The notes under the pieces are model-generated. The model saw only the letters and a program-made list of their open reading frames with translations. It had not been told where the DNA came from and did not search any database. From Nitrospira sp. (lineage in GTDB: Bacteria > Nitrospirota > Nitrospiria > Nitrospirales > Nitrospiraceae), in contig JAOUMR010000010.1 in NCBI GenBank assembly GCA_029881435.1, positions 1-57,329 of the forward strand: DNA of 57,329 bases, read 5' to 3'. The translations under genes and the position numbers were made by a program. This document shows, piece by piece, positions 1 to 57,329 of the stretch (positions are counted from its first letter, which is position 1; the number at the start of each line of letters is the position of its first letter).

Positions 1-68
1 CGCTCGACGGCCATCGTGCGGATGGTTTCCAGGGTGCCGTGATCCAGGGTTCGTCCGTCTCGCGTCAT
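1..68 (-). CDS. IS630-family transposase, N-terminal fragment (runs off the left edge)
   Basis: Read on the minus strand from the ATG at 66-68, the first 22 codons give MTRDGRTLDHGTLETIRTMA and onward. This matches my memory of the N-terminal helix-turn-helix region of IS630-type transposases (DGRxLDHxTLExIRxxAV). The rest of the gene lies outside the window, so whether it is intact cannot be judged. The 200 bases to its right (about 69-327) hold no convincing gene; they should contain one end of the element, and an AT-rich imperfect palindrome occurs near 90-112. Recognition rests on a short stretch. Confidence 0.55.
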   Translation of the reverse strand, partial: MTRDGRTLDHGTLETIRTMAVE

Positions 69-327
69 GGCGGAACGGATTATGACACACTCAACATGTG
101 TTGTCTAACTTACTGACTGCTGAGTAACAACTTCTCCATCAGGCAGCTCCAACGGTCATCGAAGCTCTAGGAGAGAGATAATTTAGTTTGTGCCTCAGTA
201 TGGCTAGCACTCCGCAGCGTAACGGTGGGGCAGGTGATTCGTCAAAAGAAGGGGAGTTTGAGCGGAGGATGTGACGCGGAGATCTGATGGGACTGAGCTG
301 ACGGTTGAATGCTGTGAGGTAAACCGG

Positions 328-510
328 CTAGTCCGCTTCCGGCTCAGAGCTGCCGTGCTGGTGAGAGACCTTGTCTTCTTCGAAGAGCTCCGCCATTTCT
401 TCGGCCATCACATCAGCATCATCCTGAATGGCGATGATGGGGATTTCTTTTCTCGCCTTGGGCTTTTCTTCCGGCGAGGATTGATCTGGCTCTTTTGGCT
501 TGTCGCTCAT
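328..510 (-). CDS. small acidic protein of unknown function
   Basis: A 60-residue protein beginning MSDKPKEPDQ. It is highly charged: the N-terminal half is Lys/Pro/Glu rich (SSPEEKPKARKE), followed by IPIIAIQDDADVMAEEMAELFEEDK. There is no signal peptide, membrane segment or known motif. The start at 510 is preferred over an upstream ATG at 531 because charged, low-complexity sequence begins there. It lies 38 bases downstream of the zinc-ribbon gene on the same strand and could be co-transcribed with it. I do not recognise a family and propose no function. Confidence 0.5.
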   Translation of the reverse strand: MSDKPKEPDQSSPEEKPKARKEIPIIAIQDDADVMAEEMAELFEEDKVSHQHGSSEPEAD

Positions 511-548
511 AAGGCTATTATACACCAGCAAAGCCTAGGACTGCAGAT

Positions 549-908
549 TTATTCAAAGGCTTCCAGCGACGATTTCTCGGGGAACTGCCGCTTGCAATTC
601 TGGCAGGTCAGGAAGTAATAGGCGTCTCGTACGGACACCGTGGCCCGAAAATCGAGGCTCACCCCCTGGTGATTGCACGCCGTGCAGGAAATCTCCTTTA
701 ACCGAAATGGCACGTCCGGTTGTGTCCGGAGATAGAACTCCATATCGGTATGCACAGGGAAGGTATAGAAGCACTTCTTGCAGATCCCCCGCCATTCGCC
801 GTCGGCCCCCATGAACCGTTCATCAATCCCGAAGCTGGACTCTTTGCAGATCGCACACTTCACCGTATTGAGACGACGTTCGACTTCTTGCTGGGTAAGA
901 GTCACCAT
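549..908 (-). CDS. double zinc-ribbon protein of unknown function
   Basis: A 119-residue protein with four CxxC pairs: VKCAICK and GICKKCF near the N-terminus, ISCTACN and LTCQNCK in the C-terminal half. This arrangement predicts two structural zinc ribbons. No catalytic motif is visible; such small ribbon proteins usually bind nucleic acid or a protein partner, but that is inference. The start MVTLTQQEVE at 908 is chosen because GGAGGG lies just upstream. A TATACT -10 box ends only 10 nt before the ATG, so the transcript may carry almost no leader. The small acidic gene follows on the same strand. Confidence 0.7.
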   Translation of the reverse strand: MVTLTQQEVERRLNTVKCAICKESSFGIDERFMGADGEWRGICKKCFYTFPVHTDMEFYLRTQPDVPFRLKEISCTACNHQGVSLDFRATVSVRDAYYFLTCQNCKRQFPEKSSLEAFE

Positions 909-918
909 AGTCCCTCCA

Positions 919-947
919 GTATAACGGCCAGTGAAATAGAATCGCAA
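919..947 (-). promoter_or_regulatory. sigma-70-type promoter for the zinc-ribbon gene
   Basis: On the minus strand TTGCGA (942-947) and TATACT (919-924) are separated by 17 nt. The -10 box ends 10 nt before the ATG at 908, so the expected transcription start falls within a few bases of the start codon and overlaps the GGAGGG sequence. Confidence 0.6.
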
Positions 948-973
948 CCACACTGTAGAGCCGATGAGAACGC

Positions 974-1001
974 TTGACGTTCATCAGGGTCACGTTATAC
1001 T
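974..1001 (+). promoter_or_regulatory. sigma-70-type promoter, predicted leaderless, for the phosphatase gene
   Basis: TTGACG (974-979), a 16-nt spacer and TATACT (996-1001). Only nine bases separate the -10 box from the ATG at 1011, and no Shine-Dalgarno sequence is present, so the mRNA is probably leaderless or nearly so. Confidence 0.65.
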
Positions 1002-1010
1002 GACAACGCG

Positions 1011-1421
1011 ATGCATCTGATTACGGACAATCTGTTGGTGGGAAGCATCGATGATGCGCAGGAGCCTCCTGCGGTGGTCGGCACACTGCTGTTTGTTGCT
1101 GAAGAGTTTACGATCACGCCGGCTGAATGGATCGACTATCATCGGATTCCCTTTCGGGAGTTTGCCAAGGCTGACCCTGCCAAGCTGATGGAGGCCGTCC
1201 AATGGCTTGAATCGCGTGTCCCTAATGGCCGGACGCTGGTCTGTTGCCGAGCAGGAATGGGTCGTTCTGTTTCAGTGGTCATGGCCTATCTCTGTTGCGT
1301 GGAAGGTCGAACTTATGACGAGGTGTTGAAATTGGTCATGGCTCGACGACCCGGCGCCATGCCGCTGCCGAATCTTCAGGTGGCCATTGAACAGGTTCGC
1401 CAACTTCGGCGCGCTGCGTAA
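1011..1421 (+). CDS. dual-specificity protein phosphatase family protein
   Basis: A 136-residue single-domain protein of the cysteine-phosphatase fold. The signature loop CRAGMGR (C79 to R85, a CX5R motif) followed by SVSVVMAYL is clear. The residue before the nucleophile is Cys rather than the usual His. The N-terminus (HLITDNLLVGSIDDAQ) matches the start typical of DSP domains (xITxxLxxGSxxDA). It should hydrolyse phosphomonoesters on protein or a small molecule through a phosphocysteine intermediate; the substrate cannot be read from sequence. It is cytoplasmic, with no signal peptide. It stands alone upstream of mutM with a predicted leaderless promoter. Confidence 0.85.
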   Translation: MHLITDNLLVGSIDDAQEPPAVVGTLLFVAEEFTITPAEWIDYHRIPFREFAKADPAKLMEAVQWLESRVPNGRTLVCCRAGMGRSVSVVMAYLCCVEGRTYDEVLKLVMARRPGAMPLPNLQVAIEQVRQLRRAA

Positions 1422-1543
1422 GTCACGCTTCCGCTAGGACTGAGCCTTTTCTCAGTTTTCGTCTCGATCCTCCAATCCCATCTTGCCTTTCCAGGATCCG
1501 CATGGCGTAATGGGGCTTCTCTCGCCTCTAACCTGGTCAAGGT

Positions 1544-2374
1544 ATGCCGGAGCTTCCAGAAGCTGAAGTTGTCGCCCGACAAATCCGTACTCGTCTCCTC
1601 GGGGCGCGGTTGAGTGAGGTGTGGGTCGGGCGTGCGGATATCGTGCGTGAAGGTCTCAGCAGCGTACCGTGGTATCGAGATACCATTTTACAGTCCGTCC
1701 AACGGTTCGGGAAAAGCGTGGTCGTAGGATTTGCGAACGAACAAGCTTGTCGCTATGTGGTGGCGGAGCTTGGGATGACCGGCCTCCTCTTGTTCCGGTC
1801 TGTCCCGACAAAATACCCACAACACGTACATGTCCGGCTGTTGTTCGAAGGCTCTTGTGAGCCGGAGTTGCGGTACTGGAACCCTCGTCGGTTCGGACGG
1901 CTCTCATTACTAGACAAGGCTGGGCTTGAGCGTTACCTCGCGCGCCGATTCGGGGTTGATCCCCTTCTTGTCTCGAAGCAGGACTTTGTGAGAGTTCTGC
2001 GGGAGCGGCGCGGTCGTCTGAAGCCGCTCCTGATGCATCAGCAGGTCATTGCGGGTATCGGGAACATCTATGCAAACGAGATTCTCTTCAGGGCCGGCGT
2101 ACACCCGAACATGCAGGTCAGTCGCCTTTCAGTGCAAAAAATAGAACGTCTCTACACGATCATGCGCGAGGTGCTTGAAGAGGCGATTCTCTCAGGAGGG
2201 TCGAGCGTCCGTGATTTTTTTGCGCCAGACGGCACCGAGGGGCAATACAAACGCCGCCATTTGGTGTATGGGAAAGAGGGGCAACCTTGTCCAAACCGCT
2301 GTGGGCACGTTATCCGACGTCTCCAAAGCGAGCGCAGTTCGTTCATATGTCGAACTTGTCAGGTCTCCCGATGA
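1544..2374 (+). CDS. mutM: formamidopyrimidine-DNA glycosylase (Fpg/MutM)
   Basis: A bifunctional base-excision repair enzyme that removes 8-oxoguanine and formamidopyrimidines and cleaves the abasic strand. The N-terminus MPELPEAEVV supplies the catalytic Pro2 and Glu3. The helix-two-turn-helix region contains IAGIGNIYANEILFRAGVHP, and a zinc finger closes the 276-residue protein, the usual family length. The finger is slightly atypical: the first pair reads CPNRC (CX3C) rather than CX2C, followed by X15 and CRTC. Total spacing equals the usual CX2C-X16-CX2C, so one residue seems shifted across the second Cys. No clear Shine-Dalgarno precedes the ATG. A Nei-type glycosylase is less likely given the Fpg-like central motif. 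Confidence 0.92.
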   Translation: MPELPEAEVVARQIRTRLLGARLSEVWVGRADIVREGLSSVPWYRDTILQSVQRFGKSVVVGFANEQACRYVVAELGMTGLLLFRSVPTKYPQHVHVRLLFEGSCEPELRYWNPRRFGRLSLLDKAGLERYLARRFGVDPLLVSKQDFVRVLRERRGRLKPLLMHQQVIAGIGNIYANEILFRAGVHPNMQVSRLSVQKIERLYTIMREVLEEAILSGGSSVRDFFAPDGTEGQYKRRHLVYGKEGQPCPNRCGHVIRRLQSERSSFICRTCQVSR

Positions 2375-2527
2375 TCGAGCGAAAGCAGGGGCGATGCTAC
2401 GCGACTGGTGTATTCAAAGGGTTTTTATAAGAACTTAGTTTGAAGTTTCATTCGGTTAGCATTGTGCACCGACGATCACCGTTCTTCTAGGCCTTTTGAG
2501 CCCTCTGAACTTAGTCCCTCTGGTGTC

Positions 2528-2557
2528 TTGAGACATCCCCTTAATTTCCGCTACAAT
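2528..2557 (+). promoter_or_regulatory. promoter of the rTCA gene block
   Basis: TTGAGA (2528-2533), an 18-nt spacer and TACAAT (2552-2557), 43 nt before the aclB ATG, which itself has AAGGAG about 8 nt upstream. This is the only convincing promoter I see before the co-directional block that runs to 15182. Confidence 0.55.
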
Positions 2558-2600
2558 CCGGGTCCCCGATCGTCTGAGTTCACGATGAAGGAGAATTCGC

Positions 2601-3800
2601 ATGGCTAAGGTGTTGGAAGGCCCCGGCATGGGGCTGATGAAGAAGTGGGGCATTCACGTTCCCAACTATGTTGTCGTCACGTCTGCGGACGAGCTGGCCA
2701 AGCTCGGACAAGCTAATGATTGGATGAAGGCTTCGAAGCTAGTGGCGAAGGCGCATGAAGCGCTTGGGTCGCGTTTCAAACTCGGCCTCGTGAAAGTCGG
2801 CTTGGATCTGAATAGTGCGGTGGCTGCAACCAAAGAAATGATTGGTCGCCAAGTCGGCAGCATCACGGTGAAGCAAGTTATTGTGTCGGAAATGGTCGCT
2901 CACAAAGAAGAATATTATTGTGCCGTGAAGTCCACCCGTGAGGGTAGCGAGATCCTGGTCGCCAATTGTGGAGGGATTGAAGTCGAATCCAACTGGGATC
3001 GTGTCAAACGATTATGTCTCGAAGTCGGGCAATCGCCTTCCCCGGAAGCGCTGACAAAGCTCTCCAAAGATGCAGGATTCACTGGCGCCCTCGCCAAAAA
3101 AATGGCCGATTTCGCCGGCAAGATGTTTACCTGTTTCGACAACGAGGACGCGCAGTATCTCGAGGTCAATCCGGTCGTTGTGCGCGAGAGCGACGGCGAA
3201 CCGGTGGCTCTCGATGCCGTGACGCTGCTCGACGGGGATGCGAAGTTCCGCCATCCGGATTGGAATTTCCAGTTTGCCGCAGAGTTCGGGCGCGCCTACA
3301 GTAAGGATGAAGTGGAAGTGATGACGGTCGACAGTAAGATCAAGGGCTCGGTCAAATTCATTGAGATTCCTGGTGGAGACACGGCCATGCTTCCCGCCGG
3401 TGGGGGGGCCAGTGTGTACTACTCCGATGCGGTTGTGGCGCGTGGCGGTAAGCTGGCGAATTATGCCGAATACTCGGGCGATCCACCCGATTGGGCGGTG
3501 GAGGTGCTCACGGAGAAAGTGTGTTCGCTGCCCGGTATCAAGAACATCATAGTCGGTGGCGCGATTGCGAACTTCACCGATGTGAAGAAAACCTTCGGCG
3601 GGATCATCAACGGATTTCGAAAGGCAAAAGGCGACGGCAAGATGAAGGGCGTCAAGATCTGGGTGCGTCGCGGAGGGCCGCGTGAAAAGGAAGGCCTCGA
3701 CGCGATGCGTGCATTGAAGGACGAAGGGTTCGACATCAACGTCTTCGATCGTAACACCCCGCTGACGGACATCGTCGACAAAGCGCTGCAAAAACAGTAA
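2601..3800 (+). CDS. aclB: ATP-citrate lyase, beta (small) subunit
   Basis: The 399-residue small subunit of the two-subunit ATP-citrate lyase used by rTCA bacteria; about 398 residues is typical for Chlorobium-type AclB. It has the ATP-grasp/CoA-ligase-beta architecture: an N-terminal nucleotide-binding lobe starting KVLEGPGMGLMKKWGI, with the SucC-like C-terminal part giving GGAIANFTDVKKTFGGII. Together with AclA it cleaves citrate with ATP and CoA to acetyl-CoA, oxaloacetate, ADP and phosphate, the defining step of the reductive TCA cycle. It is first in the block, has a good ribosome site (AAGGAG), and sits 94 bp upstream of aclA across a palindromic spacer. A citryl-CoA synthetase beta subunit is the alternative, but the fused lyase domain in the next gene favours ACL. 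Confidence 0.92.
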   Translation: MAKVLEGPGMGLMKKWGIHVPNYVVVTSADELAKLGQANDWMKASKLVAKAHEALGSRFKLGLVKVGLDLNSAVAATKEMIGRQVGSITVKQVIVSEMVAHKEEYYCAVKSTREGSEILVANCGGIEVESNWDRVKRLCLEVGQSPSPEALTKLSKDAGFTGALAKKMADFAGKMFTCFDNEDAQYLEVNPVVVRESDGEPVALDAVTLLDGDAKFRHPDWNFQFAAEFGRAYSKDEVEVMTVDSKIKGSVKFIEIPGGDTAMLPAGGGASVYYSDAVVARGGKLANYAEYSGDPPDWAVEVLTEKVCSLPGIKNIIVGGAIANFTDVKKTFGGIINGFRKAKGDGKMKGVKIWVRRGGPREKEGLDAMRALKDEGFDINVFDRNTPLTDIVDKALQKQ

Positions 3801-3803
3801 CGG

Positions 3804-3872
3804 GGACTCAGGACCGAGGACTGCGTGCGAAGCTCTTAACTCGCTCGGGCCTCAGTCCTCAGCACTCAGTCC
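3804..3872 (+). repeat. post-stop hairpin with iterated ACTCAG/AGTCCT-like units (aclB-aclA spacer)
   Basis: The left arm 3804-3823 and right arm 3853-3872 are inverted, matching at 16 of 20 positions. Both arms are built from short reiterated words (GGACT, CTCAG). The centre contains CTGCGTGCGAAGCTC, which weakly resembles the core of the elements at 12832 and 14154. The hairpin begins 3 nt after the aclB stop and ends just before the aclA ribosome-binding region. Confidence 0.6.
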
Positions 3873-3894
3873 TGAAGGAAAGAGGGAGATTCCG

Positions 3895-5715
3895 ATGAGC
3901 ATTTTGGCTAATAAAGACACCCGCGTGGTGATTCAAGGAGGCGCTGCCGGTGTCAACGCGGCCCGCCGTATGGCGGAGTTCTGCTACCTGATCAAGCGCC
4001 CGCTCAACGTCGAAGCGTTCGTCTACCCACCGGATGCCGGCAAGACCAACGAGATCTCCTACGGCAGTGGTTTGATCGCCATTCCTGTATACAAGACGAT
4101 TGCTGAAGCGACAAAAAACCATCCGACGATCAACACCAGCCTCGTCTATATCGGCGCCGATCGCGCGATGAAGGGCACCATGGAAGCGCTGGATGATTCG
4201 CATATTAAGGTCGTGTCGATGATCACGGAAGGCGTGCCTGAAAAGGACGCCAAGCTGCTCGGCGCTCATGCGCGCAAGCTCGGCAAAGTGTTCAATGGCC
4301 CGTCCTCCATCGGGATCATTTCTGCGGGAGCTTGCCGATTGGGCGTGATTGGCGGTGCATTCGACAATCTGGTCCTCTCCAAACTCTACCGCGAAGGGTC
4401 GTTCGGCGTCATCACGAAGTCGGGCGGGTTATCCAACGAGATCATCTGGATCTGTTCCCAATTCGCCGACGGTATCACGACGGCGATCGGAATCGGCGGG
4501 GATGCGTATCCAGGGACGGACTATGTCAGCTACCTCGAGATGTTCGAGAACGATCCGCAGACCAAAGCCGTTGTCATTGTCGGCGAAATGGGCGGCGACC
4601 TGGAAGAGCGGGCAGCAGAGTGGTACGGCGCGAAGAAGCGTCGCGTGAAGCTCATTGGTGTCGTGTCGGGTTTCTGTCAGGAGAGCTTACCGAAGGGGAT
4701 GAAGTTCGGCCACGCTGGCGCGAAGGAAGGGATGAAGGGCGAAGGGTCGGCCCGATCCAAGTCCGATGCGCTCAAGAAAGCCGGCGCGATTGTCCCCGCA
4801 ACATTCGGCGCACTGGGTCCGGCAATCAAGGACACCTACCAGGAATTGCTGAAGTCCGGTCAGGTCAAGGAAGTTGTCGAGCCTGCCACGCTTCCAAAAC
4901 TCCCCAAAACGGTCGAAGAGGCGATGAAGGCGGACGAAGTCATGGTTGCGCCGCTGATTCGTACGACCATCAGCGATGATCGAGGTGATGAACCGTGCTA
5001 CGACGGCTATCCAGCTTCCGAACTCATCAATAAGGGCTACGAGATTCCTCACGTCATTGGGCTATTGTGGGACAAACGGCTGATTTCGAAGCAGGAAGCT
5101 GAAATTATCAAGCGCATCATGATGTTGTCGGCTGACCATGGTCCTTGCGTGAGTGGTGCCTATGCGACGATCCTCGCGGCCTGTGCTGGCATCGGGCTGT
5201 CACAAGCGGTGGCCGCCGGATTGATCATGATTGGACCGCGTTTCGGTGGAGCTGTCACGGATGCCGGACGCTGGTTCAAGTATGCCGTCGACAACAAGAT
5301 GAGTGTGGATGAGTTCTTGGGCTACATGAAGAAGAATGTGGGCCCTGTGCCAGGCATTGGGCACCGCGTCAAAAGCTTGCGCAATCCGGACAAGCGGGTG
5401 AAGGAGCTTGTCGGATATGTCAAGAGTTTGAACATCAAGACACCCTGCCTTGATTTTGCCCTGCAAGTTGAGCAGGTGACGGCGGCCAAGAAAGATAATC
5501 TTATTCTGAACGTCGATGGGACAATGGCGGCCGTTCTAGTCGACCTCGGTTTCCCGGTTGATAGTTTGAACGGTTTCTTTATCCTGTCTCGTACGATCGG
5601 ATTGATCGGCCACTGGGTCGATCAAAAACGGCAAGACAGCCGTTTGATCCGGTTGTTCGATTATTTGGTGAACTACGCGGCGCCGAAGCGGCGGGAAGTT
5701 CCGCCGTTAAAGTAG
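3895..5715 (+). CDS. aclA: ATP-citrate lyase, alpha (large) subunit
   Basis: A 606-residue subunit (Chlorobium AclA is about 608). The N-terminal half is succinyl-CoA-synthetase-alpha-like: a CoA-binding Rossmann lobe, then the phosphohistidine loop FGHAGAKEG with H273. The C-terminal third is a citrate-synthase-like lyase domain with PGIGHRVKS (H490) and the DFALQVEQ helix. This fusion of CoA-ligase and lyase domains separates true ACL from the two-enzyme citryl-CoA synthetase/lyase route. It works as a heteromer with AclB in the cytoplasm. It has a good ribosome site (AGAGGGA) and lies second in the rTCA block. Confidence 0.93.
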   Translation: MSILANKDTRVVIQGGAAGVNAARRMAEFCYLIKRPLNVEAFVYPPDAGKTNEISYGSGLIAIPVYKTIAEATKNHPTINTSLVYIGADRAMKGTMEALDDSHIKVVSMITEGVPEKDAKLLGAHARKLGKVFNGPSSIGIISAGACRLGVIGGAFDNLVLSKLYREGSFGVITKSGGLSNEIIWICSQFADGITTAIGIGGDAYPGTDYVSYLEMFENDPQTKAVVIVGEMGGDLEERAAEWYGAKKRRVKLIGVVSGFCQESLPKGMKFGHAGAKEGMKGEGSARSKSDALKKAGAIVPATFGALGPAIKDTYQELLKSGQVKEVVEPATLPKLPKTVEEAMKADEVMVAPLIRTTISDDRGDEPCYDGYPASELINKGYEIPHVIGLLWDKRLISKQEAEIIKRIMMLSADHGPCVSGAYATILAACAGIGLSQAVAAGLIMIGPRFGGAVTDAGRWFKYAVDNKMSVDEFLGYMKKNVGPVPGIGHRVKSLRNPDKRVKELVGYVKSLNIKTPCLDFALQVEQVTAAKKDNLILNVDGTMAAVLVDLGFPVDSLNGFFILSRTIGLIGHWVDQKRQDSRLIRLFDYLVNYAAPKRREVPPLK

Positions 5716-5816
5716 GCTTGCGAAGTGCCGCCATTGAAATAACCGCGGGAGCTCCTGCCGCTTGGTAAGTGGCGGGATGCGCCGCTCTAACAGAGGCTAT
5801 CGGTGAAGGGTGCGCG

Positions 5817-5839
5817 GCAAGGGAGACCAACTCCCTTGC
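5817..5839 (+). repeat. perfect 9-bp hairpin in the aclA-acn spacer
   Basis: GCAAGGGAG (5817-5825) pairs exactly with CTCCCTTGC (5831-5839) around a 5-nt loop. No T-run follows, so it is not a classical terminator; it may be an attenuator or RNA-processing site. The surrounding 164-bp spacer is otherwise GC-rich without a gene. Confidence 0.5.
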
Positions 5840-5879
5840 TCCCGACATCATATCCCTAGCCCGTTTGAAGGAGAGCGCA

Positions 5880-8123
5880 ATGTCACTTGAGCTTGCGAAG
5901 AAGCTCTACGCCAAGATGCCCGATGTGTGTGCGAAGGCGAGGGTAAAATTCGGCCGTCCGTTGACGTTGGCGGAGAAGATTCTCGTTTCTCATGCCGACA
6001 ACTTTGATGTGCAAACCTGGGAGCGCGGGAAAGCGATGCTGGCGCTGCGCCCCGATCGTGTGGCGATGCAGGATGCCACCGCCCAGATGGCGGTGTTGCA
6101 GTTTATGCAGGCCAATAAGAAGACAGCCGCTGTGCCGAGCACCATCCACTGCGACCACTTGATTCGCGCCGAGATGGGGTCTGAGAAGGACCTGCTTCGT
6201 GCTATGGACGAGAATAGGGAAGTCTATAACTTCCTGGCCTCCGCGGCGAAAAAGTACGGGATTGGATTCTGGAAGCCCGGCGCTGGGATCATTCACCAGG
6301 TGGTTCTTGAAAATTACGCCTTCCCTGGCTGTCTGATTATCGGCACTGACTCCCACACGCCGAACGGCGGCGGGTTGGGAGGGTTGGCCATCGGTGTCGG
6401 AGGCGCTGATGCCGGTGAAGTGATGGCTGGCTTGCCCTGGGAAGTGCTCCATCCGAAATTGATCGGCGTGAAACTCACCGGCAAATTGAGCGGATGGGCG
6501 TCAGCGAAGGATGTGATTCTCTATCTCTGCGGTCTCTTGACCGTGAAGGGTGGGACGAACAAGATCGTTGAATATTTTGGCTCGGGAGCCGAGACGATCA
6601 GCGCGACCGGAAAAGGCACCATCTGTAACATGGGTGCCGAGCTTGGTGCCACGACGTCCGTGTTCCCCTTCGACCAAAAGATGGTCGACTATTTGAACAT
6701 CACTGATCGGGCGGATTGGGCGAAATTGGCCCAGGCCAACAAGGCCTTGCTCATGGCGGATCCGGAAGTCATCCAGTCGCCAGAGAAGTATTACGACCAG
6801 ATCGTTGAGATTGACCTGTCGAAGCTTGAGCCGCATGTCGTGGGTCCGCATACGCCCGACCTCGCGCGGCCGGTTTCAAAACTGAAGGCGGAAGCGAAGG
6901 AGAAGGGGTACCCAGTCGAGCTCAAGGCGGCCCTGATAGGCAGCTGCACGAATTCATCTTACGAAGATATCAGTCGCTCGGCCCATGTGGCACAGCAGGC
7001 GCTGAAGGCCGGCTTGAAGGCGAAAACCTCGTTCCTGATTTCACCGGGGTCTGAGCGTATTTATCACACGATGAAGCGTGACGGATTCTTGGATACGTTC
7101 GAGCAGCTGGGGGGTACCGTGCTTTCCAATTCCTGCGGTCCCTGTATCGGGCAATGGAAGCGTGCCGATGGGGTCAAAGGCAAAGCCGATTCAATCGTCA
7201 GTTCCTTCAATCGGAATTTCCCGGGACGGAACGATGGGATCAGTGAGACCCTGTCGTTCCTCGCAAGTCCGGAAGTCGTGACGGCCTATGCGATCACCGG
7301 CGATCTGGGATTTGATCCAGTCAATCAGACGGTCAAGGGGGCTGACGGCAAAGAATTCAAGTTGCAGCCGCCAGTGGGTGAGGAGTTACCGGCCAAGGGT
7401 TTTGCCAAGGGCGAAGAGGGGTATGTTGAGCCTGCTGCAGACGGTTCAAACTTGACCGTCGAGATTCCGCCGACGAGTGAACGGCTGCAAGCACTGCAAC
7501 CATTCCCGCGTTGGGACGGAAAAGATTTCAAGAAGTTGCCGCTTTTGATTAAGACCAAGGGCAAGACCACGACCGACCATATTTCCCCGGCCGGTCCTTG
7601 GCTCAAGTTCCGAGGCCATCTGGATAAGATCAGCGACAACATGTTCCTTGGGGCGAACAACGCGTTTTCGTCAGAGCCGGGAAAGGGTACGAACGTCCTG
7701 ACCGGCGAAGCCAATCTCACGATGGCGCAAATTGCCAGAGCGTATAAGTCGAAAGACATCGGGTCGATCGTGGTCGGCGATGAAAACTATGGTGAGGGCA
7801 GCAGTCGTGAGCACGCGGCCATGTCCCCACGGTTCTTGAACGTGCGCGCGGTGATTACTAAGAGCTTTGCGCGCATCCATGAGACGAATTTGAAGAAGCA
7901 AGGCATCCTGCCGCTGACGTTCGCTGATCCGAAGGACTACGATAAGATCGAGATGAATGATCGGTTGAGCGTGGTGGATTTGGCGAATCTCTCGCCGGGG
8001 AAGCCGGTCACGGTGGTCGTGCATAAGGCAAGCGGCGATGTGAGGGTTCAAGCCAATCATAGTATGACGACTCAACAAATCACGTGGTTTAAAGCTGGTT
8101 CAGCGCTGAATGCGCTCAACTAA
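5880..8123 (+). CDS. acn: aconitate hydratase (mitochondrial/AcnA-like type)
   Basis: A 747-residue [4Fe-4S] enzyme interconverting citrate and isocitrate through cis-aconitate. Substrate and cluster motifs are present: IIGTDSHTPNGGGLG, GSCTNSSYEDI with the first cluster Cys, and NSCGPCIGQW with the other two. The C-terminal swivel domain has GDENYGEGSSREHAA. The start at 5880 (MSLELAKK) follows AAGGAGAG and is preferred over an in-frame ATG at 5769, which would add 37 residues without family resemblance. It lies 21 bp before icd, the tightest gap of the block, and links the citrate cleavage and isocitrate steps of the rTCA cycle. Confidence 0.94.
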   Translation: MSLELAKKLYAKMPDVCAKARVKFGRPLTLAEKILVSHADNFDVQTWERGKAMLALRPDRVAMQDATAQMAVLQFMQANKKTAAVPSTIHCDHLIRAEMGSEKDLLRAMDENREVYNFLASAAKKYGIGFWKPGAGIIHQVVLENYAFPGCLIIGTDSHTPNGGGLGGLAIGVGGADAGEVMAGLPWEVLHPKLIGVKLTGKLSGWASAKDVILYLCGLLTVKGGTNKIVEYFGSGAETISATGKGTICNMGAELGATTSVFPFDQKMVDYLNITDRADWAKLAQANKALLMADPEVIQSPEKYYDQIVEIDLSKLEPHVVGPHTPDLARPVSKLKAEAKEKGYPVELKAALIGSCTNSSYEDISRSAHVAQQALKAGLKAKTSFLISPGSERIYHTMKRDGFLDTFEQLGGTVLSNSCGPCIGQWKRADGVKGKADSIVSSFNRNFPGRNDGISETLSFLASPEVVTAYAITGDLGFDPVNQTVKGADGKEFKLQPPVGEELPAKGFAKGEEGYVEPAADGSNLTVEIPPTSERLQALQPFPRWDGKDFKKLPLLIKTKGKTTTDHISPAGPWLKFRGHLDKISDNMFLGANNAFSSEPGKGTNVLTGEANLTMAQIARAYKSKDIGSIVVGDENYGEGSSREHAAMSPRFLNVRAVITKSFARIHETNLKKQGILPLTFADPKDYDKIEMNDRLSVVDLANLSPGKPVTVVVHKASGDVRVQANHSMTTQQITWFKAGSALNALN

Positions 8124-10373
<2,250 letters not shown>

Positions 10374-10384
10374 TTTCGACTGAC

Positions 10385-10422
10385 CGTGAGGCGTGAGGGG
10401 CTATCGCTCCTTACGCCTCGTG
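10385..10422 (+). repeat. post-stop hairpin (icd-frdB spacer)
   Basis: CGTGAGGCGTGAGG (10385-10398) pairs with CCTTACGCCTCGTG (10409-10422), 11 of 14 Watson-Crick and the rest G-U in RNA, around a 10-nt loop. The arm is again made of an iterated word (GTGAGGC). It starts 11 nt after the icd stop codon. Confidence 0.6.
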
Positions 10423-10438
10423 TGTTACGAAGGAACCC

Positions 10439-11149
10439 ATGGCGCAAGACGATACCAATGTGATTGATCAGCCAGAGGTGATGAAGCCTCGGATGGTGAC
10501 GATCGAGATTGCCGGTAAGAAGGCGGAGGTGCCGGAAGGCATAACCGTCATCAAGGCGATGTGGTATGCGGGGATGGACGTCGTTCGTGGGGTCGGCTGT
10601 CTCGGCGGCTTCTGCGGCGCCTGTGCCACGTACTATCGTACTAAAGACGATCCCAAGGTTCGTACGTGTCTTGCCTGCCAAATGGCGGTGCAAGATGGGA
10701 TGTCCTTCACGATGATGCCGCCGTTCCCGGCGCGCAAGGCGACCTACGAAATTCAGAAACTCCAAGATCCCAAGCAAGATCTCTTCAACCTCTACCCGGA
10801 AGCACCGCTGTGCCGAAACTGTAATGCCTGTACGGAAGCCTGTCCGCAGAAGATCGATGTGCGTGAGGGAGTCTGGAAAGCCGTCTTCGGCGACTTCAAG
10901 AGCGTGTCCGAAATGTTTATGGACTGTGTCATGTGCGGCATGTGTGCGCCGGTGTGCATTGCCGATATCGCACCGAACCTGGTCGCACTGTACGTGAGCC
11001 GTGCGCAGGGGGCGCATTTTACTGACAAGCCGGTCGGGCTCGACACCCGCATCAAAGAAATCCAAGACGGCCAGTTCGACGCAGAGTGGAACAAGATTCT
11101 GAAGATGAATGAGAAGGAACTGGCCGAGCACTGTGCGACGGTGAAGTGA
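10439..11149 (+). CDS. fumarate reductase/succinate dehydrogenase-like iron-sulfur subunit
   Basis: A 236-residue electron-transfer subunit. An N-terminal plant-type [2Fe-2S] domain carries GVGCLGGFCGACATYY and a later RTCLACQ. A bacterial ferredoxin domain follows with CRNCNACTEACP and CVMCGMCAPVC, predicting two further cubane clusters. The start (MAQDDTNVID) follows GAAGGAACCC. It is directly followed by a flavoprotein of the fumarate-reductase family, and no membrane-anchor gene is present nearby. This matches soluble fumarate reductases of rTCA bacteria rather than the quinone-linked membrane complex, although anchors could lie elsewhere. The expected role is passing electrons to the flavoprotein for fumarate reduction to succinate. 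Confidence 0.82.
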   Translation: MAQDDTNVIDQPEVMKPRMVTIEIAGKKAEVPEGITVIKAMWYAGMDVVRGVGCLGGFCGACATYYRTKDDPKVRTCLACQMAVQDGMSFTMMPPFPARKATYEIQKLQDPKQDLFNLYPEAPLCRNCNACTEACPQKIDVREGVWKAVFGDFKSVSEMFMDCVMCGMCAPVCIADIAPNLVALYVSRAQGAHFTDKPVGLDTRIKEIQDGQFDAEWNKILKMNEKELAEHCATVK

Positions 11150-11155
11150 GCAGTT

Positions 11156-11234
11156 ATTGGTCATTCCTCATTGGTCAATGGCGAACGGGCTCAACGAGTA
11201 CGCGTTTGGTGACCAATGACCGTTGACGATTGAT
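11156..11234 (+). repeat. post-stop inverted repeat of ATTGGTCA-type units (frdB-frdA spacer)
   Basis: TCATTGGTCA (11168-11177) is exactly complementary to TGACCAATGA (11210-11219), and pairing extends imperfectly outward to about 11156 and 11234. Each arm contains repeated ATTGGTCA-like words. The hairpin starts within about 7 nt of the frdB stop and fills most of the 96-bp spacer. Confidence 0.55.
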
Positions 11235-11245
11235 GGGTTTGGGAT

Positions 11246-12829
11246 ATGGATATCCACGCACTCCAACAGATTGTGCATAAGACTCGGGATGCCCGTCGCA
11301 AGCAGACGATTCCTAAATTTTCTCCTGCAGATCGCGACCAGCTGATCCATAAGCATCATCCCGATTTTCGAGCGAGCGCCTATCGACCGATCCGGTTCGG
11401 CCCCAATGAAGGGGACAGGACGGTTGTTGAACTGGCCACCTTGCTCGAAGGTGACAGTCCAATTCAGAGCCATGATGAGCTGACGCCGCACCATACGACC
11501 GACGTGTTGGTGATCGGCGGTGGTGGCGCCGGCTGTGCGGCGGCCTTGCATGCGCATGGAGCCGGCTCAAACGCCATACTGGCGACGAAGCTGCGGTTGG
11601 GCGACTCCAATAGTGTGATGGCGCAGGGTGGCATGCAGATTTCCGTTGCGCCGGAAGATTCTCCCGTGACCCACTTCATCGATACGCTCAAGGGCGGTCA
11701 CATGGAGAATGACCATGACCTGCTCAAGGTGATGGTCGAAGAGGGCCCCGCCATTGCCAAATGGCTGATCGAGCTCGGGGTGTTGTTTGACCGTCAAGCC
11801 GACGGCAATCTCCATGTGAAGAAGGGCGGCGGCAGTTCCAAACCTCGTCTTCTCACCTGCTCCGACTATACCGGCCTTGAAATCATGCGCGTGCTGAAGG
11901 ATGAGGTCATTAATCAAAAGATTCAGTTGCTTGAGTTCGCCGCTGCGATCGAACTGTTGAGCGATGGCGAAGGGAACTGCACTGGGGCCATCTTCAAAGA
12001 TCTGGATAATCAACGGCATATTGTCGTGGCGGCCAAGTCCGTCATTTTGGCGACGGGCGGCATCGGCCGGCTTCATATCCAAGGGTTCCCGACCAGTAAT
12101 CACTACGGGGCGACCGGGGACGGGCTCTGCTTGTCCTATCGCATGGGTGCCAAGCTCGCACACATCGACACCTTCCAGTATCACCCCTCCGGGGCAGTCT
12201 ATCCGGAACAGCTGATCGGGGCCTTGGTCACGGAAGGTATTCGTTCTGAGGGTGGGCATCTGGTGAATGCCAAGGGCGAGCGGTTTGTAAACGAGCTCGA
12301 TACCCGCGATGTCGTCTCGTCCTCGATTATCCGGGAGTGTGAGGAAGGGCGTGGGATCCGAACGATGTCGGGCCGCGTCGGAGTGTGGCTAGATACGCCA
12401 TTATTGGACGCCGAACATGGTCCGGGCACGGTTGAAAAGCATTTCCCCGCGATGGTGATGCAGTTCGATCGGTTTGGAATCAATATCAGCAAGGATCCGG
12501 TTCTGATCTATCCGACTCTGCACTATCAGAACGGCGGAGTGAAGATCGACACGAATTCAGAAACTAATGTGAAGAATCTCTTCGTAGCGGGCGAGGCCTC
12601 CGGCGGCCTGCACGGACGGAATCGGTTGATGGGCAACTCATTGCTCGATCTCATGGTCTTCGGCAAGCGCTCAGGGTTGACTGCAGCCGGACGGACCGGG
12701 TCGATAAAACAGGGGAAATTGACCCTACAACATCTGGATCGGTTCCGCGCCGAAGCAAAGAAACATGGTAATGCCAGCGGTGTCATCTCGCCGATGATTT
12801 TGCCGGCGTACACCAGAAAAGTAGGGTAA
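11246..12829 (+). CDS. fumarate reductase-family flavoprotein, soluble type
   Basis: A 527-residue FAD enzyme of the succinate dehydrogenase/fumarate reductase/L-aspartate oxidase superfamily. The dinucleotide fold is VLVIGGGGAGCAAAL (from about residue 88). Dicarboxylate-site signatures are FQYHPSG, VTEGIRSEGG and NRLMGNSLLDLMVFG. The region that carries the covalent-flavin His in membrane enzymes (SHTxAAxGG) reads SNSVMAQGG, so the flavin is predicted to be non-covalent, as in L-aspartate oxidase. An N-terminal extension of about 80 residues precedes the FAD domain. Placement between the FeS subunit and sucCD makes fumarate reduction in the rTCA cycle the most likely role. Confidence 0.82.
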   Translation: MDIHALQQIVHKTRDARRKQTIPKFSPADRDQLIHKHHPDFRASAYRPIRFGPNEGDRTVVELATLLEGDSPIQSHDELTPHHTTDVLVIGGGGAGCAAALHAHGAGSNAILATKLRLGDSNSVMAQGGMQISVAPEDSPVTHFIDTLKGGHMENDHDLLKVMVEEGPAIAKWLIELGVLFDRQADGNLHVKKGGGSSKPRLLTCSDYTGLEIMRVLKDEVINQKIQLLEFAAAIELLSDGEGNCTGAIFKDLDNQRHIVVAAKSVILATGGIGRLHIQGFPTSNHYGATGDGLCLSYRMGAKLAHIDTFQYHPSGAVYPEQLIGALVTEGIRSEGGHLVNAKGERFVNELDTRDVVSSSIIRECEEGRGIRTMSGRVGVWLDTPLLDAEHGPGTVEKHFPAMVMQFDRFGINISKDPVLIYPTLHYQNGGVKIDTNSETNVKNLFVAGEASGGLHGRNRLMGNSLLDLMVFGKRSGLTAAGRTGSIKQGKLTLQHLDRFRAEAKKHGNASGVISPMILPAYTRKVG

Positions 12830-12831
12830 GA

Positions 12832-12953
12832 GGGACGGCGACGCGGATATTTCTTGTGCTCGCCCACCGCGCACGCGAAGCTAAATTAGATTGTCAGATT
12901 TTGGTCGGTGCTCGGTGGATGCACGCAGTGCGAAATATCCCCGTCACCGTCCC
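12832..12953 (+). repeat. structured palindromic element, copy 1 (frdA-sucC spacer)
   Basis: Outer arms 12832-12853 and 12932-12953 are inverted repeats matching at 20 of 22 positions. Inside them lie two half-sites: 12856-12877, starting GTGCTCGCCCACCGCGCAC, and 12906-12931, starting CGGTGCTCGGTGGATGCAC. Each half-site is a small GTGC/GCAC hairpin, and their loops are complementary (CCACCG with CGGTGG). The element starts 2 nt after the upstream stop codon and ends just before the sucC ribosome site (GGAGATGGAGAGG). Copies 2 and 3 at 14154 and 49959 share the core but not the arms. Confidence 0.85.
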
Positions 12954-12973
12954 TGGAGATGGAGAGGTAAAGA

Positions 12974-14152
12974 ATGAACGTGCATGAATTCCAAGCCAAG
13001 TCGTTGTTCGCCCAGTTCGGCGTACCGGTGCCGCGTGGAAAAGAAATCACCTCTCCGGAAACGGCGACCTCCTGGGCGAACGAACTTAATACGCCGGTGT
13101 TCGTCGTCAAGGCGCAGATCCATGCTGGTGGTCGCGGCAAGGCCGGCGGGGTCAAGATTACGAAAGACAAGTCTGCCGTAGCTGGCTTAGCAAAGGAGTT
13201 GATTGGGAAGACGCTCGTGACCCATCAGACAGGCCCCAAGGGCCGCAAGGTCCATCGGCTGCTGATGGAAGAAGGAGCGAACATCTCGAAGGAGTTGTAT
13301 CTGTCGATTCTCGTCGATCGGGACACGGGATGGCCGACCTTTATCGCCAGCACCGAGGGTGGGATGGAAATCGAGGAAGTGGCGGCGCACACACCGGAAA
13401 AGATCATCAAGGAGCCGATCGATCCAGCCGTGGGATTTCAGGGTTACAACGGGCGGAATATTGCCTTTGCGCTTGGGTTACCCAGCATTGAGCCGGCGGT
13501 CGTGAACCCCTTCAACAAGATGTTGGGAAATCTGTATCGGTTTTTCATGGAGAAGGATTGCGCCCTTGTCGAAATTAATCCATTAATTATCACCAAGGAA
13601 AAGACCGTCGTGGCGCTGGACGGCAAAGTGTCCTTCGACGATAACGGTCTCTTTAAGCATGAAGATGTGCAGAAGATGCGCGATCTCAACGAAGAAGAGC
13701 CGCTTGAGATCGAAGCGACGGCCAACAATCTCAACTATGTGAAGCTGGACGGCAACATCGGCTGCATGGTGAACGGTGCGGGCCTCGCGATGGCGACGAT
13801 GGATGTGATCAAGCTGGCCGGCAGTGAGCCGGCGAACTTCTTGGATGTCGGCGGCGGCGCGACGAAAGAGACGGTTGCGGCGGGTTTCCGCATTCTACTC
13901 AAGGATCCGAATGTCAAAGGTATTTTTATCAACATCTTCGGGGGCATCGTTCGGTGTGAGCGTATTGCCCAAGGCGTGATCGACGCGGCAAAGGAAGTGA
14001 AGATTACGGTGCCGCTGGTGGTGCGTTTGCAGGGGACGAATGCCGAGGAAGGTCGCAAGCTGCTGGCTGAGTCCGGCTTAAAACTCGATGTCGCCAACGA
14101 CCTTTGGGAAGCGGCACAGAAAATTGTGAAGTTGACGGGGAAGGCAGCGTGA
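12974..14152 (+). CDS. sucC: succinyl-CoA synthetase (ADP-forming), beta subunit
   Basis: 392 residues, close to the usual 388-390. The N-terminal ATP-grasp domain starts MNVHEFQAKSLFAQFGVPVP with the nucleotide-binding GRGKAGGVK loop. The Mg-ATP region ALVEINPL and the C-terminal ligase domain with FINIFGGIVRCERIAQG are standard. With SucD it interconverts succinate plus CoA plus ATP and succinyl-CoA; in this operon it would run toward succinyl-CoA to feed the rTCA carboxylation to 2-oxoglutarate. A Shine-Dalgarno (GGAGAGG) precedes the ATG. Structured elements flank both sides of the gene, in the same orientation. Confidence 0.96.
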   Translation: MNVHEFQAKSLFAQFGVPVPRGKEITSPETATSWANELNTPVFVVKAQIHAGGRGKAGGVKITKDKSAVAGLAKELIGKTLVTHQTGPKGRKVHRLLMEEGANISKELYLSILVDRDTGWPTFIASTEGGMEIEEVAAHTPEKIIKEPIDPAVGFQGYNGRNIAFALGLPSIEPAVVNPFNKMLGNLYRFFMEKDCALVEINPLIITKEKTVVALDGKVSFDDNGLFKHEDVQKMRDLNEEEPLEIEATANNLNYVKLDGNIGCMVNGAGLAMATMDVIKLAGSEPANFLDVGGGATKETVAAGFRILLKDPNVKGIFINIFGGIVRCERIAQGVIDAAKEVKITVPLVVRLQGTNAEEGRKLLAESGLKLDVANDLWEAAQKIVKLTGKAA

Positions 14153-14153
14153 G

Positions 14154-14278
14154 AGAAGGTGTGCTGGGTCGAGTCTCAGTGCTCGCCCGCCGCGCACGCG
14201 GGATCAATCAGATGACGATCAATACGGGCGGTGCTCGGCGGATGCGCGCAGTATGAGACCCGGCCCAGCACACCTTCT
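14154..14278 (+). repeat. structured palindromic element, copy 2 (sucC-sucD spacer)
   Basis: Outer arms 14154-14178 and 14254-14278 pair at 23 of 25 positions but share no sequence with the arms of copy 1. The half-sites at 14179-14200 (GTGCTCGCCCGCCGCGCAC...) and 14229-14252 (CGGTGCTCGGCGGATGCGC...) match copy 1 except at the complementary loops, which change together: CCGCCG with CGGCGG. It begins 1 nt after the sucC stop and leaves about 30 nt before sucD. Confidence 0.85.
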
Positions 14279-14309
14279 GAAAAAGGAAGGTTAGGAAACG
14301 AGGTTCATT

Positions 14310-15182
14310 GTGAGCATATTAGTAAACAACAATACGCGAGTGGTGGTGCAGGGGATTACGGGCAAGGAAGGCTCGTTCCACGCGACCCAGTGCAAGGCCT
14401 ACGGGACGAAGGTTGTGGCCGGTGTGACTCCGGGCAAGGCCGGGCAAGAGGTTGAGGGTATTCCGGTCTTCAATACGGTGCGCGATGCGGTAAAGAAGGA
14501 GCAAACCGATACCTCGCTCATCTTCGTGCCGCCACCATTCTGCGCCGATGCGATCCTTGAAGCGGCTGATGCCGGGGTGAAGCTCATCATCTGCATCACC
14601 GAAGGCATCCCCGTCAACGATATGGTGAAGGTCAAGCGGGCGCTTCGCGGTCGGGATGTGAGGCTGATTGGACCGAATTGCCCGGGCGTCATCACGGTCG
14701 ATGAAGCGAAGATCGGCATTATGCCAGGCTTCATTCACAAAAAGGGTGTCGTCGGAGTGGTGTCTCGCAGCGGGACCCTTACGTATGAAGCTGTTCATCA
14801 ACTCTCGACTTTAGGACTAGGTGAGACGACCTGTGTCGGGATCGGTGGTGATCCGGTGAACGGTACAGGGTTCGTGGATGTCTTGCCGTTGTTCGAAAAA
14901 GATCCGGAGACTCAGGCCATTGTCATGATCGGAGAGATCGGCGGCGACGCAGAGGAAAAAGCGGCTGAATTCATTAAGAAAAACATCAAGAAACCGGTCA
15001 TCAGCTTCATCGCCGGCATCACTGCGCCTCCTGGACGCCGCATGGGCCACGCCGGGGCGATTATCTCCGGCGGCAAAGGCACGGCAGCGGAAAAAATGAA
15101 AACGCTGGAAGCCGCCGGCGTGAAAGTCGTTAAGAATCCGGCCGAGGTCGGCGAAGCCGTCAAGAAAGCGTTGGGACGGTAG
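14310..15182 (+). CDS. sucD: succinyl-CoA synthetase, alpha subunit
   Basis: 290 residues, typical length. The CoA-binding Rossmann domain ([17 protein letters not shown]) is followed by the ligase domain carrying the phosphohistidine loop [15 protein letters not shown], with H247 as the phosphorylated residue. It forms the heteromer with SucC. The start is GTG at 14310, six bases after CGAGG. It resembles the N-terminal half of AclA in this same operon, as expected from their common origin. It is the last recognisable gene of the rTCA block. Confidence 0.96.
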
Positions 15183-15717
15183 TTTACCGAGTGCGTCCTT
15201 CGGGTTGGTATCCTCCTCCTCCACTTCCTGAGAGTTCGCCCTACCGGCTGTCCATCGCGTTCGCTTTGTGAAGCAGCTGTGACGATTATCCTTCCCTTCC
15301 CTGAGTTATTCGCTGATCTTCCGGAGTCCTATTAGGAGTGAATCGTGACGGCGGTTGCCAAAGGCGCGAGCAATAGTCAAGCATTCCGTTTCCAGAGTCA
15401 TGTCCTCCGGGATATTGGATTTACCGATAACTCCAATCCGTTTTATCTATTTTCAAAAATGAACGTGGGATTGCTACTGTTGGCGCCGTCCGCCCTACGA
15501 TGCGACAAGAGCATCCCCTCATGATCGCTCTGGAGGAGGATACGTGGGTTCTTATGCCAATAACCGCAACAGCGGAAACGGGGGTCGATTCGAGTATAAC
15601 GAGGACGCAATCGTCTCGCATCACCCCACTGACCATCGACGAAATACCGACTAATACCAAATTTCGCGACCCAAATTCGTCGAAGAGAATGTTTTCTTTA
15701 CCTTGGGAGGGCGATGA
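15183..15717 (+). other. 535-bp region without a confident gene; possible small or decayed ORFs
   Basis: A 59-codon reading frame opens with GTG at 15345, seven bases after AGGAG, and reads VTAVAKGASNSQAFRF before closing at 15524. A second frame (15500-15721) would end in an ATGA overlap with the next gene. A third frame around 15523-15657 reads SGGGYVGSYANNRNSGNGG before a stop. None has a recognisable domain. The shifting open frames suggest a decayed gene, but chance cannot be excluded. No terminator-like hairpin with a T-run was found after sucD. Confidence 0.3.
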
Positions 15718-16539
15718 ATGAAAACGAGAATTTCGGCGATGATTTGTCTCCTCTGTGTCCTCGGCTATCCTCTCTCCGCGTCAGCGGAAGATGAGCTCCC
15801 GACAATCTCGTCCGGTACGATCGAGCCCTATCTTTCCTTTATGGCAGGCCTGTCAATTCCGTTCAGTGAGGATGCTACGTTTCTTGACGGGACGCTGCCA
15901 CGGGAGATCAAGGATGTCGACTATCAGATGAAACAGTCCATCGGGGGCAACGCGGGGATCTGGTTTCCAACCAGAAACAAGTTAGCAGGATTCGATCTCG
16001 GCGGTGAAATCGAGGGCTATATTTGGTATCCGGACGTGGCCTGCTGTGTGAACGGATTTAATGGGAGGTTTGAGCCAGCTAATCCAGACGGATTTGAGGG
16101 CACCACGACTGAAGTACAGGGTATCTACATCGGTGCTAATTTCATGATTCGACGACCGATGGGGATTTCCGAGGCCTATCCAAACGGACGGTGGCATCCC
16201 TACGTCGGGGTCGGCGGCGGAGCGCATCAGCTCGCGATGAGGCCAGGTGGAGCTCGGGGGGCTACTGGCGCGTCGCCTCTCGCCGACCAGCGGCATACGG
16301 CTCCCGCGTTTTCGGCAAAGGGAGGAGTCAAGGTGTTTCTCTTCAAGTACGTGGCGGCGTTTGCTGAGGCGAAGTATACCCATGCCTTTCACGACGGGCT
16401 GACGACGGATCGGACTGGGGCGTCCACTCCTATATTCAGCGACAATGAAACTGGTCTAATTGTAAATCCATATGAATCTACAATCAGAACGATCCATGTG
16501 CATGCGGGCTTGTCGATTCACTTTGATATCAAGCCATAG
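15718..16539 (+). CDS. predicted outer-membrane beta-barrel protein
   Basis: A 273-residue protein with a clear Sec signal peptide (MKTRISAMICLLCVLGYPLSA, cleavage near SAEDE). The mature part is rich in alternating hydrophobic/aromatic stretches (IEPYLSFMAGLSIPF, HPYVGVGGGAHQL, YVAAFAEAKYTHAF, HVHAGLSIHFDI), typical of small OmpA/OmpW-like barrels ending at the C-terminal strand. Glycines and aromatic residues alternate as in porin strands. The Shine-Dalgarno GGGAGG lies seven bases before the ATG. It is monocistronic and followed by a strong intrinsic terminator. The precise family and substrate cannot be assigned. Confidence 0.7.
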   Translation: MKTRISAMICLLCVLGYPLSASAEDELPTISSGTIEPYLSFMAGLSIPFSEDATFLDGTLPREIKDVDYQMKQSIGGNAGIWFPTRNKLAGFDLGGEIEGYIWYPDVACCVNGFNGRFEPANPDGFEGTTTEVQGIYIGANFMIRRPMGISEAYPNGRWHPYVGVGGGAHQLAMRPGGARGATGASPLADQRHTAPAFSAKGGVKVFLFKYVAAFAEAKYTHAFHDGLTTDRTGASTPIFSDNETGLIVNPYESTIRTIHVHAGLSIHFDIKP

Positions 16540-16595
16540 TTTCTTGTCCAAGTCACACCGGGTTGTGACCATGTGTGGCTAAAGAGTTCAGAGTT

Positions 16596-16640
16596 GGCCA
16601 GCCCTTGAAACAACGACTTCTCGAGGGCTGGCCTTTTTTT
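16596..16640 (+). terminator. intrinsic terminator after the outer-membrane protein gene
   Basis: GGCCAGCCCT (16596-16605) pairs perfectly with AGGGCTGGCC (16624-16633), followed by seven T residues. It separates the plus-strand barrel gene from the convergent minus-strand glnE-like gene. Confidence 0.92.
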
Positions 16641-16662
16641 CCCGGTGCGATCCTACGTTCCC

Positions 16663-18942
16663 TTAGACCTTCCCAAAAATTCTCTCAAAAAACTCCTTCA
16701 CCTTTCCCATGTGATCTTCAACATCCGACTTGAGGTGTCTTGCCCCCGCCTGCCAGTCATCCGTCGTGTACCCCACGCGACGAGCCAGGAAGACAAATTC
16801 GTCGGAGTCGACCGGTGGGAGGACACGGTCTTTGGCGTTCCCACGGACCATGCGAAGGCCATCGATAAGCATGCGAATGAAGAAGTATGCCTTTCGCAGA
16901 TCGTCGCCGTCTTGCCTCGTGACAAGTCCACAATCGACAAGGGCTGCCAAGGCCTGCATCGTGTTGGAGGTGCGCAAGGCGGTGAGCTTATGGCCATGCA
17001 TGATCTGGAGATACTGGACCGCATATTCGATCGCGACGATGCCTCCCGGGCTATGTTTGAGATTCACCGTGCCGCGCTCCACCAGCTCTTTCAGCTGTTG
17101 CCGGCGTAAGTCAAGCGCGGTCCGAAGATCCCAGGGTTTGCCGCTGTAGACGTAGTGATCACGATGAGCTTCGACGCGCTTGCCGAGCGCCGCATCGCCG
17201 GCCACATGTCGTAGCTTGATCAAGGATTGGCGCTCAAACGGGGCCGCCAGGCCACGGTCGCTGTAGTACTTGGCAATCTCATCGAAGGGGTTGGTCAGGG
17301 ACCCCTTTCCACCATGGGGGCGCAGGCGCACGTCGAGATGGAAAATGCCCTCTTGTTTGGCTTCGATCCATTGCAACAGCTCATGACCCAGCCGCTCAAA
17401 GTATTCGCTGTTGTCGATCGGGCGCTTGCCGCCGGTGCGACCTGCGTCGCCATACACGAACATCACTTCAATATCGGAGGCATACCCAAGCTCTCCACCG
17501 CCGAATTTCCCCAGGCCGAGCACGGTGAAGGGGCAGGGTTTCTTGTTGGCTAAGCGCGGCGGGCCGTACAGCTTGTTCAACTTGGCTTGGCAGTCTTTTA
17601 TGCTCCGATCGACGATGACTTCGGCGAGCTGCGTCAAGGCGGCGGAGAAGTCTGGCAAGGTGGTGTCCGACTCGACGATGTGTTTCATGTCGATGCGGAA
17701 GAGCTCGCGATCTTTAAAGCTGTTCAGCGCCGCCTTCCGATCTCCGTCGGTGTCGGCCCGATTGACCAGGCGATCAAGTTCCTTGCGAAGTGTCGCTCGT
17801 GGTCTCATGAGGGGCGCGTCGCGATAGTCTTGCAGAAGCGGCAGCAGATTGCTGTGTTGGCGGCGGAGAAAATCTTCCCAAAGAAAATCGCTGGCCCCGA
17901 GCAAACGGGCCAGCAGCGGAAAGGTTTTCTTGTTGCTGAGAAAGGCCAAGGTTTCTTGCTGGGCCTTTCCCTTTGTCTGTTGCACCGTCAGGTCGAGGAA
18001 CTGGTCGAAGGCTTCTAGCGCTTTGGTCGGGTCCGGGGCCCAGGTCAGGGCATGGGTGAACTGCTTGATGAGCACCGCCGTCAACCGCAGCTGTTGCTGA
18101 TCGGTCGCGTCGGTGAGCTTCTGGCCATGGCGGTTGCGGACATAAAAGCGGTCATGAATCTTCCCGTTCTCGACGTCGAACTGGGCCTTGGAGACATAGA
18201 TGTTGCGCATCGCAAGGGCATTGGCGAAGGCATACAAAAAGGCCGGCGTATCGTCGGATCGGATCTCCATGACTGTGTCGATGGCGGACTGGCTGTTGTC
18301 GAACGCGATTTGCACGGGATTGAGCAAACCACCAAAAGATGCGCGTCGTTTCCCGAGCTGCTCGACCAGCCGTCGATTGACCGCAAAGCGGGCCTCTGCA
18401 AATTGTCCTTTATCGAGCAGCGTGATGACCGAGTGGAGCCCCTCTTCCAATTGCGCCTGTTGCGCCGCGCCCCACTCCTCTCCGAGTATCGGCAGCACAC
18501 GAAACACATCGACAATCTTTTTCCTGCTTAAGTCGGAAGTTCCCTTGAGGCGAACACGCGGTCCATACCCCGTCCAAGTTGTTCGGGAGGGTAGCGGATC
18601 CGTCTTTTCGGCGAACGTATAGATATCTCCCTCCTCAATATTCAACCCAAAGGCTGACAGCAGGCCACAAATAGTGGCGAACGCTGCGAAGTAATCGTAG
18701 GCCACGATCGTGATCTCAAACCGTGTATCCGGCTGTTCGGAAAAGGCGATGGTGCAGGGGTGCTCAGACGTCAGCTGCGCCGTCAAGCGGATGTGTTCCG
18801 CTATGGTCGAGGGATCGAACCGTCGGAAGTATTCCTGATCCATGCGGGTGAAGAAATCTTGGAGGATATCGTCCGGAACACCTGAGCACAACTGACGAAC
18901 GCGATTAATGAGAGGGGTTTGGTCAGGAGAGCCGCGTGGCAT
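16663..18942 (-). CDS. ACT-domain/GlnE-like nucleotidyltransferase hybrid
   Basis: A 759-residue protein. The N-terminal third holds two GlnD-type ACT modules: FEITIVAYDYFAAFATICG (about 75-112) and DDTPAFLYAFANALAMRNIY with DRFYVRNRHGQKLTD (about 230-280). From about residue 440 it is GlnE-like: FTVLGLGKFGGGELGYASDI (about 470-490), then LDVRLRPHGGKG and GGIVAIEYAVQYLQIMHG. GlnE adenylylates glutamine synthetase; ACT domains bind glutamine in GlnD, so direct glutamine sensing is inferred. The metal-binding SDxD motif reads SDIE, which might alter activity. The start at 18942 is preferred to an upstream ATG at 19026, because a TATACT box lies just before it. It is divergent from a classical GlnE half. 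Confidence 0.8.
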   Translation of the reverse strand: MPRGSPDQTPLINRVRQLCSGVPDDILQDFFTRMDQEYFRRFDPSTIAEHIRLTAQLTSEHPCTIAFSEQPDTRFEITIVAYDYFAAFATICGLLSAFGLNIEEGDIYTFAEKTDPLPSRTTWTGYGPRVRLKGTSDLSRKKIVDVFRVLPILGEEWGAAQQAQLEEGLHSVITLLDKGQFAEARFAVNRRLVEQLGKRRASFGGLLNPVQIAFDNSQSAIDTVMEIRSDDTPAFLYAFANALAMRNIYVSKAQFDVENGKIHDRFYVRNRHGQKLTDATDQQQLRLTAVLIKQFTHALTWAPDPTKALEAFDQFLDLTVQQTKGKAQQETLAFLSNKKTFPLLARLLGASDFLWEDFLRRQHSNLLPLLQDYRDAPLMRPRATLRKELDRLVNRADTDGDRKAALNSFKDRELFRIDMKHIVESDTTLPDFSAALTQLAEVIVDRSIKDCQAKLNKLYGPPRLANKKPCPFTVLGLGKFGGGELGYASDIEVMFVYGDAGRTGGKRPIDNSEYFERLGHELLQWIEAKQEGIFHLDVRLRPHGGKGSLTNPFDEIAKYYSDRGLAAPFERQSLIKLRHVAGDAALGKRVEAHRDHYVYSGKPWDLRTALDLRRQQLKELVERGTVNLKHSPGGIVAIEYAVQYLQIMHGHKLTALRTSNTMQALAALVDCGLVTRQDGDDLRKAYFFIRMLIDGLRMVRGNAKDRVLPPVDSDEFVFLARRVGYTTDDWQAGARHLKSDVEDHMGKVKEFFERIFGKV

Positions 18943-18949
18943 GGACGTC

Positions 18950-18999
18950 AGTATACCCGAATAGGTTTCATTGTGCGTAGGAGAACCTATCAGTATAAT
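18950..18999. promoter_or_regulatory. divergent promoter pair between the two glnE-like genes, both predicted leaderless
   Basis: Plus strand: TTGTGC (18971-18976), 17 nt, TATAAT (18994-18999), then 8 nt to the ATG at 19008. Minus strand: TATACT (18950-18955), 7 nt before the ATG at 18942, with only a weak -35. The 65-bp intergenic space holds both, so regulators bound here would affect both genes. Confidence 0.7.
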
Positions 19000-19007
19000 G
19001 CCGCCGC

Positions 19008-20735
19008 ATGGCTCGACGAACCCCACCGCCCCCCCCGTTGCCGCATCAGACCCCGGCGAGACGTGCGACTCCTAAGCCGGATCCTCGTCCCATCTTGTTG
19101 GCTGAGAAACGAGATGCTGAGGGCGTACGGGTCATTTTATCCGCATATGGACTACGTGATCTCGATCAGGCCGACCGTAACCTCAATGCTATGGCGGGCG
19201 ACCCTATCCAACGCCGGCGGCTGGCCGATATTCTGCCGATGTTGATGGAGTCGATTTCCAGGACCGCCGACCCTGATCAAGCGCTGAACCATTGGGAACG
19301 CATGTTGGGGAGTGTCTCGCGCACCTCTTTTCTCGATTACCTGCGCAACTGGCCGCGCATGCTTGATCTCCTCTGCGTCATTTTTGGGAACAGCGATGCC
19401 TTAACCTTTACGCTGCTCCGGGACCCGACGCTCGTTTATTGGTTGGCTGAAGAGAAAGTGTGGTCCAAACCACCGACCCGGAAGGGAATGGAGCGCGCGC
19501 TGTGCCAGAGTATTGGGCATCTCACCTCCAAAGAATTGAAATTGGACGCCCTTCGCCGGTTTCGACGACGCGAGATGTTACGCATCGGCGTCCGGGATCT
19601 GCTCCGGCTTGCGACGGTACCGGAGACAACCAGCTCATTGTCCGACTTGGCGTGCGTGATGATTCATGCCGCCTACGAGATCGTCGATGCCGATCTGAAA
19701 CGACAGTACGGCGTTCCTATGCATCGAAACAAGCCGGGACAGTGGTGTGAGACAAAATTTGCCGTCATCGGAATGGGTAAACTGGGCGGCCACGAATTGA
19801 ACTACAGCTCGGACGTGGATCTGCTCTACATCTATGAGTCTGATGACGGAGAAACCAGAGCTCAGGGGCCTAGACGTGCCGATAAACCGGCGGGCGTCGG
19901 TATTTCGAATGAAGAATATTTTGAGATTCTGTCCCGCGAATTGACCAGAGTCTTGACCGAGCCCACTCGAGAGGGACACGTCTTTCGAGTTGATCTACGA
20001 TTACGGGCCGAGGGTTCCGTCGGCCAGTTGGCACGGTCGCTCTCAAGCTATCAGCGGTACTATCTTGCGCGGGGACAAACCTGGGAGCGTTTGGCCCTCC
20101 TAAAAGCCTCCGCGATCGCCGGCTCGTCGGAACTGGGAACGGCCTTTGTCAAGGCCGTGAAGCCGTTCATCTTTGGAGCGGGCAAGAAACTCCCAAACCT
20201 GACTGAGACATCGGTTGTGATTGAGGAGGTGCGGGCCGTCAAGGACATGATCGATGGGAAAATGGCTGATCGGGGGCACGAACGTCGCAACGTGAAGCTC
20301 GGAACGGGCGGAATCAGGGAAATTGAATTCTTCGTACAGACCCTTCAAGTGCTGGCGGGAAGGCAGCTGCCCGCGGTGGTCGACAAGAGCACGCTTGGTG
20401 CCTTGGAACGCTTTGCACGTTGGAAGTTGATTTCAACCCAAGTGCAAGAGGATCTCACGGCCGCGTATCTCTTTCTTCGCGATGTGGAGCATAAGCTTCA
20501 GATGGTCCACGATCTCCAGACCCATTCACTTCCTAGCGACGAGCATGAATTAGAACGGTGCGCGACTCGGATGGGCTATGGCACGGAAGATCGCAAGAAG
20601 GCATCGGCACTTTTTCTTCTCGACCAGCAACGGCATACGACCATCGTCCACCGTACATTTCAATCTCTTTTTTTGGCGCCAACGACCTCTCCAGCTTTAG
20701 GCACAACGCTCAGGGCAAACAAAGCAAAGCGTTAG
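19008..20735 (+). CDS. GlnE-like glutamine synthetase adenylyltransferase, single half
   Basis: A 575-residue protein equivalent to one half of the usual two-domain GlnE (about 950 residues). After a Pro/Arg-rich start, the helical N-terminal region has LLRDPTLVYWLAEE. The nucleotidyltransferase core is AVIGMGKLGGHELNYSSDVD (about 252-271), with the full SDVD metal motif, followed by DLRLRAEGSVGQLARSL. The C-terminal helical domain has GGIREIEFFVQTLQVLAG and HKLQMVHDLQTHSLP, diagnostic of GlnE. It would add or remove AMP on glutamine synthetase. With its divergent ACT-fused partner it may form a split GlnE. The ATG at 19008 sits 8 nt after a TATAAT box. Confidence 0.83.
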   Translation: MARRTPPPPPLPHQTPARRATPKPDPRPILLAEKRDAEGVRVILSAYGLRDLDQADRNLNAMAGDPIQRRRLADILPMLMESISRTADPDQALNHWERMLGSVSRTSFLDYLRNWPRMLDLLCVIFGNSDALTFTLLRDPTLVYWLAEEKVWSKPPTRKGMERALCQSIGHLTSKELKLDALRRFRRREMLRIGVRDLLRLATVPETTSSLSDLACVMIHAAYEIVDADLKRQYGVPMHRNKPGQWCETKFAVIGMGKLGGHELNYSSDVDLLYIYESDDGETRAQGPRRADKPAGVGISNEEYFEILSRELTRVLTEPTREGHVFRVDLRLRAEGSVGQLARSLSSYQRYYLARGQTWERLALLKASAIAGSSELGTAFVKAVKPFIFGAGKKLPNLTETSVVIEEVRAVKDMIDGKMADRGHERRNVKLGTGGIREIEFFVQTLQVLAGRQLPAVVDKSTLGALERFARWKLISTQVQEDLTAAYLFLRDVEHKLQMVHDLQTHSLPSDEHELERCATRMGYGTEDRKKASALFLLDQQRHTTIVHRTFQSLFLAPTTSPALGTTLRANKAKR

Positions 20736-20759
20736 GGGCGATCCAGTCCCAGAAACACA

Positions 20760-20789
20760 AAGGGCTCGGCGGTTTCCCACCGAGCCCTT
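20760..20789. terminator. bidirectional terminator between glnE-like gene and groEL
   Basis: AAGGGCTCGG (20760-20769) pairs with CCGAGCCCTT (20780-20789). On the minus strand it is followed by TTTGTGTTT, a good tail for groEL; the plus-strand tail is weaker (CATTATAG). Confidence 0.8.
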
Positions 20790-20815
20790 CATTATAGCTA
20801 TCAACTGCTAGCTAT

Positions 20816-22814
<1,999 letters not shown>

Positions 22815-22910
22815 AACAGAACCTCCTCCTCGTGAAAGTTAACTCGTGACGCGTTGACGGTTATGTTGGGTTGAACTCGCTTGAGACCCCAGAAGCCTGT
22901 GACGAGATAG

Positions 22911-22938
22911 AGATAGCCCTTACTTCATCCGAGTCAAG
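22911..22938 (-). promoter_or_regulatory. sigma-32-like heat-shock promoter of groESL
   Basis: On the minus strand CTTGAC (22933-22938) is followed after 15 nt by GCTATCT (22911-22917). This is close to the alphaproteobacterial RpoH consensus CTTGAC-N17-CYTATNT. It could also be read as a sigma-70 promoter (TTGACT-16-TATCTC). It lies about 100 nt before groES. Confidence 0.55.
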
Positions 22939-22977
22939 AGGGGACGCGAGGGATTTTTATCGACCCGCCATTTTTCG

Positions 22978-22991
22978 CCGTTTTAAAACGG
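22978..22991. promoter_or_regulatory. 14-bp perfect palindrome upstream of the groESL promoter
   Basis: CCGTTTTAAAACGG is fully self-complementary and sits between the rpoH stop and the groESL promoter. It could be a dimeric regulator operator or part of a weak rpoH terminator; nothing further can be said. Confidence 0.35.
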
Positions 22992-23078
22992 TTGGTATCG
23001 TAACTCATTGTGAAACCTGATTTCCAGTGCTTTTCTGGGTGCTATTGGGTGCTATATGGGATCAGAAAGAAGGGGGGC

Positions 23079-24071
23079 TTATATTCGGAGTCGGTCAAAA
23101 TCCTTGATGTCTTTTTTGACGTAATCTCGAAGACGTTTGATGATGCGTGCCTCCAGCTGGCGGGTCCGTTCCTTCGTAATCCCGTACTTATTGCCGAGAT
23201 CGTCTAAAGTCAGAGGGGAATCAGACAGGATGCGATTTCTCAGAATGTCCTCGTCCCGCTCTTCCAGTGTTTTGATAAATTCAGCCAGCTTGGCGCGAAA
23301 GAGAGTTTTGAGCTGATGATCGGCGAGCTGTTCATCTGCCGGTTCTTGATGAGACGGCAAGACATCCAGCAGGGTGTTTTCTTGGTCTTCGCCGATCGGT
23401 TGGTCGAGCGATAGCTCCCAGTTGCCGAGGCGCTGATCCATTTCGATGATATCGCGTTCGCGCACGTTCAGACGGTCAGCGAGTAGTTTCGTGTCCGGCG
23501 CGAATCCATCCCGTTCGAGCTTGGCCTTTTCTTTTTTTAAGTTGTAGAACAGTTTTCGCTGATCCTGGGTCGTCCCGATTTTGACCAGACGAAAGGTATG
23601 GAGCAGGTATCGCAGAATATAGGCACGGGACCACCAAGCCGCATAGGCATAGAACCGGACGTTTTTGGAAGGGTCGAATTTCTTGATGGCTTGCATCAAG
23701 CCGACGTTGCCTTCCTGTATCAGGTCCATGTGGTCGGCGCCAGTATGGAGATATTCGGCCGCGATCGAGATCGATACGCGCAGATTGGCCATAATGAGCT
23801 TGACCGCCGCTTCGCGGCTGCCGTGAGTATGGTACTCCTGAAAGAGTTGAAGCTCTTCTTCCTTCGAGAGATACGGGTAGCGGCGAACCTCGGCCAGATA
23901 TTGCTGTAAGGCTGTGACAGGGACGACGGCCGTCGTGTTAGGGGGTGGGCTTCCATCGTGATCGGGCGCAGGGCCTAGCTCGGTGCTGGCAGGAGTTTCG
24001 TTGAGCTTTGGCGCAATGGGTTCCGAATCCTCAGGCTCGTCCAGTATGTCTGTTTCCTCGATCATGGACAT
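23079..24071 (-). CDS. rpoH: RNA polymerase sigma-32 (RpoH)-type heat-shock sigma factor
   Basis: 330 residues. An acidic, Pro-rich N-terminal extension of about 50 residues precedes region 1.2 (LQQYLAEVRRYPYLSKEEEL). Region 2 has DLIQEGNVGLMQAIKKFDP and FYAYAAWWSRAYILRYLL. The RpoH-box-like QRKLFYNLKKEK follows. Region 4 has the helix-turn-helix LGNKYGITKERTRQLEARII. The RpoH box and its location beside groESL favour heat-shock sigma over RpoD/RpoS paralogues. A TGTAGT box lies 13 nt before the start, with no Shine-Dalgarno. Confidence 0.9.
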   Translation of the reverse strand: MSMIEETDILDEPEDSEPIAPKLNETPASTELGPAPDHDGSPPPNTTAVVPVTALQQYLAEVRRYPYLSKEEELQLFQEYHTHGSREAAVKLIMANLRVSISIAAEYLHTGADHMDLIQEGNVGLMQAIKKFDPSKNVRFYAYAAWWSRAYILRYLLHTFRLVKIGTTQDQRKLFYNLKKEKAKLERDGFAPDTKLLADRLNVRERDIIEMDQRLGNWELSLDQPIGEDQENTLLDVLPSHQEPADEQLADHQLKTLFRAKLAEFIKTLEERDEDILRNRILSDSPLTLDDLGNKYGITKERTRQLEARIIKRLRDYVKKDIKDFDRLRI

Positions 24072-24084
24072 GACAAGAGGGGAG

Positions 24085-24112
24085 ACTACACCAGATTCCT
24101 AGGCGGCAACAA
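24085..24112 (-). promoter_or_regulatory. candidate promoter of rpoH
   Basis: TTGTTG (24107-24112), 16-nt spacer, TGTAGT (24085-24090), 13 nt before the ATG on the minus strand. The short distance implies a leader of about 6 nt without a ribosome site. Confidence 0.45.
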
Positions 24113-24267
24113 TGCTGAAAACTGGCCTGAATCGATTGTGTGGATGTGTATGTGTAGAAAACGAAACGGGGCGGAATCGGAGTTCAGCCCTGGCCGCGAC
24201 TGGTTCATCGTCTGACAGTTCGAGGATTTCCAGCTCCAGGCCGTCGCCGGTCTCATCTTCTGATCTG

Positions 24268-24297
24268 TTGCACCCATGAACAGGGCTCCCCTATAGT
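24268..24297 (+). promoter_or_regulatory. promoter of the NarK-type transporter
   Basis: TTGCAC (24268-24273), 18-nt spacer, TATAGT (24292-24297), 23 nt before the GTG start. GGAGG lies between the predicted transcription start and the GTG. Confidence 0.55.
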
Positions 24298-24320
24298 GCT
24301 GTGCAATCTGGAGGCCGGGC

Positions 24321-25523
24321 GTGTCTGAGATCTGGCACATTCTGAGGAGCGGCCATTGGCCCTCACTGGTGGGGGCGTGGTTGCATCTGACCGTCAGTTT
24401 CATGGTGTGGCTGCTCGCCGCAGCGATGAGTCTTTCGCTCGCCCAGGCCTTGCAGCTCAGCGAGCAAGAACTCGCCTGGCTGGTGTCCTTGCCGTTACTT
24501 GGCGGGGCTGTGTTACGGGTGCTCGCCGGTTGGAGTGCGGATCGGTTTGGTGCGCGGTCCACTGCGCTCGTCATTCTCGTGGCGGAGCTGCTGGTGTTGT
24601 GCTGGGGCTGGCTTGGTGTGACCGGATATGGAGACGCACTGGTTTTTTCAGTCTGTCTCGGCGTGGCGGGGGCGAGTTTTTCCGTTACGCTCCCCATTGC
24701 GAGCCGTGCCTATCCGCCGTCGGCGCAAGGATTTGTGCTTGGTCTGGTCGCATCGGGGAACATCGGCACCGTGCTCATTTTCTTCTTGGCGCCGCGCTGG
24801 GCTGGGGCCACGGATTGGCACCAGGTCTGCGGCATCATGGCCGGAGTAGTTGCTGCGACATTATTGGTGTTTGTGGTGGCCGTGCCGACAACAGCGCCGG
24901 TTTCAGCACTCCAGGCAGTGACATGGTGGCACAATGCGGCGCAATTAATTCGCCGGCGTTCCGCCTATTGGCTCTGTTTTCTCTATGCGGTCACGTTCGG
25001 TGGTTTCGTGGGTCTGTGTAGCCTACTACCTCTGTTGCTGCATGAGGTCTACCGTGTCGATGCGATTCAGGCTGGGGCGCTTGCCGCCCTCTGTGGGCTG
25101 ATGGGCAGCCTGATCCGTCCGGTCGGCGGCTATGTGGCGGATCGGCAAGGGGGGCTGCGGACGCTCTATTATGTTCTCCCTGTCATTGCGGGAGCAGTGG
25201 TGGCGGTGATCAGTCCTTCGCGCACGATGGCTGTCGTGATGATGGTGGTGGCGACAGCGGCGATGGGATTCGGCAACGGCGTCGTGTTTCAACTCGTCGC
25301 CGGGTGGTTTCCTGCGGATATCGGATTGGCTTCTGGGGTGGTTGGCGCTGCCGGTGCCGTCGGTGGTTTTCTGCTACCGATCCTCATCAGCACCGTGAAG
25401 GGATTCTCGGGCAGTTACGAACTTGGGCTCTGGCTGTTTGCCGGGTTCACGGTGTGTTCCTGGGGGACGGTGATGGTCGCGTTGCGGAGCGATAGGTCGT
25501 CGCCGGCCGAGCTCTCGTCCTGA
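24321..25523 (+). CDS. narK: NarK-type nitrate/nitrite transporter (MFS, NNP family)
   Basis: A 400-residue inner-membrane protein with about 12 hydrophobic segments. Both nitrate-signature regions are recognisable: GLVASGNIGT (about 145) and SGVVGAAGAVGGFLLP (about 340), in helices 5 and 11 of NarK/NasA proteins. The MFS A-motif is GWSADRFGARST, with a second copy GGYVADRQGGLRT. It should exchange or import nitrate/nitrite; in a nitrite oxidiser both uptake for assimilation and exchange are plausible. The start is GTG at 24321, four bases after GGAGG. It stands alone between rpoH (divergent) and ribBA. Confidence 0.82.
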   Translation: MSEIWHILRSGHWPSLVGAWLHLTVSFMVWLLAAAMSLSLAQALQLSEQELAWLVSLPLLGGAVLRVLAGWSADRFGARSTALVILVAELLVLCWGWLGVTGYGDALVFSVCLGVAGASFSVTLPIASRAYPPSAQGFVLGLVASGNIGTVLIFFLAPRWAGATDWHQVCGIMAGVVAATLLVFVVAVPTTAPVSALQAVTWWHNAAQLIRRRSAYWLCFLYAVTFGGFVGLCSLLPLLLHEVYRVDAIQAGALAALCGLMGSLIRPVGGYVADRQGGLRTLYYVLPVIAGAVVAVISPSRTMAVVMMVVATAAMGFGNGVVFQLVAGWFPADIGLASGVVGAAGAVGGFLLPILISTVKGFSGSYELGLWLFAGFTVCSWGTVMVALRSDRSSPAELSS

Positions 25524-25563
25524 GGATCTTTCGATGCGTGATCTCCCTCTCAAAAAAACCATA

Positions 25564-25591
25564 TTCAAGGTTCAGTCTGAAATGCTAAATT
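25564..25591 (+). promoter_or_regulatory. candidate promoter of ribBA, predicted leaderless
   Basis: TTCAAG (25564-25569), 16-nt spacer, TAAATT (25586-25591), then exactly 10 nt to the ATG at 25602. No ribosome site and no FMN-riboswitch-sized leader is present. Confidence 0.5.
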
Positions 25592-25601
25592 GACCACTCT
25601 T

Positions 25602-26810
25602 ATGCCGACGCCGTTCAACCATATCGAAGACGCCATCAGGGACATTAAGAAGGGGAAGTTCATTATCTTGGTCGATGACGAAGACCGGGAAAACGAAGGC
25701 GATCTTGTCATGGCCGCTGAAAAGGTCACTCCACAGGCCATCAACTTCATGGCACAACATGCCCGCGGGCTGATTTGCCTGGCCCTTACACCGGAGCGCG
25801 TCGAAGAACTGCAGCTGCCGCAGCAGGCTTCGGAGAATACCGCGACGTTCGGGACCGCCTTTACTGTCTCGATCGATGCGCGCAAGGATATTACGACGGG
25901 GATTTCGGCTGCGGATCGCGCGACGACGGTTCATGTGGCGATCGATCCCAAATCGAAGCCGAGCGATCTCGCGCGGCCCGGACATGTTTTTCCCCTCAAA
26001 GCGCAAAAAGGTGGTGTGCTCCGACGCGCGGGACAAACTGAAGGATCGGTCGATCTGGCTCGGTTGGCCGGACTGCGGCCCGCCGGGGTGATTTGCGAGA
26101 TCATGAACGCCGACGGGACCATGGCCCGCGTTCCCGAGCTGATGAGGTTTGCCAAGCTCCATAAACTCAAGATTGTGACCGTGAAGGCCTTGATTGAATA
26201 CCGCATGAAGCGAGAGACCTTCGTCAAGCGCATGACGAGCGCACGGTTGCCGACAACCTTTGGCGAGTTTGAGGCGGTCGCGTTCGAGAATCAGATCGAT
26301 GGCGTGACCCATATTGCCTTGGTCAAGGGACGCGTCGACGGTGGAGCGCCGACGCTCGTCCGTGTCCATTCGGGATGTCTGACGGCTGATGCCCTGGGGT
26401 CGCTACGGTGCGACTGCCGTGATCAATTGCACGCGGCCATGGAGACGATTCAGAAGGAAGATCGAGGAGTGCTTCTGTATCTGAATCAAGAAGGCCGTGG
26501 AATCGGGCTATTGAATAAGATCAAGGCCTACCGGCTACAGGATCAGGGGAGTGATACCGTGGAGGCCAATCTGCAACTTGGGTTCAAGGCGGATCTTCGC
26601 GACTATGGGGTAGGCGCCCAAATTTTGGCGAATCTCGGTCTTCGCCAGATAAAGTTGATCACGAACAATCCGCGAAAGATCGTTGGAATCGAAGGGTATG
26701 GTCTCAAGGTTGTCGAGCGGGTTCCCATCGAGATCCTCCCGCGCGCTGCGAACGTGCGGTATCTGCGTACCAAGAAGGCGAAACTGGGACATCTTCTCAA
26801 GAAAGTCTGA
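25602..26810 (+). CDS. ribBA: bifunctional 3,4-dihydroxy-2-butanone 4-phosphate synthase / GTP cyclohydrolase II
   Basis: 402 residues. The N-terminal RibB domain (1-200) has [19 protein letters not shown] and [20 protein letters not shown]. The C-terminal RibA domain has the zinc-site Cys residues in [20 protein letters not shown] and the GTP-binding [17 protein letters not shown]. It catalyses the first committed reactions of both branches of riboflavin synthesis. The ATG at 25602 is preferred over an in-frame TTG at 25590 because the -10 box overlaps the latter. It is separated from ribH by a two-gene insert that is unrelated to flavin synthesis. Confidence 0.96.
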
Positions 26811-26901
26811 GAAGCCGTGAAGATTTTCACAATGAGACAAATTTGAGCTTCAGGGGTGTGATTGAAGTGGCGATCGATTTTGAGCAGGCCCCCGAGGCCT
26901 C

Positions 26902-27342
26902 ATGACACAATCAAGGCCGGCTACATATGTCTCGAACCGTCGCCCTTGCTCGCTCCACGAGGTGGTGTCGTGGGGACAAAGTGGGGGTGATATCGACGGG
27001 TATTTACGCGAATTTCTGGATGAGTTTTATCTGGAATCGGATGGGGCTCGACGTCAGAAAATGGTCGATGATGAACCGGCTCTCACCGGTAAAGGGTCTG
27101 TGGATGCCTATGTCGCGGCTGTGGCTGAGCATTTAGCCATTTCCTATGGTCTGGTCGTTCCAGAATGGACGTTTGGATCAGAGCGCTTTCTCAGGACGCC
27201 ACACTTTCCCTGCGGACTGGAGTCCTTGAAAGCAACGTTGTTGATGGAGAGCCCTCCGGCGTTTCGACGAAGACTCATTTTTGTGGGCATCGACCCGTTG
27301 TCCCGCCCGCGTGGTCGCGAGGCGAGATTACAAGCAATGTGA
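26902..27342 (+). CDS. unknown protein paired with a nucleotidyltransferase-like gene; possible antitoxin
   Basis: A 146-residue soluble protein (VVSWGQSGGDIDGYLREFLD, later VPEWTFGSERFLRTPHFPCG). I recall similar genes preceding DUF6036-type nucleotidyltransferase-like genes, in which case it would be the antitoxin or partner of a toxin-antitoxin-like module. No DNA-binding motif is obvious, so the assignment is by context only. It ends nine bases before the next gene. The pair interrupts the ribBA-ribH order, suggesting insertion. Confidence 0.45.
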   Translation: MTQSRPATYVSNRRPCSLHEVVSWGQSGGDIDGYLREFLDEFYLESDGARRQKMVDDEPALTGKGSVDAYVAAVAEHLAISYGLVVPEWTFGSERFLRTPHFPCGLESLKATLLMESPPAFRRRLIFVGIDPLSRPRGREARLQAM

Positions 27343-27351
27343 AAACCGGTC

Positions 27352-27930
27352 ATGGCGTTCTTGACGAAGCAGGATATTCTGAGGGGGCTCCATCGACTCG
27401 ATGAAAAAGCCCGTGGTGCAAAGGTCATCGTCGATATGGCGGTCTATGGAGGAGCAGCGCTGGCATTGGTGTTCGACCTGCGACAGGCGACGCGCGATGT
27501 CGATGCGGTTGTACGTGGTTCGCAGGAGTTTCTCCGTCGTGCAGCTGGGGAGATAGCGGAGGAGGAAGGATGGCCGGCAGACTGGCTGAATGATGGGGTG
27601 AAAGGGTTTCTTTCGCATCATGAAGAATTGCGTGCTCTGACGGAGTTCCAAGCCTCGAACGCAGGAGGGTTGCGGCTCTATGTGCCGGTTCCAGAATATT
27701 TATTCGCGATGAAATGCATGGCCATGCGCCCGGAGGGGATTGAGGGATCACGCGACATTGCGGATATTGAAGCTTTGGCTGACAAGATAGGAGTGGCCAG
27801 TACGGATGCCGCGTTAGCGTTGGTTGAGAAATTTTATCCAGCATCGCGTATTCCGCCAAAAGTTCGGTTTGGGGTAGAAGAAATCATGGAAAGGGTTCTG
27901 GTAAAGCGGAAGAAGGACGCGAAGGCATGA
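27352..27930 (+). CDS. nucleotidyltransferase-like protein (DUF6036/AbiEii-like), possible toxin
   Basis: A 192-residue protein. Near residue 34 it has GGAALALVFDLRQATRDVDA, the GG...(R/T)xDxD pattern of minimal nucleotidyltransferases found in toxin-antitoxin and phage-defence pairs. A central PVPEYLFAMKCMAMR matches the helix typical of these families (LxxPexLlamKllA.R), and SRDIADIEAL follows it. It would transfer a nucleotide to an RNA or protein target; target and toxicity are unknown. It begins nine bases after its partner and is followed 49 bp later by ribH. Confidence 0.65.
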   Translation: MAFLTKQDILRGLHRLDEKARGAKVIVDMAVYGGAALALVFDLRQATRDVDAVVRGSQEFLRRAAGEIAEEEGWPADWLNDGVKGFLSHHEELRALTEFQASNAGGLRLYVPVPEYLFAMKCMAMRPEGIEGSRDIADIEALADKIGVASTDAALALVEKFYPASRIPPKVRFGVEEIMERVLVKRKKDAKA

Positions 27931-27979
27931 TGGAGGTTGATCCAATAAGGATCAGCAGCTGTGAGGGCATGGATATCTG

Positions 27980-28516
27980 ATGAAGCTTCGTAAAGGGTCG
28001 CACGATGCCTCAGCATTGCGGTTTGGTGTCGTTGTCAGCAAGTTCAACAAGCTTGTCACGAGCAAGTTGGTATCGGCCTGCGTCGAGACGCTAACTGGGC
28101 ATGGCGCGAAGCCGGAGCAGATTGCTGTCGTGCATGTGCCGGGGGCGTTCGAAATTCCGCTGGTTGCGCGGACGATGGCCGAGGCGGGCCATGTTGATGC
28201 GGTGATCTGTTTGGGAGCGGTGATTCGTGGGGATACGCCGCATTTTGATTATATTTGCGCCGAAGTCAGCCGAGGCATCGGCCAGGTTGCGTTAGACACC
28301 GCCGTGCCCATTATTTTCGGGGTATTGACCACCGAAACGGTCGCACAGGCTGAAGAACGGGCGGACCCGAAGAAATTCAACCGTGGCGGTGAGGCTGCAA
28401 AGTCCGCGATCGAGATGGTAAGGGTGATGAGGATGGTGAGGGGAGAAGCTGACAGGTCTGCAAGTTCCAAGCTGATAAGCGAGACGGTCAAGCGTCGAGC
28501 CGGGAGCACGCGATGA
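27980..28516 (+). CDS. ribH: 6,7-dimethyl-8-ribityllumazine synthase with a repeat-derived C-terminal tail
   Basis: Condenses the RibB product with the pyrimidine intermediate to form lumazine, the penultimate step to riboflavin. Motifs: [55 protein letters not shown] and [16 protein letters not shown]. At 178 residues it is about 20 longer than usual. The family normally ends soon after [15 protein letters not shown]; here about 27 extra residues ([15 protein letters not shown]...) come from the left arm of an inverted repeat. This suggests the repeat moved into, or grew over, the original stop codon. The core should be functional. Confidence 0.92.
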
Positions 28517-28582
28517 GCCATTCTTATCAGCTACCTGGACCGGCCTCTCGTCAGCCTGCTGTCTGGTCAGCTTGCAGTCTTG
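28447..28582 (+). repeat. inverted repeat of CTGACAGG/CTGATAAG-type units spanning the ribH 3' end and the nusB start
   Basis: AGCTGATAAG (28470-28479) pairs exactly with CTTATCAGCT (28523-28532). Outer words CTGACAGGTCTGCAAG on the left recur inverted on the right (CTTGCAG, CTGTCTGGTCAG). The arms are built from several variants of one short unit. The left arm is translated as the ribH tail. nusB begins 22 nt after the right arm and has no ribosome site. Confidence 0.6.
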
Positions 28583-28604
28583 CCATCCTGGCATTCCGAT
28601 AGCC

Positions 28605-29066
28605 ATGGGAGCTCGTCATCAGGCCCGTGAGCGTGCCTTGCAGATTCTGTTTCAACACGATATCCATGGGAAGGCCCCTCTCTCGCTCGACGAATTTTGG
28701 CGTGAATACTCGGTCTCAGATGAGTCTAAATCGTTTGCCGAACAGTTGGTTCGGGGTGTGGTCGAGCATCAGAAGGAGCTTGATGCCTTGATTGGCAAGT
28801 ACGCGACGAATTGGACGGTGCGCCGCATGCCGGTCGTCGACCGCAATATCTTGCGGGCCGGAGTCTACGAGTTGTTGTGGCTGGATGATGTGCCTGCGAA
28901 GGTGACGATGGATGAAGCCATCGAGTTGGCCAAGCGATTCGGCGACGATGAGGCCTCAAAGTTCGTGAATGCCGTGCTGGACAAAGTTTTGACGACAGAG
29001 TCGGGACTCGCCGAGAAGCGGGCATCGCCAGATCGGGCGATTTGGAGGAAAGCCGACCGTGATTGA
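28605..29066 (+). CDS. nusB: transcription antitermination factor NusB
   Basis: A 153-residue all-helical RNA-binding protein that, with NusE, assembles on boxA RNA in rRNA antitermination. Signatures: [20 protein letters not shown] at the start, [19 protein letters not shown] and [24 protein letters not shown]. The ATG at 28605 is chosen because NusB homology starts there (GxRxxAREaALqxLy). It lacks a Shine-Dalgarno and follows a large inverted repeat. It overlaps purB by 8 bp. Linkage ribH-nusB is common in bacteria. Confidence 0.94.
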
Positions 29067-30396
29067 GCGCTACACACGTCCTCGGATGAAGGCCATCTGG
29101 GACCTGAAGCATAAGTATGAAATCTGGCTGGAAGTTGAGCTGCACGCGTGTGCGGCCTTTGAGCGAGCCAAACAGGCTCCGCGTGGCACGGCGGACAAGA
29201 TTAGGAAGAAAGCCAAGATTAATGTCGAGCGCATCGCCGAAATCGAAAAGGTGACGAAGCATGACGTGATAGCGTTTCTTGAATCACTCATGGACACGGT
29301 TGGGCCGGAACATCGATATCTTCACATGGGACTGACGTCCTCCGACATCGTCGATACCTCCCTTGCCGTGCAGATGACTGAAGCGATGGATCTGATCTTG
29401 GATGGGGTTGATGGATTGCTTGTCGTATTGAAACGACAGGCCCTTCGCTACAAGAACCAAGTGATGGTGGGGCGGTCGCACGGCATTCACGGCGAGCCGA
29501 TCTCGTTTGGTCTGAAACTCGCGCTGTGGTACGAAGAAGTACGTCGTCACCAGGGGAGGCTGCGGCAAGTGCGGAGTGACATTGCCATCGGGAAACTCTC
29601 CGGCGCGATGGGGACCTTCGCACATCAGGGGCCAGAGATCGAAGAGTATGTGTGTGCGAAGCTCGGTCTGAACGCAGATCCGGTCTCGAACCAAGTCGTC
29701 CAACGAGATCGCCATGCGTCGTACGCGACGGCGCTCGCCTTGCTCGCGGCAAGCATCGAGAAAGTTGCCACAGAGATTCGCCATCTCCAGCGTACGGAAG
29801 TGCTCGAAGTCGAAGAGTATTTCTCTGAAGGCCAAAAGGGATCATCGGCGATGCCGCACAAACGAAATCCGATTATCTCCGAAAATCTCTGTGGCTTGGC
29901 GCGGGTGGTGCGCGCCAACAGTCTAGCGGCGATGGAAAACGTCGCGCTTTGGCATGAACGCGATATCAGCCATTCGTCCGTTGAGCGGGTGATCATGCCG
30001 GACAGCACGATTTTGATCGATTATATGCTTGCCAAAGTCACGGATCTCATCGAACACCTGGTCATCTATCCTGATCGAATGAGGCGAAACTTAGAATTGA
30101 CCGGGGGACTTGTCTATTCTCAGCGATTGTTGTTGGCGCTGGTCGAGAAGGGGGCACAGCGAAAAGAATCCTATGAAGCAGTTCAGCGTCACGCGATGGC
30201 TTCCTGGAGGGGAGGAGGCGGGTTGCAGGACCTCGTAAGCAAAGATCCTTTCATTTCACGCCACCTCACCGAATCAGAAATCTCAACCTGCTTCAACCCA
30301 AAGTATTACCTTCGCCACCTCGATCAGATCTACCGGCGAGTGTTTGGACACAAGAGACCGTCAGCAGTCGGTGCCAAGAAGAAGGCTGCGCGATGA
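29059..30396 (+). CDS. purB: adenylosuccinate lyase
   Basis: 445 residues, fumarase/aspartase superfamily. It performs two beta-eliminations of fumarate in purine synthesis, on SAICAR and on adenylosuccinate. The signature loop [14 protein letters not shown] carries the catalytic Ser, and [20 protein letters not shown] and [17 protein letters not shown] hold the other active-site residues. It starts with GTG at 29059, overlapping nusB by 8 bp, and shares its last four bases with the start of the cld gene, so translation is coupled through all three. A Lys/Ala-rich tail ([10 protein letters not shown]) ends the protein. Confidence 0.97.
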
Positions 30397-31190
30397 TGCC
30401 TCGATTCCATACCATCGCTCTGTTGCTCCTCTGGGTGCTGATCGGTAGCTGGATCTCTTCCGTTCATGCAGGGGGCGATCGCGAGAAGCTTCTTGCCGAG
30501 CCTGGAATCTACGGGACCTTTGCTGTCTTTGGGCTTGACGATGAATGGGGTCGGGTAGAGCCTTCGGCCCGTATCGCACGACTGGCGACGCTGAAGGGTG
30601 TGGTGGAGCAGCATCGAGAGCACGTGGCGATCGACGTGTACTTGCTTCGAGGGCTTTCCGATCAGGCCGATCTGATGTTCCGGATTCATGCGACGGAGTT
30701 GCGCGATATACAGGAGTTTCTTCTGGATCTCCAGAGCAGCTTGTTTGGGAAACATCTCAAGACAGCCGGAATTATGCACGGGCTTACGAAAAAACCGAAT
30801 TATGTTCCAGGATTCTCGGATCAACTGAAGGCCGATTTGAAATCTCCGAGCGAGGCAGGTGAGAAGCCTTATGTCATCGTCATCCCGATCAAAAAATCGG
30901 CCGAATGGTGGGGGCTGGATCAGGAGAAACGGACGGCCTTGATGCAGGAGCATACCGCGGTAGCGCTGCCTTTTCTCACAACCATCAAGCGAAAGTTGTA
31001 TCACTCCAGTGGGTTGGACGATGTGGACTTCATCACCTACTTCGAAACCTCTAGCCTAGAGGATTTTCACAATCTGGTACTGGCGCTTGAGAAGGTGAAG
31101 GAGTTCCACTATACACGCCAGTTCGGAAACCCGACGCTGCTTGGGACGGTGCAATCATTGGACGAGATCATCGAAACACTGGCGCAGTGA
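30393..31190 (+). CDS. cld: periplasmic chlorite dismutase, Nitrospira type
   Basis: A 265-residue heme b enzyme converting chlorite to chloride and O2. A Sec signal peptide (IALLLLWVLIGSWISSVHA, cleavage near residue 26) targets the periplasm. The sequence follows the characterised Nitrospira defluvii Cld closely as I remember it: LVEQ-like VVEQHREHV, YLLRGLSDQADLMFRIHA, VIPIKKSAEWW, ALMQEHT and LYHSSGLDDVDFITYFET. The proximal heme ligand is H187 and the distal catalytic Arg is R200, with the same 13-residue spacing as H160/R173 of NdCld. It overlaps purB by 4 bp and precedes purC, so it is embedded in a purine operon. Confidence 0.92.
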   Translation: MMPRFHTIALLLLWVLIGSWISSVHAGGDREKLLAEPGIYGTFAVFGLDDEWGRVEPSARIARLATLKGVVEQHREHVAIDVYLLRGLSDQADLMFRIHATELRDIQEFLLDLQSSLFGKHLKTAGIMHGLTKKPNYVPGFSDQLKADLKSPSEAGEKPYVIVIPIKKSAEWWGLDQEKRTALMQEHTAVALPFLTTIKRKLYHSSGLDDVDFITYFETSSLEDFHNLVLALEKVKEFHYTRQFGNPTLLGTVQSLDEIIETLAQ

Positions 31191-31212
31191 GCCGAATTAT
31201 CGAGGTTTCAGT

Positions 31213-31917
31213 ATGGCGATAGGCACGCTTCTATACGAAGGAAAGGCGAAGAAGATCTTTTCAACGGAGAATCCGGACCACGTCGTGCAGTATTTCAAGG
31301 ACGATGCGACAGCATTCAACGCGCAGAAACGCGGTACCATCGTCGAAAAAGGTGTGATTAACAATAAGGTGTCAGAACGGCTTTTCCGGCTCTTGGAACA
31401 AAGGGGCATCTGTACGCATTTCGTCGAACGGTTGAGTGAGCGAGAAATGCTCACGAAAAAGGTTAGAATCGTGCCGGTCGAAGTCGTGGTGCGCAATGTG
31501 GTCGCTGGAAGTTTAGCCAAGCGACTGGGACTGAAAGAGGGAAATCGAATTGATCCGGCGATCGTCGAGTTTTATTTCAAGAACGACGCGCTCGGCGATC
31601 CGTTGGTCAACGACGACCACCTGCGACTGATGAATGTGGCCACGCCTGGAGTCTTGCGTGAGCTGCGCGAAATGGGACACGCGGTGAACAAGGTCCTTAA
31701 GCCGTTTTTCACTGAGCGAAAGATGCAACTCGTCGATTTCAAACTCGAGTTTGGCGTCTTCCACAACAAACTGATCCTGGCGGATGAAATTTCTCCGGAT
31801 ACGTGCCGTGTCTGGGACATGGCCACCGGCGAGTCGATGGATAAGGATCGGTTTCGAAAGGATATGGGTAAAATCGAAGAGGCGTATCAGGAGGTGTTAG
31901 CGCGGGTTTGCGGATGA
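31213..31917 (+). CDS. purC: phosphoribosylaminoimidazole-succinocarboxamide synthase
   Basis: 234 residues, the short bacterial form. It ligates aspartate to CAIR with ATP, giving SAICAR. Signatures: LLYEGKAKKIFSTENPD, VVRNVVAGSLAKRLGLKEG, LVDFKLEFG and LADEISPDTCRVWD. The ATG at 31213 is chosen because homology begins at MAIGTLLYEGKAKK and an in-frame upstream ATG lies inside cld. It is 22 bp after cld and part of the purB-to-purQ run. Confidence 0.96.
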   Translation: MAIGTLLYEGKAKKIFSTENPDHVVQYFKDDATAFNAQKRGTIVEKGVINNKVSERLFRLLEQRGICTHFVERLSEREMLTKKVRIVPVEVVVRNVVAGSLAKRLGLKEGNRIDPAIVEFYFKNDALGDPLVNDDHLRLMNVATPGVLRELREMGHAVNKVLKPFFTERKMQLVDFKLEFGVFHNKLILADEISPDTCRVWDMATGESMDKDRFRKDMGKIEEAYQEVLARVCG

Positions 31918-31939
31918 AGCGAGGGAGGAAACAGCGCGG

Positions 31940-32155
31940 ATGCTGCGGGCGTATCTGAATTATGGTCTGATCGCATCGGTGGTGGTCTGGGCGGCGATCA
32001 TCGGGGTGATGGCGTATCGATTGAACGAATCACCCTGGCGTTGGGCCTTCGTTGGTCTGGTGTTTGCGGGAGGGCTGACCGTGGCGGCTATCTTGGGGAT
32101 CAAGAAATATGTCGATCGCCAGACGCAAGCGGCTGAGCAGAGGAGTCAAGAGTGA
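31940..32155 (+). CDS. small two-helix membrane protein of unknown function
   Basis: 71 residues with two predicted transmembrane helices (LIASVVVWAAIIGVMAY and WAFVGLVFAGGLTVAAILGI) and a charged C-terminus ([17 protein letters not shown]). It lies between purC and purS, and its stop overlaps the purS GTG (GTGA), implying coupled translation. A role near the Pur enzymes is unproven; I do not recognise the family. Confidence 0.65.
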   Translation: MLRAYLNYGLIASVVVWAAIIGVMAYRLNESPWRWAFVGLVFAGGLTVAAILGIKKYVDRQTQAAEQRSQE

Positions 32156-32394
32156 AAGCTAAAATTCATGTCACACTCAAGCAGGGGATTCTCGACCCAC
32201 AAGGCAAGGCGATCGAACATGCCCTGGACTCCTTAGGGTTTAAGAACGCGGCCAATGTCCGTGTTGGCAAGTATCTGGAGCTGGTTCTCCAGGAGACAGA
32301 TAAGGCGAAGGCTGAGGTCGCGGTCAAGTCGATGTGCGAAAAGCTGCTCGCGAATACGATTATAGAGGAATATCAGTACGAGCTGAGCGAGTGA
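32152..32394 (+). CDS. purS: phosphoribosylformylglycinamidine synthase subunit PurS
   Basis: 80 residues. PurS bridges PurQ and PurL in the three-part FGAM synthase and helps channel ammonia. Signatures: [20 protein letters not shown] and [17 protein letters not shown]. The start is GTG at 32152, overlapping the preceding stop. It is followed by purQ after 28 bp; purL lies about 1.4 kb downstream. Confidence 0.95.
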
Positions 32395-32422
32395 GAGTTC
32401 AGGGGTGTCCTTCGAGGCGACA

Positions 32423-33136
32423 ATGAATATCGGCGTTGTTGTGTTTCCAGGTAGTAATTGTGATCACGATTGTCAGCACGTTTTTCGCGATGTGCTTGGA
32501 CAAGACGTGACGATGGTGTGGCATAAGGAGTCGTCACTGGCCGGTTTGGATGCGGTGATCCTGCCAGGTGGGTTTTCGTATGGAGACTATCTCCGTACAG
32601 GCGCGATCGCGCGATTTTCCCCAGTCATGCAGGCGGTGAAGCGGTTTGCTGCTGATGGAGGTTTGGTGTTGGGGATCTGTAATGGATTTCAGATCTTGTT
32701 GGAAGCGGGGTTGTTACCCGGCGCCATGTTGCGAAATAAGTCGCTGCACTTCATCTGCCGTGAGACCTACGTCAGAGTGGAGCACGCGTCGACGCCGTTT
32801 ACCAATACGTGCAAGCCCGGTCAGGTGCTCAAGATCCCGATCGCCCATGCAGATGGGAACTACTACACCGATCCAGTGACATTGGCCAGCCTGCAGGCGA
32901 ACGCTCAAGTGGTGTTTCGTTATTGCACAGCTGATGGGGTTGTGACGCCGGAATCATGCCCCAATGGCGCACTCGACAATATTGCGGGTATCCGCAACGC
33001 CGCAGGCAATGTGCTGGGCCTGATGCCTCACCCGGAGCGCTGTGCAGAAACGATGATGGGAAGCGACGATGGGCGAGCGATCTTCTTGTCGATGATCATG
33101 TCTTGTGAGCGGAAACCATCTGCAGGGGTTCATTAA
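32423..33136 (+). CDS. purQ: phosphoribosylformylglycinamidine synthase subunit PurQ (glutaminase)
   Basis: 237 residues, class I glutamine amidotransferase producing ammonia for PurL. Motifs: [16 protein letters not shown] at the start, the nucleophile elbow [20 protein letters not shown] with the catalytic Cys, and the His-Glu pair in [11 protein letters not shown]. The ATG at 32423 is chosen by homology over an in-frame start at 32405. The operon run ends here; a small secreted-protein gene then separates it from purL. Confidence 0.96.
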
Positions 33137-33286
33137 GCACGGAGGCCATAACGGGAAGAATCGAGGCTCCGACGATTTGGCGAGATCGGTTCTCAGAGGA
33201 TTGAAGATGCGAAGTTGTCGCGGTAAAGTATTGAGTCAGTCGGTACGAAGCAATCTTATCATTCTTTCATATTGAGGAGGGTCATG

Positions 33287-33622
33287 ATGAGACGTGTAGG
33301 TGCAGTGTTGGCGGCAGTTGGTCTGTTGATCTTGGGGTTAGGTGCCACTGGTTTTGCTGCGACAGATGATGGCAGCAAGCTGATGATAAAGAGTCCAGCA
33401 GTTGGCGCCAAAGTGGGGAGCGACGTCGAAGTGGTGTATGAACTCACGAAAGGGAGCCAGGCGACGCATGCCCATTGTTTCGTGGATGGGGAATATCAGA
33501 AGGGGTGGAAAGGGACGGTTAAGGGGATGTCTCCTGGAACCCATGAAATCAAGCTTGTAGCGGCAAATAAGGATCATGAAACGCTCGCCGCTGAAGCCGC
33601 CGTTAAAGTTGAAGTGCAGTAA
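33287..33622 (+). CDS. small secreted protein of unknown function
   Basis: 111 residues with a Sec signal peptide (RRVGAVLAAVGLLILGLGATGFAA, cleavage near ATD). The mature domain of about 85 residues reads KLMIKSPAVGAKVGSDVEVV, THAHCFVDGEYQKGWKG and GTHEIKLVAANKDHETLAAE, an Ig-like beta-sandwich pattern resembling small periplasmic proteins in which one side binds ligands. The start at 33287 follows GAGGAGG with a 6-nt gap; ATG 33284 would be too close. It lies between purQ and purL with its own terminator, so it is probably separately expressed. Confidence 0.65.
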   Translation: MRRVGAVLAAVGLLILGLGATGFAATDDGSKLMIKSPAVGAKVGSDVEVVYELTKGSQATHAHCFVDGEYQKGWKGTVKGMSPGTHEIKLVAANKDHETLAAEAAVKVEVQ

Positions 33623-33654
33623 AAAGTTTGGGATTGTCCAAATTTAATTCGACG

Positions 33655-33686
33655 GACCGGCAAGGCGTCAATGCGTCTTGCCGGTC
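33655..33686 (+). terminator. terminator-like hairpin after the small secreted protein
   Basis: GACCGGCAAG (33655-33664) pairs perfectly with CTTGCCGGTC (33677-33686), followed by ACGTTTTG. The T-run is short, so termination may be partial before purL. Confidence 0.7.
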
Positions 33687-33787
33687 ACGTTTTGAAATAC
33701 TCGCAACTGTGGCATGTGTATCAAGGACCTACGCCCTAACTGTTCAAAGCCTCCGGTGAAAGTTCTTGTCATCCTGATCGCTAGGGC

Positions 33788-36040
33788 ATGATACAGGCCA
33801 GCATGCCGCCTATTACTAAAGATCTCATCGCTCAGCACAATCTGACGGGCGAGGAATACCAAAAAATCATCGATATTCTCGGGCGCGAGCCCAACCTGAC
33901 GGAACTCGGCATGTTCTCGGTGATGTGGTCCGAGCACTGTTCGTATAAGAGTTCCAGTGTGCATTTGAAGAAGCTGCCGACGACCGGGCCTCGTGTCGTG
34001 CAAGGACCGGGGGAGAACGCAGGTGCGATCGACATCGGCGACGGGTTGTGCGTCGTCTTCAAGATGGAATCACATAACCATCCGTCGTTTATCGAGCCCT
34101 ATCAGGGTGCTGCTACAGGAGTCGGCGGTATTCTGCGAGATATTTTTACTATGGGGGCACGGCCGATCGCGCTGCTCGATTCACTTCGATTTGGAGAGTT
34201 GCACTCGGCGAAAAATCGCCACCTCATGAAGGGTGTGGTCTCCGGCATTGCTGGTTATGGTAATTGCATGGGTGTGCCGACTGTGGGGGGCGAGATTGTT
34301 TTCAGCGATATCTATGCGCTCAATCCGTTGGTCAATGTGTTCTGTCTGGGTGTGGCCCATACGGACAAGATATTCCGTGGTACGGCAGCAGGTGTCGGTA
34401 ATCCTGTCATTTATTGTGGCTCCAAGACGGGCCGCGATGGCATTCATGGAGCGACGATGGCGTCGGATTCATTCGACGATAAATCTGAGCAGAAGCGTCC
34501 AACGGTGCAGGTTGGCGATCCTTTTACGGAGAAATTACTGTTGGAAGCCTGTCTGGAATTGATGGAACGCGACTTGCTGGTCGGGATTCAAGACATGGGA
34601 GCTGCGGGGCTGACGAGCTCTTCTTGCGAAATGGCTTCGCGCGCGGGCAATGGCATCGAATTGGACCTCACGGTGGTGCCTCGACGTGAACCGGAGATGA
34701 CCCCCTACGAGATCATGCTGTCCGAGTCTCAAGAGCGGATGTTGATGGTGGCGAAAGCCGGCATGGAAGACGAATGCCTCGCCATTTGCCGCAAGTGGGA
34801 TTTGGATGTGGCTGTGGTGGGGAGAGTGACGGGGGATGGGATGTTACGCGTCAGTGATCAAGGGAAGATTGTCGCCGAAATTCCGGCCAAAGCATTGGCT
34901 GACGACGGCCCGCGGTATGAACGGCCCTACCAGCCACCGTCCTACCAGGATATGTTGACGAACCTGAATTACGATGTCATCCCCGATGTGAAAGATGCGA
35001 ACGCGGCGTTGCTGGCGTTGTTGGAATCGCCGACCATCGCCAGTAAACGGTGGGTATACGAGCAATACGATCATATGGTGCGGACGAACACCATGGTCCG
35101 TCCAGGGTCGGATGCGGCTGTAGTGCGGATCAAGGGGACGAATAAGGCCGTGGCCATGACGGTCGATTGCAATAGCCGCTACTGCCTCCTGCATCCCTAC
35201 GAAGGGGCTCGTCTGGCTGTGGCTGAGGCGGCGCGTAATCTGGTGTGTTCCGGTGCCGTCCCGATTGGCTTGACCGATTGTCTGAATTTCGGCAATCCGG
35301 AACGCCCCGATATCATGTGGCAGTTTGTCATGGCGATCGAAGGGATGAAGGATGCCTGTGAGCATTTCCAGATCCCGATCGTCAGCGGAAACGTCAGTTT
35401 TTACAACGAAACCAATGGGCTCTCGATTTATCCTACCCCCATGTTGGGCATGGTAGGGCTGATCGAAAATTCCGAACGAACGATGACCCAGTGGTTTAAG
35501 GCAGAAGGAGATGATGTCTTCTTGCTCGGCTCCTCACGAGAGGATTTGGGAGGGACTGAGTATCTCAAGGTCGTTCACGCTCGAGAGCAGGGATCACCTC
35601 CCTACTTGAGCTTGGAGAAGGAAAAGGCGCTGCATGAGTGCGTCCTTTCACTGATTCATGATGGACTTCTTCAGTCCGCGCACGACTGCTCGGAAGGCGG
35701 TCTTGCCGCTACGTTGGCTGAATGTTGCATGTCTGGAACCGAACACACTTTTGGTGCTGTGATAAGATTGACAAGAGGTCGGCTGAGAAAAGACGCTGTT
35801 CTTTTCGGCGAAAGTCAGTCGCGGGTTGTGATTTCTGCAACACCGGTTCATCGACAAGCGATTCTCGACCGGGCGACTCGGTATGGGGTCCCGGTCGAAG
35901 TGATTGGGGCGATTTCGGGGACACGGTTGGTTATGTACGTGGGAGACGAACAGTCGACGGAAAAAGTGATTGATCAACCGGTTGCGATGCTGCATGACCG
36001 ATGGGCATTATCTCTAGAACGAACGTTAAGCGGAGCCTAG
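33788..36040 (+). CDS. purL: phosphoribosylformylglycinamidine synthase subunit PurL
   Basis: 750 residues, the small PurL form that works with PurQ and PurS. It converts FGAR, ATP and glutamine-derived ammonia to FGAM. Signatures: [20 protein letters not shown] with the catalytic His, [21 protein letters not shown], and two AIRS-like repeats, the second starting [17 protein letters not shown]. The ATG at 33788 or 33803 (MPPITKDLI) could be the start; neither has a good ribosome site. purF follows 25 bp downstream. Confidence 0.96.
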
Positions 36041-36065
36041 TCGAATCGACTGGCCGACGAGGGGT

Positions 36066-37496
36066 ATGAACCACGAATTGCCGATCATCTCGCCCGATAA
36101 ATTTCACGACGAATGTGCGGTCTTCGGGGTATTCGGCCACGAGGAGGCTGCCAACCTGACCTATTTGGGGTTATACGCCCTACAGCATCGTGGACAAGAG
36201 GCATCTGGAATTGTTGCGGGAGATGGGGAGCAATTCTCCGTGCAGAAAGGCATGGGCCTGGTTGCCGATATTTTTCACAAGTCGGTGCTGGAGAAGCTGC
36301 CTGGGCATATGGCCATCGGGCACAATCGCTACTCCACTACCGGTGGTAGCGATTTGAAGAACGTGCAGCCGCTCATCGTGAACTTTGCGCTGGGTAACCT
36401 CGCCTTGGCGCATAACGGCAATCTCATCAATGCCCAAATGCTTCGGCATGAACTTGAAGCCTATGGGGCAATCTTTCAATCGACATCGGACAGCGAGGTC
36501 ATAATCCACCTCATCGCGCACTCACGCGCGGGTTCCTTTCTCGCACGGATCATCGATGCACTGAGTCAAGTGCGAGGGGCGTTTTCGGTCGTGTTGATGA
36601 CCGACAACGGGCTCATCGCTGCACGTGATCCCTATGGGCTCAGGCCGCTCTGTATCGGGCGACTGCGGAGCAGTTGGATCGTGGCGTCGGAGACCTGTGC
36701 GTTTGATTTGTTAGACGCAGAGTATGTTCGAGAGGTTGAACCAGGCGAATTGATTGTGATCAGCGATCAGGGGCTCGACAGCCACCATCCGTTTCCTAAG
36801 AAGGATCCGGCCATGTGTGTGTTCGAGTATGTGTACTTTGCCAGGCCGGACAGCCGAATCTTCGGGGCCAATGCCGTCTATGCTACCCGTAAAGCATTGG
36901 GGCGACAGCTGGCGCAAGAATCATGGGTGTCGGCGGACGTGGTGATCCCTGTTCCGGATTCCGGCGTGCCGGCGGCGCTTGGCTATTCTGAAGGTGCAGG
37001 AATCAGGTTCGAAACCGGATTGATCCGCAATCACTACGTGGGGAGGACATTCATTGAGCCGGAGCAATCGATTCGCCACTTCGGGGTCAAGGTGAAGTTG
37101 AACGCCGTACCGGAAGTATTGGATGGGAAACGGGTTGTCGTCATTGATGATTCTCTGGTGCGTGGCACGACGAGTCGCAAGATCGTCAAGATGATTCGGC
37201 AAGCCGGGGCAAAAGAAGTCCATATGCGGATCAGCTCACCGCCGATTCTTTCGCCCTGTTTTTATGGGATCGATACTCCGACGAAAAAAGAGCTGATCGC
37301 ATCGGAGCATTCAATCGAAGAGATCCGTAAATACATCACCGCCGATAGCCTGGCGTATCTCAGTCTTGACGGCATGCTGAAATCCGCTCCGAGGACGCCC
37401 GACCAGTATTGCACAGCCTGTTTCACTGAGCGCTACCCTATCCCTTTTACCCGCGCAGAAGAGCTTCAGCTCGGCCTCTTTGAAACAGCGCGCTGA
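36066..37496 (+). CDS. purF: amidophosphoribosyltransferase
   Basis: 476 residues; first committed step of purine synthesis (PRPP plus glutamine to phosphoribosylamine). The N-terminal Ntn-type glutaminase has the nucleophile Cys in [17 protein letters not shown], which requires removal of about 16 residues, and [12 protein letters not shown]. The phosphoribosyltransferase PRPP loop is [18 protein letters not shown]. The motif [15 protein letters not shown] is also typical. It follows purL by 25 bp with AGGGG before the ATG. Confidence 0.97.
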
Positions 37497-37519
37497 GATC
37501 ATTCTGTACGGACCACCGA

Positions 37520-37867
37520 ATGTCTTCTGAAGACAATCCAAACAAACCGCAGCCAAGAGGTCGACTCCGAGTACCGGTCGACTACCCTGTGAGTGTGACA
37601 GGAGACGAGGGCTCAGGATATGGAACTGTGATGAATCTGACGGTTACCGGAGGTGAGATCGAAAGCCACGTCCAATTTGCTGTCGGCGCGCGTGTGTCGG
37701 TCCATGTGCAGCCCCCAGGTGCCAGGCCTTCCATCACGATTGCGCTCGCCATCGTTCGTTGGCAGCAACGCAATCGATTTGGACTCGAGTTTGTTCGATT
37801 TGAGGGTAACGCGAAAGAGCAACTCGAGGACATGTTGAATCAGCGAGAGAACTCTACCTCGGAGTAG
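37520..37867 (+). CDS. PilZ-domain protein
   Basis: 115 residues, essentially one PilZ domain. The c-di-GMP-binding signature is recognisable as RGRLRVPVDYPVSV (RxxxR) and, after the first strands, NLTVTGGEIES, a (D/N)x(S/T)xxG motif with Thr for Ser. The C-terminal strand AIVRWQQRNRFGLEFVRF is typical. It may act as a c-di-GMP receptor. It lies 23 bp after purF without a Shine-Dalgarno, so it may be the last gene of the purL-purF unit. Confidence 0.75.
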   Translation: MSSEDNPNKPQPRGRLRVPVDYPVSVTGDEGSGYGTVMNLTVTGGEIESHVQFAVGARVSVHVQPPGARPSITIALAIVRWQQRNRFGLEFVRFEGNAKEQLEDMLNQRENSTSE

Positions 37868-37931
37868 TTCCCTGCCTCCTGTGTGGTTGCTGCCCTAAAA
37901 ATTATCATGATAGGATGCGGGTGTCCTTGAA

Positions 37932-37965
37932 AGCTCATGGTTTCGTGGTCTCGAAACTATGAGCT
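37932..37965 (+). promoter_or_regulatory. long hairpin upstream of the thioredoxin-like gene
   Basis: AGCTCATGGTTTCG (37932-37945) pairs with CGAAACTATGAGCT (37952-37965), 13 of 14 exact plus one G-U, with a 6-nt loop. It has no T-run and lies 12 nt before the Shine-Dalgarno of the next gene, so it is more likely a 5' leader control or stabilising hairpin than a terminator. Confidence 0.55.
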
Positions 37966-37989
37966 GTCCTCGAACGGGAGGTGAACATG

Positions 37990-38520
37990 ATGCCGATGTT
38001 ACTGGCGTTGGGATGGCTGCTTTGTTCCACCCTGAGTAGTCCACCCGTTCATGCCGCAGGATTGTTCCAATTAGGAGAGAAGGCGCCCTCCTTCACCCTC
38101 ACTGCCATCACTGGAGAAACGGTCTCGCTTGACTCCTACAAAGGCAAAGTCATCGTGTTGGGGCTCTTTCATATCTGCGATCCTTGTATGATGCAGGGGC
38201 ACGCATTGCAAAAGGTCCATGAGTCTACGCAAGGCAAGGACGTGGCAGTATTGGGAGTCAATTCATCAGGTAACGGGAAACGTGAAGTCGGGGAGTTCCT
38301 GTCTGGCTTCCCAGTCAAGGTCACCTACCCATATCTTCTGGATCCCGAGAAGATAACAGACAAGCTCTATGGTGGAGGCAAGTTTATCCCGAATGTGTAT
38401 GTGATTGACCAGCATGGGGTTATCCGGTGGCAGCGAGTCGGAAGCATGGATTTAGCTGCAGCCGAGGTGATTCTTGCTGAGGTTAACAAGCTATCGGTGG
38501 GTAGCGCAAACAACATGTAG
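37990..38520 (+). CDS. TlpA/AhpC-TSA-like thioredoxin-fold protein, exported
   Basis: 176 residues. A signal peptide (MLLALGWLLCSTLSSPPVHA) is followed by a thioredoxin fold starting LGEKAPSFTLTAITGETVSL. The redox motif is CDPC (C63, C66) in GLFHICDPCMM, with later YLLDPEKITDKLYGGGKFIP and the cis-Pro region FIPNVYVIDQHG. It probably acts in periplasmic thiol-disulfide exchange, for instance cytochrome c maturation or peroxide defence; the specific role is unknown. The start at 37990 follows GGGAGGTGA; ATG 37987 is an alternative. A strong hairpin precedes it. Confidence 0.78.
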   Translation: MPMLLALGWLLCSTLSSPPVHAAGLFQLGEKAPSFTLTAITGETVSLDSYKGKVIVLGLFHICDPCMMQGHALQKVHESTQGKDVAVLGVNSSGNGKREVGEFLSGFPVKVTYPYLLDPEKITDKLYGGGKFIPNVYVIDQHGVIRWQRVGSMDLAAAEVILAEVNKLSVGSANNM

Positions 38521-38639
38521 CGAGTTCTGTAGTGAATGCATGAATTCCCCGCCGCTCCTGGGGTTGAGTGCCTCCAGTGGTCGGATGGGAATCAAGGTCG
38601 CGTCGGGCATCATTGGATGGGGTAGGGAAAGAGGAACAT

Positions 38640-38885
38640 ATGGATGAAGATGAAATTGAGGGCGGAAAACGAAAGTTTCTCGAAGTCGTGCAGAATATTG
38701 ACGGGTCCGTACAAGTTGTCATCCCGGTTACTCCCTCCAATAGCATGTTCTTGATTTCCTTGACGAAGGGGGCAAACCGAAAGTTTATTACGGTGCCGGA
38801 AGACGACATGATCGACTTGCCCAACGAGACAAGTATTCAGGCGAAGGTCACGAAGACGATCAAAGACGCGATCGCAGCTTTGTAA
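38640..38885 (+). CDS. small conserved-looking protein of unknown function
   Basis: 81 residues beginning MDEDEIEGGKRKFLEVVQNI, then VQVVIPVTPSNSMFLISLTK and a C-terminal helix (SIQAKVTKTIKDAIAAL). It is soluble, with no known motif. The ATG follows AGAGGA. It lies 120 bp after the thioredoxin-like gene and 48 bp before the MBL-fold gene on the same strand. No function is proposed. Confidence 0.55.
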   Translation: MDEDEIEGGKRKFLEVVQNIDGSVQVVIPVTPSNSMFLISLTKGANRKFITVPEDDMIDLPNETSIQAKVTKTIKDAIAAL

Positions 38886-38932
38886 TACCCGCGGTGTGAT
38901 AGGCTCAATCCGATAAGACGCCGGTTCTTACC

Positions 38933-39535
38933 ATGAAGCAAATCTTGCCCAGCATTTGGCAGTGGTCGTGGTTTTCAGATGAAAAGCAGCTCGACTTCAA
39001 CGGCCTGTTGTTGGCGATCGGCGAACACAAGATTCTGGTTGATCCACCTCCGATGTCGGGCGAGGTGAGCGCGATTGTTCGGCGTCATGCGCCGATCGAT
39101 TACATCCTCATCACGAACCGAGACCATCTCCGTGAAGCTTCGACGTATCAGCGTGAGTTCAAGTGTCACTTGTACGTGCCGGAAGCTGATGCTGCCCAGC
39201 TGGAGACAAACGCACCCAAAACATACAAGGATGGTGAGCTCTTGCCTGGTGGGATTTGGGCCGTGCATCTGAAGGATCAGAAGTCTCCAGGGGAGTCTGC
39301 TTTATTTATCGATAGAGGGCGGGGGATTCTGATCGTGGGGGATGCACTCATTGGCCAGCCTCCAGGTGCCGTGCGGTTGCTTCCTTCCGAAAAGTATCTC
39401 GACGTCGAAAAAGCTAAGGAGGGACTCCGTCGTCTTCTGAAGTATAACTTCGACAGCCTTCTGGTCGGAGACGGCGCTTCCATCCTTGTCGGTGCGAAGC
39501 AGCACGTGGCCCAGCTGTTGCTGGGAACAGCATGA
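38933..39535 (+). CDS. metallo-beta-lactamase-fold protein with a degenerate metal site
   Basis: 200 residues. The fold is visible from GLLLAIGEHKILVDPPPMSG, the following DYILITNRDHLREAST, ALFIDRGRGILIVGDALIG and the C-terminal LLVGDGASILV. The usual HxHxDH metal motif is reduced to TNRDHL, keeping only the Asp-His end, so catalysis through two metals is doubtful; it may be a single-metal or non-enzymatic member. Its stop overlaps the start of the TPR gene by 4 bp (ATGA), and the next two junctions overlap too, defining a four-gene unit. Confidence 0.7.
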   Translation: MKQILPSIWQWSWFSDEKQLDFNGLLLAIGEHKILVDPPPMSGEVSAIVRRHAPIDYILITNRDHLREASTYQREFKCHLYVPEADAAQLETNAPKTYKDGELLPGGIWAVHLKDQKSPGESALFIDRGRGILIVGDALIGQPPGAVRLLPSEKYLDVEKAKEGLRRLLKYNFDSLLVGDGASILVGAKQHVAQLLLGTA

Positions 39536-40356
39536 CGCTGCGGAACGGACTTTCCGAGGAGTTGAACCGCCAAGGGAACGAACATTTTTCACGTGGGTAC
39601 TACACGGAAGCGTCCGTCTGTTACACCAAGGCGTTGGAGTGTGATCGGCTCACCGGTGATCGACGCGCGTTGGTTGCAACGCTCGGCAATCTCGGTAACA
39701 TCTGTGCTGTCAGTGGGCATCGAGATTCTGCCCAGGTGCATTATCAAGAGGTCTTGGAACTACAGAAGATCCTTGGCGACGAGAAGGGCATTGGAACGAC
39801 GCTGGCAAATTTGGGGAATCTTCGGGCTGATGCCGGCGAATGGACTCTGGCGCGAGCTTATTATCTGGAGGCTCTTGATTTGATGGTCAAGACGCATGAT
39901 GAAGAGGCCCAAGCCGTATTATTTTCTGATCTTGGGCTAGTGGCTCGGGAAACCGGGCAGTTTGACGAGGCCATTCAGTGTTATGAACGGTCGCTGGCTC
40001 TGATGCAACGATTGGGAAATCTCGGTGGGGTCGCAGACGCATGGCGCATGATCGGCCGCACCTTCTTGATACGAAAACGCTATGATGAGGCCATCGCGTG
40101 TTGTCAAACCAGCCAATCCATCGCTGAGCGCTTACGGGACGAGCTCCGCACGGGTGGCGCTCGGTATCTACTGGCCCAATGTTACGAAGAGATGGGACGT
40201 TTGCAAGAGGCATCGGACCTGCTCGAGCTGGTTGTGAGCATGGATCGTAAATATGGGCTGCCAAAACTTGAAGAAAACACGCAGCGTTTGAAGAGGCTGC
40301 GTGCCCGTCTCGTCGAACAATTTCCGCTGCAGGCTCGTGAAGGAAGGTCCGCATGA
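39532..40356 (+). CDS. tetratricopeptide-repeat protein
   Basis: 274 residues made of about five to six TPR helices pairs: NRQGNEHFSRGYYTEASVCY, LGNLGNICAVSGHRDSAQVH, LANLGNLRADAGEWTLARAY, FSDLGLVARETGQFDEAIQC and AWRMIGRTFLIRKRYDEAIA are all in TPR register. No signal peptide is present, so it is a cytoplasmic protein-interaction scaffold. Overlaps by 4 bp at both ends with the MBL-fold and the following gene suggest tight co-expression. The partner is unknown. Confidence 0.82.
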   Translation: MTLRNGLSEELNRQGNEHFSRGYYTEASVCYTKALECDRLTGDRRALVATLGNLGNICAVSGHRDSAQVHYQEVLELQKILGDEKGIGTTLANLGNLRADAGEWTLARAYYLEALDLMVKTHDEEAQAVLFSDLGLVARETGQFDEAIQCYERSLALMQRLGNLGGVADAWRMIGRTFLIRKRYDEAIACCQTSQSIAERLRDELRTGGARYLLAQCYEEMGRLQEASDLLELVVSMDRKYGLPKLEENTQRLKRLRARLVEQFPLQAREGRSA

Positions 40357-40790
40357 CTGAGGCAGTCTCTTCTGCTTGGATGCAACTTCGCCAGGAATTG
40401 ATTCGATCTTTCCCAGGATTCTACGAATTGGAACTCAACGGACCGCTCGTCATGGATTTGGGGGAAGATGGCTGGCTCTTGGAAGTCAGACCAGAAGGTA
40501 AGGTTGTGTGCCAGTATGGCGTCGCAATGGAAGATGCTATGGCGCTGATGTCGGAGGGGACACCTGAGGATTTAGGAACCGATGAAGTTGCAAAGCAGGC
40601 AAAGTATTTTCTCCAGCCTGCGGTAAACAAGTATCGGACACTTCTGCTCCAATCCGGGTTTGTCGAGGAGACCGAGACGACCGACGAGTTTGTGGCGGTC
40701 ACATTTTCTAGGACAGTCGATCTTCACAATCGCCCAAAACTTGACGATCTCCTCCGCTGGTGTTGCCGAGAACTCGGAAGGGCGTTGTGA
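40353..40790 (+). CDS. protein of unknown function in the MBL-TPR-methyltransferase unit
   Basis: 145 residues, soluble, beginning MTEAVSSAWMQLRQELIRSF. Alternating acidic and hydrophobic stretches (LVMDLGEDGWLLEVRPEGKV, LLRWCCRELGRAL) suggest a compact alpha/beta fold. No motif is recognised. It overlaps the TPR gene (ATGA) and the methyltransferase GTG (GTGA), so it is translated with them; function must be inferred from that company. Confidence 0.6.
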   Translation: MTEAVSSAWMQLRQELIRSFPGFYELELNGPLVMDLGEDGWLLEVRPEGKVVCQYGVAMEDAMALMSEGTPEDLGTDEVAKQAKYFLQPAVNKYRTLLLQSGFVEETETTDEFVAVTFSRTVDLHNRPKLDDLLRWCCRELGRAL

Positions 40791-41842
40791 GACCGCGTAT
40801 CACGACATTCGACGAGTTTCGCGATGCTATATCAGCCTATCGGTTGCCTCGTGTGTTGCTAGCTGCGCTGGAACTGGATCTCTTTACAGCTGTTGGAAAC
40901 CGATCATGGATTGTCGACGATCTTGCCAAGGAGCTCAAGGTCAGTGAACGGGGCTTGAGTATTCTCTGTCGTAATCTTGCGACGGCCGGTGTGCTGCAAA
41001 AAAAAGGGCCTATCTATAAGAACAGTCGGTTGGGCGCAACCGCCCTGAATGGGAACCATCGCACATACCGTGGCGGCTACCTGGACCTCATCCGTACCCA
41101 CTGGGCAGATTGGGCGCGGCTGCTGGAGTCTGTGAGGAGTGGACTACCGATCGACCATGATATTCCAGACGACCCCGACTACCGTCGGCAATTCACCTGG
41201 GCCATGCATCACCGAACCTTAGAGATCGCCCCGGCGATTGCAGCTCAACTTCGCATGGGGCGTGCTCAGACTCTGCTGGATCTCGGCGGGGGGCCGGGAA
41301 CCTATGCCATGGCGTTTCTGGCTAAGAATCCAAGGCTTCGCGCCACTGTCTGTGATCGAGAGGCCGCGCTTGAAGTGGCGAAAGACATTGCGAACACTCA
41401 CAGGGCAGGGCGACGACTCTCGTATCTGCCGCTCGATTTTTCCAAAGAGCCGATCCCAGGAACCTACGATGTGATCTGGTACTCTAACGTCCTGCACATT
41501 TATTCGCCTGACGAGAATCAAGCTATCTTTCGTCGAGCCTTTGCCGCGTTGGCGCCAGGTGGGCGATTCATCATCCAAGATGCATTTCTCCATGATCGCC
41601 AAGGTTTGCATCCGGCGGAGGCGAGTTTGTTCGCCGTATCGATGTTATTGTTTACGGAGAAGGGTAATACCTACTCTGCTTCGGAGACGGCGAAGTGGCT
41701 GAAAGCTGCCGGGTTTATGGGTGTCAAGATACTTCCTATCAAGAAGGAGGCGGAGGACTGGGAGGGTGGGATTTTGGAGGCATCACCTCCTGGTCGACGT
41801 CCAACAGCCATCGTCCGCCGAACACAATCAAAAGGAAGTTGA
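40787..41842 (+). CDS. SAM-dependent O-methyltransferase-like protein
   Basis: 351 residues with the architecture of acetylserotonin/hydroxyindole-type O-methyltransferases: an N-terminal winged-helix dimerisation domain (YRLPRVLLAALELDLFTAVG) followed by a Rossmann SAM domain with motif I LLDLGGGPGTYAMAF, then DVIWYSNVLHIYSPDEN and APGGRFIIQDAFL. The start is GTG at 40787, overlapping the previous stop. The substrate is unknown. The last 104 bp overlap, on the opposite strand, the end of a membrane-protein gene. Confidence 0.82.
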   Translation: MRPRITTFDEFRDAISAYRLPRVLLAALELDLFTAVGNRSWIVDDLAKELKVSERGLSILCRNLATAGVLQKKGPIYKNSRLGATALNGNHRTYRGGYLDLIRTHWADWARLLESVRSGLPIDHDIPDDPDYRRQFTWAMHHRTLEIAPAIAAQLRMGRAQTLLDLGGGPGTYAMAFLAKNPRLRATVCDREAALEVAKDIANTHRAGRRLSYLPLDFSKEPIPGTYDVIWYSNVLHIYSPDENQAIFRRAFAALAPGGRFIIQDAFLHDRQGLHPAEASLFAVSMLLFTEKGNTYSASETAKWLKAAGFMGVKILPIKKEAEDWEGGILEASPPGRRPTAIVRRTQSKGS

Positions 41843-42140
41843 AGAGCCCACTGATTCCGCTGGTAATCAAGGAATGAACTGTGTCGAGATCCCGTATCGG
41901 CAGCTGAACGATGGTTGCCAGATCCATTGCTAATCCAACCGTCGCGTAGATTACGCACACCATTGCAGCCCACCGGAATCCAAGCCAGATTAAGACTGCG
42001 AGCCCAAGAGGCAGGAGAATGAAAAATCCCATCCTCCATGTCATGCTTGGTGGCGTGGAGGTGCCAGTCTCACTGAAAAGCACCCCACCCTCAATGACGA
42101 GTAGGCCGAGAAGCAGAGCCAGCAGAGCAGATCGATTCAT
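41739..42140 (-). CDS. small four-helix membrane protein of unknown function
   Basis: 133 residues with about four hydrophobic segments (ALLALLLGLLVIEGGVLF, GFFILLPLGLAVLIWLGF, WAAMVCVIYATVGLAMDLAT and GLFNFLLIVFGGRWLL). Its Pro/Ser-rich C-terminus (PPKSHPPSPPPPS) is encoded by the strand opposite the methyltransferase 3' end. The ATG at 42140 lies 6 nt after a TATAGT box, so the mRNA should be leaderless; an in-frame start at 42176 would be upstream of that promoter. Confidence 0.65.
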   Translation of the reverse strand: MNRSALLALLLGLLVIEGGVLFSETGTSTPPSMTWRMGFFILLPLGLAVLIWLGFRWAAMVCVIYATVGLAMDLATIVQLPIRDLDTVHSLITSGISGLFNFLLIVFGGRWLLDVDQEVMPPKSHPPSPPPPS

Positions 42141-42146
42141 CTGGGA

Positions 42147-42176
42147 ACTATAGCCTGTAGAGGAAAATGTCGGCAA
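42147..42176 (-). promoter_or_regulatory. promoter, predicted leaderless, of the small membrane protein
   Basis: TTGCCG (42171-42176), 18-nt spacer and TATAGT (42147-42152) on the minus strand, then 6 nt to the ATG. The transcription start should coincide with the start codon. Confidence 0.65.
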
Positions 42177-42223
42177 CGGTTGTGTTACAGCCGCAAGCTA
42201 CGGGATGTTAGCGTACTGGCATC

Positions 42224-42804
42224 GTGAAGCAAAACGCGCAGACAACGAGCCAATTCTCTCGACAGGCCTGCCGTTTGATTTATGACGGGGAATGTCGACT
42301 TTGTGTGTCCGTAACATTGAAGCTAGAGCAGGTGGAAATTGACCAAGCTTGCGATCAGGTCAGGTTCCTTGCGTATCAGAGTGAAGAGACCATAAAGGCC
42401 TTGGGACACACCTATCATCCAGGTCGCCTTGTGATGGGTTTTTGATCAAGCCTTCCGGAGAAGTGCTCCAAGGCCTCGAAGCCTTTCTCCCTTTCGTTCC
42501 CAACCTCCCTGGTGGGACGCTCCTATTGCGAGGGTTGCGGTTCCCACTCGCAAAGCAGCTGGCAGATCGTGCCTATCGACCATTGCACGTCATCAGTATC
42601 GATGGTTTGGTGAAGTCAAGCCAGTTAGATAGGCCCCTCGACTCAAGCCATCAGTTTCTTCTCAAGCCGAAGCCCCTCTTTCGGGGGGACTCTTCCTACA
42701 GCGGGGAATTTACCAGCAACGTGCCCTCCTCCAGAATGCGTTCACTTTGTGAGGAGGATACATGCAATACACTTTGGTTTTGCCATCGAGACGTCCTACC
42801 GTAG
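42224..42804 (+). pseudogene. DUF393 (DCC-type) thiol-oxidoreductase-like gene, frameshifted
   Basis: The first frame (42224-42445) encodes LIYDGECRLCVSVTLKLEQV, the DGxCxLC signature of DCC/DUF393 proteins, and stops after RLVMGF. The second frame (from 42442) continues with IKPSGEVLQGLEAFLPFVPN and GGTLLLRGLRFPLAKQLADR, the normal second half of the family. The break lies in a run of five T residues at 42439-42443; one extra T would restore a single reading frame (GFLIKPSGEVL). It is either a true null mutation, a sequencing error or programmed slippage. Downstream, the second frame runs into the next gene's start. Confidence 0.75.
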
Positions 42805-43637
42805 GTCAAGATGTAGACCTAAAAGCAAGTTGGTGGTGCCACGGTCGTTTGGCCGTCCTGACCTGCCTCATGGTTGTCGGATTCTGTCTCTCATGCTCCA
42901 ACAGCCCGGCATGGGGTGAAAAAGTAGATGCTGGAAACAATATGATTGTGGCGGCTGGGTTCGGTTACCAAATTGGGCCTGTCTCGATGATTGCAGTGAA
43001 GGTGTATGACGCTGAATCAGGTGTCATCTTATCAGACGAAGTCTATGAACTGGCCGTCAAGGAAAATGATGGTGGCGAATCGACGCGGGGGCCTCGTATT
43101 TTTGCCGGGGGAGTAGGGCTGGGTGCCACAGACTTGTCCAATTTTATGTTGCGGGTTTACGATGCGAATACCGGGGCGTTTCAATGGGAGGGGCGGCTTA
43201 ACCTCGTGCAGACTGACAGAAAGGGAGAGGCGCAAGTAATCTCGGCTAGGATACCGCGGCACGCCACTGTTATGAAGACACAGGCTGTTCAACCAGCTGC
43301 CGAGCAACCGGTGTTCTTGCTGCGTGCACTGGATGTCACGACGGGCTTAGCCGTCTGGGAAGATGAGTTTACAGCCACGCATATACGAATTCCACGGGTA
43401 CAGCCGATTGTCGATCGGTCAAATCAGCCAGATGAGGCTTCCACGAGAAGTTCCCGCACCTTTGATTTTCGAATTCGCATGTATGATCCCAGTGGGCAGA
43501 ACGTTCTCTGGGAGGATCAATTATCTCGGTTTGAATCGGATGAAGGAGCAACGGAATCGTTCAGTGACCGGGCTTCGATACTTCCAGCCTGGCCGCATCA
43601 GTTTGAGAAAGAGGAGGATCCTGCAGAGTCGATCTAA
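42762..43637 (+). CDS. predicted exported protein of unknown function
   Basis: 291 residues. A long N-terminus leads into a hydrophobic segment LAVLTCLMVVGFCLSC that resembles a signal peptide or lipobox-like site (C near residue 45). The mature part has repeated modules of the form KVYDAESGVILSDEVYELAV, RVYDANTGAFQWEGRL, ALDVTTGLAVWEDEF and RMYDPSGQNVLWEDQL: four copies of a xVYDxxTGxxxWEd unit, which suggests a beta-rich repeat fold. GAGGAGG precedes the ATG. I do not recognise the family. Confidence 0.6.
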   Translation: MQYTLVLPSRRPTVGQDVDLKASWWCHGRLAVLTCLMVVGFCLSCSNSPAWGEKVDAGNNMIVAAGFGYQIGPVSMIAVKVYDAESGVILSDEVYELAVKENDGGESTRGPRIFAGGVGLGATDLSNFMLRVYDANTGAFQWEGRLNLVQTDRKGEAQVISARIPRHATVMKTQAVQPAAEQPVFLLRALDVTTGLAVWEDEFTATHIRIPRVQPIVDRSNQPDEASTRSSRTFDFRIRMYDPSGQNVLWEDQLSRFESDEGATESFSDRASILPAWPHQFEKEEDPAESI

Positions 43638-43687
43638 ACGGTTATCCTTATCGATCATCTATGAAGTTGGATAGGAGGAATTCGAAG

Positions 43688-45103
43688 CTAGGAACGATTC
43701 TGTTCAAAACTTTCGATCCACTGGCGTTGGAACTGTTCGTAGGAGATGAACAGTTTGTTTTGAAAGGCGTTGGCGACAGTAGCTCCTGCTTGGAGCGCAT
43801 TCAGCAATTCATCGACGCGGGCCATCCCCCATCGTTCGATCATGTACCGGGTTGCTGAATTAGCTTCTAAGTAGGCCACAGTAGAAGTCCCAGCTGGCAG
43901 TGCACCCCAGGAACCCTCCAGATAGGTCAAGGGAATTACATTGATCTCTCCTTGCATGGCTTGATCGAGATCGGGCCATCTGTCTCCAGCCCATTGCATA
44001 GCTAAGCCTTCGTTGAGCCAAGTCGGCAGCGCTCCGGTGCTTGTTCCTAAGCGATCATGAAGAAGTGCATGGACATACTCGTGGCGGAGCACGCTAGTGA
44101 GCCACTTGATATTTGTTGTCGCTCCTTCAGTAGGAATCTGAATACGTCCGAGCGAGGGATCGTAGAGGCCATCAGCCCAAGCTGGGCTACCGGTCGCCCC
44201 TTGAAACGAATCCTTGGCATGGAGGACGACCATGATGGGTTTGGAGGGGAAATGTCCGAACCTTTGTCCGATCTCTCGATAGGCGTCTTCAAGAATATCG
44301 ACTACTGAGGTCCACATCTCTTGGTCTTCCCCACCGTCAAATTTCACCACGAAATGAGTGCTGCTTCGTGCAGTCATTTTTGACTCGATTGACTGAGTGC
44401 GATGAACCTTCGTCGTGACGGCGGCCAGATAAGACTGAAGTGCCGGATCTTGCCTTGCTCTGTCGGTTGCTTGACTCAGGTGCTTCGCCGCTTCTGTCAG
44501 GTTATCCTGCTCTTGTAACAGGTCGGCCATGGCCAAGTGCGGGAATGGTTCTTCTGGGGCTAGCCTCATCAATTTGGTGAGAAACTCTGCATTGAGTGCG
44601 CGGTCGCGCTGCTCCCAATAGGTATGGGCCAGATTCATAAGGATTGTGGGGTTCGAGTCATCCAGCTCCGCCGCTTTCTTGAATGCATTGACGGAAGCCT
44701 GTGTGCCGTTGAGTCGTTCCTGTTGCAAGCCGAGATTGTTCCACAGAATTGCGACGAAGGGTCTGGATTGGTTGCTCGACAAGACGGCTGGAGGAAGCTC
44801 TTTCAACTTCTTCTCAGCCAGCGACAAATTATGCTTTTCAATTTCATCGCGAATCGTTTCTAGTAGTGCATCATGCGGAGTGGAGGGGATCACGCTCTGG
44901 TCAAGTGCACGAGCGTGTTTGGGTTCGCTCTCTGGTGACCTGTTTGATGGAGGGGTCGGCGGTGGTTCGACAGGCTCGATGGTTTCTGGAAGCTGAGTAG
45001 ACGGCGGCGATACGGATGATTTCAGGAATAGGTTGTAGACAATCAGCAGGACAAGTCCGAGCCCAAGTGGGATCAAGATATGAGTGATGTTACGGCGGTA
45101 CAT
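43688..45103 (-). CDS. membrane-anchored TPR protein with gluzincin (peptidase MA-like) domain
   Basis: 471 residues. An N-terminal transmembrane segment (THILIPLGLGLVLLIVYNLF) anchors it, followed by a Pro-rich linker and TPR-like helices (NNLGLQQERLNGTQASVNAF, ILMNLAHTYWEQRDRALNAE). The C-terminal domain carries the zinc-protease motif HEYVH (H341, E342, H345) followed by LPTWLNEGLAMQWAGDRWPD, where the downstream Glu would be the third ligand. It is probably an extracytoplasmic metallopeptidase. A TACACT box 14 nt before the ATG at 45103 and the absence of a ribosome site support this start over one at 45193. Confidence 0.8.
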   Translation of the reverse strand: MYRRNITHILIPLGLGLVLLIVYNLFLKSSVSPPSTQLPETIEPVEPPPTPPSNRSPESEPKHARALDQSVIPSTPHDALLETIRDEIEKHNLSLAEKKLKELPPAVLSSNQSRPFVAILWNNLGLQQERLNGTQASVNAFKKAAELDDSNPTILMNLAHTYWEQRDRALNAEFLTKLMRLAPEEPFPHLAMADLLQEQDNLTEAAKHLSQATDRARQDPALQSYLAAVTTKVHRTQSIESKMTARSSTHFVVKFDGGEDQEMWTSVVDILEDAYREIGQRFGHFPSKPIMVVLHAKDSFQGATGSPAWADGLYDPSLGRIQIPTEGATTNIKWLTSVLRHEYVHALLHDRLGTSTGALPTWLNEGLAMQWAGDRWPDLDQAMQGEINVIPLTYLEGSWGALPAGTSTVAYLEANSATRYMIERWGMARVDELLNALQAGATVANAFQNKLFISYEQFQRQWIESFEQNRS

Positions 45104-45117
45104 GAGAGTTAATGCAG

Positions 45118-45146
45118 AGTGTAGCACCGTAGGGAAAGATGACCAA
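45118..45146 (-). promoter_or_regulatory. promoter of the peptidase-MA gene
   Basis: TTGGTC (45141-45146), 17-nt spacer, TACACT (45118-45123), 14 nt before the ATG on the minus strand, giving a predicted leader of about 7 nt. Confidence 0.6.
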
Positions 45147-45199
45147 GCAAACGAATGAAAATGGCCGGTGGATATCTTATGCACAAGCTTCACGGCTCG

Positions 45200-45228
45200 T
45201 TGAGCACTCTACGAGGCTGTGCTACGAT
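45200..45228 (+). promoter_or_regulatory. promoter of recG, predicted leaderless
   Basis: TTGAGC (45200-45205), 17-nt spacer, TACGAT (45223-45228), then 10 nt to the ATG at 45239. In-frame ATGs further upstream (45155, 45179) would lie before this promoter, which argues for 45239. Confidence 0.6.
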
Positions 45229-45238
45229 CCTCCACCGT

Positions 45239-47779
45239 ATGTCGGCTCGCACTGAATCAAGTCTGCTCACGCCGCTTCAGGAGTGGCTGGATCGCATCGC
45301 CCGCCCCATTGAGTTTGCGAGTCGAGACGGCTGTGCCCATCTGAAGGCTGTTACAAACCTCAGCGCGTTTGTCTCCGCGCAAGTCCTGTCTGCCCTCCAA
45401 CAAGCGACCTATTCGAAAGCCATAGAAGCTCGCCTGCTTTCACTACGAGACCTCTTCGTTGATTTTGAGCCGACGCTTTCAGTTGAGGAGCAACGCCGAC
45501 GATTACAGGAGGCTGTGTCGCACATCAACGCGCTTCGAACGGCTACTCAGCAACAACCCATCCATCCCCAGGGGCTCTCTGCACCGTCATTCCATGATTC
45601 CAACACGGATACTATAGGGCGGCCTCCTCTCTGGAAGCTTCTCGTACGGTTCGTTAAAGGTGTTGGCCCAAAACGCACCAATATCCTGCAACGGTTACGT
45701 ATCGAAACCGTGGAAGATGCGCTCTGGACCATGCCCTGGCGCTATGAAGATCGGTCCACGATGACACCGATCGGGAATCTCGTGCCAGGAATGGCTGCGT
45801 CGATTTGTGGGACGATTGGAAAGTGCGACGTGAAACGGACAAGGAATCGTCGATTGAGTGTGCTGGAACTTGGTGTCGAAGATCAATCTGGGCGGATGCA
45901 GGTCGTCTTTTTCAATCAACCATATTTAGAGGATGTGCTGTCAGTAGGGACTCGCATCATGATGAGCGGACGCGTGATTCCTGGTCGTCAGGGGTGGATG
46001 GTGCCAAGGATGGATGTGGAGCAATATGAGATCCTTGGAGAAGGTCACGAATCGACGCTACATGTCGGGCGAATTGTGCCTATTTATCATGAAACCAAAG
46101 GGTGGACTTCTCGTCAGATGCGGGTATTGGTCAGGAATCTCTTGATGGAGCATGGTCTCGATCTCCACGACCATTTGCCTGTTTCCCTTCGGGCGCGGCA
46201 ACGATTGATCCCGATTCATGAAGCGCTGCAAGATGCCCATTTCCCTAAGGCAGGCACCGACCTTCAACTTCTGGAACGAGGGAAGACCCCAGCGCATCGG
46301 CGGCTGGCATTTGAAGAACTTCTGCTGTTGCAGTTGGCCTTGGGAACGAGGTATCGATCAGTACACGAGGAACCGAAGGAACTGCGGTTCAATCCCAGGA
46401 CCCCGCTCTTGGGGAAACTTAGTCGCCTCTTACCATTTCGCCTGACGACGGCGCAGGATGTGGTTCTTCGCGAAATATTTCGGGATATGATCTCGCCACG
46501 GCCCATGAATCGCCTTGTGCAAGGAGACGTGGGGTCTGGAAAAACGGCGGTTGCGCTCCATGCCATCGTGATGGCGTGTGGATCAGGCTATCAGGCGGCG
46601 CTGATGGCACCGACCGAGATTCTTGCCGAACAACATTACCGAAACCTTTCTGGAATACTCCAGGCCTTGGGGTTGCAGGCAATCCTCGTGCGCGGAGGAG
46701 AAAAGGCGTCGGTGAAGAAAACACAAATTGAGCAACTGGCGACCGGTCAAGTTCAGGTGGCTATCGGTACTCACGCGCTTATTCAGCGCCAGGTGAAATT
46801 TCAGAGCTTAGGCTTAGCGGTAGTTGATGAGCAGCACAAGTTTGGGGTGCTACAGCGGAAGACGTTGATTGACAAGGGCTATAAGCCGGACGTTCTCGTA
46901 TTGACAGCCACGCCAATTCCCCGAACCCTGGCGATGACGGTGTATGGTGACCTGGATGTATCAGTCATCGATGTGTTACCGCCTGGCCGAAAGCCCGTGC
47001 GCACATTTCTGTTCAATGAAGGACAACGGCGCCGAGCTTATCAGATCGTCCGTGATGAACTACGCAACAAGAAGCAGGCCTATGTCATCTATCCACTCGT
47101 GGAAGAGTCAGAAAAGACTGACCTCCAAGCCGCGATTCAGGGTGCCGAACAGTTACAGAATGGGGAATTTTCAGAATTCCGCGTTGGCCTCCTGCACGGC
47201 CGTATGAAGGCAGCTGAAAAAGAGGCCGTGATGAGCGACTACAAGGCCGGAACCATCCAGCTCTTAGTGGCCACGACTGTCGTCGAAGTTGGGGTTGATG
47301 TGCCGAATGCGGCCATCATCATGATCGAACATGCTGAGCGATTCGGTCTCGCACAGCTCCACCAATTACGTGGTCGTGTGGGGCGGAGCAGCCATCAATC
47401 GTATTGCCTGCTGATGGCGGCGAATATGGGGCAAGGAAAGACTCAGCGGGGACGACCTTCTCAGAAACATCAGGCGCCAATCTCTTCAGCGAGAGAACGG
47501 TTGGAAGCACTCGTCCGATCGAATGATGGATTCGTCATTGCTGAAGATGATCTGCGTATCAGAGGACCAGGGGAATTTTTTGGCTTACGCCAGTGGGGCA
47601 TGCCGGAGTTCCGTGTGGCGAATCTGGTGCGAGACGGAGATCTGTTGCAGCAGGCCAGGCAGGAGGCCTTTTCGTTACTAAAATCTGATCCGGGCTTGAA
47701 CGATCAGGCTCATCAGGGGTTGCGTGAGGCAATGCTCCGAAAGTGGGAGAAGAAGCTGGAGCTGGGTACGATCAGTTAA
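45239..47779 (+). CDS. recG: ATP-dependent DNA helicase RecG
   Basis: 846 residues, longer than the usual 690 because of an N-terminal region of about 140 residues before the wedge domain. It remodels stalled replication forks and Holliday junctions. Motifs: VKGVGPKRTNILQRL, the OB/wedge domain with VFFNQPYLEDVLSVGTRI, Walker A GDVGSGKTAVAL (about 429-436), Walker B AVVDEQHKFGVLQR, TATPIPRTLAMTVYGDLDVS and QLRGRVGRSSHQSYC. The C-terminal region EDDLRIRGPGEFFGLRQWG is typical. The ATG at 45239 fits a leaderless promoter. Confidence 0.96.
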   Translation: MSARTESSLLTPLQEWLDRIARPIEFASRDGCAHLKAVTNLSAFVSAQVLSALQQATYSKAIEARLLSLRDLFVDFEPTLSVEEQRRRLQEAVSHINALRTATQQQPIHPQGLSAPSFHDSNTDTIGRPPLWKLLVRFVKGVGPKRTNILQRLRIETVEDALWTMPWRYEDRSTMTPIGNLVPGMAASICGTIGKCDVKRTRNRRLSVLELGVEDQSGRMQVVFFNQPYLEDVLSVGTRIMMSGRVIPGRQGWMVPRMDVEQYEILGEGHESTLHVGRIVPIYHETKGWTSRQMRVLVRNLLMEHGLDLHDHLPVSLRARQRLIPIHEALQDAHFPKAGTDLQLLERGKTPAHRRLAFEELLLLQLALGTRYRSVHEEPKELRFNPRTPLLGKLSRLLPFRLTTAQDVVLREIFRDMISPRPMNRLVQGDVGSGKTAVALHAIVMACGSGYQAALMAPTEILAEQHYRNLSGILQALGLQAILVRGGEKASVKKTQIEQLATGQVQVAIGTHALIQRQVKFQSLGLAVVDEQHKFGVLQRKTLIDKGYKPDVLVLTATPIPRTLAMTVYGDLDVSVIDVLPPGRKPVRTFLFNEGQRRRAYQIVRDELRNKKQAYVIYPLVEESEKTDLQAAIQGAEQLQNGEFSEFRVGLLHGRMKAAEKEAVMSDYKAGTIQLLVATTVVEVGVDVPNAAIIMIEHAERFGLAQLHQLRGRVGRSSHQSYCLLMAANMGQGKTQRGRPSQKHQAPISSARERLEALVRSNDGFVIAEDDLRIRGPGEFFGLRQWGMPEFRVANLVRDGDLLQQARQEAFSLLKSDPGLNDQAHQGLREAMLRKWEKKLELGTIS

Positions 47780-47854
47780 ATGACCTGATAGGCTGATAGA
47801 GATAGAATTCTCGATGTCAGCTCAAAGCATGTTGCCTCGTCGGTCGGGAGTCGC

Positions 47855-48178
47855 ATGGGTTTCCTACAGCGGTTGAAAGATGACTTGCGCGCTGGGATCG
47901 CGACGTTTCGCCTGGGGACTGTCCATGCGGCAGGACGTGCGTTGGAAGAGACGGAGTTGCTCCGCATGCGGTTGGAGCTCCGCAAGCTTGAACAGCAACT
48001 TTCCGATCTGTACAAAGACATCGGCGAGCGGGCTGTCGACATGAAGGAGCGGGGCGAAACAGCAGAACGAGTTGTGTACGACGCCGAGGTTGTGCGTCTT
48101 GTGAAACAGGTTGATGGACTCAAGGAGTCGCAGAAAAAGCTAGAAGCGGAAATGAACCAGATTCGGATCGAGCAGTGA
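47855..48178 (+). CDS. coiled-coil protein of unknown function
   Basis: 107 residues: MGFLQRLKDDLRAGIATFRL is a short amphipathic helix, followed by heptad-rich LEETELLRMRLELRKLEQQL and VVRLVKQVDGLKESQKKLEA. It is predicted to be a long coiled coil or helical hairpin, cytoplasmic. GGGAG lies before the ATG. Its stop overlaps the ppx-like gene by 4 bp (GTGA), so the two are probably co-translated. Confidence 0.65.
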   Translation: MGFLQRLKDDLRAGIATFRLGTVHAAGRALEETELLRMRLELRKLEQQLSDLYKDIGERAVDMKERGETAERVVYDAEVVRLVKQVDGLKESQKKLEAEMNQIRIEQ

Positions 48179-49137
48179 CCGAACCGCCTCGGCTTACGCG
48201 CCGATTAGCCGGTATCGATATCGGCACTCTCACTTGCCGCTTGTTAATGGCAGATCTGATCCCTGGTCAACCACTCAAAGAACTCCGATCCGATCGACGC
48301 ATCCTTCGACTGGGAGAAGGAGTCGATCTGACCAAACGACTGAGTTCGGCTGCCATGGATCGGACCATTGCCTGCCTGCAGGAATGGCAGAGCGTCATCA
48401 ACGACGATCACGTTGAAGCTACAGCCGTAGTAGCGACGAGCGCGGTTCGCGATGCGGCGAATCGACAGGAGTTTCTTGACCGAGTGAAGCGGGAGGCTGG
48501 GTTCGACGTCGAAGTCATTACGGGCGACGAAGAAGCCCGGAGGACCTTGCTCGGGATTCGCTCAGGTCTGCCGACCGGGGTGACGGACATCCTGGCATTG
48601 GACATCGGTGGCGGGAGCACCGAGTTCATCCTTGATCGGAATGGACAGAAGCCGATCGTACGATCGATCGATATCGGCGTGGTTCGCCTCTGCGAGCGAG
48701 TGCTGCGCCACGATCCACCAGCTACTGAAGAAGTGCGACAAGCACGTGAGTGGGTAAGTCGAGAAGCGAGAGCAGCGGTTGCCGCCAGGGGTAATTATCA
48801 GCAGGCTATGTTCGTCGGAACAGCCGGGACGATCACCAGCCTTGCCGCGATGGCCCAGAAGCTCCAGAGCTATGAGTCAGCCCGAATCCATAACTATGTG
48901 TTGGGTCTGGAAACTATCCGAGAGCTGGAACATACCCTGCTTAGCAGAACGAAAGCCGACCGGGTCGGCCTACCAGGCGTAGAGAAAAACCGTGAAGAAG
49001 TTATCGCAGCCGGGGCGATCATCATCCGGACGATCATGGAGACGTTGGGGCAACAAAGTGTGCTGGTCAGCGATTTAGGGTTACGCGAAGGGGTGTTGAT
49101 CAATCTGCTAGCGAATGTGCCGAGAGCGGTTAAGTAA
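48175..49137 (+). CDS. Ppx/GppA family phosphatase
   Basis: 320 residues of the exopolyphosphatase/guanosine pentaphosphate phosphohydrolase family (ASKHA fold). Signatures: LAGIDIGTLTCRLLMADL (phosphate-1 loop), AVVATSAVRDAANRQEFLDR, VITGDEEARRTLLGIRSGLP and ALDIGGGSTEFIL (phosphate-2 loop). Only the N-terminal catalytic two-domain unit is present; the C-terminal HD-like domain of large Ppx proteins is absent. It acts on polyphosphate or (p)ppGpp terminal phosphates. The start is GTG at 48175. Which substrate it prefers cannot be decided here. Confidence 0.9.
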   Translation: MTEPPRLTRRLAGIDIGTLTCRLLMADLIPGQPLKELRSDRRILRLGEGVDLTKRLSSAAMDRTIACLQEWQSVINDDHVEATAVVATSAVRDAANRQEFLDRVKREAGFDVEVITGDEEARRTLLGIRSGLPTGVTDILALDIGGGSTEFILDRNGQKPIVRSIDIGVVRLCERVLRHDPPATEEVRQAREWVSREARAAVAARGNYQQAMFVGTAGTITSLAAMAQKLQSYESARIHNYVLGLETIRELEHTLLSRTKADRVGLPGVEKNREEVIAAGAIIIRTIMETLGQQSVLVSDLGLREGVLINLLANVPRAVK

Positions 49138-49239
49138 AGAAGGGCTATTTCATAGCATGCTAGCTTCCATGGCGATACTGTGTTTCTAAATCAGTGAGAT
49201 ATAAAATTGAGATTTAGGGAAATAGTTGGAGCATCGCTG

Positions 49240-49512
49240 GTGATTATTGGCCTGATTCTTGTGCCGGCTGCTTGGGCTTTTAGTCGAGCACTTTGGCTTC
49301 TTGCATTTTGTGCTTTTGCTGGCGGGATCTGGCTTTTCTATACAGAACGCAACATCCGAAAGGATGATGAATTAGCTCGGTTATCTGGTCATAGCTCTAG
49401 TCAAGGAAGGGAATTACCATCGGATGTTCATGATTACACCGGATGGAGTCGTGCAGGTCGTTCAGAAACCATGGATAGCAGTGGGGACTTGGGCGGGGCG
49501 GATGGGGACTAG
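49240..49512 (+). CDS. small membrane protein of unknown function
   Basis: About 90 residues. Two hydrophobic stretches (VIIGLILVPAAWAFSRALWL and LAFCAFAGGIWLFY) precede a hydrophilic tail with GRELPSDVHDYTGWSRAGRS and a Gly/Asp/Ser-rich end (ETMDSSGDLGGADGD). A TATAAA box (49200-49205) overlaps an upstream in-frame TTG (49207), so the GTG at 49240 with GGAG eight bases before is preferred. I do not recognise the family. Confidence 0.5.
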   Translation: MIIGLILVPAAWAFSRALWLLAFCAFAGGIWLFYTERNIRKDDELARLSGHSSSQGRELPSDVHDYTGWSRAGRSETMDSSGDLGGADGD

Positions 49513-49532
49513 AGGAGATTTGGAAAGTATGT

Positions 49533-49640
49533 TCACTCTTGCGAGTGCCACCGGTAGCCTTTGTTCTCGGTAAATTGCGCTTTCGGCATGCCGCCGGGTT
49601 TGTCGGTGGGAGAACCGTGTCGAAGTTGCCCAAGAGAGAG
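49533..49640 (-). pseudogene. C-terminal remnant of a methyltransferase paralogue
   Basis: On the minus strand a short frame ends GGMPKAQFTENKGYRWHSQE and stops at 49533. It is nearly identical in pattern to the C-terminus of the gene at 50083 (GGTPKAQFTEQHGYRWYSQK), including the Trp-x-Ser-Gln end. Upstream codons (LGQLRHGSPTDKP) do not continue the similarity. It is best read as the tail of a decayed tandem duplicate, although a short shared C-terminal module is possible. Confidence 0.5.
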
Positions 49641-49721
49641 GACTCTTGTACACTTCCCCAAATGTTCTGAACGGAGCTGCTAACCATGTGAGAGGGTTTG
49701 AATCAATGGGAAGATGAGCGA

Positions 49722-49883
49722 ATGGCCGCCAATCTGCGTCGCGCCATTGAGTTGACGGAACTCGGATTATCTCTGCGACGGTCCGTGCTCCAACAGGATG
49801 AGCCTCAGGGCGATGCCATGGCAAAAGTGATGCGCGAAATTCGGCGCGCAAAAGAGCGGGCATGGCTGAAGAACTCCTCCTAA
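49722..49883 (+). CDS. very small basic protein of unknown function
   Basis: About 53 residues from MAANLRRAIELTELGLSLRR to the end RRAKERAWLKNSS, all helical and basic. A TTG at 49698 could add eight residues (MNQWEDER). It may be a real small gene or the stub of a larger one; similar helical starts precede nucleotidyltransferase-like genes in some genomes, but none follows here. It ends 75 bp before structured element copy 3. Confidence 0.35.
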   Translation: MAANLRRAIELTELGLSLRRSVLQQDEPQGDAMAKVMREIRRAKERAWLKNSS

Positions 49884-49958
49884 CTTTAGGCGTGATCTAC
49901 CTCTATCACTCCCTGAATTCAGCACTCGGTACACCGGATTCACTTCCCCCCTTCCAAC

Positions 49959-50077
49959 TGAGGGTAGCCGGGTTGGTTCCTCACTGCGCGCATTGACCGA
50001 GCACCGCCCTTGATCTGAGATTTGATAATTTTTGTGTGCGCGGTCAGCGAGCACGGGAACTAACCCGGCTACCCTCA
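49959..50077 (-). repeat. structured palindromic element, copy 3 (3' of the methyltransferase gene)
   Basis: Arms 49959-49980 and 50056-50077 are inverted with one mismatch in 22, and unrelated to the arms of copies 1 and 2. On the minus strand the half-sites read GTGCTCGCTGACCGCGCAC (within 50035-50054) and CGGTGCTCGGTCAATGCGC (within 49983-50006). Both match the other copies except in the mutually complementary loops TGACCG and CGGTCA. It starts 5 nt after the stop codon of the minus-strand gene, in the same orientation relative to that gene as copies 1 and 2. Confidence 0.85.
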
Positions 50078-50082
50078 AGCCC

Positions 50083-51573
50083 TTATTTCTGCGAATACCA
50101 TCGATAGCCGTGTTGTTCGGTGAACTGGGCTTTGGGAGTTCCACCAGGCTTTTCCAGCAGTAGCACCTTGAAGTCTTGAAGTCCGAACCAAGCTGGATCG
50201 GCTAGGTCATGGTAATGCAGGCCCTGCAATTTAGGAAGCATATCGCCTAGGGCCTGCTGTAATTCCTGCTCCGTGTAGGCGCGTACCGCGAATGGTTGGT
50301 TGATGGCCTGACAGAACCGCTGGATTGTGTAGGTGGCCCCGGTGCAGAGGACTTTTGTGTCCGGCTTGAGCCCCAGAAATTGCGGAAGGGGAAGATACCG
50401 TTCTTGAAAACCGAGCCAGCGCACCGCTTGCCGCACATGGCTATATTGAACTTCGTACTCTGTATGCCCCGGTAACTTCACGGGTGCCGGCCATCCTTGC
50501 TCGATGCCGAATTCGGTGAGAAAGGCTCGACCGCCTGGCTTGAGGACTCGCCACAATTCGGCAACGAAGCGAATCGGCCCCAAGTTAAAGATCACGGATT
50601 CCGGGAGATCAGCCTCGATCGGCAAGCGGAGCCGCCTGATCCAATCCAGGGCTTCTTGATGCTGTGGGGTGTTTCCAATTCCGGACGTGAGCTCGTTTCT
50701 GCTCAATTGCACGGGTGTCATGTCTGCCATGTTTTCATTATCAATCGCCAGATCAACGGAATGATCGGCCAGGGGAAGCGATTCGGCGTTTGCCATGGTA
50801 CCGGTGACATTCCATCCACCGGCTTTGGCTCGAGAGACTTGGAGTTTCAGAAACGGTTCTGTGATGTCGAGCGACAGGTAGGCGATCCCCTGCTTCTCAA
50901 AGGGGAGTAGGCCCTTGCCCAGTTCCTGCGCGACGTAACCCAAGCCCCCGCCGATTTCCAGCAAGACCTTGGGTCTGGGGTTGAACCAGCCTAGTCGTCG
51001 GAGCTGCCGCATGAGGAGCTGCCCGTAGGTCAAACCGGTCAGGGCTTCGCTCGGCTCACGGAACAAGTGAGAGACCGTGGTTTCAATCAGATCAAAGTGA
51101 CGGTCATCTCCTGTGCTCTGGGCCAGATCGTGAAGGTGGAATGTCTCTAGGTGTTCCTCGCCTTCAAATCCCTCTTGTCCGGACCAGTGTTCGCGGACCT
51201 GCTGCAACAGGATATCCCATTTGGCTTTGTGCCGGTGGCCGCCTGGTGGTGCAGTGCCGTAGTAGCAGAGCGAGTAGTTGGGAGTCGCCCATCGAGCAAG
51301 GTGCCACTCGCCAGGTTGCCCATCCGGTCCGCAGATCTTCTTGCCATATTGTTCAACGAATGTACCGACCGTTGTGTGGCCGGTCATGGCCTTGAGCAGA
51401 TCCAACCCAGTGCGATTCAGCCGTATGAGGGGCAGGTTGTCGTCAAGTGGGGCCAACCACCATTCGTCTGTGCTGTGTTGATAGGCAACGAGGTCAGGAA
51501 TGTGCCAGGCCAGGAGGCCTAGGGTCTCACCCGTTAAGTCATGGGGTTCGTGGATGGCGGCAGCAGGTTTCAT
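50083..51573 (-). CDS. SAM-dependent methyltransferase with PqqD-like N-terminal region
   Basis: 496 residues. The N-terminal about 90 residues contain LIRLNRTGLDLLKAMTGHTT followed by VGTFVEQYGKK, reminiscent of PqqD/RRE peptide-binding modules. The central Rossmann domain has VLLEIGGGLGYVAQELGKGL (motif I), LSLDITEPFLKLQ, MANAESLPLADHSVDLAIDN and LWRVLKPGGRAFLTEFG. An uncommon C-terminal region ends KAQFTEQHGYRWYSQK. If the RRE reading is right, the substrate could be a peptide, but no precursor gene is seen nearby. It is followed by structured element copy 3 and a decayed paralogue tail. Confidence 0.7.
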   Translation of the reverse strand: MKPAAAIHEPHDLTGETLGLLAWHIPDLVAYQHSTDEWWLAPLDDNLPLIRLNRTGLDLLKAMTGHTTVGTFVEQYGKKICGPDGQPGEWHLARWATPNYSLCYYGTAPPGGHRHKAKWDILLQQVREHWSGQEGFEGEEHLETFHLHDLAQSTGDDRHFDLIETTVSHLFREPSEALTGLTYGQLLMRQLRRLGWFNPRPKVLLEIGGGLGYVAQELGKGLLPFEKQGIAYLSLDITEPFLKLQVSRAKAGGWNVTGTMANAESLPLADHSVDLAIDNENMADMTPVQLSRNELTSGIGNTPQHQEALDWIRRLRLPIEADLPESVIFNLGPIRFVAELWRVLKPGGRAFLTEFGIEQGWPAPVKLPGHTEYEVQYSHVRQAVRWLGFQERYLPLPQFLGLKPDTKVLCTGATYTIQRFCQAINQPFAVRAYTEQELQQALGDMLPKLQGLHYHDLADPAWFGLQDFKVLLLEKPGGTPKAQFTEQHGYRWYSQK

Positions 51574-51655
51574 GGTGGCGGGGAACTTTTCGTGTCAGAC
51601 ATCGGCAGACTACAGGAGCAATCACTGGTCCTGCAAGATAGCAATATGCATGCAC

Positions 51656-52033
51656 TTAGAGTTGGGAAGGTGTTGATGGACTGTCGGTCACGATCAGCTG
51701 GCCCCGCATGATGGGATGGATTCTGCAGTGGTAGGTATACCGACCGACCGGCAAGCCGGGTACGCTAAAAGATGATCCGGGAGACACCGCTCCCGAATCG
51801 AACAAGCATGAGTCCTCGTCCTCCACGCAGCCGCTGTGGGTGACGGTGTGATGGGTTGGTGTGGGATTATCCCACCGAATAGGGGTGTTGCTCACAACCG
51901 TTGGGGCGATGGGGACATAGTAAGGCGAGCCGTCCTCCATCATGATCCGTGTCGGCAGGGATGTGTTCAAAGCCAGTCCGCTTGAACCGATTCCAATCCT
52001 TACGGCAATCAGGATGATGAGTATCCGGCTCAC
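51656..52033 (-). CDS. exported cupredoxin (plastocyanin-like blue copper protein)
   Basis: 125 residues with a Sec signal (ILIILIAVRIGIGSSGLA). The mature domain has PIRWDNPTPTHHTVTHSGC, giving the first His ligand, and YHCRIHPIMRGQLIV, giving Cys, His and Met ligands: a complete type-1 copper site. It is a periplasmic electron carrier, plausibly linked to the respiratory chain of a nitrite-oxidising type of organism. The start is GTG at 52033. It is transcribed on its own, downstream of nothing obvious. Confidence 0.85.
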   Translation of the reverse strand: MSRILIILIAVRIGIGSSGLALNTSLPTRIMMEDGSPYYVPIAPTVVSNTPIRWDNPTPTHHTVTHSGCVEDEDSCLFDSGAVSPGSSFSVPGLPVGRYTYHCRIHPIMRGQLIVTDSPSTPSQL

Positions 52034-52333
52034 GAAGTCACCGCCCGATCAAATAAGACGTTTTGATCATAAGATTCAAAAAACCGGTAAAGGATTCTGA
52101 CCGTTCTCGTGTTTCTATCTTAGCATGGCATGGAGCCAAGGAGGTGAGGATGCCTTCTCCGGTCCTTGAACCGCAACCTCCAGGTTTGTTGAAGGGGTAA
52201 GATATTATTGAATGCTAAGTAGCATGAAAACCTGTGGTCATTCAAAAAGAGGATCTGGGTGGTTGCAAGAGCCTGTTCGTTCATGCTAGATGGAGGCCGT
52301 TACGCCGCGGTGAAACGAAGAGGAGGAATCGGA

Positions 52334-52801
52334 ATGGCGAACAAGAAGAAAAAGGTCGTCACCAAGAAGTCGTCACGCAAGAAGAAAGCCGCACCATCAT
52401 CGAAGAAAAAAGCGGCAAAGAAAACCTTAAAAAAGCGTGTGGCTGTCAAGAAGTCAAAGCCGGCGGCAAAGAAAAAATCCGTCAAAAAAGAGGCAAGAAA
52501 ATCCACTAAGAAGGCTATTCCACGGGCTCGCCGAACGAGCGCACCCGTTAAAAAAGTCGCATCTCAGGTGGTGGAGGAGACTGCTCCGCGCAAGGCGGTG
52601 GTGGCCAAGCCAGCCGTGGCTGCTGAGCCTGTGGATGTCGATCTCGATGAAGATGAGATCGTCAGCGACGAATTGGAGATGGAAGATGAGATTGATGAGG
52701 ACGAGGTCCAGGAAGAGTTGGATCTCGACCCCGATGACGACAGGGACGAGCTGATCGGGAAGTCCGAGGACCTGCTGGACGACGATTACCGAAACAACTA
52801 A
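52334..52801 (+). CDS. histone H1-like Lys/Ala-rich protein with acidic tail
   Basis: 155 residues. The N-terminal about 70 are Lys/Ala/Ser repeats (KKKAAPSSKKKAAKKTLKKR, KKSVKKEARKSTKKAIPRA) like bacterial histone H1/AlgP-type proteins. The C-terminal half is strongly acidic (LDEDEIVSDELEMEDEIDED). It probably binds nucleic acid through the basic part; the acidic part may regulate this. Start MANKKKK at 52334 follows AGGAGGAAT. The amino-acid bias makes homology assignment uncertain. Confidence 0.75.
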   Translation: MANKKKKVVTKKSSRKKKAAPSSKKKAAKKTLKKRVAVKKSKPAAKKKSVKKEARKSTKKAIPRARRTSAPVKKVASQVVEETAPRKAVVAKPAVAAEPVDVDLDEDEIVSDELEMEDEIDEDEVQEELDLDPDDDRDELIGKSEDLLDDDYRNN

Positions 52802-52923
52802 GAAGAATCTCGTTACCTTCTGTTCTTATGGCTGGAACCGGTATAGGTATCATTGCGATGCAACCAGACCATGGCAAGAGCAAAATAAATAGGTTGGATA
52901 TCGCTTGTTGGGTCCGCTCGACC

Positions 52924-52951
52924 GTCGCGGGAGGTCATGACCTCCCGCGAC
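52924..52951. repeat. 28-bp perfect palindrome
   Basis: Positions 52924-52937 (GTCGCGGGAGGTCA) are exactly complementary to 52938-52951 with no loop. It is 120 bp after the histone-like gene and 85 bp before the next. No T-run follows. It could be an operator, a protein-binding or recombination site. The surrounding 230-bp spacer has no convincing gene. Confidence 0.6.
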
Positions 52952-53035
52952 AGATGCCTGATCAGGTTACGAATGGTTCGTTGTTCTCCCCGTGGTAGAC
53001 AGATACAACCCTCGACGTAGTTCCGCCCAATTCTC

Positions 53036-54100
53036 GTGAAACTTCTAAGACTGGCGCCGATGGGTCTTGGCTGGTATGTCGCTTTGGCGGTCGTTGGTAT
53101 GATCGCGACGGAGCCATTTGAGGCCGATGCAACCTGTGTGATTGAGCAACACGCGAGGGATACGGAAGCGGGACTGATCATTCATCTTCCTCCTGCTTGT
53201 TCACCAGATGAACGCGAAGCCTATGTGGTCCCCGGTGAAAGGGTGATCGATGCGATCGCAAAAGGGCAGCGGGTCGATCTCGTCGGAGTGATCATCCGTG
53301 GAGACCTTCTCTTTGATCGCCTTGCGTCGAAGGCCGCCGAAGGCTTGGACCAGGAGGAAAGTGAGCAGCGGTTTGTGCTGGCCGCATTCCGGATCAGAGA
53401 TTCTGATGTGCAGGGAGCGTTACGACATCGGTCTCCCGAGGGTGTGCTTCGGTTTGAAGGGCCAGTCGACTTTCAGGGATCTCGCTTCCGAGAAGGAGTG
53501 GATCTCTCGCGTTCGGTTTTTCAGGGGAAGGTCGAGCTCTCCGGCGCCACGTTTGAAAAGGAGGCTTATTTCGTTCGGGGACGTTTTACCGAGGGAGCTG
53601 TGTGCAGGGAAACGACGTTTGGACCCAGTACCAGATTTCATCAATCGATGTTTCAGGGGCCGCTGGATTGCACGGGCGCCCTCTTCAACGGTATGGCGGA
53701 GTTTCTTGAAGTGACGTTCGAGCAGCCAGCAACGTTTGAGCAGTCGAGGTTCGGCCAGGGGACAGGATTTTCCGGAAGCCACTTTAAGAGTCGCGTGACG
53801 TTCGGCGAAGCGATCTTTAGTCGTGAGACTTTTTTTGGATTTACGATTTTTGAGAACGAGGCGCTGTTTTCCGGTGCTCAGTTTCTAGGGACAGCCGACT
53901 TTTCCAATGCTGAGTTCAGGCAACTGGACGATCTTGCGAAGGCGCGTTTCGACCAGCCTCCACTCTTGACTCAAACGAAACGTCTCGCCTCTGAGCAATC
54001 GGACGGTTTCCTTGAGACCCGCGAAGGGCAGTATGCCCTCACCTTGGTTTTTCTCGTGGCGGCGGTGTTGCTGATCGCGTACCTCATAAAGCTCAAATGA
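53036..54100 (+). CDS. exported pentapeptide-repeat protein, C-terminally membrane anchored
   Basis: 354 residues. An N-terminal hydrophobic segment (MGLGWYVALAVVGMIATEPF) acts as a signal, the central region is a right-handed beta-helix of pentapeptide_3-type repeats (VDFQGSRFREGVDLSRSVFQ, VELSGATFEKEAYFVRGRFT, DCTGALFNGMAEFLEVTFEQ, ATFEQSRFGQGTGFSGSHFK), and a C-terminal transmembrane helix (YALTLVFLVAAVLLIAYLI) ends the protein. The start is GTG at 53036. It is likely extracytoplasmic and possibly a structural or binding protein; no function is proposed. Confidence 0.75.
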   Translation: MKLLRLAPMGLGWYVALAVVGMIATEPFEADATCVIEQHARDTEAGLIIHLPPACSPDEREAYVVPGERVIDAIAKGQRVDLVGVIIRGDLLFDRLASKAAEGLDQEESEQRFVLAAFRIRDSDVQGALRHRSPEGVLRFEGPVDFQGSRFREGVDLSRSVFQGKVELSGATFEKEAYFVRGRFTEGAVCRETTFGPSTRFHQSMFQGPLDCTGALFNGMAEFLEVTFEQPATFEQSRFGQGTGFSGSHFKSRVTFGEAIFSRETFFGFTIFENEALFSGAQFLGTADFSNAEFRQLDDLAKARFDQPPLLTQTKRLASEQSDGFLETREGQYALTLVFLVAAVLLIAYLIKLK

Positions 54101-54136
54101 ATGAGGTCTGGCCATCCCCAATATATAGATTCGGAC

Positions 54137-54165
54137 TTGCCCGTCCCTCTATAAGTTGATATAAA
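54137..54165 (+). promoter_or_regulatory. promoter of scpA, predicted leaderless with a GTG start
   Basis: TTGCCC (54137-54142), 17-nt spacer, TATAAA (54160-54165), then 8 nt to the GTG at 54174. There is no ribosome site. Confidence 0.6.
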
Positions 54166-54173
54166 CACCACCT

Positions 54174-54980
54174 GTGGATACGCACGCCGAAGGATCGGAA
54201 CAAGCCGAACTGCCGTACCAAGTTCGCATCGAGAATTTCGAGGGGCCGCTGGATCTGCTGCTCCATCTCATCAAGAAAAATGAAATCAATATCTACGATA
54301 TTCCAGTCGCCATGATTGCTCAGCAATACTTGGAGTATCTGGAGGCGATGGAGGAGCTTAACCTCAATGTCGCGGGAGACTTTTTGGTCATGGCGGCGAC
54401 GCTGTTGCAGATCAAATCCAAAATGCTGCTGCCTGCGGATGAGAGAGCGGATGACGAAGAGGAAGGGCCGGATCCACGGGAAGAACTCGTCCGGCGATTG
54501 CTTGAATATAAGGCATACAAAGAAGCGGCGCGTCAGCTCGATGATCAGGAAAAAATGTGGCGCGAGATCTTCTGGCGTGAGCAGAGTCCTGTGCTTGAAC
54601 ACGTTGAGGAAGATCTCCCACTCGAGAATGTTTCTCTGTTCGATCTGGTTGATACGCTGAAGGAAGTGCTCGATCGAAATCCGAGCAGCCGGCTGCTCGA
54701 GATCATTCCTGACAATCTCACGGTTCGTGAGCGGATGAATCTCATCCTCGAAACACTCGAGGGGAAAGAGTCGGTCTCATTCGCGGCGCTGTTTGAAGGG
54801 CCGAGCCATCGTGTTGTGATCGTGGTCACGTTTTTGGCCTTGCTTGAACTGATGCGGCTTCGAGTCGCGCGCGTGTTCCAAGCAGAGACATTTGGACCGA
54901 TTCTGGTGTCACGGACGTTTTCTCTGGTACCAGATTCGGCAGAGCTTCATGATGTTGGGGTAGAATGGAAAGAGACATGA
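54174..54980 (+). CDS. scpA: segregation and condensation protein A
   Basis: 268 residues; kleisin subunit of the bacterial SMC condensin. Signatures: PYQVRIENFEGPLDLLLHLI, KKNEINIYDIPVAMIAQQYL, EELNLNVAGDFLVMAATLLQ and IKSKMLLP. The C-terminal winged-helix end with VVIVVTFLALLELMRLRVAR is typical. The start is a GTG at 54174 following a TATAAA box by 8 nt. It overlaps scpB by 4 bp (ATGA). Confidence 0.95.
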   Translation: MDTHAEGSEQAELPYQVRIENFEGPLDLLLHLIKKNEINIYDIPVAMIAQQYLEYLEAMEELNLNVAGDFLVMAATLLQIKSKMLLPADERADDEEEGPDPREELVRRLLEYKAYKEAARQLDDQEKMWREIFWREQSPVLEHVEEDLPLENVSLFDLVDTLKEVLDRNPSSRLLEIIPDNLTVRERMNLILETLEGKESVSFAALFEGPSHRVVIVVTFLALLELMRLRVARVFQAETFGPILVSRTFSLVPDSAELHDVGVEWKET

Positions 54981-55783
54981 CTTCAGGGGAGGCAGATTTG
55001 GCACAGGAGATGATCGAGGTCGACACGACGAACGTCGAGGAGGGGAATAGGATCCTCGACGAGCAAGCCGGTGATCCTAACCGTGTGCAAAGCATGGCGG
55101 AGCTTCAGGCAATTCTGGAATCGCTCCTCTTTGTCTCTTCCGAATCGCTGTCGGTTGTTCGGATCACATCTGTGATCGGTAGCGCGACCAAGGTTGAAGT
55201 GGAAGAAGCATTGCGGGGTCTTGGCCAAGCACTGGAGCACGAAGGACGCGGCGTGCGTCTGGCTGAAATCGCGGGTGGATATCGCATCGTGACCAAACAA
55301 GAATATGCCTCCTGGATCAAGCGGCTGGACAAGGCCAAGACGGCGGCGAAGCTCTCCAGGTCTGCGCTGGAATCCTTGGCGATTATTGCCTACAAACAAC
55401 CGCTGGTACGGGCGGAAATTGAAGAAATTCGTGGCGTGGAAACCTCCGGCGTGTTGCGCACATTGTTGGAACGGAAGCTGGTCCGAATCGTCGGGCGTAA
55501 AGAAGTTCCTGGGCGGCCAATCATGTATGGGACCACCAAATTCTTTCTCGAACACTTCGGCCTCAACGATCTCTCGCAACTGCCTCCGCTACGAGAGTTC
55601 ACGGAGCTTGGTGAGGCAGAACAACCTTTCCTGCCGATTGATGGAGAAATGCCGCCGGAAGGAGCATTAGAGGCGGGAACGGTGGACGCGATCGAAACCG
55701 AGGAGGAACAGTCTATGAGCGCTGAAGTCGAAAACTCTCCTCAGTTGCAGGAGATGTGTGATCCCCTCCCCGCCACTCACTAA
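54977..55783 (+). CDS. scpB: segregation and condensation protein B
   Basis: 268 residues, partner of ScpA. The double winged-helix core runs ELQAILESLLFVSSESLSVV, IAGGYRIVTKQEYASWIKRL, KLSRSALESLAIIAYKQPLV, RAEIEEIRGVETSGVLRTLL and GRPIMYGTTKFFLEHFGLND. N- and C-terminal acidic tails (last about 60 residues) are variable. The start at 54977 gives the ATGA overlap with scpA; an ATG at 54965 is also in frame. Confidence 0.95.
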   Translation: MTSGEADLAQEMIEVDTTNVEEGNRILDEQAGDPNRVQSMAELQAILESLLFVSSESLSVVRITSVIGSATKVEVEEALRGLGQALEHEGRGVRLAEIAGGYRIVTKQEYASWIKRLDKAKTAAKLSRSALESLAIIAYKQPLVRAEIEEIRGVETSGVLRTLLERKLVRIVGRKEVPGRPIMYGTTKFFLEHFGLNDLSQLPPLREFTELGEAEQPFLPIDGEMPPEGALEAGTVDAIETEEEQSMSAEVENSPQLQEMCDPLPATH

Positions 55784-55924
55784 CCGGTTCAGCGCTCCAC
55801 AAAATCGAAGTACACCTATTATCGTGCAATCCTGTCTGGTGCAATTCTGCCTCACATCCTTTCTGTCGGTATGGAATTGAGAACGAAATGCTCTGTTGCG
55901 GGAAGCCGATGGCTAGGATTGGTC

Positions 55925-56869
55925 TTATGGGGACGAGAGGCTCGGCGCTTGCTGAGACGGGGGGTTCTTCAGCCGCTGGAGTTCCGCGCTTTGCTCATCA
56001 ACCTTCTTTTGAAGCGCCTTCAGTTCCTCCTTAAAGGCCCGTAGGTCAGCATCGTTCTTTCCAGACGGTGACGCTTGAGCAGGATTGGATTGAGACGGTG
56101 ATGTGGCTGACGAAGCTGTAGGATGTTGTTGTGCTGTTGAGGATGGCTGAGGTGGAGGAGCCGCTAGGACTTTCGTGAGTAGTTGGTAATCAATCGCAAG
56201 CGAGCGATCTTCAGATTTCCCAATCCAACTTGACCGATCGTAGACATCAGGGCGCACGGCAGCCTCCGGGAGAAAGGTTACTTCTCGGTCGCGTAAGCCA
56301 TCTGTATCCGGAAGAGGACGTGGTTCCTTCTGGCTGCTGGTAGACTTTTTCCCTGGGCGGTATCGGTACTGGGTTAAAGTGAAATGCAGGGACAGGCCGT
56401 CTGCAAAGAGGCTGCCTGACGTGGTTTCTTGGTTTTGGCTATCCTTGCGTTGTTGGGAAATCACCGGTGTGGAATACACATGAAATCCCACACGCTGATT
56501 GGGGGTCGCTTGCGCGAGGGCGGTGGTAATGTGTGGCGTTAGGAACGCAATATCATCCTCGGAGAACGTGCGAATGTCGTTGAGGTTTGTTGATTTTAAG
56601 GCTTTGCCGAGCAGCAGCACGAGCCCGGCTTTTTCCTTCGTGTGCACTCCACGCAAGATATCTGCGACGGTCGTCTCCGATAGCTTAATGGGATGTGCGG
56701 CCTGAAAAGATTTATCCGAGACGTGTTCAAGGAAGACTTTGCCGAGAGCGGCGTCGTGAATAGAGGTAGGGGGAGGAGACGCGGCGCAACCGAAGGCGCT
56801 GAGGGCTAGACAGCTGAGCAATAAAAGGCGTCGTGGGCGTTGAAAGATTGATGGGGTTGGTTCCAGCAT
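55925..56869 (-). CDS. predicted lipoprotein with C-terminal coiled coil
   Basis: 314 residues. The N-terminus has a lipoprotein signal peptide ending LALSAFGCAAS, with the lipobox Cys at residue 28. The mature part begins with a globular domain (KVFLEHVSDKSFQAAHPIKL, AGLVLLLGKALKSTNLNDIR, ITTALAQATPNQRVGFHVYS) and passes through a Pro/Ser/Gln-rich linker to a coiled coil (FKEELKALQKKVDEQSAELQ). It is convergent with scpB. The promoter TTGTGT-17-TACACT lies 39 nt before the ATG. Family and role are not recognised. Confidence 0.65.
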   Translation of the reverse strand: MLEPTPSIFQRPRRLLLLSCLALSAFGCAASPPPTSIHDAALGKVFLEHVSDKSFQAAHPIKLSETTVADILRGVHTKEKAGLVLLLGKALKSTNLNDIRTFSEDDIAFLTPHITTALAQATPNQRVGFHVYSTPVISQQRKDSQNQETTSGSLFADGLSLHFTLTQYRYRPGKKSTSSQKEPRPLPDTDGLRDREVTFLPEAAVRPDVYDRSSWIGKSEDRSLAIDYQLLTKVLAAPPPQPSSTAQQHPTASSATSPSQSNPAQASPSGKNDADLRAFKEELKALQKKVDEQSAELQRLKNPPSQQAPSLSSP

Positions 56870-56908
56870 GCCGTTAACTCTTCACATTGGTGGCTTCAAA
56901 AGGAAGAC

Positions 56909-56937
56909 AGTGTAACAGGAACATGGTGTAAACACAA
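56909..56937 (-). promoter_or_regulatory. promoter of the lipoprotein gene
   Basis: TTGTGT (56932-56937), 17-nt spacer and TACACT (56909-56914) on the minus strand, 39 nt before the ATG. Confidence 0.6.
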
Positions 56938-57329
56938 AAAGATCACAGCCGAGAGTTGACGGGTTTCAAACTTTTCCTGCCTGCTCTCCCGGTGCCAGCG
57001 CACTCTACCTACTTCATGCCCCCTTTCCACCCATGCAGAGCAACCCAAATTGTCTTGATGACTGCCCTTCCAATTTCTAGCTATGCAAATGGCTCGGTCA
57101 TTACGAAGGGATAAGTTTTAGAGCTGTTACAATGGCGCGAGCGTGAAAGCTCTTGCTTAAGCACTCACAAGCGTGAGAAAGAAAGATAGATAGACTAAGG
57201 TTAGGGATTGGTCACACGATCACGCAGCATTGTATTCATTGTCAGACGACGGGGAATGGCTGCGGTACAAGGATTATCAGGGATCGAAGTAACTAAGCTG
57301 CCTCGAAGATCTTATTGACATCGTGTACC
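56938..57329. other. right-end stretch without a recognisable gene
   Basis: About 390 bp with no open frame of convincing length. Small hairpins occur near 57136-57180 (GAGCGTGAAAGCTC, CTCACAAGCGTGAG). TTGACA at the extreme end (near 57314) could be the -35 of a gene beyond the window. Confidence 0.4.

Follow-up and report, generated by a model that had tools for sequence, protein, structure and literature searches.

A split GlnE in the class Nitrospiria with a GlnD-derived ACT module on its putative adenylylating half

Textbooks present the GlnD-PII-GlnE-glutamine synthetase (GS) cascade as a bicyclic signalling system. The two halves of Escherichia coli GlnE are reported to catalyse opposite reactions, with the C-terminal domain adding AMP and the N-terminal domain removing it (PMC12409994), and canonical GlnE is itself stimulated by glutamine (PMC6490700). 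Our search found no literature joining GlnE with an ACT domain, although few subscription journals were covered; a split GlnE with a GlnD ACT module is not described in the literature searched, and the only published mention concerns Nitrospira of the Great Lakes, which lack glnE (PMC9239080).

A divergent pair of GlnE halves

The window (the whole stretch of DNA analysed, 57,329 nucleotides) belongs to a Nitrospira metagenome-assembled genome of 3.72 Mb in 206 contigs (99.85% complete), which encodes ammonia monooxygenase (AMO) subunit A and is therefore of the comammox type. Within the window, two GlnE-family genes, here called P1 and P2, lie 65 bp apart on opposite strands and are divergently oriented. 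Based on comparisons of sequence and predicted structure, we hold with moderate confidence that they encode the halves of GlnE as separate proteins: P1 the AMP-adding half, fitted with a GlnD sensor, and P2 the AMP-removing half. The features are as follows:

16663..18942, minus strand: P1, 759 aa, with a sensory module from the GlnD C-terminus fused to one GlnE half (putatively adenylylating, C-half side); from profiles, tree and AlphaFold
18778..18918, minus strand: P1 residues 9-55, helices ahead of ACT1 with homology to the corresponding part of GlnD; from alignment and AlphaFold
18412..18756, minus strand: P1 residues 63-177, ACT1, in which 115-135 is an insertion modelled at low confidence; from alignment, AlphaFold and VIA-align
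18040..18312, minus strand: P1 residues 211-301, ACT2, containing DRFYVRNRHGQKLTD; from alignment, AlphaFold and VIA-align
17170..17913, minus strand: P1 GlnE nucleotidyltransferase domain (PF03710)
17467..17478, minus strand: P1 SDIE metal motif, S489-E492, invariant in 54/54 homologues
16675..17070, minus strand: P1 C-terminal helical domain (PF08335)
18943..19007, no strand: intergenic strip of 65 bp with two divergent -10-like boxes; from sequence reading and recurrence
18950-18955, minus strand: -10-like box TATACT, 7-8 nt from the ATG
18994-18999, plus strand: -10-like box TATAAT, 7-8 nt from the ATG
19008..20735, plus strand: P2, a 575-aa stand-alone GlnE half of N-half (putatively deadenylylating) type with canonical SSDVD; from profiles and tree
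19371..20150, plus strand: P2 nucleotidyltransferase domain (PF03710)
20268..20672, plus strand: P2 helical domain (PF08335)

The P1 reading frame is open over 16663-19026 on the minus strand (787 aa), and its start is probably the ATG at 18942, because homologues start there; this gives the same span as the initial annotation of this DNA. A similar arrangement of divergent -10-like boxes, common at Nitrospira loci, was seen at 42 of the 81 loci scanned, which include truncated ones, and a consensus promoter scan of the strip found no promoter. Boxes so near the ATGs would leave the P1 and P2 transcripts leaderless or almost so. On the other side of P1, 15718-16539 (plus strand) encodes a protein of 273 aa whose start resembles a signal peptide and which has no match in Pfam.

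Both proteins pass the curated cut-offs of PF03710 and PF08335 (E 8e-42 and 6e-17 for P1), and each of these profiles matches just these two proteins in the source genome. The best scores of the pair against whole-protein GlnE families in NCBIfam were 226.6 and 339.8 bits, compared with cut-offs of 487-724. No GlnD (TIGR01693) above cut-off was found in the source genome; of the two weak matches there, one is the ACT part of P1 itself and the other a protein resembling Rel/SpoT. The genome thus has neither GlnD nor a full-length GlnE, a point that the initial annotation had proposed to check. Its description of the remainder of P1 as GlnE-like reflects real homology, but to one half only, the other half being the adjoining P2, which that annotation had overlooked. 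A single broken gene, from a frameshift or an assembly error, was rejected given that the halves are on opposite strands and are split class-wide.

As in E. coli GlnE (PDB 1v4a, 3k7d), PF03710 is combined with PF08335, the GlnE fold extends over the length of both halves and the GS target tyrosine is conserved. The system differs in being encoded by two genes, divergent or, in some families, tail-to-tail, in the GlnD-type ACT module added to P1 and in having D-x-E in P1 instead of D-x-D.

The GlnD-derived ACT module

The N-terminal part of P1 matches TIGR01693, where residues 52-314 of the reading frame (787-aa numbering) correspond to GlnD positions 617-842 (E 6e-23). The score of 81 bits compares with a cut-off of 519.4, and P1 does not have the GlnD architecture of nucleotidyltransferase, HD and two ACT domains: the nucleotidyltransferase and HD domains are absent, and the sensory module is N-terminal to the GlnE half. 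Homology nevertheless extends beyond the ACT domains themselves, with residues 9-301 aligning with the C-terminus of real Nitrospirota GlnD proteins, including both ACT domains and the pre-ACT1 helices, which the initial annotation had missed. An AlphaFold model built on a 54-sequence alignment (mean pLDDT 84.9) contains two ACT folds of the beta-alpha-beta-beta-alpha type, one spanning residues 63-177 and the other 211-301 (759-aa numbering). The profile match and the model, a prediction that the initial annotation had called for, thus bear out its reading of two ACT modules, as well as of a GlnD-type pattern in the second, where DRFYVRNRHGQKLTD lines up with ACT2 of GlnD. In fold and pairing the predicted module resembles the tandem-ACT regulators threonine deaminase, aspartate kinase and CASTOR1, with VIA-align Z scores of 11.3 for the aspartate kinase tandem ACT and 9.1-9.6 for threonine deaminase, but sequence identity is only 10-14%.

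A further departure from GlnD is in the ligand loops, which have lost their glycines. In ACT1, YDYF(S/A)(E/A)F stands in place of GlnD PGLF, and the glycine is missing from all 54 aligned P1 sequences; in ACT2, DTPAFLY stands in place of DRxGLLY, and the glycine position holds alanine in 52/54. Glycine survives there only in two deep-branching members (L163, L166), which suggests that it was lost after the fusion. The replaced loops contain residues invariant in 54/54 sequences (D83, Y84, F88, P233, F235 and L236), so the sites are constrained but altered. Glutamine sensing by the module is therefore a plausible prediction for a site in which both usual ligand-loop glycines are absent. The class-wide replacement of these glycines could also mean that the module has lost amino-acid binding and serves a structural role or docks PII, leaving regulation to PII alone. 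This reading is compatible with P1 being the adenylylating half, but we consider it rather unlikely, as the invariant loop residues indicate strong constraint and the predicted fold matches that of ligand-binding tandem ACTs. We infer that the module probably binds a ligand, most likely glutamine, and that P1 adenylylates GS.

Assignment of the two activities

Phylogenetic placement was clear for P2 and less so for P1. The careful tree united P2 with the N-halves of full-length GlnE in one clade (100/100) and left P1 outside, close to the C-halves, with a long stem of 1.3-1.5 changes per column; a quick tree agreed. Topology tests rejected a grouping of P1 with the N-halves alone (AU p 0.011) and disfavoured, at a borderline level, its grouping with P2 (AU p 0.064), whereas a position between the two GlnE halves was not rejected (AU p 0.37). 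Half-specific profiles gave a similar picture: P2 scored better on the N profile by 29-113 bits, and P1 scored better on the C profile in 27/27 cases, by a margin of 7-42 bits compared with 67-255 for genuine C-halves. Across twelve half-discriminating columns, P1 was C-like in 7 (including R613, I/V636 and R697) and N-like in 4. The predicted structure of P2 (pLDDT 91.8) matched the E. coli N-domain 1v4a with Z 44.1 and the C-domain 3k7d with Z 40.7. For the catalytic part of P1, VIA-align gave a near tie between 1v4a (Z 41.7, 2.7 A, 415 residues) and 3k7d (Z 40.2, 4.3 A, 464 residues), which does not separate an adenylylating from a deadenylylating identity. Because the N-terminal domain of E. 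coli GlnE removes AMP and the C-terminal domain adds it, P2 is probably the remover and P1 the adder; judged from these comparisons, P2 is most likely the deadenylylating half and P1, by elimination and its weak C-half similarity, most likely the adenylylating half.

The metal site of P1 bears on this assignment. P2 has the catalytic motif G-X11-D-X-D (SSDVD), while P1 has G-X11-D-X-E in 54/54 sequences. The SDIE motif is present, as noted in the initial annotation, which took it as a possible sign of a regulatory or altered-activity half, but it does not indicate a dead site: S489, D490, E492 and the third acid, D537, are all invariant in 54/54 aligned P1, and a site fixed class-wide at all three acidic positions is not a decayed one. 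A D-x-E metal pair occurs naturally in active nucleotidyltransferases, for example kanamycin nucleotidyltransferase. The VIA-align structural matches include an entry for an E52D mutant of ANT-4. P1 might nonetheless be a catalytically weak or dead ACT-sensing regulator of P2, with P2 alone both adenylylating and deadenylylating GS, which would fit the substituted second metal ligand and long diverged branch of P1, the canonical SSDVD kept in P2 and the good scores that P2 reaches against either half profile (about 480 and 387 bits). Given the invariance of D490, E492 and D537, the natural activity of D-x-E enzymes and the strongly N-half-like character of P2, we regard this as improbable and retain P1 as the putative AMP adder.

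Distribution and loss of GlnD in one lineage

We searched 246 Nitrospirota genomes with a P1 profile. Among the matches listed, the profile was covered at full length in 92 genomes and partially in 5, all from the class Nitrospiria, whereas matches listed from outside the class covered only about positions 284-753, the GlnE part. No upstream ACT match was found at the 19 out-of-class GlnE loci examined, and the other Nitrospirota classes have an ordinary one-chain GlnE without ACT. GlnE reading frames are mostly 530-760 aa in the class and mostly about 870-1300 aa outside it. A scan of named genomes retained 80 loci, nearly all from Nitrospira or other Nitrospirota, and P2 was divergent from P1 in nearly all of those that extend far enough. 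Gene orientation varies among the class members examined: families f1, f2, f6 and f9 have the pair head-to-head, and families f4, f5, f7 and f8 have it tail-to-tail, indicating that the pair was kept together through rearrangement; loci L161, L162, L165 and L166 have the tail-to-tail order. A limited search for the fusion outside Nitrospirota, in plasmid records, gave partial matches only, at <60% identity and with none covering 80% of P1.

GlnD is kept in nearly all other genera of the class, but of 36 genomes scanned from the source genus, 27 show no GlnD with a normal score; two of these 27 are single-contig genomes (G109, G166). Where GlnD is present in the loci read, it sits between glnB and glnA; in GlnD-less genomes glnB is directly beside glnA (L230, at G000:C121:26000-32190, L222 and L225 are loci for this comparison). 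The glnB-glnA spacer of the GlnD-less genomes resembles the glnD-glnA spacer of an early-branching GlnD-plus genome (G129), and this retention of the old glnA-side spacer points to a clean deletion of glnD. In a tree of GlnB and GlnA, a branch (99/95) set apart 26 GlnD-less genomes, which fits a single loss; for some of the 26, the absence of GlnD was judged solely by the glnB-glnA junction. One genome of the genus (G050) has glnB beside glnA (L192, L188) and a weaker GlnD match elsewhere (E 7.6e-151), possibly from contamination or a fragment.

Where AMO and GlnD were both tested, 12 genomes were AMO-plus and GlnD-minus, 6 were AMO-minus and GlnD-plus and one (G129) had both; 5 draft genomes had neither. 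The GlnD-less lineage keeps GS, PII and the GlnE pair, and wherever they are readable in the genus, the GS tyrosine (DLYDL) and Tyr51 of PII are both conserved. The source genome has two GS-family genes and five PII-family matches, with one PII gene directly ahead of glnA. Besides this GlnB and a match on C67, three weaker matches were seen (L011 on C15, L012 on C136 and L013 on C51), and the one on C136 reads through one in-frame TGA. Proximity of GlnE to glnBA was also considered and rejected, the two being on different contigs in the source genome, although in G163 and G166 only about 13-17 kb separates them.

Read from gene content and order, the fusion and split are old and class-wide and coexisted with GlnD, which was deleted later, in one lineage. 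The initial annotation had proposed that an ACT-GlnE protein could sense glutamine directly and bypass the GlnD relay, but since most of the class carries both GlnD and P1, the fusion did not originate as a GlnD substitute; it may instead have made the loss of GlnD tolerable. That P1 is a GlnD surrogate transferring a nucleotide onto PII Tyr51 under ACT control, and not onto GS, is very unlikely despite its GlnD-derived ACT module and the conservation of Tyr51 where GlnD is lost, as most of the class has GlnD alongside P1, the catalytic half belongs to the GlnE type (PF03710) without the GlnD HD domain needed for removal, and the GS adenylylation tyrosine is also conserved with no other C-half present.

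In the mechanism that we propose for P1 as the adenylylating half, P1 would add AMP to GS with the GlnD C-terminal sensory module in front of its catalytic part, and P2 would remove it. The tandem ACT module would respond to an amino acid, most likely glutamine, by raising adenylylation of GS Tyr397 under plentiful nitrogen, and PII, binding 2-oxoglutarate and nucleotides, would provide a second input. With GlnD deleted in the comammox lineage, PII is no longer uridylylated by GlnD, and control of GS must therefore rest on P1, P2 and unmodified PII. It is possible, though less likely than not, that the GlnD-PII-UMP relay of comammox Nitrospira was replaced by direct action of glutamine on a stand-alone ACT-adenylyltransferase, alongside a separate AMP remover whose production and control would be independent.

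In these bacteria the sensor module of the cascade has been relocated onto its last enzyme, that enzyme is split into its probable opposing activities and the upstream enzyme, GlnD, is lost in one lineage. Relatives that have or lack GlnD, but whose operons otherwise match, constitute a natural test of the contribution of uridylylation. The loss of GlnD tracks ammonia-fuelled organisms and would matter for nitrogen control in nitrifiers.
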